Program-made: the position numbers and the translations under genes
Notes under the pieces: generated by a model
What the model saw: the letters and a program-made list of their open reading frames with translations, nothing else
Databases searched by the model: none
Told to the model about the DNA's origin: nothing
Assembly (NCBI RefSeq): GCF_014892515.1
Contig: NZ_JADBGR010000017.1
Coordinates: 1-55,090, forward strand
Length of the DNA: 55,090 nucleotides
Source of the DNA: Myceligenerans pegani
GTDB taxonomy: Bacteria; Actinomycetota; Actinomycetes; Actinomycetales; Cellulomonadaceae
Direction: 5' to 3'
In this document: piece by piece, positions 1-55,090 of the stretch
Layout: each line of letters opens with the position of its first letter
How positions within the stretch are numbered: position 1 is the stretch's first letter

Positions 1-231
1 CGCACACGGGGCGCGGGCCGACGTCTTTTTTGCCATGTATCAAAGCTCGCGGTACGCCCTCTGTACTGGTGAGAGGGAATCGTCGCTACGTCCCAGAGGG
101 GTGGATGCCGGGTGCGCGTACCGGTGAGGAGGGCACGGGCACGTCGTGCGTGTCGGTGTGCCCCCGTATATTTGCAGGGTCCAGAACCGATACGTCCGTG
201 TAGGCGGGCGACGAGACCCCGCATCGAGGCG
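1..231. other. Upstream region of the sigma/CHAT cassette
   Basis: No convincing gene is seen here. The frame of the following sigma factor stays open up to a GTG at 112, but the translated part is arginine-rich and unlike a sigma N-terminus. A T-run lies at 25-31. A TATATT hexamer at 167-172 is the best -10 candidate for the cassette. Confidence 0.5.
167..172 (+). promoter_or_regulatory. Possible -10 element (TATATT) of the sigma/S8/CHAT operon
   Basis: TATATT is a good match to a -10 hexamer in an otherwise very GC-rich stretch. No clear -35 is visible 16-19 nt upstream. A start near 179 would leave about 53 nt of leader before the ATG at 232 and would exclude the upstream GTG codons at 112 and 124 as starts. 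An extracytoplasmic-type promoter read by the encoded sigma factor itself cannot be excluded. Confidence 0.35.
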
Positions 232-870
232 ATGACACGACGCTGCGACGTTCCGTCCGCACGAGAGTCCCACGACGCTCCCGGCTCCACGCTCGGGGAG
301 CGCGCGGCGCATGCGCTGCTCGCCTACCGGGAGGGCCGCACGGATCGCCTGGACGCGGTCGTCCGGGAGACGACCCCGCTGCTGTGGGCGACGGTGCGCG
401 CCCAGGGCGTGGGCCACGACGAGGCGGCCGACATCGTGCAGAACACCTGGGTGCAGCTCGTGAAGCATGCGGACCGCATCGAGGAGCCGCGCGCGGTGCT
501 GAAGTGGCTGCTCACCACCGCCCGGCGGGCGGCATGGGACGCCGTGCGGAACGGCCGCGCGGACGCCGCGCTCCGGACGGACCTGCCCGAGGACGAGACC
601 CGGCACGCCGCCCTGCCCGATGCCACGCCGTCCCCGGACGCCCAGGTGCTGGCCAAGGAGCGCGACCGGATCCTCTGGGCGGCGTTCGCCAAGCTGTCCG
701 AGCGCTGCCGTGAGTTGCTGCACCTGGTCTCGCTCGCGGACCGCCCCGACTACCGGATGATCTCGGCCGCGGTCGGCATGCCGGTCGGGAGCATCGGGGC
801 GACGCGCGGCCGGTGCCTCGCCAAGCTGCGGACCGAGCTGGACCGCATGGGGGGTGGCGCGTGGATCTGA
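232..870 (+). CDS. Small sigma-70 family (ECF-like) RNA polymerase sigma factor
   Basis: The product (212 residues from ATG 232) has the two-domain plan of an ECF-type sigma factor. A region-2-like helical block (about residues 25-110) contains HDEAADIVQNTWVQLVKHA, the usual 'DlvQeTflrl' signature of sigma region 2.2. A region-4 helix-turn-helix (about 150-205) contains the conserved 'LsercRelLhL' start and a recognition helix ending in GATRGRCLAKLR. It should direct RNA polymerase to a special promoter set. The C-terminal codons overlap the next gene by 10 bp, so the two are translationally coupled. The start is uncertain: GTG 112 and 124 are also in frame, but their extensions are Arg/Cys-rich and lie upstream of the putative -10. 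No anti-sigma factor of the zinc-binding type is adjacent. The target regulon is unknown; the cassette itself is a likely member. Confidence 0.85.
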   Translation: MTRRCDVPSARESHDAPGSTLGERAAHALLAYREGRTDRLDAVVRETTPLLWATVRAQGVGHDEAADIVQNTWVQLVKHADRIEEPRAVLKWLLTTARRAAWDAVRNGRADAALRTDLPEDETRHAALPDATPSPDAQVLAKERDRILWAAFAKLSERCRELLHLVSLADRPDYRMISAAVGMPVGSIGATRGRCLAKLRTELDRMGGGAWI

Positions 871-1412
871 ACGGGGAGGACCTCCCGGAGATCCGGGACG
901 ACGAACTCGCGTACTCACCCACGGAGCCGATGGACGACGCCGATCGCGCCGTCCTCGCGCACCTCGCCGACGTCGCGGACCGGATCGACCCGATGCCCGG
1001 TGATCTCGTCGAGCGGTCGCTGTTCGCGGCGACGCTCGCGGGACTCGAGGCCGAGATGATGGAGGCCGTGCACGTGGCCGAGCCGTTGGCCGGGATGCGC
1101 TCGGCGACGGCACCCGCGGAGGGCGTACCGACCGAGGCGCGGACGATCTCCTTCACCCACGGCGACCTCACGCTGATGATCCAGCTCTCCGCCGAGCGTG
1201 CCGGCCGGATCCGCGTGGACGGCTGGATCGCGGTGTCGACGCCGTCGTACACGGTCGAGCTGCACCGGCCGGGCGCGGATCCGGAGACGACCGAGGCCGA
1301 CGAGGACGGGCGCTTCTCGTTCCCGGCGGTGAGGCCGGGCCCGGCGAGCCTGATCGTGCGGCGGCCGACGTCCGACGGCGGAGCGGTGAGCACGCCCGTG
1401 ATCGAACTGTAG
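861..1412 (+). CDS. Unknown protein with beta-sandwich (carboxypeptidase-regulatory-like) C-terminus, sigma-coupled
   Basis: This 183-residue protein starts at GTG 861, inside the last codons of the sigma gene and just after a G-rich stretch (ATGGGGGGTGG) that can act as ribosome binding site. The N-terminal third is acidic and helical, with a DPMPGDLVERSLFAATLAGLE helix pair (about residues 46-66). The last 75 residues are beta-rich, with RIRVDGWI, VELHRPG, DEDGRFSFPAVRPGPASL, the pattern of a CarboxypepD_reg-like (Ig/transthyretin) fold. No transmembrane segment, signal peptide or Cys/His metal site is visible. Translational coupling to the sigma factor suggests a direct partner: an inhibitor, an adaptor or a protease substrate. 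The function is not established. An annotation pipeline would probably leave it hypothetical or call it a regulatory-like domain protein. Confidence 0.75.
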   Translation: MDLNGEDLPEIRDDELAYSPTEPMDDADRAVLAHLADVADRIDPMPGDLVERSLFAATLAGLEAEMMEAVHVAEPLAGMRSATAPAEGVPTEARTISFTHGDLTLMIQLSAERAGRIRVDGWIAVSTPSYTVELHRPGADPETTEADEDGRFSFPAVRPGPASLIVRRPTSDGGAVSTPVIEL

Positions 1413-1524
1413 TGAGGCGCCGGCGCGCATTTTCGTGGCCTCGGGGGGAGGTCGTACAGCACAGTGGCCTGGGGGAGGCCGCATCGGCGCGGCGAAGGCA
1501 TTCGACGAACGAGAGGTGACCCCT

Positions 1525-2985
1525 GTGAGCATGTTCCCCGAGACCCCGCACGTACGAGACCACACCGGCGGGTGGCGGCCGGTCCGGGATCTCGATCCGG
1601 ATTCGGTGCGCTGCCGCCGGGAGGTCTCCCTGGCGCCGACGCGCTACGTGGCGGACCGTCTGATCCTGCGGACCACGCCGGGCGACGACCCGGACCCGCT
1701 GCTGGACCTGCTGCGGGAGCGGGCGGCCGCACGGAACCTCGAGCTCGAGGAGGAGCGCCTGGAGCGCGCGGCGTCGCGCGCCGAGGCGCCACGACCGGGT
1801 CTCGCCCTGCACGTCGCAGGCGAGGAAGGCGACGTGTGGGACCTGCTGGACGACATCGCCTCCGGGGTCGACACCGGCGAACGGAAGCGTATCGGGCTGG
1901 ACCACGTCCTGGTGGCGCATCGGAACGGGGGCGGACTGCCGGTCCCCGGCGACCGGGAGCCCGCCCACAGGATCGGTCCGGCGCCACGCCGCCTGCTCGG
2001 CGACGGTCCGGCTCCGTGGCTCACCGAGAACGGGATGCGCCGTCCCGTCGTGGCCGTCGTCGACACCGGCATCGGGCCACACCCCTGGCTGGACGGCGAT
2101 CGGCTGGTCATCCGTGACGCCGAGGTCGACGGTCGCCCCATCGGTACCTACACGGAGGACGAACCCGACACCACACCGGACGGCCTCACCCCGTACGCCG
2201 GGCACGGCACGTTCATCGCCGGTGTCGTGCATCAGATGTGCCCGGACGCGGCGATCCTCCCCGTCCGGGCGATGTCGACGGACGGACTCGTCCGTGAGTG
2301 GGACCTGACGCGCACGCTGGAGCGCCTGCTGGAGTACCACCTGCGCGGCCTCGCAGGTGGTGACGGCTACGCCCCGGTGGACGTCCTCGTGCTCGCCATG
2401 GGCTTCCGCCCGGAGGTCGTGGAGGACGACGACTACGAGGGGGTCCTCCGTGGCGTGCTGCGGGATCTACGCCGTGCGGGCGTGCTCGTCGTCGTGTCGG
2501 CCGGCAACGACGGAGACGACCGTGAGGTCTTCCCCGCCGCCTGGGCGCCGCATGTCCGACGGCTCGACGACCGCGTGGAACCGCTCGACCCGAGCGATCT
2601 GCGCCCGGAGTACCCTCCGATCCTGTCGGTCGCCGCATCCAACCCGAACGGAACGCTTGCGGACTTCAGCAACGACGGTCCCTGGGTCACGTGCGTGCGG
2701 CACGGCCGGGAGGTGGTGAGCACGATGCCGATCACCGCAGACGGCCCTCTGCAGCCCCAGTTCGTCGGCGACGACCCGCTGCGGGAGTCCACCGACCCCG
2801 ACGACTACACCGGGGGCTTCGCGCAGTGGAGCGGAACGTCCTTCGCCGCGCCAGTCCTGGCCGGCGAGCTCGCCCAGGAACTCCTGGAGCGCCGGCAGGA
2901 AGGGCAGGAAGGGCACCGGGTGACCATGGCGTGGCGGGCCGTGCAGGCCGTGACGGGTCTGCCCGAACCGGTCGCCGCACCATAG
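1525..2985 (+). CDS. Cytosolic S8 family subtilisin-like serine peptidase
   Basis: The 486-residue product is a subtilase with all catalytic positions present: Asp180 in VVDTGIGP, His227 in GHGTFIAGVV, oxyanion Asn328 in VSAGNDG, and Ser439 in SGTSFAAP. About 165 residues precede the catalytic domain; they are charged, with no signal peptide or membrane helix, so the enzyme is predicted to be intracellular, unlike the secreted S8 enzymes typical of actinobacteria. The start at GTG 1525 is chosen because GAGAGG lies 8 nt upstream; an upstream GTG at 1435 is in frame but has poor coding character. The gene follows the sigma partner by 112 bp and ends 10 bp before the TPR-CHAT gene. The N-terminal segment could be an inhibitory prodomain or a sensor/recruitment domain. 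Substrate unknown; members of the same operon are the first candidates. Confidence 0.9.
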   Translation: MSMFPETPHVRDHTGGWRPVRDLDPDSVRCRREVSLAPTRYVADRLILRTTPGDDPDPLLDLLRERAAARNLELEEERLERAASRAEAPRPGLALHVAGEEGDVWDLLDDIASGVDTGERKRIGLDHVLVAHRNGGGLPVPGDREPAHRIGPAPRRLLGDGPAPWLTENGMRRPVVAVVDTGIGPHPWLDGDRLVIRDAEVDGRPIGTYTEDEPDTTPDGLTPYAGHGTFIAGVVHQMCPDAAILPVRAMSTDGLVREWDLTRTLERLLEYHLRGLAGGDGYAPVDVLVLAMGFRPEVVEDDDYEGVLRGVLRDLRRAGVLVVVSAGNDGDDREVFPAAWAPHVRRLDDRVEPLDPSDLRPEYPPILSVAASNPNGTLADFSNDGPWVTCVRHGREVVSTMPITADGPLQPQFVGDDPLRESTDPDDYTGGFAQWSGTSFAAPVLAGELAQELLERRQEGQEGHRVTMAWRAVQAVTGLPEPVAAP

Positions 2986-2995
2986 GGCCGACACC

Positions 2996-5578
2996 GTGAC
3001 GGTGGACGACACGTATCTCGAGTCGCTCGCAACCCGGCTCAAGGCGGCACGTGAGCTGAACAAGCGGGCGCGGTGGGCCGACGGTGAGGCCGCGTTCCGT
3101 GGTGTGCTCGACGAGATCGAGGCGATCGACGTCGATCGCCTCGACCGGGTACTGCGGCGCGCGTGGGACGGTCTCGCCGTGCGGGGCCATCTGGGCCTGT
3201 CGAACTCGGTCCTCCTGCGGACCGACTCGCTCGACGACGCGATGAAGCTCTGTGCGCGTGCCGAGGAACTCGCCACGGCATCGACCGATCCGTCACTGAG
3301 GACCCTGGTCCAGACACAGCGCGGAGTTCTTCTGATCCGCACCGGAAGCACGCGCGCAGCTCTCGAACACTTCTCCGAGGCGTGCGAGAACGCGGACATG
3401 CTCGAGGACGAGGAGAGGGCGATCCTGCTCCTGAACCGCGGCAACGCGCACAGCGAACTCGGCATGTTCGAGGCCGCCCTGCGCGACTACGAGGCGTCCT
3501 ACATGCACGCGGCCGAGGCCGGGAACCTCATGTCCACCTCGTTCGCGCTCGGCAACATCGGGTACGCGCTGTACGCCATGGGTGACCTGCCCGGCGCCCT
3601 CGCGTCGATGGAGCGGTCGCACGACCTCACGCCGGACCGGGACGACGGCATCCCGCTCCTCGCACGCGCCGAGGTGCTGTTCGACAGCGGCCTGCTCGAG
3701 GACGCCGAACGCCTCCTGAGGACGGCCGTCGAACAGCTCGCCAGGGTGGGCTGGCCCGCCGACCACGCCGAGGCCGAATGGTTCCACGCCCGATGCCTGC
3801 TGGGCCTCCGCCAGTACGACGCGGCGCGCCGGACGGCACGGCGCGCCAGCCGCCGGTTCGCCGACGCGGGAAACCCTTCGATGGCGGCGCTCGCACAGGT
3901 CCTCGAGCTCGAGGCGGAGCTCGCCGGGACACGATTCGAGGCTCCCACGACCGCTGTGGCCCGCCGCCGGGCGGAGGCGGCGCTCGCGGTCGCCGAGGAG
4001 GGCGACGGGACCGGATCCTTTCTCGGCTATCACCCGGGCCACGCCGCCCGGCTCGTGGCCGCGCGCTGGCTCGTGCTCGCCGGCGACGTCGCCCGCGCAC
4101 GCCGGGTGTTCGACGTCGTCGGCCGGGACGGCCCGGGCACGCCGCTGACCTTCCGCATCCAGCGCCTCGTCGTGGCGGCGCAGCTGGCCTTCGCCGAGCA
4201 CAACCGGGCCCGGGGCCTGCGCGCCGTGCGCCAGGGCTTCCGGCTCCTGGCCGAGCACCGGTCGCGGCTCGGCGCGGTCGAGTCGGTGACGGCTGCGGCC
4301 GTGCACGGCGTCGACCTGGCGCTCGTGGACGTCGGCGCCGCGCTGGAGACCGGGCGGCCGACGGCGTTCTTCGACGCATTGGAACGCGGTCGCTCCACGT
4401 TCGCCGGCCCCGGCCGTGTCACCCCGCCTGACGACCCCGAGGCCGCCGAGCTCCTCGCCGAGGCCCGTGGCCTGCTGGGGCGCGCCCGGGAGCTTCCCGC
4501 GGACGGGGAGCACGCCGCCGAACGGGAGGACCTGACCCGGCGCGCCGGAGCGATCCAGAACAAGGCGCGGGAACGCTCGTGGTTGCACGCGGGAGACGCC
4601 GAGGTCGACCAGCCCGTCACCGCGCGCGAGACGGTGCGGGCCCTTGGAGGCGGCGCCGTCGTCGCCAACTTCGCGGTCTTCGGCGGACGCCTCCGCGCCG
4701 TCCGGGTCGACGACCGGGGCGCCGTGCTCCTCGACCTCGGCGAGCCCGCCGCCGTCGAGGAGCACGTGCGCCGCGTCCGGGCCGACATCGCCGTCGCCGC
4801 CAACGAACACATCCCGCCGCCGCTGCGCGCGGCCGCGCAGGCATCCCTCGCACGCTCCCTCAAGACGCTGGACGACGCCGTCATCGCTCCGCTGGGAGCC
4901 GATGGCGACCTGCACGTCGTGGCCCGCGAACCCCTGCTGGGCATTCCGTGGACCGCGCTGCCGTCGCGGCAGGGCCGGCGTACGTCGGTCAACTCGCACG
5001 TGGCGCGCGGTCGCCGGGACGCGCACCCCGGCACCGGCCACCGCCTGCTCGCCGCGGCCGGGCCCGGAGTCGCCCACGGCGCGGGCGAGGCCGGCGCGGT
5101 CGGCACGGAGTGGCCGGGCGCGACCGTACTCACCGGCGGGTCGGCGACCACCGCTGCCGTCCGCGAGGCGCTCGCCACCCACGACGTCGTCCACCTCGCC
5201 GCCCACGGTCGGCATGACGCCGACAACCCGCTCTTCGCCTCGATCGAGCTGGCCGACGGCCCCCTGTTCGCCCACGAACTCGACGGCATGCGGCTGCCCG
5301 GATCCGTCGTGGTGCTGGCCGCCTGCGAGGTCGGCGGCTCCTCCGAGGTGGTGGGGGGAGAAGTGCTGGGCCTCACCTCGGTCCTGCTTCGCCTCGGCGC
5401 CCGGGCCGTCATCGCGGCGGTCGCGCCCCTGCCCGACGCCCTCGCCGCCCAGGTCATGCCCCGCTTCCACGCCCACCTCCGAACCACGGACGACCCGGAG
5501 GCGGCGCTCGCGGCGGCCTGCGCGGAGGCGGACCAGCCGGTCCCGCTGGTCTGCTTCGCGGGCCTCTCGGGCCTCTGA
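2996..5578 (+). CDS. TPR-CHAT caspase-like cysteine protease
   Basis: This 860-residue protein has an N-terminal helical-repeat region and a C-terminal CHAT domain. TPR-like units are visible at roughly residues 103-136, 142-176, 180-214, 218-252 and 258-292. The CHAT (caspase HetF associated with TPRs) catalytic dyad is intact: His737 in HLAAHGRHD and Cys777 in VVLAACEVGG, followed by the usual GEVLGLTSVLLRLGARAVIAA segment. CHAT proteases belong to clan CD and are used in conflict and programmed-cell-death systems, where TPRs sense a partner or signal. The GTG start at 2996 is 10 bp after the subtilase stop, with only a weak ribosome binding site, consistent with coupled translation. It is the last gene of the cassette; the L10 leader follows. 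What activates it and what it cuts cannot be read from sequence. Family assignment is strong, the role is inferred. Confidence 0.92.
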   Translation: MTVDDTYLESLATRLKAARELNKRARWADGEAAFRGVLDEIEAIDVDRLDRVLRRAWDGLAVRGHLGLSNSVLLRTDSLDDAMKLCARAEELATASTDPSLRTLVQTQRGVLLIRTGSTRAALEHFSEACENADMLEDEERAILLLNRGNAHSELGMFEAALRDYEASYMHAAEAGNLMSTSFALGNIGYALYAMGDLPGALASMERSHDLTPDRDDGIPLLARAEVLFDSGLLEDAERLLRTAVEQLARVGWPADHAEAEWFHARCLLGLRQYDAARRTARRASRRFADAGNPSMAALAQVLELEAELAGTRFEAPTTAVARRRAEAALAVAEEGDGTGSFLGYHPGHAARLVAARWLVLAGDVARARRVFDVVGRDGPGTPLTFRIQRLVVAAQLAFAEHNRARGLRAVRQGFRLLAEHRSRLGAVESVTAAAVHGVDLALVDVGAALETGRPTAFFDALERGRSTFAGPGRVTPPDDPEAAELLAEARGLLGRARELPADGEHAAEREDLTRRAGAIQNKARERSWLHAGDAEVDQPVTARETVRALGGGAVVANFAVFGGRLRAVRVDDRGAVLLDLGEPAAVEEHVRRVRADIAVAANEHIPPPLRAAAQASLARSLKTLDDAVIAPLGADGDLHVVAREPLLGIPWTALPSRQGRRTSVNSHVARGRRDAHPGTGHRLLAAAGPGVAHGAGEAGAVGTEWPGATVLTGGSATTAAVREALATHDVVHLAAHGRHDADNPLFASIELADGPLFAHELDGMRLPGSVVVLAACEVGGSSEVVGGEVLGLTSVLLRLGARAVIAAVAPLPDALAAQVMPRFHAHLRTTDDPEAALAAACAEADQPVPLVCFAGLSGL

Positions 5579-5881
5579 CCCGCCGGTGGGCTGTGGCGAG
5601 GCGCACGTGCGCGCCGGCCGCCGTCGTCGCGCGTCTCGTGTACTCTTGTGCGGTAACCACAGACCGCCGGTCGTCCGACGCTGCCCGGGAACGGGGAGCG
5701 AAGGTCCGAAGTCCCGCTGACACGCGGAGGCCTGCGCAGGTGAACGACGACGATCCGTCCGGCCCTCGTGGCCGCATGTGTTCCGAGCCCCGTGCGCCTG
5801 CGCCGGGGCTTCTTTCGTTCCGAGGGAGTCGTTCCGGGCTCACGCCCGGGGGACGGCGGTACCACCACCGGAAGGATTGCC
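5579..5881 (+). promoter_or_regulatory. rplJ-rplL leader (L10-leader-like RNA) with promoter candidate
   Basis: This 303-base gap separates the CHAT gene from rplJ. A TACTCT hexamer at 5641-5646 is a plausible -10, though no good -35 is seen. The transcript would carry a leader of more than 200 nt with several foldable segments, such as the palindrome CCTGCGCAGG at 5731-5740 and a terminator-like hairpin at 5786-5810. Position upstream of rplJL is where the L10(L12) autoregulatory leader occurs in many bacteria. Assignment as L10 leader is by context and structure; a covariance-model match was not run. Confidence 0.55.
5786..5820 (+). terminator. Attenuator-like hairpin in the rplJ leader
   Basis: AGCCCCG (5786-5792) pairs perfectly with CGGGGCT (5804-5810) across an 11-nt loop and is followed by TCTTTCGTTC. 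A G+C stem plus U-rich tail about 60 nt before rplJ looks like an intrinsic terminator used for attenuation, consistent with L10-controlled leaders. Confidence 0.5.
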
Positions 5882-6412
5882 ATGGCGAGGCCGGACAAGG
5901 CAGCCGCCGTCGCGGAGATCGCGGACAAGCTCCGCGGGTCCAACGCGGCCGTGCTGACCGAGTACCGCGGGCTCACCGTCGCGCAGCTCAAGGAACTGCG
6001 CCGGTCGCTCAGCGGCAACGCAACCTACGCCGTGGTGAAGAACACGCTGACGGGGATCGCGGCCAAGGAGGCCGGTGTCGAGGGTCTCGACGCCGACCTG
6101 AAGGGCCCGTCCGCCATCGCATTCGTGACCGGGGATCCGGTCGAGGCTGCGAAGGGTCTGCGTGACTTCGCCAAGGCGAACCCCGCGCTGGTCATCAAGG
6201 GCGGTGTCCTCGACGGGAACGCCCTGACCGCCGCGGAGATCACGAAGCTCGCGGACCTCGAGTCCCGCGAGGTTCTGCTGGCCAAGGTGGCCGGCGGCCT
6301 GAAGGCCACGCTGACCCGTGCGGCGTACGCGTTCACCGCCAAGCCCGCACAGGTCGCCCGCATCATCGATGCCCTGCGTCAGAAGCAGGAATCGGAGGGT
6401 GCCGCCGCCTGA
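5882..6412 (+). CDS. rplJ: 50S ribosomal protein L10
   Basis: L10 forms the base of the L7/L12 stalk on the large subunit and recruits translation GTPases; it also binds its own leader RNA. The 176-residue product begins [17 protein letters not shown] and contains the conserved [16 protein letters not shown] segment and a VVKNTL motif. An in-frame codon at 5768 is ignored because ATG 5882 has GGAAGG 4-9 nt upstream and gives the standard L10 length. The C-terminal helix ending [10 protein letters not shown] binds L7/L12 dimers. rplL follows after 80 bp in the same operon. Confidence 0.97.
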
Positions 6413-6492
6413 CGGGCGGTGGTACCGGAACACAACCCCCTGCTTCCGGCGGGCACCGCCCCGCGAAGCGCTGAAGTGAAAGGAACGCCATC

Positions 6493-6885
6493 ATGGCGAA
6501 GCTCAGCACCGACGAGCTCCTGTCCGCCTTCGAGGAGCTCACGCTCATCGAGCTCTCCGAGTTCGTGAAGGCCTTCGAGGAGAAGTTCGACGTCACCGCC
6601 GCCGCCCCGGCCGCCGTGGCCGTTGCCCCCGCCGCGGGCGGTGGCGACGCCGGCGCCGCCGCCGAGGAGGAGAAGTCGGAGTTCGACGTCATCCTCACGG
6701 CCGCCGGTGACAAGAAGATCGGCGTCATCAAGGAGGTGCGCGCCCTCACGTCCCTCGGCCTGAAGGAGGCCAAGGACCTGGTGGACGGCGCCCCGAAGCC
6801 GGTCCTCGAGGGTGCCAGCAAGGAAGACGCGGAGAAGGCCAAGGCCGCCCTGGAGGGCGCCGGCGCCACCGTCGAGCTCAAGTGA
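6493..6885 (+). CDS. rplL: 50S ribosomal protein L7/L12
   Basis: This 130-residue acidic protein forms the mobile stalk dimers on L10. The N-terminal dimerisation helices ([20 protein letters not shown]), an Ala/Val/Pro/Gly-rich hinge at about residues 36-58 and the C-terminal factor-binding domain ([20 protein letters not shown], then [19 protein letters not shown]) are all in place. Start ATG 6493 has AAAGGAA upstream. A strong hairpin follows 70 bp after the stop, ending the rplJL unit before rpoB. Confidence 0.97.
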
Positions 6886-6955
6886 GCCGACCTCTGCCCT
6901 CGGGCAGATGATCGTCCGGCCGGCCACGCGTCGTCGTCGGGCGTCATCGCTGACG

Positions 6956-6994
6956 CGAGGCCCGCACGCCCGGAATGCCGGGGTGCGGGCCTCG
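6956..6994 (+). terminator. Strong hairpin after rplL
   Basis: CGAGGCCCGCAC (6956-6967) pairs perfectly with GTGCGGGCCTCG (6983-6994) across a 15-nt loop. There is no long T-run after it, as often in actinobacteria. It probably ends or reduces rplJL transcription before rpoB. Confidence 0.7.
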
Positions 6995-7072
6995 TGCCGT
7001 CTTGTCGCGTCGGTGCGGATGCGCACCAATTTCCGGATCCACCACGGTTCGGCGTGCACGTCAGGCGGCAAG

Positions 7073-7101
7073 TAGACATACTTGAAGTGAATAGGTATGC
7101 T
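7073..7101 (+). promoter_or_regulatory. Promoter of rpoB-rpoC
   Basis: TAGACA (7073-7078) and TATGCT (7096-7101) are separated by exactly 17 nt, a near-consensus housekeeping promoter in a locally AT-rich patch. Transcription would begin near 7108. Confidence 0.75.
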
Positions 7102-7265
7102 AGCGCTTTGCGCCCGCGTGTGCCCTCGACGCCGCCACACTGCTTCCCGAACGACCTGGTCACGCCCCTGGACGGGGTGTCCACGGACCACCGGTGAAGC
7201 CGGCCGAGCTTCCTGCCGCACCCGAGCGTACAGCGTTCACCCCGTACTGCAGGGAAGGACCCCTC

Positions 7266-10778
<3,513 letters not shown>

Positions 10779-10838
10779 AACCGGGTCCGTCCCGGAACAC
10801 CAGGATTTTTCGAGAACGCTTTGAGGAAGTAGGACACC

Positions 10839-14720
<3,882 letters not shown>

Positions 14721-14736
14721 CCGACGATGTCACCGT

Positions 14737-14788
14737 CCGACGGCGGCCGGGGCACGTTCCGTACGAAACGTGTCCCGGCCGCCGTCGG
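14737..14788 (+). terminator. 22-bp hairpin terminator after rpoC
   Basis: Bases 14737-14758 pair with 14767-14788 over 22 positions with a single G-U pair and an 8-nt loop, starting 16 bp after the rpoC stop. No T-tract follows. This is one of the most stable hairpins in the window. Confidence 0.75.
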
Positions 14789-14823
14789 GCATCTGAGGTC
14801 ATGGACCTCACAGTCATTTCGTT

Positions 14824-14852
14824 TTGACCGCCCGCGAGGCCGCGGGTAGCCT
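14824..14852 (+). promoter_or_regulatory. Promoter of rpsL-rpsG-fusA
   Basis: TTGACC (14824-14829) and TAGCCT (14847-14852) with a 17-nt spacer match strong actinobacterial ribosomal promoters. Confidence 0.8.
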
Positions 14853-15133
14853 TGTTCAACGTGCCAGCGCCGTCTGGCCGCAAGATTCCGCGGATCGCCT
14901 CGTCGCGATCGTGTGGGAGCGGCCGACGCGAGTGCGCAGGCATCCCGGAGAAATCTCCCATGGCTTCGTGCTGCAGGTGAGATCGACCGGGCCATCGAGC
15001 CGGTGGTAGGTGGCGTTGCGGACCCGTAAGGGCCGCGGGTGCCGCGTGCGATCGGCACGCACCAGCCACAGACCAACGAAGGGCGTCGGCGGCACCCGCC
15101 GGCACCACCAGCTCGAGAGACGACGGAGACGTA

Positions 15134-15508
15134 GTGCCTACGATCCAGCAGCTCGTCCGCAAGGGCCGGAACTCCAAGGCCGGGAAGTCGAAGACCCCGG
15201 CGCTCAAGGGTTCCCCCCAGCGGCGCGGCGTGTGCACCCGCGTGTACACCACCACCCCCAAGAAGCCGAACTCGGCGCTCCGCAAGGTCGCGCGCGTGAA
15301 GCTCTCCACCGGCATCGAGGTCACCGCGTACATCCCCGGTGTCGGCCACAACCTGCAGGAGCACTCCATCGTGCTCGTGCGCGGCGGGCGTGTGAAGGAC
15401 CTCCCGGGTGTTCGTTACAAGATCATCCGCGGCGCCCTCGACACGCAGGGCGTGAAGGGCCGCCAGCAGGCGCGCTCCCGCTACGGCGCCAAGAAGGAGA
15501 AGAGCTGA
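15134..15508 (+). CDS. rpsL: 30S ribosomal protein S12
   Basis: S12 sits at the decoding centre and controls translational accuracy. The 124-residue product starts [12 protein letters not shown] at GTG 15134, with GACGGAG upstream. The streptomycin-related positions are wild type: Lys43 in [11 protein letters not shown] and Lys88 in [13 protein letters not shown]. The stop overlaps the rpsG start (TGATG). Confidence 0.98.
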
Positions 15509-15978
15509 TGCCCCGCAAGGGACCGGCCCCGAAGCGGCCGCTCATCGTCGACCCCGTGTACGGGTCCCCGGTCGTCACGCAGCTGATCAACAAGGTGCTG
15601 CTGGACGGCAAGAAGTCCACCGCCGAGGCGATCGTCTACGGCGCCCTCGAGGGTGTCCGCGGCAAGACGGACCAGGACCCGGTCGTCGTGCTGAAGCGCG
15701 CGCTGGACAACGTCCGCCCTGCGCTCGAGGTGCGCTCCCGCCGCGTCGGTGGCGCCACCTACCAGGTGCCGGTCGAGGTGCGCCCCTCGCGCTCCACGAC
15801 GCTCGCGCTGCGCTGGCTGACCGACTTCTCCCGGGCCCGCCGCGAGAAGACGATGACCGAGCGTCTGATGAACGAGATCCTCGACGCGTCGAACGGTCTC
15901 GGTGCGGCGGTCAAGCGCCGCGAGGACATGCACAAGATGGCCGAGTCCAACAAGGCCTTCGCGCACTACCGCTGGTAA
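15508..15978 (+). CDS. rpsG: 30S ribosomal protein S7
   Basis: S7 nucleates assembly of the 30S head by binding the 3' domain of 16S rRNA. The 156-residue product starts [20 protein letters not shown] and includes [17 protein letters not shown], a family signature. The ATG at 15508 overlaps the rpsL stop by one base, so the pair is translationally coupled. fusA follows after 84 bp, with a short hairpin in between. Confidence 0.98.
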
Positions 15979-15991
15979 TAGTTGCTCCGAC

Positions 15992-16013
15992 GGCCCCGGT
16001 GACCACCGGGGCC
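15992..16013 (+). terminator. Palindromic hairpin between rpsG and fusA
   Basis: GGCCCCGGT and ACCGGGGCC form a perfect 9-bp stem around a GACC loop, followed by TTCGG. It may act as a partial terminator or an mRNA processing/stability site that sets different levels of S7 and EF-G. Confidence 0.5.
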
Positions 16014-16062
16014 TTCGGTGGATCCGCCTCGGCGGACCAGACCCACAGAGGGGTAAGAGACC

Positions 16063-18165
16063 GTGGCACTCGACGTGCTGACCGACCTGAAGAAGGTCCG
16101 CAATATCGGCATCATGGCCCACATCGATGCCGGCAAGACCACTACGACCGAGCGCATCCTCTTCTACACGGGTGTGAACTACAAGATCGGTGAGACGCAC
16201 GACGGCGCCTCGACGATGGACTGGATGGCCCAGGAGCAGGAGCGCGGCATCACGATCACGTCCGCCGCGACGACGTGCTTCTGGAACGACAACCAGATCA
16301 ACATCATCGACACGCCCGGCCACGTCGACTTCACGGTCGAGGTGGAGCGCTCGCTCCGCGTGCTCGACGGCGCCGTCGCGGTGTTCGACGGCAAGGAGGG
16401 CGTGGAGCCGCAGTCCGAGACGGTGTGGCGCCAGGCCGACAAGTACGACGTCCCCCGCATCTGCTTCGTCAACAAGATGGACAAGCTGGGCGCGGACTTC
16501 TACTTCACCGTCGACACGATCGTGAACCGCCTCAAGGCGAAGCCCCTCGTGATCCAGCTGCCGATCGGCGCGGAGAACGACTTCGAGGGCGTCGTCGACC
16601 TCGTCGAGATGAAGGCGCTCACCTGGCGTGGCGACACGAAGATGGGCGAGGAGTACGCCGTCGAGGAGATCCCGGCGGACCTCCAGGACAAGGCTCAGGA
16701 GTACCGCGAGCAGCTCGTCGAGGCCGTCGCCGAGGCGGACGAGGAGCTGCTGGAGAAGTACCTCGGCGGCGAGGCGCTGACCACGGCCGAGATCAAGGCG
16801 GGCATCCGCAAGCTGGTCATCTCGTCCGAGGCGTTCCCGGTGCTGTGCGGCTCCGCGTACAAGAACAAGGGCGTCCAGCCCATGCTCGACGCGGTGATCG
16901 ACTACCTGCCGTCCCCGCTCGACGTGCCCTCCATCGAGGGCCACGACGTCAAGGACGCGGAGAAGGTCGTCGAGCGGCACGCCGACGCCACGGAGCCGTT
17001 CTCGGGCCTGGCGTTCAAGGTCGCGACCCACCCGTTCTTCGGCAAGCTCACGTACGTGCGCGTGTACTCCGGCAAGGTCTCCCAGGGCGCCCAGGTGTAC
17101 AACACCACCAAGGGCAAGCGGGAGCGCATCGGGAAGCTCTTCCAGATGCACTCCAACAAGGAGAACCCGGTCGAGGAGGCGCAGGCAGGCCACATCTACG
17201 CGTTCATCGGCCTCAAGGATGTCACCACCGGTGACACCCTGAGCGACCCGAACGACCAGGTCATCCTGGAGTCGATGTCCTTCCCGGAGCCCGTCATCGA
17301 CGTGGCGATCGAGCCGAAGACGAAGGCCGACCAGGAGAAGATGTCCACGGCGATCCAGAAGCTCCTCGACGAGGACCCGACGTATCGCATCTCGCTGGAC
17401 GAGGAGACCGGCCAGACCGTCGTCGGCGGTATGGGCGAGCTCCACCTCGACATCCTCGTGGACCGCATGCGCCGCGAGTTCAAGGTCGAGGCCAATGTCG
17501 GTAAGCCTCAGGTGGCGTACCGCGAGACGATCCGTCGCAAGGCGGAGAAGATCGACTACACCCACAAGAAGCAGACGGGTGGCTCGGGCCAGTTCGCGAA
17601 GGTCCAGGTGACCTTCGAGCCGCTGGAGACCACGGAGGGCGAGCTCTACGAGTTCGCGAACGAGGTCACCGGCGGGCGTATCCCGCGCGAGTACATCCCG
17701 TCGGTGGACGCGGGCATCCAGTCGGCCATGGAACAGGGCGTGCTGGCCGGGTTCCCGGTCGTCGGTGTCAAGGCGACGCTGCTCGACGGCGCGTACCACG
17801 ACGTCGACTCCTCGGAGATGGCGTTCAAGATCGCCGGCTCGATGGTGTTCAAGGAGGGCGTGCGGCGGGCCGACCCGGTGCTGCTCGAGCCCGTCATGGC
17901 CGTCGAGGTCCGTACGCCCGAGGAGTACATGGGCGACGTGATCGGCGACCTGAACTCGCGTCGTGGGATGATCCAGTCCATGGAGGACGCCACCGGTGTC
18001 AAGGTCGTTCGTGCCGCCGTACCGTTGAGCGAGATGTTCGGGTACATCGGTGACCTTCGGTCGAAGACCCAGGGGCGTGCCGTGTACTCGATGCAGTTCG
18101 ACAGCTATGCCGAGGTTCCCAAGGCGGTTGCCGACGAGATCATCAAGAAGACCCGGGGCGAGTGA
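16063..18165 (+). CDS. fusA: Elongation factor G
   Basis: EF-G is the GTPase that drives ribosomal translocation. The 700-residue product has the P-loop AHIDAGKT (residues 19-26), the switch-II motif DTPGHVDF, the NKMDKLG guanine-recognition motif and the later EF-G domains (domain IV around [14 protein letters not shown]). GTG 16063 is preceded by GAGGGG. It is cotranscribed with rpsL-rpsG and followed by tuf after 119 bp. This is the canonical EF-G length and position, so it is taken as the housekeeping copy and not FusB/EF-G2. Confidence 0.98.
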
Positions 18166-18284
18166 GTCCCCACAGGTCGAACCGTACAACCAACCTGTAG
18201 GAAGCCCGACGCCCCGCGGTTGTAGGCTCTCTCGCCGACACCCGCAACGTTCGGAACATCTACCCAAGTCCCAGGAGGACCCAA

Positions 18285-19481
18285 GTGGCTAAGGCCAAGT
18301 TCGAGCGGACCAAGCCGCACGTCAACATCGGCACGATCGGTCACGTCGACCACGGTAAGACGACGCTGACCGCCGCGATCTCGAAGGTGCTCGCCGACAA
18401 GTACCCGGACCTGCCGGCGAACACGCAGCGCAACTTCGACGAGATCGACGCCGCGCCGGAGGAGAAGCAGCGCGGCATCACGATCAACATCGCGCACATC
18501 GAGTACGAGACGCCGAAGCGCCACTACGCGCACGTTGACGCCCCCGGTCACGCCGACTACATCAAGAACATGATCACCGGTGCCGCCCAGATGGACGGCG
18601 CGATCCTGGTGGTCGCCGCGACCGACGGTCCGATGGCGCAGACGCGTGAGCACGTGCTGCTCGCCCGCCAGGTGGGCGTGCCCTACCTGCTGGTCGCGCT
18701 CAACAAGGCCGACATGGTCGAGGACGAGGAGCTCCTCGAGCTCGTCGAGATGGAGGTCCGCGAGCTGCTGTCGTCGCAGGAGTTCCCCGGCGACGACGTC
18801 CCGGTGGTCCGCGTCTCCGGCCTCAAGGCCCTTGAGGGCGACGCCGAGTGGACCGAGAAGGTCGTCGAGCTCATGGAGGCCGTCGACGAGAACGTCCCGG
18901 AGCCGCAGCGCGACCTCGATAAGCCGTTCCTGATGCCGATCGAGGACGTCTTCACGATCACCGGTCGTGGCACCGTCGTCACCGGCAAGGTGGAGCGCGG
19001 CACGCTCGACATCAACTCCGAGGTCGAGATCGTGGGTATCCGCGAGCCGCAGAAGACCACGGTCACCGGTATCGAGACGTTCCACAAGCAGATGGACCAG
19101 GCGCAGGCCGGCGACAACACCGGTCTGCTGCTGCGCGGCACGAAGCGCGAGGACGTCGAGCGTGGCCAGGTCGTCGTGAAGCCGGGTTCGATCACGCCGC
19201 ACACCAACTTCGAGGCGCAGGTCTACATCCTGGGCAAGGACGAGGGCGGCCGTCACAACCCGTTCTTCTCGAACTACCGCCCGCAGTTCTACTTCCGCAC
19301 CACGGACGTCACCGGCGTCATCACGCTGCCTGAGGGCACCGAGATGGTCATGCCGGGTGACAACACCGAGATGACGGTCGAGCTGATCCAGCCGATCGCC
19401 ATGGAGGAGGGCCTCGGCTTCGCCATCCGTGAGGGTGGCCGCACGGTCGGTTCCGGCCGCGTCACCAAGATCCTCAAGTGA
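18285..19481 (+). CDS. tuf: Elongation factor Tu
   Basis: EF-Tu delivers aminoacyl-tRNA to the ribosome. The 398-residue protein starts [20 protein letters not shown] and has P-loop GHVDHGKT (19-26), DAPGHADY and NKAD motifs followed by the two beta-barrel domains. Start GTG 18285 has CAGGAGGA upstream. A TAGGCT hexamer at 18223-18228 in the spacer may be the -10 of a separate tuf promoter, but no good -35 accompanies it. A perfect 16-bp terminator follows. Confidence 0.98.
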
Positions 19482-19500
19482 TCTCGGCCTGACGGCTCAC

Positions 19501-19536
19501 CGAAGGGTCCGGACGCCTCGGCGTCCGGACCCTTCG
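19501..19536 (+). terminator. tuf terminator
   Basis: CGAAGGGTCCGGACGC and GCGTCCGGACCCTTCG form a perfect 16-bp stem with a CTCG tetraloop, 20 bp after the tuf stop. No T-run follows. Confidence 0.85.
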
Positions 19537-19567
19537 TCGTGGGCGGGCCATATCACACCGGTCCCGC

Positions 19568-19597
19568 TTGGAATTCCGCGGAACCGTATGGCAGACT
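19568..19597 (+). promoter_or_regulatory. Promoter of the S10 operon
   Basis: TTGGAA (19568-19573) and CAGACT (19592-19597) are 18 nt apart. It is the best promoter in the gap and would give a long leader before rpsJ. Confidence 0.55.
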
Positions 19598-19655
19598 TGA
19601 GCAGTTGCCTGTTACGGGCGCGCTCTTTCTTGTGTCGAACAGTGTGCGAAGCCGC

Positions 19656-19707
19656 GGCCACCGAGGTGGCCGGGCGGTCTTCTCCCCGGGAGAGGCTGCG
19701 GGGTTTT
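19656..19707 (+). promoter_or_regulatory. Hairpins in the S10 leader, possible attenuator
   Basis: GGCCAC/GTGGCC (19656-19671) is a compact hairpin. Next, CCCCG (19684-19688) can pair with CGGGG (19699-19703), directly followed by TTTTG, a small terminator-like fold. The same CCCC can instead pair with GGG at 19688-19690, so two alternative folds exist. Regulation of the operon here is inference. Confidence 0.35.
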
Positions 19708-19950
19708 GCGTCTGAACTTCGACGCCAGGAATGCGCCCCGCGGAGCACACGCCGACGGTCATCACCGATGGCACTGTTCTGAGCAGGCTCGGCAAACGTC
19801 GTGGTCCGAGCGAGGTCCCTCGCAGGAGATCACTTCCCAACGGCCCCGCACCGGGTTGAGGTGCGTGTGCACGGGTGCGTCGCACAGCGCGACACGCCCG
19901 AGCGCGGGGGTCGGACAGTAGCGGTTCGAGAGAGAGAGTCAGACGACGCC

Positions 19951-20259
19951 ATGGCGGGACAGAAGATCCGCATCCGGCTCAAGTCCTACGACCACGAGGT
20001 GATCGACAGCTCGGCGCGCAAGATCGTCGACACGGTCACTCGCGCTGGTGCGACGGTCGTGGGCCCGGTGCCGCTGCCGACGGAGAAGAATGTCTTCACC
20101 GTCATCCGGTCGCCTCACAAGTACAAGGACAGCCGCGAGCACTTCGAGATGCGTACGCACAAGCGGCTCATCGACATCGTCGACCCGACGCCCAAGGCCG
20201 TCGATTCGCTCATGCGTCTCGACCTGCCTGCGGACGTGAACATCGAGATCAAGCTCTGA
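19951..20259 (+). CDS. rpsJ: 30S ribosomal protein S10
   Basis: S10 is part of the 30S head and in many bacteria also binds NusB in antitermination. The 102-residue product starts [19 protein letters not shown] at ATG 19951 and ends [12 protein letters not shown], both standard. In-frame upstream codons from 19801 are ignored because they would add about 50 unrelated residues. First gene of the S10 operon; rplC follows after 17 bp. Confidence 0.97.
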
Positions 20260-20276
20260 GGCTGGAGGACATCAAC

Positions 20277-20930
20277 ATGACCAACCAGCAGAAGAACGTG
20301 ACCGCGGTGCTCGGGACGAAGCTCGGCATGACCCAGACCTGGGACGAGGCCGGTCGCCTCGTGCCGGTGACGGTCGTGTCGGTGGGCACGAACGTCGTGA
20401 CCCAGATCCGTACCGAGGAGACGGACGGCTACGCCGCCGTCCAGCTCGCGTACGGCCAGATCGACCCCCGCAAGGTCACGAAGCCCATGAAGGGTCACTT
20501 CGACAAGGCCGGCGTGACGCCGCGCCGTCACGTGGCCGAGGTGCGTACCGAGAACTCCGCCGAGTTCTCGCTGGGTCAGGAGATCACCGCCGAGGCCTTC
20601 GAAGCCGGCGCCGTGGTCGACGTGACCGGCACGACCAAGGGCAAGGGGACCGCGGGCGTCATGAAGCGCCACGGCTTCGCCGGTGTCGGCGCCTCGCACG
20701 GCTCGCACCGCAACCACCGCAAGCCCGGCTCGATCGGCGGCGCCTCGACGCCGTCGCGCGTGTTCAAGGGCCTGCGCATGGCCGGTCGCATGGGCAACGC
20801 CCGCAAGACCGTCCAGAACCTGACCGTTCACGCGGTCGACGCCGAGAAGGGTCTGCTGCTCGTCAAGGGCGCGGTTCCCGGTAACAAGGGCGGCGTCGTC
20901 CTCGTCCGTACCGCCGCGAAGGGAGCGTGA
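20277..20930 (+). CDS. rplC: 50S ribosomal protein L3
   Basis: L3 is an early assembly protein whose loop reaches the peptidyl-transferase centre. The 217-residue product runs from ATG 20277 (GCTGGAGGAC upstream) and has [11 protein letters not shown], the [20 protein letters not shown] loop and [14 protein letters not shown]. The stop lies 5 bp before the rplD ATG. Confidence 0.97.
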
Positions 20931-20935
20931 CACCA

Positions 20936-21916
20936 ATGGCCGCACTGACCGTCGACGTGCTTGACGCGAAGGGTAAGAAGTCGGGCACGGCGGAGCTCCC
21001 CGCCGAGGTCTTCGACGTCGCCGTGAACGTCCCGCTGATCCACCAGGTCGTCGTCGCGCAGCGCGCGGCGGCCCGCCAGGGCACGCACGCCACCAAGACC
21101 CGCGGCGAAGTCCGCGGTGGTGGCAGGAAGCCGTACAAGCAGAAGGGCACCGGCCGCGCCCGCCAGGGTTCGACGCGCGCCCCGCAGTTCGCCGGTGGTG
21201 GCACCGTCCACGGCCCGCAGCCGCGCTCGTACGAGCAGCGCACCCCGAAGAAGATGAAGGCCGCCGCCCTGCGCGGGGCCCTGTCGGACCGCGCTCGCGC
21301 GGGCCGCGTGCACGTCGTGTCCGGGTTCGGTATCGACGGCACGCCCTCCACGAAGAAGGCGCTCGCCGCCATCAAGTCCCTGACTTCCCGCGAGCACGTG
21401 CTCGTCGTGCTGGAGCGCTCGGACGAGGTGTCGCGCAAGTCGCTGCGCAACGTGCCCGAGGTGCACCTGCTGGTCGCCGACCAGCTGAACACGTACGACG
21501 TGCTGGTCTCCGACGACGTCGTCTTCACCGAGTCCGCGCTCTCCGCGTTCCTCGCGGGTCCCGCCGCGGGCAAGGGCGCGAAGGCCGTCGCCACCGAGTC
21601 CGAGGCCGCCGCTGCCCCGGCCGCCGCGAAGGCCGCCCCCGCCGACGAGTCCGCCGCCCCGGTGGACCTGAAGCGGATCGAGGGCATCGGCCCGAAGATC
21701 GCGGCCGCGCTCACGGGCGCCGGCTACACCACGTGGGCCAAGCTGGCCGCGGCCACCGAGGATGAGATCCGGGCCGCGCTGACCGAGGCCGGCGTCAAGG
21801 TCCCGTCGGCCGCCGGCAGCTTCGCCAAGCAGGCTCAGTTCCTGGCCGACGGTGACGAAGACGGTCTGGCCGAGTTCGTCGCCGCTGCCGAGTCCACCGA
21901 GGAGGACTCCAAGTGA
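20936..21916 (+). CDS. rplD: 50S ribosomal protein L4 with C-terminal helix-hairpin-helix extension
   Basis: L4 binds 23S rRNA and lines the exit tunnel. Residues 1 to about 208 are a normal L4, with the tunnel loop [20 protein letters not shown] and a C-terminal segment ending near ALSAFLAG. At 326 residues the protein is over 100 longer than usual. After an Ala/Lys/Glu linker (about 209-242) comes a helix-hairpin-helix-like unit (about 243-290): [17 protein letters not shown], then [20 protein letters not shown], followed by an acidic tail. This resembles the DUF4332/HhH units added to some other ribosomal proteins. There is no frameshift: codon usage is continuous, and the rplW GTG overlaps the extended stop (GTGA). 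ATG 20936 is used; a GTG at 20927 is also in frame. Confidence 0.95.
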
Positions 21917-22215
21917 CCACCGTGCAGAAGGACCCGCGCGACATCCTGATCGCGCCCGTCGTCTCCGAGAAGAGCTACAACCTTCTCGACGAGGGCAAGT
22001 ACACGTTCGTCGTGGACCCGCGGGCCAACAAGACCGAGATCAAGATCGCCGTCGAGAAGGTCTTCGACGTCAAGGTCGCCTCGGTGAACACGATCAACCG
22101 CAAGGGCAAGACGCGGCGCACGCGTTACGGCCTGGGCAAGCGCAAGGACACCAAGCGTGCGATCGTCACCCTCCGCGAGGGGACGATCGACATCTTCGGC
22201 GGGCCGGTCGGCTGA
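21913..22215 (+). CDS. rplW: 50S ribosomal protein L23
   Basis: L23 lies at the tunnel exit and docks SRP and trigger factor. The 100-residue product contains [20 protein letters not shown] and the basic [17 protein letters not shown] segment. Its GTG start overlaps the rplD stop by 3 bases (GTGA), so it is translationally coupled. Confidence 0.97.
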
Positions 22216-22247
22216 GCCGGACGAGAGCAGATTGAGGACAGGTTTCC

Positions 22248-23084
22248 ATGGGAATCCGTAAGTACAAGCCGACGACGCCGGGCCGCCGCGGCGCGAGCGT
22301 CGCCGACTTCGTCGAGATCACGCGCTCGCAGCCGGAGAAGTCGCTGCTCCGCCCGCTGTCCAAGACGGGTGGCCGCAACAACTCCGGCCGCATCACGACG
22401 CGTCACAAGGGCGGCGGTCACAAGCGCGCGTACCGCGTCATCGACTTCCGCCGCCACGACAAGGACGGCGTGCCGGCCAAGGTCGCGCACATCGAGTACG
22501 ACCCGAACCGCACGGCGCGCATCGCGCTGCTGCACTACGCGGACGGTGAGAAGCGCTACATCGTCGCCCCGAACAAGCTGAGCCAGGGCGACGTCGTCGA
22601 GGCCGGTGCTGCCGCGGACATCAAGCCGGGCAACAACCTGCCGATGCGCAACATCCCGACCGGTACGGTCATCCACGCCGTCGAGCTGCGGCCCGGCGGC
22701 GGCGCGAAGATCGCCCGCTCGGCCGGCGCCTCCGTGCAGCTCGTCGCGAAGGACGGCCCGTACGCGCAGCTGCGCATGCCGTCCGGCGAGATCCGGAACG
22801 TCGACCTGCGCTGCCGCGCGACGGTCGGCGAGGTGGGCAACGCCGAGCAGTCGAACATCAACTGGGGCAAGGCCGGCCGTAACCGCTGGAGGGGCAAGCG
22901 CCCCACCGTCCGCGGTGTGGTCATGAACCCGATCGACCACCCGCACGGTGGTGGTGAGGGCAAGACCTCCGGTGGTCGTCACCCCGTGAGCCCCTGGGGC
23001 AAGCCCGAGGGCCGTACCCGCCGCCCGAAGAAGGCGAGCGACAAGCTGATCGTCCGCCGTCGCCGTACCGGCAAGAAGCGCTGA
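22248..23084 (+). CDS. rplB: 50S ribosomal protein L2
   Basis: L2 is a primary 23S rRNA binder near the peptidyl-transferase centre. The 278-residue product has [18 protein letters not shown] at the start, [19 protein letters not shown], and the conserved C-terminal [19 protein letters not shown] loop with the functional histidine. ATG 22248 follows GAGGACAGG. Confidence 0.98.
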
Positions 23085-23098
23085 TAGGAGCCTGACTG

Positions 23099-23380
23099 AT
23101 GCCTCGTAGCCTGAAGAAGGGCCCCTTCGTCGACGACCACCTGCAGAAGAAGGTGGACGCCCAGAACGAGAAGGGGACCAAGAACGTCATCAAGACCTGG
23201 TCCCGTCGGTCGGTCATCACGCCCGACTTCCTGGGCCACACGTTTGCCGTGCACGACGGTCGCAAGCATGTCCCGGTGTTCATCACCGAGGCGATGGTCG
23301 GCCACAAGCTCGGCGAGTTCGCCCCCACGCGGACCTTCCGCGGCCACGTGAAGGACGACAAGAAGGGCCGTCGCCGCTGA
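23099..23380 (+). CDS. rpsS: 30S ribosomal protein S19
   Basis: S19 binds 16S rRNA in the head, next to S13. The 93-residue protein starts [19 protein letters not shown] and includes [20 protein letters not shown] and [12 protein letters not shown], all signatures. AGGAG precedes ATG 23099. A 71-bp spacer separates it from rplV. Confidence 0.98.
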
Positions 23381-23451
23381 GCGGAGGGCGAGAGCCCCTC
23401 GCACAGCGAAGCGACAGCCCCGACTGTCTGAGAAAAGGAAGCAGGACAGCA

Positions 23452-23808
23452 ATGGAAGCCAAGGCGCAGGCGCGGTTCGTCCGTGTCACGCCCCAGAAGG
23501 CCCGGCGCGTCATCGACCTCATCCGTGGCAAGCAGGCCCAGGAGGCCGTTGCGGTGCTGAAGTTCGCGCCGCAGTCGCCTGCCGAGCCGATCCGGAAGGT
23601 CGTCGAGAGCGCCATCGCCAACGCGCGCGTGAAGGCCGACCGGGACAGTGTCCGGTTCGTCGAGGACGACCTGGTCATCAAGGAGGCATACGTGGACGAG
23701 GGCCCGACGCTCAAGCGGTTCCGCCCGCGGGCGCAGGGCCGTGCGAACCGGATCCTCAAGCGCACGAGCCACATCACCGTGGTGCTCGCCGACAAGGAAG
23801 GGGCCTGA
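23452..23808 (+). CDS. rplV: 50S ribosomal protein L22
   Basis: L22 lines the exit tunnel opposite L4. The 118-residue product has [17 protein letters not shown], the tunnel hairpin around [15 protein letters not shown] and the terminal [21 protein letters not shown] precedes ATG 23452. It ends 2 bp before the rpsC GTG. Confidence 0.97.
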
Positions 23809-23810
23809 CA

Positions 23811-24653
23811 GTGGGTCAGAAGGTACACCCGCACGGGTACCGCCTGGGCATCACCACCGACCACAAGTCGCGGTGGTTCGCGGACAGCACGAAGCCCGGT
23901 CAGCGGTACCGCGACTACGTCCGTGAGGACGTGGCGATCCGCAAGCTCATGAGCACCGGCCTCGAGCGGGCCGGTATCGCCAAGGTCGAGATCGAGCGCA
24001 CCCGCGACCGCGTCCGCGTGGACATCCACACGGCGCGTCCGGGCATCGTGATCGGCCGGCGTGGCGCCGAGGCCGACCGCATCCGCGGCGAGCTCGAGAA
24101 GCTCACGGGCAAGCAGGTCCAGCTCAACATCCTCGAGGTCAAGAACGCCGAGATCGAGGCCCAGCTCGTCGCGCAGGGCATCGCAGAGCAGCTCGCGAGC
24201 CGTGTCTCGTTCCGCCGTGCCATGCGCAAGGGCATCCAGTCCGCGCAGCGGGCCGGCGCGAAGGGCATCCGCGTGCAGGTCTCGGGTCGCCTTGGCGGCG
24301 CCGAGATGAGCCGCTCGGAGTTCTACCGCGAGGGGCGCGTGCCGCTGCACACGCTCCGCGCGTACATCGACTACGGCTTCTTCGAGGCGCGTACGACCTT
24401 CGGCCGCATCGGCGTGAAGGTGTGGATCTACAAGGGCGACACCACCGAGAAGGAGTTCGCCGCGCAGCAGGCCGCCGCCGCCCCCCGTCAGGGTCGTGGC
24501 CGGGGTGAGCGTGGCGACCGCGGAGATCGCGGTGACCGTCGTGGTGGCCGCCGCAACGAGCGTTCGGCCGAGCGCAAGTCCGAGGGCGCCCCCGCCGCTG
24601 CCGCGGCGGAGGCTCCGGCCGCGCCGGCCGCAGAGTCCGGAACGGAGGCCTGA
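23811..24653 (+). CDS. rpsC: 30S ribosomal protein S3 with Arg/Gly-rich tail
   Basis: S3 is at the mRNA entry site and contributes to helicase activity. The 280-residue product starts [20 protein letters not shown] (GTG 23811) and has the KH-type [18 protein letters not shown] motif and the C-terminal [19 protein letters not shown] block. After about residue 220 it has an Arg/Gly/Asp-rich stretch followed by an Ala/Glu/Pro tail, which is common in actinobacterial S3 and probably disordered. Confidence 0.97.
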
Positions 24654-24655
24654 CC

Positions 24656-25075
24656 ATGCTGATCCCGCGCAAGGTCAAGCACCGCAAGCAGCACCACCCC
24701 AAGCGCGGCGGTGCCGCCAAGGGCGGTACGCAGATCGCCTTCGGTGACTTCGGGATCCAGGCTCTCGAGCCGGCCTACGTCACCAACCGCCAGATCGAAG
24801 CGGCGCGTATCGCGATGACCCGTCACATCAAGCGTGGCGGAAAGGTCTGGATCAACATCTACCCGGACCGCCCGCTGACCAAGAAGCCCGCCGAGGTCCG
24901 TATGGGCTCCGGTAAGGGCTCGCCCGAGTGGTGGGTCGCCAATGTCAAGCCCGGCCGCGTCGTCTTCGAGCTGGCCGGTGTCGATGAGGAGCTGGCGCGC
25001 GAGGCCATGCGTCGCGCGATGCACAAGCTCCCGATGAAGTGCCGTTTCGTGGTGCGCGAGGGGGGTGCGATCTGA
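24656..25075 (+). CDS. rplP: 50S ribosomal protein L16
   Basis: L16 helps position the A-site tRNA. The 139-residue product begins [19 protein letters not shown] and includes the [19 protein letters not shown] segment that carries the conserved arginine region. The stop overlaps the rpmC start (TGATG). Confidence 0.97.
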
Positions 25076-25314
25076 TGACGATCGGAACGAAGGGTCTGCT
25101 GCCCGTCGACCTCGACGGCATGGACGACGAGACGCTCGTCGCCAAGCTGAAGGAGTCGAAGGAGGAGCTCTTCAACCTCCGCTTCCAGTCGGCCACGGGT
25201 CAGCTGGAGAGTCACGGCCGTCTCAAGGCCGTACGCCGCGACATCGCGCGGATCTACACGATCCTGCGCGAGCGTGAGCTCGGCATCCGTACGGCTCCGA
25301 GCGTGAGTGAGTGA
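25075..25314 (+). CDS. rpmC: 50S ribosomal protein L29
   Basis: L29 is a two-helix protein at the tunnel exit. The 79-residue product has the family signature [19 protein letters not shown] followed by [21 protein letters not shown] 25075 overlaps the rplP stop by one base; an in-frame start at 25039 lies inside rplP and is rejected. Confidence 0.96.
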
Positions 25315-25321
25315 GGCAAGG

Positions 25322-25606
25322 ATGAGCGAGAACACCGAGGTCCAGGCGACCACAGAGCGCAACACGCGCAAGGTGCGCCGCGGCTACGTCGTCAGCGACA
25401 AGATGGCCAAGACCATCGTCGTCGAGGTCGAGGACCGCAAGAAGCACCCTCTTTACGGCAAGGTCCTGCGCACCACCAACAAGGTGAAGGCGCACGACGA
25501 GGAGAACACCGCCGGCATCGGCGACCTGGTCGAGATCATGGAGACCCGCCCCCTGTCCGCCACCAAGCGGTGGCGGCTGGTGTCGATCCTGGAGAAGGCC
25601 AAGTAA
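25322..25606 (+). CDS. rpsQ: 30S ribosomal protein S17
   Basis: S17 binds the 5' domain of 16S rRNA. The 94-residue OB-fold protein has [20 protein letters not shown] and [23 protein letters not shown] 25322 (AGGCAAGG upstream) is chosen over a GTG at 25307 that overlaps the rpmC end. The 136-bp spacer to rplN contains a hairpin. Confidence 0.96.
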
Positions 25607-25623
25607 CACCTTCGCGAGGTCAT

Positions 25624-25649
25624 GGCGGCGGGGTGCGAGTCCCGCCGCC
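25624..25649 (+). terminator. Hairpin between rpsQ and rplN
   Basis: GGCGGCGGG (25624-25632) pairs with CCCGCCGCC (25641-25649), loop 8 nt, at the S10/spc operon boundary. No T-run follows, so it may be a weak terminator or a processing site. Confidence 0.5.
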
Positions 25650-25742
25650 TCCGGCCCACCGAAGGAGCCACACAGTACTTATCCGTTCGGCAAGGCTCAC
25701 CACTCGAGGTGAGAACCAGCACGACGCAAGGAGATCACTCAA

Positions 25743-26111
25743 ATGATCCAGCAGGAGTCGCGACTTCGGGTCGCCGACAACACGGGTGCCAAGGAGATCC
25801 TGTGCATCCGCGTTCTCGGTGGCTCCGGCCGTCGCTACGCCGGTATCGGCGACACCTTCGTCGCCACCGTCAAGGACGCGATCCCCGGCGGGAACGTGAA
25901 GAAGGGCGAGGTCGTCAAGGCCGTCGTCGTCCGTACCGCCAAGGAGCGTCGTCGTCCGGACGGTTCCTACATCAAGTTCGACGAGAACGCCGCCGTCATC
26001 CTCAAGAACGACGGCGAGCCGCGCGGCACCCGCATCTTCGGCCCGGTGGGCCGCGAGCTGCGCGACAAGCGTTTCATGAAGATCATCTCGCTGGCTCCGG
26101 AGGTGCTCTGA
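25743..26111 (+). CDS. rplN: 50S ribosomal protein L14
   Basis: L14 sits at the subunit interface. The 122-residue product starts [20 protein letters not shown] and ends [16 protein letters not shown], both invariant features. CAAGGAGATC precedes ATG 25743. First gene of the spc group; rplX follows after 2 bp. Confidence 0.98.
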
Positions 26112-26113
26112 CC

Positions 26114-26458
26114 ATGGCGAAGATCAAGAAGGGCGACCAGGTCCTCGTCATCTCGGGCAAGGACAAGGGCAAGACCGGTCGCGTGCTCGAGGTCATCAAG
26201 GACCGCGACCGCGTCGTGGTCGAGGGTGTCCAGCGCGTCACCAAGCACACCAAGATGGGCCAGTCGCAGCGCGGCACCCGGACCGGTGGCATCGAGACGG
26301 TCGAGGCGTCGATCCACGTGAGCAACGTGATGATCGTCGACCCGGAGACCAAGAAGGGTACCCGTGTCGGGTACCGCCTCGAGGAGGTCGACCGCGACGG
26401 CCGCACCAAGACCGTGCGGGTCCGCGTGGCCAAGCGCTCCGGGAAGGACATCGACTGA
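26114..26458 (+). CDS. rplX: 50S ribosomal protein L24
   Basis: L24 starts 50S assembly. The 114-residue KOW-domain protein starts [20 protein letters not shown] at ATG 26114 and has the later [20 protein letters not shown] motif. Upstream in-frame sequence from 25622 is noncoding or belongs to rplN in another frame. The stop overlaps the rplE ATG (TGATG). Confidence 0.97.
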
Positions 26459-27030
26459 TGAGCGAGACCACGACTCTGGCACCGGCTCAGCCGCGCCTCA
26501 AGCAGAAGTACCGCGAGGAGATCCTCCCGGCCCTGGTCGAGGAGTTCGGCCACAAGAACATCCACCAGGCCGGCGGTCTCACGAAGATCGTCGTCAACAT
26601 GGGTGTCGGTGACGCCGCCAAGGACTCGAAGCTGATCGAGGGCGCGATCCGCGATCTGACCGCGATCACCGGTCAGAAGCCGCAGGTCGCCCGCGCCAAG
26701 AAGTCGATCGCGCAGTTCAAGCTGCGCGAGGGCATGCCGATCGGTGCGCACGCGACGCTCCGCGGCGACCGGATGTGGGAGTTCCTCGACCGCCTGCTGT
26801 CGATCGCGCTGCCGCGCATCCGTGACTTCCGCGGTCTGTCGCCGAAGCAGTTCGACGGCAACGGGAACTACACGTTCGGCCTCACGGAGCAGTCGATGTT
26901 CCACGAGATCGACCAGGACAAGATCGACCGTGTCCGGGGTATGGACATCACGATCGTGACCACGGCGACGACGGACGACGAGGGCCGCTCCCTCCTGCGC
27001 CGTCTCGGCTTCCCCTTCAAGGAGAACTGA
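26458..27030 (+). CDS. rplE: 50S ribosomal protein L5
   Basis: L5 binds 5S rRNA and contacts P-site tRNA. The 190-residue product has the [15 protein letters not shown] start, [17 protein letters not shown], the [20 protein letters not shown] segment and [20 protein letters not shown]. It overlaps rplX by one base. Confidence 0.98.
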
Positions 27031-27031
27031 C

Positions 27032-27217
27032 ATGGCGAAGAAGGCCCTGATCAACAAGGCGAACGCCAAGCCCAAGTTCGCCGTGCGTGCCTACACCCGG
27101 TGCCAGCGGTGCGGTCGTCCGCACTCCGTGTACCGCAAGTTCGGCCTGTGCCGCATCTGCTTGCGGGAGATGGCCCACCGCGGCGAGCTCCCCGGCGTCA
27201 CCAAGAGCAGCTGGTAA
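27032..27217 (+). CDS. rpsZ: 30S ribosomal protein S14, zinc-binding (type Z)
   Basis: This 61-residue short S14 carries two CxxC pairs, RCQRCGR and LCRICLR, which form a zinc ribbon. The start is [19 protein letters not shown] and the end [11 protein letters not shown]. It is the zinc-dependent form; actinobacteria often have a longer zinc-free paralogue elsewhere under Zur control. It starts 1 bp after the rplE stop. Confidence 0.98.
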
Positions 27218-27288
27218 CAACTACGCCGTAGGTCCGCGCCCGTGCCCGGCACGGTGCGGATACCCCGGCGAGGAAGGGCTAGAGCCCG

Positions 27289-27687
27289 ATGACTATGACC
27301 GACCCGATCGCAGACATGCTGACCCGTCTGCGGAACGCGAACTCGGCTCACCACGACACGGTGTCCATGCCGTCGTCGAAGCTGAAGTCGAACATCGCGA
27401 AGATCCTCCAGGCCGAGGGCTACATCACCAGCTGGAACGTCGAGGACGGCCAGGTGGGCAAGATCCTCACGCTGCAGCTGAAGTACGGCCAGAACCGTGA
27501 GCGCGCCCTCTCGGGTGTGCGCCGCGTGTCAAAGCCCGGCCTGCGTGTCTACGCGAAGTCCACCAACCTGCCCAAGGTTCTGGGTGGCCTCGGCGTGGCG
27601 ATCCTGTCCACGTCCTCCGGCCTCCTGACGGACCGGCAGGCCGAGTCCAAGGGCGTCGGCGGCGAAGTGCTCGCCTACGTCTGGTAA
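27289..27687 (+). CDS. rpsH: 30S ribosomal protein S8
   Basis: S8 binds the central domain of 16S rRNA and, in some bacteria, the spc mRNA. The 132-residue product starts [20 protein letters not shown] and ends in the conserved [20 protein letters not shown] block. ATG 27289 has GAGGAAGGG 10 nt upstream; ATG 27295 is an alternative. Confidence 0.97.
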
Positions 27688-27706
27688 TCGGAAGGGAGAA
27701 AGAAGC

Positions 27707-28243
27707 ATGTCTCGTATCGGCAAGCTCCCCGTTCCGGTCCCGGCCGGCGTGGACGTCACCATCAGTGGTGCGCTCGTGACCGTCAAGGGCCCGAAGGGGA
27801 CCCTCGACCACACGGTCGCCGCACCCATCACGGTCGCTCTGGACGACGGCGCCATCACGGTGTCCCGTCCGAACGACGAGCGGCTGTCGAAGTCGCTGCA
27901 CGGCCTCACCCGCACGCTGCTGGCGAACATGATCACCGGCGTCACGGACGGCTACGAGAAGAAGATGGAGATCGTGGGCACGGGTTACCGCGTGCTCGCG
28001 AAGGGCTCCAACCTCGAGTTCGCGCTCGGCTTCTCGCACCCGGTCGTCGTGGAGGCGCCCGAGGGCATCACGTTCAAGGTCGAGGGCGCGAACAAGTTCT
28101 CCGTGTCCGGCATCGACAAGCAGCAGGTCGGCGAGGTCGCGGCGAACATCCGCAAGATCCGCAAGCCCGAGCCGTACAAGGGCAAGGGTGTGCGCTACGC
28201 CGACGAGCACGTCCGGCGCAAGGTCGGAAAGGCTGGTAAGTGA
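27707..28243 (+). CDS. rplF: 50S ribosomal protein L6
   Basis: L6 lies near the factor-binding centre. The 178-residue product starts [20 protein letters not shown] and ends with the signature [33 protein letters not shown] precedes ATG 27707. The rplR start overlaps its stop. Confidence 0.98.
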
Positions 28244-28245
28244 CG

Positions 28246-28617
28246 ATGGCCATCAAGATTCTTGGCAAGGGCAAGGCAGTTGCTCGCAAGCGCCGTCACG
28301 CGCGTGCCCGCAAGAAGGTCACCGGCACCGCCGTCCGGCCCCGTCTGGTCGTGACCCGCTCCTCGCGGCACATGGTTGCCCAGGTCGTGGACGACACCGT
28401 CGGCAAGACCGTCGTGTCGGCCTCCACGCTCGAGGCGGACCTGCGTTCGTTCGACGGCGACAAGACGGCCAAGGCCCGCAAGGTGGGCGAGCTCGTCGCC
28501 GAGCGTGCCAAGGCCGCCGGCGTCGAGACCGTGGTGTTCGACCGCGGTGGCAACAAGTACCACGGTCGGGTGGCGGCAGTCGCCGACGGGGCTCGCGAAG
28601 GCGGGCTGACCCTGTGA
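28246..28617 (+). CDS. rplR: 50S ribosomal protein L18
   Basis: L18 binds 5S rRNA. The product (123 residues from ATG 28246) starts [20 protein letters not shown] and ends [20 protein letters not shown], both typical. A GTG at 28240 overlapping the rplF stop (GTGA) has better spacing to GGAAAGG and would add two residues; both starts are plausible. Confidence 0.96.
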
Positions 28618-28648
28618 CGACCGACGCACGGAAGAAGAGGACTCTCTG

Positions 28649-29329
28649 ATGGCTGCAGGGCAGCGCAGCGGCGCCCCCCAGGGTGCCGCCAACGGGAACG
28701 ACAAGAAGGGCGAGGGCCGCAACGACGGTCGTCGCTCGGGTCGCCGTGACGACCGCCGCGGTGGCGGCGGCGGTCGCGGCGAGGAGAAGAGCGCCTTCGT
28801 CGAGCGCGTGGTGACCATCAACCGTGTCGCCAAGGTCGTCAAGGGCGGTCGCCGCTTCAGCTTCACCGCGCTCGTCGTGGTGGGCGACGGCGACGGCACC
28901 GTGGGTGTCGGTTACGGCAAGGCCAAGGAGGTGCCCGCGGCGATCGCCAAGGGTGTCGAGGAGGCGAAGAAGAACTTCTTCCGCGTCCCGCGCATCCAGG
29001 GCACCATCCCCCACCCCATCCAGGGTGAGGAAGCCGCCGGTGTCGTGTTCCTCCGTCCGGCGTCGCCGGGTACCGGTGTGATCGCCGGTGGTCCGGTCCG
29101 CGCCGTGCTGGAGTGCGCCGGCATCCACGACGTGCTGAGCAAGTCGCTCGGCTCGTCGAACGCGATCAACATCGTGCACGCCACGGTCGCGGCGCTGCGC
29201 GGGCTCGAGCAGCCCGAGGCCGTCGCCGCGCGTCGTGGTCTGCCGCTCGAGGACGTGGCCCCGGCCGCGCTCCTGCGTGCGCAGGCCGCCGGCCTCAAGG
29301 CGGCCGCCGAGGCGAAGGCAGGTGCGTGA
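28649..29329 (+). CDS. rpsE: 30S ribosomal protein S5 with Arg/Gly-rich N-terminal extension
   Basis: S5 contributes to accuracy and mRNA unwinding at the entry site. The 226-residue product has the S5 core ([53 protein letters not shown]). The first 50 residues form a Gly/Arg/Asn/Asp-rich extension, longer than in E. coli S5 and similar in style to the S3 tail. The stop overlaps the rpmD ATG. Confidence 0.97.
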
Positions 29330-29511
29330 TGGCTCGACTGAAGGTCACCCAGGTGAGGTCCACCATCGGTGGCAAGTTCAAGCAGCGTGAGACGCTGCGG
29401 ACCCTCGGCCTCAAGCGGATCGGCGACACCGCCGTGAAGGAGGACCGTCCGGAGATCCGCGGCATGGTCAAGACGGTGTCGCATCTCGTCACCGTCGAGG
29501 AGGTCGAGTGA
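29329..29511 (+). CDS. rpmD: 50S ribosomal protein L30
   Basis: This 60-residue protein starts [20 protein letters not shown], then [20 protein letters not shown], a canonical bacterial L30. The ATG overlaps the rpsE stop by one base (TGATG). Confidence 0.97.
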
Positions 29512-29513
29512 TC

Positions 29514-29975
29514 ATGGCGGACAGCAAGCCGCTGAAGGTCCACCACCTCCGTCCGGCCCCGGGCGCCAAGACCGCCAAGACCCGCGTCGGTCGTGGTGAG
29601 GCGTCGAAGGGTAAGACGGCGGGCCGTGGTACCAAGGGCACGAAGGCCCGCTACCAGGTTCCGGCGGGCTTCGAGGGCGGGCAGGTTCCCCTGCAGATGC
29701 GCCTTCCGAAGCTGCGCGGGTTCAAGAACCCGTTCCGCGTGGAGTACCAGGTCGTGAACCTGGACAAGCTCTCCGAGCTGTACCCCGCCGGTGGCTCCGT
29801 CACCGTCGAGGACCTCGTCGCCAAGGGCGCGGTTCGCAAGAACCAGCCGGTGAAGGTGCTCGGTAACGGCGACGTCACCGTCAAGCTCGAGATCGCGGTC
29901 GACCGCGTCTCGGCGTCGGCCCGGGAGAAGATCCTGGCCGCCGGTGGCTCCGTGGCCGAGTCCGCGGAGGCCTGA
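29514..29975 (+). CDS. rplO: 50S ribosomal protein L15
   Basis: L15 is a late assembly protein. The 153-residue product starts [20 protein letters not shown] and has [20 protein letters not shown] and [21 protein letters not shown] 29514 has GAGGAGG about 10 nt upstream; a GTG at 29508 overlapping the rpmD stop is possible. Confidence 0.96.
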
Positions 29976-29984
29976 GCAGGTCGC

Positions 29985-30020
29985 ACGGGACCGGCAGCGC
30001 GTCAGCGCAGCCGGTCCCGT
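29985..30020 (+). terminator. Terminator hairpin after rplO
   Basis: ACGGGACCGGC (29985-29995) pairs with GCCGGTCCCGT (30010-30020), and the loop holds an inner GCGC/GCGC pairing. It starts 9 bp after the rplO stop and separates the spc ribosomal genes from secY. Confidence 0.75.
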
Positions 30021-30130
30021 GTCGTCTACCAGGGCCGATGACGGCGTGGCGGGCGCGTTCCGTTGTGGTGTCGCGCCGGATGTCGGGCAGACTAGGCCCG
30101 TGCGTGGTCCTGCGGGCCGCGCAGGCAACG

Positions 30131-30136
30131 TAGAAT
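30131..30136 (+). promoter_or_regulatory. Candidate -10 (TAGAAT) for secY-adk-map
   Basis: TAGAAT is a near-consensus -10 in the 267-bp rplO-secY gap, about 105 nt before secY. No matching -35 is obvious. A second candidate is CAGACT at 30088-30093 with TTGTGG 19 nt upstream. Confidence 0.45.
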
Positions 30137-30242
30137 CCGACAGGTCCCGCATGTCGACGAAGAGCGGCGGCGGGCGACGACGACATCTCGCCGGTGAGAT
30201 CCGGCGACACGACACCCCGCGCACGCGGGCCAGGAGGACAGG

Positions 30243-31538
30243 GTGCTCAGCGCATTCGGCCGGGCTTTCCGGACGCCAGACCTGCGGCGCAAGCTGCTGT
30301 TCACGATCGCGATCATGGCGCTGTTCCGCGTCGGGTCGTTCATTCCGACCCCGGGCGTGGATTACACGAACGTCCAGGTGTGCGTCGAAGGGCAGCAGGA
30401 CAACTCGCTGCTCGGGCTGATCAACGTGTTCAGCGGCGGGGCGCTCCTGCAGCTGTCGGTGTTCGCGCTCGGGATCATGCCCTACATCACGGCGAGCATC
30501 ATCGTCCAGCTCCTGCGCGTGGTGATCCCGCGGTTCGAGGCCCTGCACAAGGAGGGCCAGTCGGGCCAGACGAAGCTCACCCAGTACACGCGCTACCTGA
30601 CGATCGCGCTGGCGATCCTGCAGTCGACGACGGTCATCACGACCGCGCGCCAGGGTCTCCTGTTCCCGGGCTGCGACCTGGCCGTGATCGCAGACGACAC
30701 CGTGCTCACCGCCGTCCTCATGGTCATCACCATGACCGCCGGTACGGGCCTCGTCATGTGGCTCGGCGAGCTCATCACCGAGCGGGGCGTCGGCAACGGC
30801 ATGTCGCTGCTCATCTTCACGTCCATCGCGGCGAGCTTCCCGACGGCGCTCTGGTCCATCGCCGGTGGCGCGAACGGCGTCCTCAACTTCACCATCATGA
30901 TCGTCGTCATCGTGCTGGTGGTCGGCCTGGTCGTGTTCGTCGAGCAGTCGCAGCGCCGGATCCCGGTGCAGTACGCGAAGCGGATGGTCGGCCGTCGCAT
31001 GTACGGCGGTACCAGCACCTACATCCCGATCAAGATCAACATGTCCGGTGTCATCCCGGTCATCTTCGCGGCGTCGATCCTGGCGCTGCCGGGCCTGATC
31101 GCCCAGTTCGGGGACCAGCAGGCCGACTGGGTCATCTGGATCTCGAACAACCTGGTCCAGCCGTCGGAGCCGCTGTACATCGCGCTCTACACGCTGATGA
31201 TCATCTTCTTCTGCTTCTTCTACACGTCGATCACGTTCAACCCGGACGAGGTCGCCGACAACATGAAGAAGTACGGCGGCTTCATCCCGGGCATCCGGGC
31301 GGGCCGGCCCACCGCGGAGTACCTCGACTACGTGATCACCCGGATCACCTCCGCCGGTTCCCTGTACCTCGCGCTGGTGGCGTTGATCCCGACGCTGGTG
31401 CTCGTCTTCCTGGGCGTCACCACCAACCTGCCGTTCGGCGGCAGCTCGATCCTCATCGTGGTCGGCGTCGGGCTCGAGACGGTCAAGCAGATCGACTCCC
31501 AGCTCCAGCAGCGTCACTACGAAGGATTCCTCCGTTGA
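30243..31538 (+). CDS. secY: Preprotein translocase subunit SecY
   Basis: SecY is the channel of the Sec translocon in the cytoplasmic membrane. The 431-residue product has about ten hydrophobic segments. It contains the plug-proximal INVFSGGALLQLSVFALGIM, the GMSLLIFTSI segment and the cytoplasmic loops RRIPVQYAKRMVGRRMYGG and FIPGIRAGRPTAEYL that are typical of SecY. The GTG start at 30243 has CAGGAGGACAGG upstream. The stop overlaps the adk TTG. Confidence 0.98.
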   Translation: MLSAFGRAFRTPDLRRKLLFTIAIMALFRVGSFIPTPGVDYTNVQVCVEGQQDNSLLGLINVFSGGALLQLSVFALGIMPYITASIIVQLLRVVIPRFEALHKEGQSGQTKLTQYTRYLTIALAILQSTTVITTARQGLLFPGCDLAVIADDTVLTAVLMVITMTAGTGLVMWLGELITERGVGNGMSLLIFTSIAASFPTALWSIAGGANGVLNFTIMIVVIVLVVGLVVFVEQSQRRIPVQYAKRMVGRRMYGGTSTYIPIKINMSGVIPVIFAASILALPGLIAQFGDQQADWVIWISNNLVQPSEPLYIALYTLMIIFFCFFYTSITFNPDEVADNMKKYGGFIPGIRAGRPTAEYLDYVITRITSAGSLYLALVALIPTLVLVFLGVTTNLPFGGSSILIVVGVGLETVKQIDSQLQQRHYEGFLR

Positions 31539-32173
31539 GCCAGACTCCCATCACCTCTCGCAGCGACGTGCACGTCCACGGGGGCCCGGAGGGCCGCATC
31601 ACGCGTCTCGTCATCATGGGTCCGCAGGGCGTCGGGAAGGGGACGCAGGCCGCCCGGCTCGCCGAGACCTTCGGCATCGTGACGATCTCCACGGGCGACA
31701 TCTTCCGTGCGAACATCGAGGGCGACACCGAACTCGGGCGCGAGGCGAAGGCGTACATCGAGCAGGGTGAGCTCGTCCCCGACGAGGTCACGAACGCCAT
31801 GGTGCGCGAGCGGCTGGGCCGGCCGGATGTCGCGAGCGGCTTCCTGCTCGACGGCTACCCCCGGAACTCGGCCCAGGTGGAAGAGCTCGACCGCATCCTC
31901 TCCGACCTCGGCTGGGAGCTGGACGGTGTCATCGAGCTGACGGCCGACCGGGACGAGCTCATGGCCCGGCTGGCGAAGCGGGCCGAGGAGGAGGGGCGCA
32001 CCGACGACACCCCTGAGGCCATCGAGAAGCGTCTCGCGATCTACGACGCGGAGACCGCTCCGCTCACGGCCGCCTACGCGGAGCGCGGGCTGCTGGCCAA
32101 GGTGGACGGCGTCGGCGAGATCCCGGACGTCACCGACCGGATCGTGACCTCGCTCGCGGCCCAGCTGGGTTGA
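31535..32173 (+). CDS. adk: Adenylate kinase
   Basis: Adenylate kinase interconverts AMP+ATP and 2 ADP. The 212-residue product has the P-loop GPQGVGKGT (29-37), the AMP-binding TISTGDIFRANIEGDTELG block and LDGYPRNSAQVEEL. The LID is the short form without zinc cysteines. TTG 31535 overlaps the secY stop (TTGA) with GAAGGA 8 nt upstream; it adds about 20 residues before the usual start of the fold, so a later GTG (31568) is possible. Confidence 0.95.
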   Translation: MSQTPITSRSDVHVHGGPEGRITRLVIMGPQGVGKGTQAARLAETFGIVTISTGDIFRANIEGDTELGREAKAYIEQGELVPDEVTNAMVRERLGRPDVASGFLLDGYPRNSAQVEELDRILSDLGWELDGVIELTADRDELMARLAKRAEEEGRTDDTPEAIEKRLAIYDAETAPLTAAYAERGLLAKVDGVGEIPDVTDRIVTSLAAQLG

Positions 32174-33069
32174 GCCGCATGCTCGGGCTCGGCCGGGAGC
32201 GCATCGAGTACAAGACCCCGGAGCAGGTGCGCGTCATGCGGCGGGCCGGCCTCGTCGTCGCCGATGCGCTCGCCGCGGTCCGGGAAGCGGCCCGCCCGGG
32301 CATGACCACCGCCGATCTCGACTCCGTCGCGTCGGACGCCATCCGTGGCGCCGGCGCGACGCCGTCGTTCCTGGGGTACGAGGGGTTCCCGGCCGCGATC
32401 TGCGTGTCGGTCGGGGACGAGGTGATCCACGGCATCCCCGGCGGGCGGGTGATCGGCGTCGGCGACCTCGTCTCCGTGGACTGCGGAGCGATCGTGGGCG
32501 GCTGGCACGGGGACTCCGCGATCTCGTTCGTGCTCGGGGACGCCGGCGCTGTGCCGGTGGACGCGCCCGACGACGCCGTGGAGGCGGCGGGCGGTTCGGT
32601 GGCGCACGCCCAGCTCGTGCGCGCCACCGAGGCCGCGATGTGGGCGGGGATCGCCGCCCTGGGCGGCGGGCGCCGGTTGAACGACGTGGGCCGCGCGGTG
32701 GAGGCGAGCGTCGAGCTGGCGGGTGAGCTGGTCGGCGTCGAGTACGGGATCGTCGAGGAGTACGTGGGGCACGGCATCGGAACCGCCATGCACCAGCCGC
32801 CGGACGTCGTGAACTTCCGCGTGCGGGACCGCGGGCCGCGACTCCGGCCCGGAATGTGCCTGGCGATCGAGCCGATGGTCACGCTGGGCACGGGCGAGAC
32901 GCACGTGCTCGACGACGAGTGGACCGTGGTGACGGCGGACGGCTCGCGGGCCGCGCACTGGGAGCACAGCGTCGCGATCCTCGAGGGCGGCGTCTGGGTG
33001 CTGACCGCGCCGGACGGGGGAGCGGGACGCCTGGGCGAGCTCGGCGTGGAGATCGCGCCGCTCGACTGA
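32170..33069 (+). CDS. map: Methionine aminopeptidase, type I
   Basis: MetAP removes the initiator methionine from nascent proteins. The 299-residue product has the pita-bread metal ligands: Asp in SVDCGAIVGGWHGDSA (two aspartates), His in YVGHGIGTAMHQPP, Glu in CLAIEPMVTLG and Glu in AHWEHSVAI. TTG 32170 overlaps the adk stop as adk does with secY; ATG 32179 is the alternative. It completes secY-adk-map, all needed for producing and exporting proteins. Confidence 0.96.
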   Translation: MSRMLGLGRERIEYKTPEQVRVMRRAGLVVADALAAVREAARPGMTTADLDSVASDAIRGAGATPSFLGYEGFPAAICVSVGDEVIHGIPGGRVIGVGDLVSVDCGAIVGGWHGDSAISFVLGDAGAVPVDAPDDAVEAAGGSVAHAQLVRATEAAMWAGIAALGGGRRLNDVGRAVEASVELAGELVGVEYGIVEEYVGHGIGTAMHQPPDVVNFRVRDRGPRLRPGMCLAIEPMVTLGTGETHVLDDEWTVVTADGSRAAHWEHSVAILEGGVWVLTAPDGGAGRLGELGVEIAPLD

Positions 33070-33105
33070 GGTCGATGGCGCCCGGAAGCGGCTAGCGGCC
33101 TCTTC

Positions 33106-33163
33106 AGAGGTCGCGCGAGGAGGTAGCGACCTCTTACTTAGCTGGAGTCAGTTGGTCTATGCT
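33106..33163 (+). promoter_or_regulatory. Inverted repeat and promoter before a small membrane-protein gene
   Basis: AGAGGTCGC (33106-33114) and GCGACCTCT (33126-33134) are perfect 9-bp inverted repeats with an 11-nt spacer; a second partial arm CCTCT lies at 33099-33103. A TATGCT -10 follows at 33158-33163, eight bases before the ATG at 33172, predicting an essentially leaderless mRNA. The palindrome may be the map terminator or an operator next to the promoter. Confidence 0.5.
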
Positions 33164-33171
33164 CACGTGAC

Positions 33172-33582
33172 ATGACCGATGACGCTCATGCCCTGCGGCC
33201 TTTGACCCCGATCCGGGCGACCCGCGAGCCCGGCGATGTGCCGTCTCCTCCGCGAGGGCGCGCGGCGGCCGCCGTCGCGGGGGCGTTCTCCCGGCTCGGC
33301 CGGTGGCTCGGCAGCTGGGCGCGGCGGCTGGCGTTCGGCGTCTGGTTCTGGGCGGGGCTCGTGGTCGGGTTCGGCACCTCGCTGCGGCTGTGGGAGTCGG
33401 TGCTCCTGCTCGCCGTCGTGGGCTGGATCGTCGGTGCCTGGCTGTGGCGCCGGAGGCGGCGGTCGGAGCTGATCGCGGTCTCCGTGGGCGTCCTGCTGGG
33501 CTGGGTGCCGATGCTGGTCCTGTTCGTCGGCGCGTTGCCGCACACGATGATCGGGCCGCCGGGTATCGAGTACGACATCTGA
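33172..33582 (+). CDS. Small membrane protein of unknown function
   Basis: The 136-residue product has a Pro/Arg-rich N-terminal 40 residues, then two or three hydrophobic segments (about 54-70, 76-92 and 100-121) separated by the basic stretch WLWRRRRRSE. It ends HTMIGPPGIEYDI. No domain was recognised. The position between map and infA, with its own probable promoter and no ribosome binding site, suggests an independent monocistronic, leaderless gene. Confidence 0.7.
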   Translation: MTDDAHALRPLTPIRATREPGDVPSPPRGRAAAAVAGAFSRLGRWLGSWARRLAFGVWFWAGLVVGFGTSLRLWESVLLLAVVGWIVGAWLWRRRRRSELIAVSVGVLLGWVPMLVLFVGALPHTMIGPPGIEYDI

Positions 33583-33625
33583 CGGGATCCGGAGGAGCTG
33601 CATCTGACGGGAGCCGGGGGAGCCG
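33576..33625 (+). repeat. 25-bp tandem duplication over a stop codon
   Basis: The 25 bases from 33576 and the 25 from 33601 are near copies, both starting CATCTGACGGGA and continuing with CCGG.GGAG. The first copy contains the TGA stop of the small membrane-protein gene. Confidence 0.7.
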
Positions 33626-33922
33626 GGCGGCGATTCCGGGGAGCGGGAGAGGACCCGGGCAGGCATTGGGCGCGCCTCTGATAAGATGGGCCGTTGGGTG
33701 TAGTCCGCGCTTCCGGCGCTGAAGGGCACAGTCCCCACGGGTTCGGCTTCCAGAGTGGTTTCGGCAGGTCGATCGCTGGCGGCTCGGTCCTGGCCGGGTG
33801 TCGGTTCCGCCATCGGACCGGCGTCTGCGGCTGCACACGACATCCTCGTCCTGACGGAGGCGTGCTTCCCGCGCGCCCGGGTCGGGGTACGAGGAACAGG
33901 CCGACGAGAGTTAGCGGAGGAT
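33583..33922 (+). other. infA leader region
   Basis: The 340-base gap contains the second copy of the 25-bp repeat, a GATAAGAT -10-like element (TAAGAT at 33682-33687) and about 230 nt of leader. The infA frame is open upstream to 33755, but the extra residues are not conserved-looking. Confidence 0.6.
33682..33687 (+). promoter_or_regulatory. Candidate -10 (TAAGAT) for the infA-rpmJ operon
   Basis: TAAGAT in CTGATAAGATGGG is the only good -10 match in the spacer. No -35 was recognised. Confidence 0.45.
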
Positions 33923-34144
33923 ATGGCTAAGAAGGACGGTGTCATCGAGATCGAGGGCAGCGTGGTCGAGGCTCTGCCGAACGCGACGTTCCGCGTGGAG
34001 CTGGAGAACGGTCACAAGGTGCTTGCCCACATCTCGGGCAAGATGCGCCAGAACTACATCCGAATCCTTCCGGAGGACCGGGTCGTGGTCGAGCTCAGCC
34101 CGTACGACCTGTCCCGCGGCCGGATCGTCTACCGCTACAAGTAG
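33923..34144 (+). CDS. infA: Translation initiation factor IF-1
   Basis: IF-1 occupies the ribosomal A site during initiation. The 73-residue OB-fold protein starts [20 protein letters not shown] and ends [13 protein letters not shown], both canonical. ATG 33923 follows AGCGGAGGAT. rpmJ follows after 169 bp containing tandem repeats. Confidence 0.98.
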
Positions 34145-34299
34145 CCGGAACGGGGCGTAGCCCGGTCTCGGAACTCGGGAAACGCTACGTTTCGGAACAG
34201 CCGGAGCGGGGCGCAGCCCGGTCTCCGGACCGGCCGATGCCACGTTTCCGAACGGGCGGAGCCGGGGTCGCCGAACCCGGGCACGCCACGTTCCAACAC
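34145..34299 (+). repeat. Imperfect tandem repeats (about 56 bp) between infA and rpmJ
   Basis: A unit beginning CCGGAACGGGGCGTAGCCCG (34145) recurs at 34201 as CCGGAGCGGGGCGCAGCCCG, and a decayed third copy begins near 34257. Each unit ends with ACGTTT/ACGTTC (34187, 34242, 34288). Within copies, GCCCCG/CGGGGC-type and GAAAC/GTTTC pairings give short hairpins. Similar pieces recur before rpsK. Confidence 0.75.
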
Positions 34300-34313
34300 A
34301 GTCAGAGGAAACC

Positions 34314-34427
34314 ATGAAGGTCAAGCCGAGCGTCAAGAAGATCTGCGACAAGTGCAAGGTGATTCGCCGGCACGGTCGCGTCATGGTGATCTGCGACAAC
34401 CTGCGCCACAAGCAGCGCCAGGGCTGA
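34314..34427 (+). CDS. rpmJ: 50S ribosomal protein L36
   Basis: This 37-residue protein is [16 protein letters not shown] followed by [21 protein letters not shown]. Cys11, Cys14, Cys27 and His32 form the zinc-ribbon site. It is the zinc-dependent form, matching the zinc S14 upstream. AGAGGAAACC precedes ATG 34314. Confidence 0.97.
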
Positions 34428-34433
34428 TCACCT

Positions 34434-34468
34434 CCCGGGGATTCCCCGGGCCGGTGGCCACGGCCACC
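34434..34468 (+). repeat. Two adjacent palindromes after rpmJ
   Basis: CCCGGGG-ATT-CCCCGGG (34434-34450) and GGTGGCC-AC-GGCCACC (34453-34468) are perfect hairpins back to back, in the 168-bp rpmJ-rpsM spacer. Further G+C stems follow (CCCGCC/GGCGGG near 34488-34504). They may attenuate transcription or protect/process the mRNA. Confidence 0.6.
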
Positions 34469-34595
34469 ACCAGCGCACCACCTCGAACCCGCCAGGAGGC
34501 GGGGGAACCCTCGGCCCGGAGGCCGGGGCCCGCGGATCTCGCGGGATGGCGGTGCGGCAGACCTCCGGACGAGAAGTACAGGAGCCATCAGGCAC

Positions 34596-34970
34596 ATGGC
34601 ACGTCTTATCGGCGTCGACCTCCCCCGCGAGAAGCGGGTCGAGATCGCGCTCACCTACATCTTCGGGGTCGGACGGACCCGCGCCAAGGAGACCCTTGCC
34701 GCGACCGGGGTCAACCCCGACACCCGGGTCAAGGACCTGGACGACACGCAGCTCGTCGCGCTGCGCGACCACCTCGAGTCCAGCTACCAGCTCGAGGGTG
34801 ACCTCCGCCGCGAGGTCGCCTCCGACATCCGCCGCAAGGTGGAGATCGGCACCTATCAGGGTCTGCGTCACCGTCGCGGGCTGCCGGTGCGCGGTCAGCG
34901 CACCAAGACCAACGCGCGTACCCGCAAGGGTCCGAAGCGCACCGTCGCCGGCAAGAAGAAGGCCCGCTGA
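34596..34970 (+). CDS. rpsM: 30S ribosomal protein S13
   Basis: S13 contacts tRNAs and forms bridges with L5. The 124-residue product starts [20 protein letters not shown] and ends with the basic [20 protein letters not shown] segment. ACAGGAG lies upstream of ATG 34596. rpsK follows after 137 bp. Confidence 0.98.
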
Positions 34971-35050
34971 CAAGCAGTCCGAGGTGCGGGCAGCGCCCAT
35001 CCGGGCAGCGCCCGCCCCGGTCCGACCAGACCCGGAGTTCGTCGACCGGG

Positions 35051-35091
35051 GGCCGATGCCCCTCCGGCGGACTCGGGAAACACCACGTTTC
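35051..35091 (+). repeat. Dispersed copy of the infA-rpmJ repeat before rpsK
   Basis: GGCCGATGCC (35051) matches 34232-34241, and ACTCGGGAAAC followed by a CACGTTTC end (35071-35091) matches 34173-34193 except for the hairpin loop. GAAAC (35077) and GTTTC (35087) can form a short stem just before rpsK. Confidence 0.6.
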
Positions 35092-35107
35092 AAGATAGTG
35101 AGCATCA

Positions 35108-35497
35108 ATGCCTCCCAAGACTCGCAAGCCGCGTCGCAAGGACAAGAAGAACGTCCCGCTCGGCCAGGCGCACATCAAGAGCACGTTCAACAACACCATC
35201 ATCTCGATCACGGACCCCTCGGGCGCCGTGGTCTCGTGGGCGTCCGCCGGCCACGTCGGCTTCAAGGGCTCCCGCAAGTCGACGCCGTACGCCGCCCAGC
35301 TCGCCGCGGAGTCGGCCGCCCGCCGCGCCCAGGAGCACGGCGTGAAGAAGGTCGACGTCTTCGTCAAGGGCCCGGGCTCCGGTCGTGAGACCGCCATCCG
35401 TTCTCTGCAGGCGACGGGCCTCGAGGTGGGCTCGATCCAGGACGTGACGCCTCAGGCGCACAACGGCTGCCGCCCCCCGAAGCGTCGCCGCGTCTGA
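35108..35497 (+). CDS. rpsK: 30S ribosomal protein S11
   Basis: S11 lies on the 30S platform. The 129-residue product starts [20 protein letters not shown] and has [20 protein letters not shown] and the C-terminal [18 protein letters not shown]. rpsD, which often follows in actinobacteria such as Mycobacterium, is absent; rpoA comes next. Confidence 0.98.
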
Positions 35498-35556
35498 CCC
35501 TCGTCGCACGCGGTACGCCCGCGCCCTCCCGGGCCGGAGCGTGTCCGCGGCAACTC

Positions 35557-35574
35557 GCTCACCCACGGGTGAGC
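35557..35574 (+). repeat. Hairpin between rpsK and rpoA
   Basis: GCTCACCC and GGGTGAGC are perfect inverted repeats separated by AC, so the practical stem is 7 bp with a 4-nt loop. It lies in the 175-bp gap where rpsD is missing. Confidence 0.45.
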
Positions 35575-35672
35575 CACCTTCGCCCGGCGAGCGGACAGAG
35601 TCTTGCCGGGCCGCGAGAGATCGCGATCCGTGATGCGTCATATAGCGGACGCACGCTGAAAGGACACCCACA

Positions 35673-36692
35673 GTGCTTATCGCACAGCGCCCCACGCTGA
35701 CCGAAGAGGTCATCTCGGAGTACCGTTCCCGGTTCTCCATCGAGCCGCTCGAGCCCGGCTTCGGCTACACGCTCGGCAACTCGTTGCGCCGCACGCTGCT
35801 GTCGTCCATCCCGGGCGCGGCCGTGACCTCCATCCGCATCGACAACGTGCTGCACGAGTTCAGCACGGTGTCGGGCGTGAAGGAGGACGTCACCGAGATC
35901 ATCCTCAACATCAAGAACCTCGTGGTCTCCTCGGAGAACGACGAGCCCGTCGTGATGTACCTGCGCAAGCAGGGCGCCGGCGTGGTCACCGCCGCGGACA
36001 TCGTGCCGCCGGCGGGGGTCGAGGTGCACAACCCCGACCTGCACATCGCCACGCTCAACGAGAAGGGGAAGCTCGAGATCGAGCTGACCGTCGAGCGGGG
36101 CCGTGGGTACGTGTCCGCCGCGCAGAACAAGACGTTCGACGCGGAGATCGGCCGCATCCCGGTCGACTCGATCTACTCGCCCGTTCTCAAGGTCACGTAC
36201 AAGGTCGAGGCCACCCGAGTCGAGCAGCGCACCGACTTCGACAAGCTCATCGTCGACGTCGAGACCAAGTCGGCCATCGCGCCGCGTGACGCGCTCGCCT
36301 CGGCCGGCAAGACGCTCGTCGAGCTGTTCGGCCTTGCCCGTGAGCTGAACGTCGAGGCTGAGGGCATCGAGATCGGCCCGTCGCCCACGGACACCGCGCT
36401 CGCCGCGGACCTGGCGCTGCCGATCGAGGAGCTCAACCTCACCATCCGGTCGTACAACTGCCTCAAGCGCGAGGGCATCCACCAGGTCGGTGAGCTCGTG
36501 GCGCGCAGCGAGGCGGACCTGCTCGACATCCGCAACTTCGGTGCCAAGTCCATCAGCGAGGTGAAGGAGAAGCTCGCCGAGCTGAACCTGAGCCTGAAGG
36601 ACTCGCCCCTGGACTTCGACTCCGGGGCGAACTACTTCAGCGGGGACGACGCGGCGCCCACCTACAGCGGCGGCGACGAGCAGTCGTACTGA
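35673..36692 (+). CDS. rpoA: DNA-directed RNA polymerase subunit alpha
   Basis: Alpha dimerises to start polymerase assembly. The 339-residue product has the N-terminal domain ([40 protein letters not shown]) and the C-terminal domain that binds UP elements and activators ([34 protein letters not shown]). GTG 35673 follows AAAGGAC. A short acidic tail ends the protein, typical of actinobacteria. rplQ follows after a strong hairpin. Confidence 0.98.
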
Positions 36693-36704
36693 CACCCGCG
36701 CCGC

Positions 36705-36733
36705 GGGCGCGTTCCGGTCACCGGAACGCGCCC
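36705..36733 (+). terminator. 13-bp hairpin between rpoA and rplQ
   Basis: GGGCGCGTTCCGG and CCGGAACGCGCCC pair perfectly around TCA, 12 bp after the rpoA stop. No T-run follows. Since rplQ normally shares the rpoA transcript, it may be a partial terminator or a processing/stability element. Confidence 0.6.
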
Positions 36734-36765
36734 CGGCGGCGGTACATCCCTAAGGAGCACATGCA

Positions 36766-37302
36766 ATGCCTACCCCTACCAAGGGTGCGCGCCTCGGCGG
36801 TAGCCCGGCTCACGAGCGTCTGATCCTCGCGAACCTCTCCACCGCGCTGTTCGAGCACGGCCGCATCACGACCACCGAGACGAAGGCGAAGCGCCTGCGC
36901 CCGCTGGCCGAGAAGCTGATCACCTTCGCCAAGAAGGGCGACCTGCACGCGCGGCGCCGGGTCCTGCGCGTCGTGCGCGACAAGGGCGTGGTGCACACGC
37001 TGTTCACCGAGATCGCGCCGACCATGGCCGAGCGCAACGGCGGTTACACGCGCATCACCAAGATCGGTCCCCGCAAGGGTGACAACGCCCCGATGGCCGT
37101 CATCGAGCTCGTCACCGAGCCGGTGAGCCCGAAGCAGGCCGTGGTCGCCGAGGCCACGAAGGCCACCGAGAAGGCCGCGCCGGCCGAGCCCGAGCCCGAG
37201 GCCGAGGAGACCGCCGAGGCTCCCGCCGCCGAGGCGACGGAGGCCCCGGCCGAGCAGTCGGAGGCCCCGGCCGAGGAGTCGGAGGAGAAGAAGGACGCCT
37301 GA
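36766..37302 (+). CDS. rplQ: 50S ribosomal protein L17 with acidic Ala/Glu/Pro tail
   Basis: L17 lies near the tunnel exit. Residues 1-120 are a normal L17: [60 protein letters not shown]. The last 55-60 residues are an extremely acidic, alanine-rich tail (repeated EAPAE-type units), probably disordered. AAGGAGC precedes ATG 36766. A convergent terminator follows. Confidence 0.97.
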
Positions 37303-37324
37303 CGCGTCCACGCCTCGTCCACGA

Positions 37325-37360
37325 CGGAGCCCCGCCGCACCAGAATGCGGCGGGGCTCCG
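37325..37360. terminator. Bidirectional terminator between rplQ and the ROK gene
   Basis: CGGAGCCCCGCCGC (37325-37338) pairs with GCGGCGGGGCTCCG (37347-37360), a 14-bp perfect stem with an 8-nt loop, in a gap where transcription converges. It can serve both strands. Confidence 0.8.
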
Positions 37361-37363
37361 CTG

Positions 37364-38122
37364 TTACTGGGGCGGGAGGTCCCAGGCGCGGGCACCGCCG
37401 ACCAGGCCCGCGGAGTTCGGTACGACGACGACGTCGTCGCCCAGGCGGGCCAGCGCCGACGGCGTGATGTTGCGCGAGTTGCCTCCGCCCAGGTACAGCC
37501 GGTCCCAGTGGAACACCGGCCGCAGCCCGACGACCACGTTCACCACACGGCGGGACCAGAGCCCGTCGCCGAGCCGGCGGCGTTCCGGCTCGCCGATGTA
37601 CTCGTCGTACGTGAGGCTGCGGCGGATCGGTGCCCGCGACCACTCCAGGTGCGGGGCGAGCCGGCCGCCGTGGAAGTGTGCCGACCCCAGGCCGGTCCCG
37701 AGGGTCAGCACGAGCTCGAGCCCGGAGGCCGCGACGACGCCCGCGCCGTGCACCTCGGCGTCGTTCAGCACGAGGGCCGGCATGCCCAGCCGGTCCGCCA
37801 CGGCGGCCTGCATGTCGAAGTTCGTCCAGGCCGTGGCCAGCGTGGGATCGACGCGCGAGCGCGGCCCGGACCGCGTGATGTAGTGCGGCGTGTGGACGAC
37901 GACGCCACTGCGGATCATCCCGGGCATCCCCACGGTGACCCGCTGCGCGCCGGGGAGATCGGTGGCGAGCTTCGCGATCACGTCGACGAGGAGTTCCGGG
38001 GTGAGCGGGTACGGCGTCGGAACCCGCACCGGCTGGGCGTGGGCGGTTCCGGCGGTGTCGAGCACGGCGGCCTTGATCCCGCTCCCGCCGCAGTCCACGG
38101 CCAGCGTCAGAACGTCTGTCAC
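37364..38122 (-). CDS. ROK family / polyphosphate-glucokinase-like sugar kinase
   Basis: The 252-residue product has the ROK/actin-ATPase motifs: phosphate-1 AVDCGGSGIKAAVLD near the N-terminus, a central NDAEVHGAG segment, phosphate-2 TLGTGLGSAHFHGG and adenosine motif LYLGGGNSRNI. The overall plan (about 250 residues, no zinc-cysteine motif, LVPN/E-like region replaced by LAPHLEWS) is close to polyphosphate glucokinases (PpgK), which phosphorylate glucose with polyphosphate or ATP. Substrate is not proven. GTG 38122 is used; TACCGT lies 6 nt before it on the minus strand. It sits between rplQ and truA, which are neighbours in many actinobacteria. Confidence 0.85.
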   Translation of the reverse strand: MTDVLTLAVDCGGSGIKAAVLDTAGTAHAQPVRVPTPYPLTPELLVDVIAKLATDLPGAQRVTVGMPGMIRSGVVVHTPHYITRSGPRSRVDPTLATAWTNFDMQAAVADRLGMPALVLNDAEVHGAGVVAASGLELVLTLGTGLGSAHFHGGRLAPHLEWSRAPIRRSLTYDEYIGEPERRRLGDGLWSRRVVNVVVGLRPVFHWDRLYLGGGNSRNITPSALARLGDDVVVVPNSAGLVGGARAWDLPPQ

Positions 38123-38220
38123 GCCCCAACGGTACGCACCGCGGCGGGGCGACGGGGGTTGCAGCCGCGGATCGGCCGGCGGAAAGGGCATGTGCGACGG
38201 GCACGGCGCGACACCGACAC

Positions 38221-38293
38221 GCCGGCCGATCCCCGCCGGCGCGCCCGTCGGCATCCTCGCCGGCGCGCCTGCCGGCCGGTCCCCGCCGGCACG
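38221..38293. repeat. 50-bp-period direct repeat in the truA upstream region
   Basis: GCCGGCCGATCCCCGCCGGC (38221-38240) recurs at 38271-38290 with one change (GCCGGCCGGTCC...), with GCCGGCGCGCC between them. It is rich in CCGGC palindromes and lies between the divergent ROK and truA starts. Confidence 0.65.
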
Positions 38294-38353
38294 GGAGGGT
38301 GTACCGGACCTTGGGCTCAGCCGGCAGGTCCGCCGGGAAGGGAGAATGTCATC

Positions 38354-39235
38354 GTGGACGATCTCATCCGGATCAGGCTCGACCTCGCCTACGACGGGAC
38401 CAAGTTCGCCGGCTGGGCACGCCAGCCCACGGAGCGCACCGTGCAGGGCGTCCTGGAGGACGGGCTCGCGACGATCCTCCGCACCGAGCCGCTCGGGCTT
38501 CCCGCGCCGCGGCTCACCGTCGCGGGCCGCACGGACGCCGGCGTGCACGCGCGCGGCCAGGTCGCCCACGTGGACGTCCCGGTGAGTCGCTGGGAGCGGA
38601 TGCCCGGACGGTCCGATCGCTCTCCGGGAGACGCGATGGTGGCGCGCCTGGCGGGCGTGCTCCCCGCGGACGTCGTCGTGCGTCGTGCGGCGCCCGCGCC
38701 GGACGGGTTCGACGCGCGCTTCTCCGCGCTGCACCGGCGGTACACCTACCGCATCGCCGACGACGTCGGCGGCCGCGACCCCCTGCGACGCACCCACGTG
38801 CTGTTCAGCCGCAGACCGCTCGACGCCGCCGCCATGGACGAGGCCGTCCGGCCGCTCGTCGGCCTGCACGACTTCGCCGCCTACTGCAAGCCGCGCCCCG
38901 GCGCGACGACGATCCGTGAACTGCTCGACGTCGGATGGGAACGCCCGGCGTCGGGGGCCGACGCCGGCCTCGTGGTGGCGCGGGTCGTCGCGGACGCGTT
39001 CTGCCACAACATGGTGCGTGCGATCGTCGGTGCCTCCATCGCCGTGGGGGAGGGCCGCCGGCCCGTCGAGTGGCCCGCCGAACTGCTCGCGAACCGCAGG
39101 CGTACCGCGGGAGCCGCCGTCGTGCCGCCGCAGGGTCTCGTGCTGGAGGAGATCACCTATCCGGCCGACGACGAACTCGCCGAGCGTGCCGCGCGCATCC
39201 GAGCGAAGCGCATGGACGAGGAAGTGCTCGGTTAG
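38354..39235 (+). CDS. truA: tRNA pseudouridine(38-40) synthase
   Basis: TruA converts U38-U40 of the anticodon stem to pseudouridine. The 293-residue product has the catalytic Asp61 in GRTDAGVHA, the LDLAYDGTKFAGWARQP start, RRYTYRI and the C-terminal AFCHNMVRAIVG motif. An insertion after VDVPVS (about 20 residues, WERMPGRSDRSPGD) is typical of actinobacterial TruA. GTG 38354 follows GGGAAGGGAGA at 8 nt. The long in-frame upstream stretch overlaps the ROK gene and is rejected. Confidence 0.95.
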   Translation: MDDLIRIRLDLAYDGTKFAGWARQPTERTVQGVLEDGLATILRTEPLGLPAPRLTVAGRTDAGVHARGQVAHVDVPVSRWERMPGRSDRSPGDAMVARLAGVLPADVVVRRAAPAPDGFDARFSALHRRYTYRIADDVGGRDPLRRTHVLFSRRPLDAAAMDEAVRPLVGLHDFAAYCKPRPGATTIRELLDVGWERPASGADAGLVVARVVADAFCHNMVRAIVGASIAVGEGRRPVEWPAELLANRRRTAGAAVVPPQGLVLEEITYPADDELAERAARIRAKRMDEEVLG

Positions 39236-39279
39236 GTCCGGCGGTCCTCAGCCACGCCACCGGTCCCGGGCCGCCGGAC
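39236..39279. terminator. Inverted repeat after truA
   Basis: GTCCGGCGG (39236-39244) and CCGCCGGAC (39271-39279) are perfect 9-bp inverted repeats with a 26-nt loop, immediately after the truA stop in a convergent gap. Terminator function is likely but unproven. Confidence 0.5.
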
Positions 39280-39352
39280 GGGTAGCGAAGACGCCCGGCG
39301 GCGAGGTACGAGCCGAGGACGGCTGAGCCCGGCGGCTCCGGAAGGCACGGTC

Positions 39353-39766
39353 TCAGGGCTCCTGGACCCAGTGGACCGCCGCCTCCTCGGCGCTCGCGCC
39401 CGCGCCGTCGATGCCGGCGTCGTCGCCGTACAGGTCGTTCTCGCGGCCGCCGTCCTCGCCCGGGTCGGCGTCGTCGTCCTCGACGAGGCGGCCGGCTCGC
39501 GAGGTGTCCGGACGGGCGAGCGGGTCCCTGTCCCAGCTCTCCGGCTCCTCCTCGGCGAGGCGCTGGTCGAGCGGCTCGCCGTGGCTCTCCTCCCACGCGG
39601 TCTCGCCCCAGTGGTTCTTGCGGGGGTAGTCGGGCGGGGAGTAGCCCTCGTCGAGCACATCCGGCGTGCCCCGGTCCAGCAGGGTGTCGGCCTGCTGCAA
39701 CTGGTCCGTGTCGCCCTCGGCGCCGTACTCCGGGTCCGGCGACGTGGCGGTCGTGTCGCCGCTCAT
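39353..39766 (-). CDS. DUF5709 domain protein
   Basis: The 137-residue very acidic protein matches the DUF5709 pattern of actinobacteria: DQLQQADTLLDRGTPDVLDE, GYSPPDYPRKNHWGETAWEE and GEPLDQRLAEEEPE. No enzymatic motif or membrane segment is present. Function unknown. It is transcribed convergently with truA and away from rplM. Confidence 0.85.
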   Translation of the reverse strand: MSGDTTATSPDPEYGAEGDTDQLQQADTLLDRGTPDVLDEGYSPPDYPRKNHWGETAWEESHGEPLDQRLAEEEPESWDRDPLARPDTSRAGRLVEDDDADPGEDGGRENDLYGDDAGIDGAGASAEEAAVHWVQEP

Positions 39767-39842
39767 GGGTCTACGGTGACATATTCGCGGCCGTGAGGCG
39801 AGGGGGTGTCGAACACCACGTGGGCGGTGTACCCCGCTCGCT

Positions 39843-39872
39843 TTGACCCTGCTCGGAACGCCCGGGTATTCT
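39843..39872 (+). promoter_or_regulatory. Promoter of rplM-rpsI
   Basis: TTGACC (39843-39848) and TATTCT (39867-39872) are 18 nt apart. The leader to rplM is about 155 nt and has no coding frame of note. Confidence 0.75.
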
Positions 39873-40034
39873 GGGTCGTCGTTGTGCTATGTCTCCGACG
39901 TCCTGCACCGGCAGCGCCCCACTCGCACGCCGATGTCTGGCCCGGGCGTCACCATGAGCTCCCGCGCACAATGACCCTGACTCATCGGGCGCCGCTTCTC
40001 GCCCGACGACACCGAGAACAGAAGGTTACGAACC

Positions 40035-40484
40035 GTGCGTACGTACACCCCCAAGCCCGGCGACGTCCAGCGTGACTGGCACGTCGTCGACGCGACCGAC
40101 GTCGTCCTGGGCCGCCTGGCCTCCCAGGTCGCCACGCTGCTGCGCGGGAAGCACAAGCCGACCTTCGCTCCGCATGTCGACGGCGGCGACTTCGTCATCG
40201 TCATCAACGCGGAGAAGGTCGCCCTCAGCGGCAACAAGCGCGAGAACAAGATGGCGTACCGCCACTCCGGCTACCCGGGCGGTCTGACCGCTACGCCGTA
40301 CGGCGAGCTGATCGAGAAGAGCCCGCGCAAGGCCATCGAGAAGGCCGTCCGCGGGATGCTCCCGAAGACGACGCTCGGCCGCGAGCAGATCAAGAAGCTC
40401 AAGGTCTACGCGGGTGCCGAGCACCCGCACGCGGCGCAGCAGCCGAAGCCGTTCGAGATCACCCAGGTTTCGCAGCAGGCCTGA
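40035..40484 (+). CDS. rplM: 50S ribosomal protein L13
   Basis: L13 is an early 50S assembly protein. The 149-residue product starts [20 protein letters not shown] and has the conserved [20 protein letters not shown] and [18 protein letters not shown] blocks. GTG 40035 is preceded by GAAGGTTACGAACC. It is followed by rpsI after 43 bp, the usual pair. Confidence 0.98.
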
Positions 40485-40527
40485 GGCCGCTGCCGGATCG
40501 CAACGCGAAGGACGCGAGGACTACACA

Positions 40528-41013
40528 GTGGCTGAGACCACCGTCGACACCGAACTGGACGAGACCACGCCCAGCACCTACACCAGCGAGACGGCCGCCC
40601 CCGCTACGGGCGGCTCGTCCCTCACCGCTCCCGGCCAGGCCGTCGGGCGCCGCAAGGAGGCCGTGGCGCGCGTGCGCCTCGTCCCCGGCACCGGCCAGTG
40701 GAAGATCAACGGCCGCACCCTGGAGGACTACTTCCCCAACAAGGTGCACCAGCAGCTGGTCAACGACCCGCTGAAGCTGGTCGAGGTCGAGGGCCGCTTC
40801 GACGTGATCGCGCGCATCAACGGCGGCGGCAGCTCCGGCCAGGCCGGCGCGCTGCGCCTGGGCATCGCCCGCGCGCTGAACGCGATCGACGCCGAGTCGA
40901 ACCGCCCGGCCCTGAAGAAGGCCGGCTTCCTCACGCGTGACGACCGCGCGGTCGAGCGCAAGAAGGCCGGTCTCAAGAAGGCCCGCAAGGCGCCGCAGTA
41001 CAGCAAGCGCTGA
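40528..41013 (+). CDS. rpsI: 30S ribosomal protein S9 with N-terminal extension
   Basis: S9's C-terminal tail touches P-site tRNA. The 161-residue product has an acidic, Thr/Ser-rich N-terminal extension of about 38 residues before the S9 core ([39 protein letters not shown]), and ends with the typical [15 protein letters not shown] 40528 follows GAAGGACGCGAGGA. A T-tailed terminator follows. Confidence 0.97.
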
Positions 41014-41121
41014 CGAAGGGCGCGGCGGAGGGTACGGGCCGAGGTACGAGGCACGTGCCCGGAGCGGACTCCGAGGAAGCGCTTCGGACAGCGGAGCGCT
41101 GACGATCACGCCGCGTTTCCG

Positions 41122-41163
41122 GTGGCCCCGCACGGCATTGTCGTGCGGGGCCACTGCGTTTTT
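41122..41163 (+). terminator. Rho-independent terminator after rpsI
   Basis: GTGGCCCCGCACG (41122-41134) pairs with CGTGCGGGGCCAC (41142-41154), loop 7 nt, and TGCGTTTTTC follows. It is the only terminator in the window with a classical T-run. Confidence 0.9.
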
Positions 41164-41189
41164 CACGTTCTTCGTGCGCCCACTAATCT
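41162..41189 (+). promoter_or_regulatory. Promoter of glmM
   Basis: TTCACG (41162-41167) and TAATCT (41184-41189) are 16 nt apart, immediately after the rpsI terminator; the mRNA would have a leader of about 30 nt with a GGAGGG ribosome binding site. Confidence 0.6.
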
Positions 41190-41225
41190 TGGTCGCACAT
41201 CTTTCGGCACGGAGGGACACCACAC

Positions 41226-42590
41226 ATGGGCAGGCTGTTCGGCACCGACGGCGTGCGAGGGCTCGCCAACCGCGACATCACGGCGGAGCTGGCGCTCTCG
41301 CTGGGGAGCGCCGCGGCCCGGGTGCTGACCGCCCAGGGCGAGATCCTGGGCCCGCGTCCGCGTGCGGTCGTCGGGCGGGACCCGCGGGCGTCGGGCGAGC
41401 TGCTCAGCGGCGCCGTGGCCGCCGGCCTGGCCTCGGCGGGCGTCGACGTGATCGATCTCGGCGTGCTCCCCACACCGGCCCTGGCGTACCTGGTCAGCGA
41501 GCTGGACGCCGACCTCGGCGTCATGATCTCGGCGTCGCACAACGCGATGCCGGACAACGGGATCAAGTTCTTCCAGCGGGGCGGGCTGAAGCTGGACGAC
41601 GCCGTCGAGGACGCCGTGGCCGCCGTGCTGGACGCGGAATGGGAGCGCCCGGTGGGCGCCGATGTCGGCCGCATCCGCCTCGACCCCGGACTCGCCGCGG
41701 CGAAGTACGTCAAGCACCTCACCGAGAGCATCGGGACCACGCTGGACCACCGTCCGCTCGAGGGGCTGCGGATCGCGCTGGACTGCGCGAACGGCGCGGC
41801 CAGCGAGGTCGGGCCGCAGGCCTTGCGCGAGGCGGGGGCCGATGTCGTCGTCATCAACGCGAGCCCCGACGGGCGGAACATCAACGAGAAGTGCGGCTCC
41901 ACCCACCCCGAGCAGCTGCAGGCCGTGGTCGTGGCGTCGGAGGCGGATTTCGGGGTCGCGTTCGACGGCGACGCCGACCGGTGCATCGCCGTCAGCCACA
42001 CGGGTGAGATCGTCGACGGCGACCAGATCCTCGGCATCCTCGCCTCCGCCCTCCACGCCGAGGGCCGGCTGCCGGACGACACGCTGGTCGTGACCGTGAT
42101 GTCGAACCTCGGGCTGATCCTCGCGATGCGGGAGGCAGGGATCAGCACCGTGCAGACCGCCGTCGGCGATCGGTACGTCCTCGAGGAGATGCGGGCGAAG
42201 GGCTACGGTCTGGGCGGCGAGCAGTCCGGGCACATCATCCTGGCCGACCACGCCACGACCGGCGACGGCGTGCTGACCGCGCTGCACCTGGCGGCACGCG
42301 TGAAGACCGCGGGCCGGCGTCTCGCCGAGCTCGGCGCGGACATCCGGCGGCTGCCGCAGACGCTCGTGAACGTGAAGGGCGTCGACAAGTCGCGCGCCGG
42401 GACTGACGACGCCGTCAAGGCCGCCGTGGTCGCGGCGGAGGAACGGCTCGGGGACACCGGACGGGTGCTGCTCCGCCCGAGCGGGACGGAGCCGGTGGTC
42501 CGGGTCATGGTGGAGGCCGCGACGCAGGACCAGGCGGAGGCCGAGGCGGAGCACCTGGCGTCGGCGGTGCGGGAGCACCTCGCGCTCTAG
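41226..42590 (+). CDS. glmM: Phosphoglucosamine mutase
   Basis: GlmM converts glucosamine-6-phosphate to glucosamine-1-phosphate for UDP-GlcNAc and peptidoglycan synthesis. The 454-residue product starts [19 protein letters not shown], has the phosphoserine loop [16 protein letters not shown] (catalytic Ser104), the Mg-binding DGDADR (247-252) and the C-terminal [15 protein letters not shown] phosphate-binding motif. It acts directly after GlmS, encoded 1.9 kb downstream. Confidence 0.97.
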
Positions 42591-42655
42591 CTCTCAGGGT
42601 TTGCGGGGGTATCGGTGGGGCGGTGAGTCAGGGGCGCGAATCAGGGACGAACCTG

Positions 42656-42686
42656 GTGACAATCAGGGTGCCCGGCTGCTTACGCT
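42656..42686 (+). promoter_or_regulatory. Promoter of the DedA gene, leaderless
   Basis: GTGACA (42656-42661) and TACGCT (42681-42686) are 19 nt apart; the GTG start at 42693 lies only 6 nt after the -10. No Shine-Dalgarno is present. Confidence 0.6.
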
Positions 42687-42692
42687 TGGCGC

Positions 42693-43376
42693 GTGCTGGA
42701 ACCGATCTACGCCTTCCTGGAAGCCCTCGAGCTCTGGGTCCTCGACCTGGCGGCGTCGCCGTGGGTCTACGCCGCCATGTTCGGATTCGCGACGGTGGAC
42801 GGCTTCTTCCCGCCGTTGCCGAGCGAGTCGGTGCTGATCACGCTGGCCGTGGCCGCGCACAGCACCGGGGTCCCGTGGCTGCCCCTGGTCCTGGTGGCTG
42901 GGGCGCTCGGGGCGTGGACCGGGGACCAGATCGCCTACCAGATCGGGCGGGCGATCGGCACCGAGCGCGTGCCGTTCCTGCGTTCCGAGCGCGGCAGGCG
43001 GATGGTGGCCCGGGCCGAACGCCTCCTGGCGCGGCGCGGGGCCTCCTTCATCCTCGCGGCGCGGTACGTCCCGATCGGCCGGGTGGCGGTGAACATGACC
43101 GCGGGAGCCGTCCACTACCCACGGCGCCGGTTCATGATCATCGCGGCGATCGCCTCGGTGATGTGGTCGCTGTACTCGGCGGGGATCGGGATCCTGGCGG
43201 CGGCGTGGCTCGGCCACGAGCCGCTCCTGGCGATCGGCGTCGGGATCGTCTTCGGCATCACGGCGGGATTCGTCATCGACAAGGTCGTGATGTGGTTCCA
43301 GCGCCGCCGCCCGGACGTGGACGACGAGGACCCGGAGCATGTCGCGGAGCCCTCCGACGAACGCGCGGCGGCGTAG
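42693..43376 (+). CDS. DedA family membrane protein
   Basis: The 227-residue protein has the DedA/SNARE-associated plan: FATVDGFFPPLPSESVLITL, the amphipathic GDQIAYQIGRAIG motif, a RAERLLARRGASFILAARYV segment with the conserved FxxRfxP-like arginine site, and hydrophobic C-terminal helices. DedA proteins include undecaprenyl-phosphate and phosphatidylethanolamine flippases, roles linked to envelope synthesis. The C-terminal 30 residues are charged. It converges with coaA, leaving a 15-bp gap. Confidence 0.9.
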   Translation: MLEPIYAFLEALELWVLDLAASPWVYAAMFGFATVDGFFPPLPSESVLITLAVAAHSTGVPWLPLVLVAGALGAWTGDQIAYQIGRAIGTERVPFLRSERGRRMVARAERLLARRGASFILAARYVPIGRVAVNMTAGAVHYPRRRFMIIAAIASVMWSLYSAGIGILAAAWLGHEPLLAIGVGIVFGITAGFVIDKVVMWFQRRRPDVDDEDPEHVAEPSDERAAA

Positions 43377-43391
43377 CTCCGGAAAACAGAG

Positions 43392-44375
43392 CTAGAGCTT
43401 GCGCAGGCGGACCCGCTGGACCTTGTGGTCCGCGCCCTTGGTGAGGACCAGGGTGGCGCGCCCGCGCGTGGGCAGGATGTTCTGCTCCAGGTTCGGCGCG
43501 TTGATCGACTCCCAGATGCTCAGGGCGCGGGCGGTGGCGTCGTCGTCGGACAGATCGGCGTACTTGCGGAAGTAGGACTCCGGACGCTGGAAGGCCGTGC
43601 GCCTCAGCTGCAGGAACCGGTCGACGTACCACTGGCGGATGTTCCGTGTGCGGGCGTCGACGTAGATGGAGAAGTCGAAGTAGTCGCTGACGGCGACGGT
43701 CGACTCGTCGATCGCGGAGGGCCGCGCCGGCTGGAGCACGTTGAGGCCCTCGACGATGAGGACGTCCGGCTTGCGGATCACCACCTCCTCGCCGGGCACG
43801 ATGTCGTAGATCGTGTGCGAGTAGCGCGGGGCGCGCACCTCCTCCTGCCCGGCCTTGATCCGCGACAGGAAGCGGATCAGGGCCCGCCGGTCGTAGGCCT
43901 CGGGGAAGCCCTTGCGCTCCATGAGGCCGCGCCGCTCCAGCTCGGTGTTCGGGTAGAGGAAGCCGTCCGTGGTGAGGAGCTCGACGCGCGGCGTCGAGGG
44001 CCAGCGGGCCAGCATCTCGCGCAGGATCCGTGCGGTGGTCGACTTCCCGACGGCGACCGAGCCGGCGACGCCGATGACGTACGGGGTGCGCGGCGGCTGT
44101 TCCTGCAGGAATGCCGCCGTGGCACCGTGCAGGCCGGTCACCGCGTTGACGTAGAGGTTGAGCAGGCGTGACAGCGGGCGGTAGACGGCGTCGACCTCGT
44201 TCAGGTCGATCGGGTCGCCGAGCCCTCGGAGCCGGTTGACGTCGTCGTCGGTCAGCGGGAGGGGGGTCGACGCGGAGAGGCGGCTCCAGGCCGCGCGGTC
44301 GAGGTCCACGTACGGAGATGCCGGCGCCAGCGACAGCAGGTGCTCACGAATCGTGGTCGAAGACTGGTGTGCCAC
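43392..44375 (-). CDS. coaA: Type I pantothenate kinase
   Basis: CoaA phosphorylates pantothenate in the first step of CoA synthesis. The product (327 residues from GTG 44375) has P-loop GSVAVGKS (105-112), the [18 protein letters not shown] block and [17 protein letters not shown] 44381 is also in frame, but CAGAAT (44383-44388) lies exactly 7 nt before 44375, favouring that start in a leaderless mRNA. It is divergent from glmS. Confidence 0.95.
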
Positions 44376-44382
44376 GCGCACG

Positions 44383-44388
44383 ATTCTG
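44383..44388 (-). promoter_or_regulatory. -10 element (CAGAAT) of coaA, leaderless
   Basis: On the minus strand CAGAAT precedes GTG 44375 by 7 nt, with TG two bases upstream (TGCAGAAT). No ribosome binding site is seen. Confidence 0.5.
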
Positions 44389-44485
44389 CACCACCCGCAG
44401 GAGTGCTTCGCGCCGCCCTGCGGCGCCGGAGGGAGGCCGTGGCGACCCTTGTAAGGACCGCGAACTTATGGTAGGGGGGCGCGGG

Positions 44486-44491
44486 TAGACT
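44486..44491 (+). promoter_or_regulatory. -10 element (TAGACT) of glmS, leaderless
   Basis: TAGACT lies 7 nt before the glmS ATG (44499). No Shine-Dalgarno is visible between. No strong -35 is seen. Confidence 0.55.
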
Positions 44492-44498
44492 CGCGACC

Positions 44499-46433
44499 AT
44501 GTGCGGAATCGTCGGATACACGGGCCTGAGCGGCGCCAGCGCGGACAACGAGGGCGGCGCCGGTGAGGACGGACGGGGCGACGGCGGGACCCGCCAGGAG
44601 GCCGGGTCGGCCGCACCGCTGGCGGTCGTGCTGGAAGGGCTGCGGCGTCTGGAGTACCGCGGGTACGACTCGGCGGGCGTGGCCCTCGTCGGCCCCGGGA
44701 TCGACGGTGTCGCCGCCGCGAAGAAGGCCGGGAAGCTCGCCAATCTCGTGGAGGAGCTCGACCTGCGGCCGCTCCCGCCGGCGACATCGGCCATCGGGCA
44801 CACGCGCTGGGCGACGCACGGCGGGCCGACGGACACCAACGCCCACCCGCACCTCGCGGACGGGGACCGGCTCGCGGTGATCCACAACGGCATCATCGAG
44901 AACTTCGGCGAGCTGCGTGCCGAACTCGCCGCCGAGGGCGCGGAGTTCCGTTCCGAGACCGACACCGAGGTGGCCGCGCACCTCGTCGCCCGGGAGTACC
45001 GCGCGACCGGGGACCTGACGCGGGCCATGGCGTCCGCGGCGACCCGCCTGGCCGGCACGTTCACCCTGCTCGCCGTCCATGCGGACGATCCCGCGAGGGT
45101 GGTGGGCGCGCGGCACGACTCGCCGTTGGTCGTCGGGCTCGGTGAGGGCGAGAACTTCCTGGGCTCGGACGTGGCGGCGTTCATCGCGCACACCAAGGAG
45201 GCCATGGAGCTCGGCCAGGACCAGGTGGTGACCATCACGCCGACGTCGGTCGAGGTGACGGACTTCGCCGGGAACCGGGCCGAGGCGAAGCGCTACACGG
45301 TGGACTGGGACGCGGCGGCCGCCGAGAAGGGCGGCTTCGACTCCTTCATGGACAAGGAGATCCACGACCAGCCGCACGCCGTCGCCGACACGCTCCTGGG
45401 CCGGACCGACGCCGCCGGCAACCTCGTCCTGGACGACCTGCGGATCGACGAGTCCGTGCTGCGCGCCGTGAACAAGATCATCGTGATCGCCTGCGGCACC
45501 GCGGCGTACTCCGGCCACGTCGCCAAGTACGCGATCGAGCACTGGTGCCGCATCCCGGTCGAGGTGGAGCTCGCGCACGAGTTCCGCTACCGCGACCCGA
45601 TCGTGGACGAGCGGACGCTCGTGGTCGCCGTGACCCAGTCCGGCGAGACCATGGACACGCTGATGGCGGTACGCCACGCCCGCGAGCAGGGCGCCAAGGT
45701 CGTCTCCATCGTCAACACGCACGGCTCGACCATCCCGCGGGAGTCGGACGCGGTGCTGTACACGCACGCGGGGCCCGAGATCGCCGTCGCCTCGACCAAG
45801 GCGTTCCTGGCCCAGATCACCGCCGCGTACCTGCTGGGGCTGTACCTGGCACAGCTGCGCGGCAACAAGTTCCCCGACGAGATCGCGTCGCTCCTGGACG
45901 ACCTCCGCGACATGCCGCGCAAGATCCAGACCGTGATCGAGCGCGGCGAGTACGTGCGCGCGACGGCCCGCTCGATGAGCGACTGCGACAAGGTGCTGTT
46001 CCTCGGCCGGCACGTCGGCTTCCCGGTGGCGCTGGAGGGCGCGCTCAAGCTGAAGGAGCTGGCCTACATCCACGCCGAGGGCTTCGCGGCGGGCGAGCTG
46101 AAGCACGGGCCGATCGCCCTGATCGACGAGGGGCAGCCGGTGTTCGTCGTCGTCCCCTCGCCGCGCGGGCGCGACTCCCTGCACTCCAAGGTGGTCTCCA
46201 ACATCCAGGAGATCCGGGCGCGCGGCGCGCACACGCTCGTCATCGCCGAGGACGGCGACGACGAGGTGCGCAAGTACGCCGACGAGGTCTTCTGGATCCC
46301 GAAGGCACCGACGCTGCTGCAGCCGCTGCTCGCCGTCGTCCCGCTGCAGATCTTCGCGATGGCACTGGCCACGGCCAAGGGCCTCGACGTCGACCAGCCC
46401 CGCAACCTCGCCAAGTCGGTCACCGTGGAGTAG
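44499..46433 (+). CDS. glmS: Glutamine-fructose-6-phosphate aminotransferase (isomerizing)
   Basis: GlmS makes glucosamine-6-phosphate from fructose-6-phosphate and glutamine. The 644-residue product has the N-terminal nucleophile Cys2 (MCGIVGYTG), glutaminase motifs GHTRWATHGGPTDTNAHPH and HNGIIENFGEL, two SIS domains (IIVIACGTAAYSGHVAKYAI, VLFLGRHVGFPVALEGALKL) and the terminal NLAKSVTVE. A 26-30 residue Gly/Asp/Glu insertion follows YTGLSG near the N-terminus, unusual for GlmS but in a surface-loop position. Convergent with acpS, 10-bp gap. Confidence 0.97.
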   Translation: MCGIVGYTGLSGASADNEGGAGEDGRGDGGTRQEAGSAAPLAVVLEGLRRLEYRGYDSAGVALVGPGIDGVAAAKKAGKLANLVEELDLRPLPPATSAIGHTRWATHGGPTDTNAHPHLADGDRLAVIHNGIIENFGELRAELAAEGAEFRSETDTEVAAHLVAREYRATGDLTRAMASAATRLAGTFTLLAVHADDPARVVGARHDSPLVVGLGEGENFLGSDVAAFIAHTKEAMELGQDQVVTITPTSVEVTDFAGNRAEAKRYTVDWDAAAAEKGGFDSFMDKEIHDQPHAVADTLLGRTDAAGNLVLDDLRIDESVLRAVNKIIVIACGTAAYSGHVAKYAIEHWCRIPVEVELAHEFRYRDPIVDERTLVVAVTQSGETMDTLMAVRHAREQGAKVVSIVNTHGSTIPRESDAVLYTHAGPEIAVASTKAFLAQITAAYLLGLYLAQLRGNKFPDEIASLLDDLRDMPRKIQTVIERGEYVRATARSMSDCDKVLFLGRHVGFPVALEGALKLKELAYIHAEGFAAGELKHGPIALIDEGQPVFVVVPSPRGRDSLHSKVVSNIQEIRARGAHTLVIAEDGDDEVRKYADEVFWIPKAPTLLQPLLAVVPLQIFAMALATAKGLDVDQPRNLAKSVTVE

Positions 46434-46443
46434 TCGCGAAGCC

Positions 46444-46794
46444 TCAGCCCTCCGCGATGACCATCGCCGAGCTGATACCCGCGTCGTGGGAGATCGTCAG
46501 GTGCCAGTGCCGCACGCCGAGCTGATCGGCACGCGCGGCGACCGTTCCCGTGAGCTCCACCTCGGGCGGCCCTCCGACGACACGGTGCACCGTCGCGTCG
46601 TGCCAGCGCATGCCGCCCGGGGCGCCGAGGGCCTTGGCGATGGCCTCCTTCGCGGCGAACCGGGCCGCCAGCGACGACGGCGGCAGGTCCCGCTCGGCCG
46701 GCGTGAACAGCTTCTCGCGAAGCCGGGGCGTGCGCTCCAGCGTCGCCATGAACCGGCCGACGTCGACGACGTCGATCCCCACCCCGATGATCAC
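46444..46794 (-). CDS. acpS: Holo-[acyl-carrier-protein] synthase
   Basis: AcpS transfers phosphopantetheine from CoA to acyl carrier protein. The 116-residue product starts MIIGVGIDVVDVGRFMATLE and has the Mg ligands Asp8 and Glu50 (RFAAKEAIAKALG), and the C-terminal HLTISHDAGISSAMVIAEG. GTG 46794 overlaps the stop of the upstream F420-type oxidoreductase gene (GTGA), so both are coupled. Confidence 0.95.
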   Translation of the reverse strand: MIIGVGIDVVDVGRFMATLERTPRLREKLFTPAERDLPPSSLAARFAAKEAIAKALGAPGGMRWHDATVHRVVGGPPEVELTGTVAARADQLGVRHWHLTISHDAGISSAMVIAEG

Positions 46795-47840
46795 TGAAGC
46801 TCCGGGATGACCTGCTTCTCGAACAACTCGATGCCGGACTGGTCGTAGGCGGCCTCCAGGAAGTACGTGATGGCGTACGTCATGCCGAGCTCCTCGACCG
46901 CACGCAGCTTCTCCACGATCTGCTCCGGCGTGCCGGTCAGATAGGCGTTCCGCCACACGCCGATCTCGTGCTCGGCGCGCTCCGGCGCCCACCGGCGCAG
47001 GTGCTCCTCGATCCAGGCGAGCCGCTCGGCGACGTCCTTCTCCGTCGCGCCGATCACGACGTTGTAGTTGGCCGACCGCGTGATCGCCCCGAAGTCACGG
47101 CCCAGATCGTCGCAGTGCCCGCGGAGCACCGACGACTTGTGCGCGAAGCCCTCCGGATCGCCCGCGAAGTTCGTGTACTGCGCGTGCCGCGCGGCGATGC
47201 GCAGGGTCTTCTTCTTCCCGCCGCCCGCGATCCACAACGGGATGCTGGGCACCTCGGCGCCGCCGTCGCCCACCGGGAGCCGCTGCAGCGGCTGCGGGTA
47301 GCAACGAGCGCCGTCCACCCGGTAGCGCTCACCCTCGAACGTGCCCGAGGTACCCGTGCGCCACATGCTCTCCATGATCCGCACGCCCTCGTCCAGCGCG
47401 CGCAGCCGCTCGCCGGCCGTCGGGAAGCCGTAGCCGTAGGCGCGCCACTCGTGCTCGTACCAGCCGGCGCCGATGCCCATCTCGACGCGGCCGCCCGAGA
47501 TCACGTCCGCGGTGGAGGCCACCTTCGCGAGATAGGTGGGCTCCCGGTAGGCCATGCACGTGCACATCTGCCCCAGGCGTACCCGCTGCGACGCCGCGGC
47601 GAACGCCGCCATCAGCGTCCACGCCTCGTGCGTCGCCTCCTGGGTGAGCTGCGGAACGGTGTGGAAGTGGTCGTAGACCCAGGCCGACTCCCAGGCGAAG
47701 CCGCCGCCCGGGACGGCCTCGCCCGCCGCCTGGTTCTCGGCACGGTGCAGCAGCGACAACATCGTCGGCCAGTGGTCCTCGGGCGCGATGTCGACGAGGT
47801 CGAGCCGCCAGCCCTGCGGGATGAAGAGTCCGAATCGCAT
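46791..47840 (-). CDS. LLM class F420-dependent oxidoreductase
   Basis: The 349-residue product is a luciferase-like monooxygenase-fold protein: MRFGLFIPQGWRLDLVDI, YDHFHTVPQ, CTCMAYREPTYLAKVASTAD, SGGRVEMGIGAGWYEHEWRA and IPLWIAGGGKKKTLRIAARH are typical of the F420-binding actinobacterial subfamily. Substrate unknown. ATG 47840 is chosen because it starts the conserved fold; TAGGCT lies 7 nt before it, suggesting a leaderless mRNA. An upstream in-frame ATG (47888) is rejected. Confidence 0.92.
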   Translation of the reverse strand: MRFGLFIPQGWRLDLVDIAPEDHWPTMLSLLHRAENQAAGEAVPGGGFAWESAWVYDHFHTVPQLTQEATHEAWTLMAAFAAASQRVRLGQMCTCMAYREPTYLAKVASTADVISGGRVEMGIGAGWYEHEWRAYGYGFPTAGERLRALDEGVRIMESMWRTGTSGTFEGERYRVDGARCYPQPLQRLPVGDGGAEVPSIPLWIAGGGKKKTLRIAARHAQYTNFAGDPEGFAHKSSVLRGHCDDLGRDFGAITRSANYNVVIGATEKDVAERLAWIEEHLRRWAPERAEHEIGVWRNAYLTGTPEQIVEKLRAVEELGMTYAITYFLEAAYDQSGIELFEKQVIPELQ

Positions 47841-47847
47841 GACCCTG

Positions 47848-47853
47848 AGCCTA
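47848..47853 (-). promoter_or_regulatory. -10 element (TAGGCT) of the LLM-acpS operon, leaderless
   Basis: On the minus strand TAGGCT is followed by 7 nt and the ATG at 47840. A GACA-containing -35 candidate (ACGACA) lies 18 nt upstream. Confidence 0.55.
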
Positions 47854-48033
47854 GGAGGTCCCGCGGGCAGGTGTCGTCCCTTGTCCACAACCGCCGCAGG
47901 TGGTGCAGGCTCGTGGCCGCGGGCCGCCCGCCGGGTACCGCATTCAGGGGCCGCGCGGTGCCGACGCCGGTCCGTCGTCGGCGGAAACGTCGGCGAAGGA
48001 ACGTTGCCTTACCGAACCGTGACAAAAAGCGGG

Positions 48034-48039
48034 CATCAT
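48034..48039 (+). promoter_or_regulatory. Candidate -10 (CATCAT) of nnr, leaderless
   Basis: CATCAT lies 7 nt before GTG 48047, with TTACCG 19 nt upstream. No ribosome binding site is visible. Confidence 0.4.
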
Positions 48040-48046
48040 AGGGCCC

Positions 48047-49705
48047 GTGATCGAGGCATGGACGGCAGATGAGATTCGTGCGGCAGAGAAGCCGCTGCTC
48101 GACGCGGGTACTCCGCTCATGGACCGTGCCGCGCGTGCGCTGGCCCGGACGGCGCTCGCGGACGTCGCCCGGCGGCGGTCCGCCGGCAGCTCACCGCGGC
48201 TCCGGCTCGCGGGGGCACTCGGGTCCGACGGCGTTCCGGGGCCGGGCCGCGTCCGGCCTCCCCGCCGCCACGGCGTGTCCCGGAACGCCGCGCACGGCGC
48301 ACGAGCGGTCCTGCTCGTCGGCGCCGGCAACAACGGTGGCGACGCCCTCTTCGCCGGCGCGCACCTGGCGCGGTCCGGCATGCGGGTCACCGCGTTCCTC
48401 GTGGCGAGCGCGGTCCACGCCGAGGGTCTCGCGGCGCTCGAGGCCGCCGGTGGCGAGGTGATCGCACGGTCCGAGCTGCGCGTCCCGGTCGTCGTCGAAC
48501 AGGTCGCCGCTGCGGATGTGGTCCTCGACGGGCTCGTCGGTGTCGGATCCCGGGGCGCGCTCCGGCCGCCCTCCGGCGGGATCGTCCGGGCGCTCGTCGA
48601 GTCGCGGGCGGCAGCCGAGGCGACCGGAGCCCCGTGGCCGTGGGTGATCGCCGTCGACGTGCCCAGCGGCATCGGGGTCGACGACGGTTCCGTGCCCGGA
48701 CCGGTGCTCCCGGCCGACCGGACCCTGACCTTCGGTGCCCACAAGCCCGGCCTCCTCCTCCCGCCGGCCGCCCACGTCGCCGGCGTCGTGGAGGTGGCCG
48801 ACGTCGGCCTCGGGGCCGCGCAGGGCCCTCAGGTCCCGGGCACCCTCCGGATGGAGGAGGCCGACGCCGCGGCGGTCCTGCGCGTTCCCGGTGTGCGCGA
48901 CCACAAGTACACCCGCGGTGTGGTGGGCGTCGTGGCCGGGACCGAGAAGTACCCCGGCGCCGGGGTACTCGTGGCCGCGGGGGCGGTTCGTTCCGGTGCG
49001 GGCATGGTGCGCGCACTCGGTCCGACGACCGTGACCGACAGGATCCTGACCCGGCATCCCGAGGTGGTCACCGCGGGCGGGCGGGTCCAGTCCTGGGTGC
49101 TCGGGCCCGGCATTCCCTCCGACGGGTCCGACGCGGGGCAGGACCGGCGCGTCTACGGTGCGCTGGCGGCCGTGACAGGGGTGCTCGACGCGGAGGTGAC
49201 CGGCGGCGTCGTGCCCGCCGTCATCGACGCCGGGGCCATGGCGATGCTGGAGCACCGGCTCCCCGAGATCGCGGTCCTCACCCCGCACGCCGGGGAACTG
49301 GCCGAACTGATGCGCGGGCTGGGGCACGAGGTGGACCGGGCGGACATCGAGGCCGAGCCGGTGCGGTGGGCGCGCGCGGCGCAGCGCGCGACCGGTGCCA
49401 CGGTGCTTCTGAAGGGTGCTGTCACGGTGATCGTCGGTTCGGGCGTGACGTTCGCGCAGGCCGAGGCGCCTGCCTGGCTGGCCACGGCGGGTGCGGGCGA
49501 CGTGCTGGCCGGCCTGCTCGGCACCCTGCTCGCGGCGCGCGCGGACGACGTGCTCGCCGATCCCTCGCTGACGAGCCGGGTGGCCGCGGCCGCCGTCGTG
49601 CTGCACGGCCGGGCGGGGGCACTGGCCAGCGGTGGCGGCCCGGTGTCGGCGACGGACGTGGCGGATGCCCTGCCGCGCGTGATCGCCGACGTGCTGGCGC
49701 GCTGA
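48047..49705 (+). CDS. nnr: Bifunctional NAD(P)H-hydrate epimerase / ADP-dependent NAD(P)H-hydrate dehydratase
   Basis: This 552-residue enzyme repairs hydrated NADH/NADPH. The N-terminal epimerase domain has AWTADEIRAAEKPLLDAG, GAGNNGGDA (92-100) and VIAVDVPSGIGVDDG; the C-terminal dehydratase domain has KYTRGVVGVVAGTEKYPGAG, VLTPHAGELAELM and TAGAGDVLAGLLGT (about 479-492). An unusual Arg/Gly/Pro-rich insertion at about residues 46-84 lies before the GNNGGD motif and is encoded by a long palindrome. Start GTG 48047 gives MIEAWTADEIRAAE. Confidence 0.94.
   Translation: MIEAWTADEIRAAEKPLLDAGTPLMDRAARALARTALADVARRRSAGSSPRLRLAGALGSDGVPGPGRVRPPRRHGVSRNAAHGARAVLLVGAGNNGGDALFAGAHLARSGMRVTAFLVASAVHAEGLAALEAAGGEVIARSELRVPVVVEQVAAADVVLDGLVGVGSRGALRPPSGGIVRALVESRAAAEATGAPWPWVIAVDVPSGIGVDDGSVPGPVLPADRTLTFGAHKPGLLLPPAAHVAGVVEVADVGLGAAQGPQVPGTLRMEEADAAAVLRVPGVRDHKYTRGVVGVVAGTEKYPGAGVLVAAGAVRSGAGMVRALGPTTVTDRILTRHPEVVTAGGRVQSWVLGPGIPSDGSDAGQDRRVYGALAAVTGVLDAEVTGGVVPAVIDAGAMAMLEHRLPEIAVLTPHAGELAELMRGLGHEVDRADIEAEPVRWARAAQRATGATVLLKGAVTVIVGSGVTFAQAEAPAWLATAGAGDVLAGLLGTLLAARADDVLADPSLTSRVAAAAVVLHGRAGALASGGGPVSATDVADALPRVIADVLAR
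48229..48290. repeat. Palindromic insertion inside nnr
   Basis: CGGCGTTCCGGG (48229-48240) and CCCGGAACGCCG (48279-48290) are perfect 12-bp inverted repeats with 38 nt between them. The segment is in frame and encodes the atypical nnr insertion (about residues 61-82). Confidence 0.6.
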
Positions 49706-49852
49706 CGCGAGCCGCCCGGGCCTGCCGTCGCGGCCCATGACTCCGGCTCGCTTGCTGCGGCCCGTCAGGGCAGGATCGTCCGCTGCTGGAAGTTGCCTCA
49801 GAAAGTTTCCCGGAGTGCTGTGAGATGTCGTCGTCTCCCGCGTCTTGGGTGC

Positions 49853-50173
49853 ATGAGCATCGATGCAGAGTTCCAGTTCCACGAGGTCGTCGACAGTTTC
49901 GCCCGCCTGGACAGCCTGGCCCTGCGGATCCAGCGAGAAGCTGTCGAGGTCGCGGGTGGGGACGGAGATGTCGAGCCGACACGGATCGACGGCCTCACCG
50001 TCTATGTGACGCTGAACGACGAGGGCGCTGCCAAGCGGCTCGCCCTGCGGCACCGCCTCGTCCCCGGACCACCGTCGCCGCTGGAGCTGAGCCGGACGTG
50101 GTGCGGCTGGCTGCCTGAGGCGTCGCGCCTGTTGCCCGTCTCGGTCCAGTTGACGCTCGTGTCGGACGGGTAA
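49853..50173 (+). CDS. Hypothetical protein, 106 residues
   Basis: The product from ATG 49853 begins MSIDAEFQFHEVVDSFARLD and ends LLPVSVQLTLVSDG. It looks soluble, with an N-terminal amphipathic helix and later beta-like segments (DGLTVYVTLND). No domain was recognised. The frame is open from 49793, but the extra residues are not protein-like. Coding is plausible from the GC pattern, but evidence is limited to the open frame and its own gap between nnr and the LuxR gene. Confidence 0.55.
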   Translation: MSIDAEFQFHEVVDSFARLDSLALRIQREAVEVAGGDGDVEPTRIDGLTVYVTLNDEGAAKRLALRHRLVPGPPSPLELSRTWCGWLPEASRLLPVSVQLTLVSDG

Positions 50174-50246
50174 GGAGCCTTCACTCTCGTCGGGAAAGGC
50201 CAGCACAATTCCGGCAAGGGCCCATTAATCCCACCCGCACCACTTG

Positions 50247-50252
50247 TATAAA
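50247..50252 (+). promoter_or_regulatory. Candidate -10 (TATAAA) of the LuxR regulator gene
   Basis: TATAAA preceded by TTG is the best -10 in the 163-bp spacer, 85 nt before GTG 50337; the region is markedly AT-richer than its neighbours. A -35 is not evident. Confidence 0.45.
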
Positions 50253-50336
50253 CCGAGCGGGATCGCGTTTTCGTCATACACTCGCATCGCACCCCCGGGA
50301 AAAGTAACCGCTGCCACAAAAAGGGGGTGGGTGCGC

Positions 50337-52778
50337 GTGAGGACACGGACAGTATCGCCTCGAGTGCTCGATGGTGAGCCTCGTCAGGCCGTCGGCATGA
50401 CCACGGAGAACGTGCGCGAATACGCGCTTCACGGAAGGGATCGCGAAGTGCGGACGATCGCCGGGGTCGCCTCGGAGATCGATCCTCGGACATTGATGGT
50501 CGTGGGCCCGAGCGGATCCGGAAAGACCGCCACGGTCATGCACGCGCTGCGCGGCCTGGGCCCCGACGTCCCCGTGCTCCGCGTCCAGAGGATCTGGTCC
50601 CGTCGCCCGCACGCACGATTCCTCGGCGACACGGAACGCTCCGACCTCACGGTCGCGGCCCCCGGCGCCGACGGCAGGCCGACGACCGGATTCTTCGAGA
50701 GCGTGACCCAGAATCTCGGCGGTACGGTCCCACGTGTCGTGTTCGTCGACGACGCGGGCGTGCTGACCGAGGAGCGGCTCTCCTGGCTGCAGCACCTGGT
50801 CGACGAGGCGTTCGCGCTGGACTGCCGGGTCGTCGTCGCCGCGGAGGAACTCGCGCCCGGAACACTGCCCGACGAGCTCGACGTCCTCCGCCTCGGTCCC
50901 CTCGACGCGCCGGCGCTGCGCCACTTCCTGACCGACGCGCTGGGCCTGGCGATCGCCTCTGACGTCGTCGAGCGGATCACCTGGTGGAGCGCGGGGAATC
51001 CGCGGCTCGCCCTCGAACTGGCCCAGGACCTCTCCGTGGCCCAGCTGCGCGGCGGAGCGCTCTGGCACGGCCCCGACACCGCGGGCTCCGCCGCCCAGCG
51101 GACCTACCGCCACGCCCTCGAGACCGTCGACGAGCCGGAGGCGGATCTCCTCGCGTCCTTCGTGCTGCGCCAGACCGGGTCGAGCCTCGGCGAGGAGCCC
51201 TGGGACGGGGCCGCCGGCCTCGGGGACGACCCGTCGCTGAACAGGCTCGCCGAGCTCGGCCTGACCGAACTGCGCGGCGAGACCTGGTTCCTCCGACATC
51301 CGCTCGTCGCGGTGCTCTGCGCCGAACGGCGCCGAGCCGAACGCCCGGCCGCGCCCACATCGGAACGCAGAGGCGAGGCGATGCTCCGCGGCCTCCACAT
51401 GCAGGAGCTCAACCCCGTCCTGCGAGCCGGTCCGCTGTCCGTGGAGGGGCCGAAGAACCGCGCCCTGGCGTTCACCGTCTCGGTGCTGACCGGGCAGACC
51501 TGGGGCATTCCGCGGCCGGGCCTGGCGGGCGCCGTCGACTGCCGCGAATGGGCCGATCATGCGTGGTGGCGCGGCTCGGCGGGCGTGGACGGGCCCGTCA
51601 GGGAAGCCGCCCGGCGTCTCGCGGCCGCCGCGCTCGCGGTCGAGGCCGAGGGCGTCGTGCACGACCCCGATCAGCTCCGCGCCGACCTCGACACGGTCGG
51701 CGAGACGCCCGGCCAGCACTGGCTGGGGCTGCACCTGCAGACGCGGATGCGCCTCATGCTCGGCGACGTGTCCGGCGCCCGCGCGCTCGTGGCGGGACAC
51801 GTGGACGACGATGTCCAGGGCGCCGCCGAACACGTCGCGCGGAGTCTCAGCGCGGCCATGGTCGCGGCCGTCGAAGGACAGTTCCATGACGTGCGGCGAC
51901 ACCTGGACGCCGTGCGCCGGCTGCGCCCCGGGTGCGACGGGTGGCTGGTGCTGCGAGGGCTCACGGCACTCGCGGACGCGGCCATCGACGGCCGCGTCCC
52001 GGATGCGGGCGTCCCCGACGTCCTCGGGACCTGGTCGGCGCGTGCGGCGGCGGAGTTCGCCGCCGATGTCGGCGCCGCCCACCTGCTCCTGGGACGGGCG
52101 CGGGAGGCAGTCTCGCTGCTGGCCGTGTCGGCCGAGCAGTGCCGGTGGCCGTACCAGTGCCCGGTCATGGTCCGCGCCGACCTCGTGGACGCGGCGGTGT
52201 CCGCGGGGGACGTGCAGTCGCTCCCTGCCGCCGCCGGGGACACCGCGGTCGACGAGTGCGGCGTTCTGTCCGCCGACCTGCGCGCCGCCGCGGCGCGCGG
52301 CGCCGCCCTGCTCGCCGACGGCGACGGTGCGCTGGCCGCCTTCGACGAGGCGGTCCGCGCCTCGACCCCGCCGGCCTCGATCCGTCAGCACGTGCGCACG
52401 CTCGTCGCCTACGGCCGCTTCCGCGCCGCGCGAGGAGACGCCGGCGTCGCGGTGGCTGCGTTCGACCGCGGCCGGACCCTCGCGCAGCTCGCCGGGCTGG
52501 CCGGGTGGACGCGCGGCATCGACACCGCGCAGACCGCGTCCGGAGGCGCGGTGGCGAGCAACCGGTGGGAGGGGCTCCGCCGGGAAGAGCGGACCATGGT
52601 GCGGCTCGCTCTCAAGGGCGCGACGAACTCGAAGATCGCGGAGTCGGTGTTCGTCTCGGAGCGGACGGTCGTGAACCGGCTGCGGCAGGTCTACCAGCGC
52701 CTGGGCATCCGCGACCGCAGGGATCTCATCCGCCTGGCGGAGGAATGCCCGCCGCGGTGGGCCGCGGCCGAGGTGTAG
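50337..52778 (+). CDS. Large ATP-binding LuxR family (LAL-type) transcriptional regulator
   Basis: The 813-residue protein has an AAA/STAND-like NTPase module with Walker A GPSGSGKT (57-64) and Walker B VVFVDD (134-139). A long alpha-helical, TPR-like middle follows. A C-terminal LuxR-type helix-turn-helix lies at about 747-800: LRREERTMVRLALKGATNSK, then IAESVFVSERTVVNRLRQVY. Such regulators activate nearby gene sets after ligand or protein binding. GTG 50337 with AAGGGGGTGG upstream is chosen; GTG 50331 and ATG 50397 are alternatives. The neighbouring surface-protein gene is the obvious candidate target. Confidence 0.9.
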   Translation: MRTRTVSPRVLDGEPRQAVGMTTENVREYALHGRDREVRTIAGVASEIDPRTLMVVGPSGSGKTATVMHALRGLGPDVPVLRVQRIWSRRPHARFLGDTERSDLTVAAPGADGRPTTGFFESVTQNLGGTVPRVVFVDDAGVLTEERLSWLQHLVDEAFALDCRVVVAAEELAPGTLPDELDVLRLGPLDAPALRHFLTDALGLAIASDVVERITWWSAGNPRLALELAQDLSVAQLRGGALWHGPDTAGSAAQRTYRHALETVDEPEADLLASFVLRQTGSSLGEEPWDGAAGLGDDPSLNRLAELGLTELRGETWFLRHPLVAVLCAERRRAERPAAPTSERRGEAMLRGLHMQELNPVLRAGPLSVEGPKNRALAFTVSVLTGQTWGIPRPGLAGAVDCREWADHAWWRGSAGVDGPVREAARRLAAAALAVEAEGVVHDPDQLRADLDTVGETPGQHWLGLHLQTRMRLMLGDVSGARALVAGHVDDDVQGAAEHVARSLSAAMVAAVEGQFHDVRRHLDAVRRLRPGCDGWLVLRGLTALADAAIDGRVPDAGVPDVLGTWSARAAAEFAADVGAAHLLLGRAREAVSLLAVSAEQCRWPYQCPVMVRADLVDAAVSAGDVQSLPAAAGDTAVDECGVLSADLRAAAARGAALLADGDGALAAFDEAVRASTPPASIRQHVRTLVAYGRFRAARGDAGVAVAAFDRGRTLAQLAGLAGWTRGIDTAQTASGGAVASNRWEGLRREERTMVRLALKGATNSKIAESVFVSERTVVNRLRQVYQRLGIRDRRDLIRLAEECPPRWAAAEV

Positions 52779-52784
52779 GTCCCG

Positions 52785-52815
52785 AGCCCGGATCGCCCGT
52801 CAGGCGATCCGGGCT
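52785..52815 (+). terminator. Terminator after the LuxR regulator gene
   Basis: AGCCCGGATCGCC (52785-52797) and GGCGATCCGGGCT (52803-52815) form a perfect 13-bp stem with a CGTCA loop, 6 bp after the stop. Confidence 0.85.
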
Positions 52816-53086
52816 TGCCATATCTACTGGCGGGTGAAATTTATTCGTCTACGGCTTGCGATTCTTTCCGTGACGACGGGGAAAGATGAGGTTATTCCGG
52901 AATAGCGCGTCCGAATGACCCAAGTGCGCCATGGTGCGTTCGCCTGCGCTGGGGCATATCTGATGACAGGGCATGCAAATCCCCTGGATCTTGTGTTCGC
53001 TGAACGTGGGACTCGTGTGGTTTTTTCGTGTCCCACCGTCATTCCGACGCCGCCCAGACGGCGCAACCTGTGAGGAGTGAGTTCCT
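52816..53086 (+). other. AT-rich upstream region of the surface protein gene
   Basis: This stretch has clearly lower G+C than the rest of the window. It holds an inverted repeat GTGGGAC/GTCCCAC (53006-53012/53030-53036) around a loop containing TTTTTT, and a small CGCCG/CGGCG hairpin (53048-53063) before the ribosome binding site AGGAG (53073-53077). No firm promoter could be assigned. Confidence 0.5.
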
Positions 53087-55090
53087 TTGAGGCGAACACA
53101 GTTGTCTTCACGACGACACCGATTGCGAGGGCGAGCCAGATGGCGCCGCTCTGTCGCGATCGGTGCCGGCGCCGCACTCTGCGTCGCCGGATTGAGCGTC
53201 CCTGCGTCGGCGCTCGACACGTACCCTGACGACCCCGCGGAGGCCGGGGCCAGCGTGCTGATGTCGGAGCTCATGGAGCAGGAGCTCCTGGGCGCGGCCA
53301 CGTCGGTGGCGGGCTGGGACACCGACCCGGGTCCCAACATCGAGAACCTCGACGTGGACGTGCTCGGGTCTCAGCTCTTCCAGCTGGGTGACATCGCGCT
53401 GCCCGTCGACCAGTTCATGGACTTCGGTCAGCTGGGGGGGCTCGCCAGCTCCAGCGAGGCCACGTCGCCGATCGACGGCCGGGCAGCGTCTGGCTTGATC
53501 GGCCCCGACGGTGGCGTGACGATCGACGGGACGTCCGAGGGCGACTGGGGAACCACCACGCTCGACCTGTTGGCACTGGCGGATGCCGCCGGTGTGTCCG
53601 GGATCACGGACGCGTTCGTCGACCAGATCGACCTTCAGCTCGGTGCGCTGGGCTCCGAGGTGATCGCTGAGGACGGTGTGTTCCTGGACCCCGATGGTGT
53701 GGGCGGTCCGGGGCAGTACATCCTCGGTGATGCATCGCTGCTGGTTCACTCACCGATGGTCGAGGACATCGCCGCAACGATCTCCGATGTGGGCGGTCAG
53801 GTCGACACCGCGGTCGAGGACACGGTCAACGGGCTGTTCGACGTCGGAGCGCTCGCGGATCTGTTGCCGGTGCCGGGTCTGCCGGCGCCGGAGTGCACGG
53901 TGGACTCGAACATGCAGGGCACGATCGTCAACGCAGTCGTGGGTGAACCGATCACCTCGGCGAACCAGATGGTCAGTGTTGACTTCTCCACGGGTCAGCT
54001 CGAGCTCCACCTCGAGCACATTCTCGAGGGCAGCGACCCGTGGTTCGGAGGCGACGATGCCGGTATGAACGGTCTCCCGCCGAACTACGAGGTCATCAGC
54101 GACGAGATGTACCCGCAGATCGGCGAGTCGACGCACGAAGTGATCCAGGAAGCCATCCAGATCATGGCGACCGCTGTCGAAGAGTCGCTGAATGCTGTTT
54201 CGATCAATTGCCAGTGGTATGAGGAGGGCCCGCTTCCCGGTGACGTCGTCGACGTGTCGTGGACGGTCTCGCTCGCGGACGCCGCCAGCGGGAACCTCGC
54301 GCCTGTCGAGACGAACTGCACCGGTGTGACCGCCACGGTTGTCTGCCAGACGCTCGCAACGACGATCAACACCTCGGGTGCGCTGCTGACACCGTTGTTC
54401 GCGGCCGTGTACAACTTCCTCATCAGCGATGAGGGAGACGAGCTGTTCACCCTTCTGATCACCGATCTCAAGACGGACCTGATCGCGGAAACACTCTGGG
54501 TGGACATCCTGGGGCCGTTCCTCGACGCGTTCACCGAGATCATCTCGGTGCAGATCAACCATCAGGAGACGACGACCTGTGTCTCCGACACGGGTGAGGA
54601 ACTGGTCGACTCGCTCAAGGTCTCCGCACTGAGTATTGCTCTGGTGCAGTCGGCTGACGTCGGTCGACTTGACTTCGGTAACTCCGGTGTGCGGATCGAC
54701 GCCTGCGCCACGGCCATCGAGCCGGTCCTGACCGCTGACCCGCCGGAGTTCCCGGCTGGCGAGTGCACGGTCGTGTCGGGTGAGGGTTACACGCCGAACT
54801 CGACGGTGACGGTGCAGCTGGCGGACGCCGACGGCAACCCCGTGGGTGACCCGATCGTGGCCGAGACCGACGAGAACGGCGCGTTCACGGTCGATCTCTG
54901 CACGCCGCCGGACACGCCGCCGGGTGACTACACGATCATCGGCACCGACGACGAGACCGGGACCCCTGCGGAGACGCCTGTCGTGATCACCCCGGCACCG
55001 ATCGAGCCCACGATCACGGTGGACCCGACGGAGGTTGCTCCGGGTGAGTGCACGGTGGTGACCGGTGAGGGCTACACGCCGAACTCGACG
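53087..55090 (+). CDS. Secreted choice-of-anchor-G-like surface protein, 3' end outside window
   Basis: The reading frame is open from TTG 53087 to the window end (668 codons, no stop), with AGGAG 9 nt upstream. A signal peptide with a long basic n-region (MRRTQLSSRRHRLRGRARWR) and a hydrophobic core ends at ASA, residue 42; SRRHRLR is vaguely Tat-like. The mature region (SGLIGPDGGV, TTLDLLALADAAGVSG) resembles choice-of-anchor G proteins. From residue 559 it has domains beginning ECTVVSGEGYTPNSTVTVQL; the second begins at residue 654, so the period is 95 residues. The C-terminus with a possible sorting signal is missing. Probably surface- or wall-anchored. Family name is moderately certain. 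Confidence 0.75.
   Translation, partial: MRRTQLSSRRHRLRGRARWRRSVAIGAGAALCVAGLSVPASALDTYPDDPAEAGASVLMSELMEQELLGAATSVAGWDTDPGPNIENLDVDVLGSQLFQLGDIALPVDQFMDFGQLGGLASSSEATSPIDGRAASGLIGPDGGVTIDGTSEGDWGTTTLDLLALADAAGVSGITDAFVDQIDLQLGALGSEVIAEDGVFLDPDGVGGPGQYILGDASLLVHSPMVEDIAATISDVGGQVDTAVEDTVNGLFDVGALADLLPVPGLPAPECTVDSNMQGTIVNAVVGEPITSANQMVSVDFSTGQLELHLEHILEGSDPWFGGDDAGMNGLPPNYEVISDEMYPQIGESTHEVIQEAIQIMATAVEESLNAVSINCQWYEEGPLPGDVVDVSWTVSLADAASGNLAPVETNCTGVTATVVCQTLATTINTSGALLTPLFAAVYNFLISDEGDELFTLLITDLKTDLIAETLWVDILGPFLDAFTEIISVQINHQETTTCVSDTGEELVDSLKVSALSIALVQSADVGRLDFGNSGVRIDACATAIEPVLTADPPEFPAGECTVVSGEGYTPNSTVTVQLADADGNPVGDPIVAETDENGAFTVDLCTPPDTPPGDYTIIGTDDETGTPAETPVVITPAPIEPTITVDPTEVAPGECTVVTGEGYTPNST
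54761..55090 (+). repeat. Start of a tandem 285-bp (95-residue) domain repeat
   Basis: DNA from 54761 (GAGTGCACGGTCGTG...) recurs at 55046 (GAGTGCACGGTGGTG...), including GGTGAGGGTTACACGCCGAA / GGTGAGGGCTACACGCCGAA. The window ends inside the second copy. Confidence 0.7.

Follow-up and report, generated by a model that had tools for sequence, protein, structure and literature searches.

The window, a stretch of 55,090 nucleotides from Myceligenerans pegani, carries near its start four genes encoding an ECF sigma factor, a small protein referred to here as P2, an S8 subtilase and a TPR-CHAT protease, preceded by a candidate promoter (Table 1). The gene order and coordinates proposed from the letters alone (hereafter the sequence-only reading) were confirmed exactly, including an overlap of 10 bp between the sigma factor and P2 genes (861-870) and a gap of 10 bp between the S8 and TPR-CHAT genes (2986-2995). 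Nevertheless, the close packing that it described holds at these two junctions and not between P2 and S8, where the start at 1525, which was also picked by the gene caller, leaves 112 bp, and therefore tight packing is not true of every gene. An Rfam search of the window returned no match.

Table 1. Genes and predicted features of the operon, with positions in the window.
Feature	Position	Strand	Evidence
ECF-type promoter TGTATCA-N16-CTCT	36..62	+	predicted sigma target (autoregulation); upstream-region motif counts
ECF sigma factor, ECF54-like, 212 aa	232..870	+	TIGR02937 67.4 bits; alignment of relatives
P2, 183 aa, predicted cleavable anti-sigma/substrate	861..1412	+	hairpin + linker + beta-sandwich (AF2)
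P2 N-terminal helical hairpin, residues 26-73	936..1079	+	AF2 helices 26-42, 49-73
P2 disordered linker, residues 74-94	1080..1142	+	low pLDDT; length varies
Putative cleavage motif M79-R80-S81	1095..1103	+	family consensus V-R-[G/S/A]
P2 C-terminal beta-sandwich, residues 95-183	1143..1409	+	AF2 strands 95-177
S8 subtilase, 486 aa from likely GTG start	1525..2985	+	PF00082 72.5 bits; ORF from 1435
TPR-CHAT protease, 860 aa, H737/C777	2996..5578	+	PF12770; AF2 pLDDT 91.3; Csx29 = best Foldseek match

The sigma factor scored well above the cut-off of 42.9 bits for the sigma70-ECF model TIGR02937 and also matched PF04542, and the TPR-CHAT protein reached 88.7 bits with PF12770 (cut-off 24) in addition to its TPRs. 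The best structural match of the latter in Foldseek was Csx29 (8eey_B, rank 1, E 2.3e-14, TM to query 0.40), followed by separases. Considering only rows spanning at least half of each profile, the His737/Cys777 dyad recognized in the sequence-only reading was found in 134/136 (His) and 133/136 (Cys) relatives, the remainder being gaps. The same reading, which took the start at 1525, had named D180/H227/N328/S439 in the subtilase; these correspond to D210/H257/N358/S469 of the 516-residue ORF, and this set (the triad plus the oxyanion Asn) was intact in all 113 relatives. Two acidic residues of the CHAT protein were also highly conserved, E698 in 133/136 and D814 in 128/136 rows (3 Glu). An acidic residue near helix alpha-1 has been described in clan CD peptidases with Arg at P1 (PMC4626109, PMC4357240), although E698 and D814 may be common to CHAT proteins in general rather than specific to those cutting after arginine.

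The AF2 model of P2 (pLDDT 85.6) combines a helical hairpin, a disordered linker and a beta-sandwich, with pLDDT values falling to 51 for residues 71-80 and 58 for residues 81-90. P2 matched PF13620 at 22.3 bits, under the cut-off of 32.3, and domain profile searches matched it to no anti-sigma family; the Foldseek matches of the beta-sandwich, among the rows listed, were generic Fn3/Ig-like folds. The N-terminal hairpin is presumed to be the part that binds sigma, and P2 is read here as a predicted anti-sigma factor. The coupling analysis of sigma and P2 comprised 159 pairs with a Neff of 106.

Linker length differs among P2 proteins. A linker arginine was present in 145/146 of them and was followed by G, S, A or T in 144/145. 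The same residue was found in 49/50 P2s of a divergent set and in all 20 P2s taken from genomes that have their CHAT match at another place. Only two P2s lacking the arginine were found (L090/G569 and L327/G702), both from genomes in which no CHAT domain was found, and two CHAT-less assemblies, G459 (590 contigs) and G573 (240 contigs), keep it, which counts against cleavage by CHAT. No arginine reached 90% among the well-filled columns of the sigma2-sigma4 linker or of the S8 N-terminal region. The V-R-[G/S/A] motif of the P2 linker looks like a CHAT cleavage site. Moreover, the motif was retained in loci without S8 and in three genomes (G158, G130 and G144) in which a genome-wide search found no S8 relative, which points to CHAT, and not S8, as the enzyme that would cut.

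The sequence-only reading was to be given up if the four genes seldom occurred together, and their co-occurrence proved to be high. Among 80 loci kept from named genomes and recruited by the sigma factor alone, P2 was present in all 80, TPR-CHAT in 79 and S8 in 69; the sole locus without CHAT (L149) ends at a contig end, and the coordinates place P2 next to sigma. Screening 216 genomes of the class for P2 and CHAT returned 73 with both, 5 with P2 only, 1 with CHAT only and 137 with neither, so that P2 (78/216) and TPR-CHAT (74/216) each occur in about one third of the sampled genomes. The two matches lay apart in 22 of the 73 genomes having both, and P2 was beside sigma in 19/20 P2 loci from genomes with a CHAT match elsewhere. 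On re-inspection of the P2-only genomes, G661, G712 and G778 do hold a divergent CHAT beside sigma and P2, the G732 match is a secreted-looking protein and was rejected as P2, and G702 remains. In an earlier, narrower comparison, strong CHAT matches (E < 1e-60) were obtained in 15/18 genomes with P2 and in 6/38 without a P2 match, and four of those six (G010, G004, G060 and G397) were later found to have P2. Altogether, the four genes constitute a real and widespread actinobacterial module. The idea of a two-protease switch was not supported, since 11 of the 80 loci have no S8 and no S8 relative was found in G158, G130 and G144, which keep the other three genes. The subtilase is thus dispensable to the module, and a core built on two proteases was rejected.

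The strict pattern GTATC[ATG]-N16-CTC[CT] was found in 86 of 145 upstream regions, while dinucleotide shuffles of the same regions yielded a mean of 0.1 and a maximum of 2; spacings of 8-25 were tried and 16 was dominant. With looser scoring, 107/145 upstream regions passed and 38/145 failed. The motif precedes sigma or S8, whichever is the first gene of the operon, and TGTATCA-N16-CTCY is predicted to be an autoregulatory target of the operon's own sigma factor. In 61 genomes of the family, the strict motif matched 36 times compared with 27 for a reversed control, and 20 of the 36 matches are located before genes of the module (sigma, P2 or S8). The other 16 represent no excess over the reversed control, and a wider regulon was rejected; one of these 16 (G629:C10) was counted without its surroundings, its letters being those of the L133 promoter. 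In the genome of the window, a looser pattern matched 24 times (control, 15), and besides the operon one match with the full TGTATCA lies before a called gene, which is another ECF gene. In ten genomes of one group, in which sigma and S8/CHAT are apart, no motif was common to both upstream regions, and among CHAT loci of genomes with CHAT apart from P2 the motif stood between CHAT and S8 in 1/20 (L300). A promoter match in L276 near supposed CHAT genes was discarded, since its neighbours are BTAD/NB-ARC/TPR proteins.

The reading that we favour, to which we would give an even chance, is that TPR-CHAT cuts P2 after Arg80 and frees sigma to autoactivate the operon, in a Craspase-like manner and without CRISPR. 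At rest, P2 would keep the ECF sigma inactive, probably through its N-terminal hairpin. A signal sensed by the TPR superhelix would engage the CHAT cysteine protease (separase/Csx29-type), and a cut after Arg80 in the disordered linker would separate the hairpin from the beta-sandwich and destabilize the inhibitor. The freed sigma could then bring RNA polymerase to TGTATCA-N16-CTCY before its own operon, and the resulting rise in sigma, P2 and the protease, together with the subtilase in genomes that have it, would make a positive-feedback switch. S8 probably comes in after these steps, either to remove fragments or to carry out a proteolytic output. The gene set, its co-occurrence, the intact active sites, the near-invariant linker arginine and the promoter were computed here, whereas we infer the anti-sigma role of P2 and its binding to sigma, the P2 cut, the trigger and the part played by S8.

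Other explanations have to be weighed against cleavage of P2. The proposal published for ECF54 (section 3.3 and Table 2 of PMC8999054) involves no anti-sigma factor: the proteases would degrade sigma to keep the system off, and P2 would be a carboxypeptidase. We consider it quite improbable here, since P2 matches a carboxypeptidase regulatory-like family only weakly and contains no peptidase domain, the conserved cut-like motif sits in P2 and not in sigma, and S8 is dispensable. Alternatively, the arginine could be a docking motif for CHAT/TPR or for sigma, with P2 serving as an adaptor that is not cut at this position. Short linear motifs in disordered linkers are often docking sites, and Csx30 associates with the Cas7-11-Csx29 complex whether or not target RNA is present (PMC10028731). 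Loss of the arginine in two CHAT-less genomes is compatible with docking and cleavage alike; however, a V-R-small motif in a linker of variable length, with a conserved caspase-like protease next to it, is more in keeping with a P1-Arg site, which makes docking unlikely.

An anti-phage or suicide system, in which the proteases are killing effectors, was also considered. CHAT and subtilase proteins are known from conflict systems, no promoter target other than the protease operon is supported, and two genomes have the strict motif in front of a pair of genes; in one of these genomes the pair was tested and fits AbiE toxin-antitoxin models. On the other hand, PADLOC-DB 2.0.0 left sigma and P2 unmatched and gave no strong match to the models of any system, the weak ones being to subtilase (E 5.4e-5), BovA (E 0.0097) and IetS. 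Besides, rplA and rplJ both flank the module in 51/80 named loci, a scan of viral contigs by one peptide pattern gave no confirmed match, the one matching contig of the phage collection is bacterial-looking, and the one plasmid record is chromosome-sized. This conserved ribosomal-locus position, together with the near lack of matches in phage, plasmid and viral collections, tends to speak against a mobile defence system, and the killing-effector reading appears distinctly unlikely.

If P2 cleavage is correct, a sigma group that has been catalogued and left unexplained would acquire a defined protease circuit, with its scissile bond and promoter both predicted and three proteins amenable to study in vitro, and caspase/separase-type proteases would widely control actinobacterial transcription through anti-sigma cleavage. 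For the many CHAT proteases whose targets are unknown, the arginine motif would supply a substrate motif, and an origin would be suggested for the sigma arm of Craspase. More tentatively, and at somewhat less than even chance, about one third of the sampled genomes of the class may run a CRISPR-free separase-type switch, of which Craspase would be an RNA-triggered special version of an older and far commoner circuit. With a predicted cut site and a predicted self-activating promoter, the mechanism lends itself to direct tests.

Regarding known systems, the neighbourhood of ECF54 has already been published (PMC8999054, citing Casas-Pastor 2021 and Huang 2015), and therefore the earlier statement that this combination has no standard name was wrong. 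As described in that source, ECF54 comprises an actinobacterial ECF sigma whose neighbours encode carboxypeptidase(-like), subtilase and CHAT proteins, and the operon in the window shows the same features: an ECF sigma, neighbours matching PF13620 (below cut-off), PF00082 and PF12770, and no recognised anti-sigma. The two are most likely the same system. In type III-E CRISPR, Csx29 cleaves Csx30, the inhibitor of an ECF sigma (PMC10028731), and CASP/Craspase (Cas7-11, Csx29, Csx30 and CASP-sigma) resembles the module in its TPR-CHAT protein with a Csx29-like fold and His/Cys dyad, its two-domain partner with a linker, its ECF sigma and a predicted autoregulation of the locus. Nevertheless, RAMP (PF03787) was detected in 0/20 module-bearing genomes, including that of the window, and in 4/14 controls, which, with the Csx29 fold match, bears out the earlier suggestion of a CRISPR-independent module. 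The subtilase, the near-invariant arginine motif and the operon itself as the one supported promoter target further distinguish the module. The cut made by Csx29 in Csx30 falls between residues 427 and 429, a site where the reported alanine scan revealed no essential residue (PMC10028731), unlike the invariant-type arginine of the P2 motif, and this counts against the favoured reading. P2 as a Csx30 homologue was rejected for want of a sequence match: its profile found no Csx30 among PDB sequences up to E 1, and none appeared among the 50 Foldseek rows listed. Separase shares the helical repeats, the caspase-like domain and cutting after Arg (PMC4626109), but it is eukaryotic, held by securin, acts on cohesin and works without a sigma factor. 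RseA/DegS and other protease-released anti-sigmas involve a membrane anti-sigma and stepwise proteolysis, whereas the parts of the module are soluble-looking by eye. Overall, the ECF54 account proposes proteolytic control without an anti-sigma, whereas here P2 is read as anti-sigma and substrate, S8 as accessory, and the promoter is defined; the gene set had been described before, and what is new is the modelled architecture of P2 with its cut-like site, the predicted self-activating promoter and the Csx29-like fold of TPR-CHAT.

The window begins at the start of its contig (C4 of the window's own genome, G000) and opens with the four-gene operon listed below, whose second gene encodes a 183-aa product, P2, and whose fourth encodes a putative protease, TPR-CHAT, the only CHAT match in this genome.

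Genes of the operon at the 5' end of the window, with Pfam/NCBIfam domain matches
Gene	Coordinates	Strand	Domain match
ECF sigma gene	232-870	+	sigma70-ECF
P2 gene	861-1412	+	carboxypeptidase regulatory-like, sub-threshold; sole domain match
Subtilase S8 gene	1435/1525-2985	+	S8 domain
TPR-CHAT gene	2996-5578	+	TPR and CHAT domains

P2 was detected in 34/198 genomes of the order (tblastn) and in 39/396 genomes of the phylum (P2 profile), while a sigma profile searched against GTDB species genomes confirmed at least 580 sigma relatives. The best 80 of these loci were kept, a sample biased to near relatives, of which Myceligenerans salitolerans (L095) is the nearest named one, its sigma factor being 92% identical. 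Among these best 80, P2 occurred in 80/80, CHAT in 79/80 and S8 in 69/80, and the lone locus lacking CHAT (L149) stops at a contig end. The gene orders were sigma-P2-S8-CHAT (51 loci), S8-sigma-P2-CHAT (18), sigma-P2-CHAT (10) and sigma-P2 (1). More distant loci were less strict, showing divergent CHAT, CHAT before sigma or sigma-P2-CHAT-S8, and some carried sigma-P2 with no CHAT within the fetched stretch. Because S8 was missing from the fetched stretch in 11/80 loci, all titled Cellulomonas, and genome-wide by tblastn in three genomes lacking the operon S8 (G158, G130, G144), the core of the module is sigma, P2 and TPR-CHAT, S8 being an accessory component; the same search detected S8 in G027 and G102 and gave a best match of just E 2.6e-7 in G149, which also lacks the operon S8.

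Other arrangements were also observed. Two consecutive TPR-CHAT genes follow S8 in Promicromonospora/Antribacter loci (L097-L099, L101, L102, L105-L107), a tandem S8 gene pair adjoins divergent CHAT in L286-L288, L292 and L294, and extra P2 copies occur in L176 and L178 within S8/CHAT cassettes that have no sigma of their own and lie next to a sigma-P2 pair. In one family (L326, L328, L330, L332-L334), sigma-P2-CHAT is very short and divergent, with CHAT called at 617-751 aa and no S8 called beside it.

The association between P2 and TPR-CHAT extends beyond shared operons. Profile searches of 216 genomes of the class (E up to 1e-3 for P2 and up to 1e-40 for TPR-CHAT) found P2 in 78, TPR-CHAT in 74, both in 73 and neither in 137 (Fisher p 2.6e-50, kinship ignored); counted by genus, each occurred in 40/96. 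In 22/73 genomes with both, the two matches were on different contigs or more than 12 kb apart; these include 4 in which they are megabases apart on the same contig. Both surroundings were fetched for 20 of these 22 genomes: no CHAT was found in the full 10 kb around P2 in 15, the P2 stretch was shortened by contig ends in 4, and in G674 a CHAT fragment adjoins P2 after all (L325). In this set S8 adjoins CHAT in 17/20 CHAT loci, and gene calls place sigma beside P2 in 19/20 P2 loci. Re-inspection of five P2-only genomes revealed divergent CHAT in three, while G702 stays P2-only; in one of the five the P2 match was false.

The sequence TGTATCA-N16-CTCY lies upstream of the first operon gene. 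Its strict form, GTATC[ATG]-N16-CTC[CT], was present in 86/145 upstreams, some genomes being counted twice, against a mean of 0.1 and a maximum of 2 in dinucleotide shuffles, and spacing 16 was far commoner than every other spacing. A looser form occurred in 107/145 (spacing 16 in 94/107), and the signal had already been seen in a discovery scan of 114 reduced upstreams. The motif precedes sigma in sigma-first operons and S8 in S8-first operons; L270 and L300 have it between CHAT and S8. Since it lies ahead of whichever operon gene comes first, sigma very probably drives its own operon from this predicted promoter. A wider regulon was not supported in 61 family genomes, where the strict motif had 36 matches, 20 of them belonging to the module, versus 27 for the reversed control. 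Where sigma-P2 is apart from S8-CHAT, the relaxed motif (spacing 15-17) was upstream of 8/20 sigma-P2 loci and between CHAT and S8 in 1/20 only, and ten such genomes of one group had no motif common to both pairs.

The motif was also seen in other settings. In L284 (1825-5808) it precedes P2, whose gene is convergent with that of sigma (4-base overlap), CHAT and S8 lying alongside. The strict form stands before a 189-aa gene followed by a gene of 236-297 aa in L264 (5048-6712), L265 and L266, from 3/4 same-genus genomes searched; a scan of L264 alone identified the former as an ECF sigma and gave its partner no Pfam match. It also precedes gene pairs in L267 and L268, similar in gene size, of which the one scanned, L268, matches AbiEi/AbiEii toxin-antitoxin models, and a patatin/DUF3376 gene in a single genome (L277, 5026-9177), possibly by chance.

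Given its obligate pairing with sigma, P2 is likely to be an anti-sigma factor. Its AlphaFold2 model (52 sequences, mean pLDDT 85.6) has helices at 26-42 and 49-73 and a beta-sandwich from 95, joined by a low-confidence linker (pLDDT 51 for block 71-80 and 58 for block 81-90); Foldseek returned generic Fn3/Ig-like sandwiches, with no match counted at E up to 0.001. Within this variable and gapped linker, Arg80 was present in 145/146 non-redundant P2s (exception, L090), with Val as the residue before it in 107 and G, S, A or T as the residue after it in 144/145. It was also present in 49/50 of a divergent set (exception again L090), in 20/20 P2s from genomes with a CHAT match elsewhere, in S8-less loci and, with doubtful alignment, in 7/8 very divergent short P2s (exception, L327). 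When columns with at least 70% of rows filled were considered, neither the sigma2-sigma4 linker nor the S8 N-terminal region had an Arg reaching 90%, although one in the latter reached 80%. The P2 motif is predicted, with somewhat better than even probability, to be a P1-Arg cleavage site for CHAT. The CHAT family model had no match in G569 and G702, the source genomes of the Arg-less P2s from L090 and L327; G459 and G573, both fragmented drafts, lack a CHAT-domain match yet keep Arg80, which counts against the link. A docking motif is the rival reading of the same conserved arginine. If Arg80 is instead the cleavage site, CHAT would cut P2 and free sigma to autoactivate the operon, a mechanism that, as a whole, we regard as evenly balanced between right and wrong.

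The genomic setting bears on what the module is for. Beginning 303 bp 3' of the operon are genes resembling those at L095, which we take by recognition to be rplJ, rplL and rpoB; the operon adjoins a ribosomal/RNA polymerase supercluster (5882-30000) whose subsequent small plus-strand genes are presumably the str and S10 clusters, judging by size and order. Gene lists place the module between rplA and rplJ, labels that we likewise assigned by recognition; both were within the fetched stretch in 51/80 named loci, rplA only in 2 and rplJ only in 6. A scan of viral contigs with one peptide pattern gave no confirmed match, and the plasmid collection held a single matching record, chromosome-sized. 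The phage collection contributed one unverified 7.5-kb contig (L285; MT838002.1, 'Bacteriophage sp.') with S8, sigma, P2 and CHAT genes, which looks like a bacterial contig. The module looks like a resident regulatory system; a defence role is possible and unsupported.

In TPR-CHAT, H737 and C777 showed zero substitutions in the alignment rows kept, and E698 and D814 were nearly invariant. Arg-cutting clan CD enzymes are described as having an acidic residue at helix alpha-1 or close to it, such as gingipain Asp163, MALT1 Asp365 and a separase Glu (PMC4626109, PMC4357240). In the AlphaFold2 model (mean pLDDT 91.3), E698 falls within helix H695-705, after strand E684-688, a modelled placement consistent with an Arg-cutting CHAT and not proof of it, since the acidic residue may be general to CHAT. 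Listings of open-licence papers showed no report of P2 cleavage or of an anti-sigma role for P2. The TPR-CHAT sequence profile retrieved TPR proteins, with no Csx29 among the 60 best matches listed. Foldseek against the PDB ranked Csx29 first (8eey_B, E 2.3e-14), followed by DdvA, a TPR-containing anti-sigma factor whose match in our reading reflects the TPRs, and by separase. The TM to query of 0.40 therefore indicates shared architecture with Csx29, not close superposition. For a set of protease, partner and sigma factor, the precedent is Csx29-Csx30-CASP-sigma of type III-E CRISPR (PMC10028731); different caspase systems that also include ECF sigma factors are described in PMC8195603.
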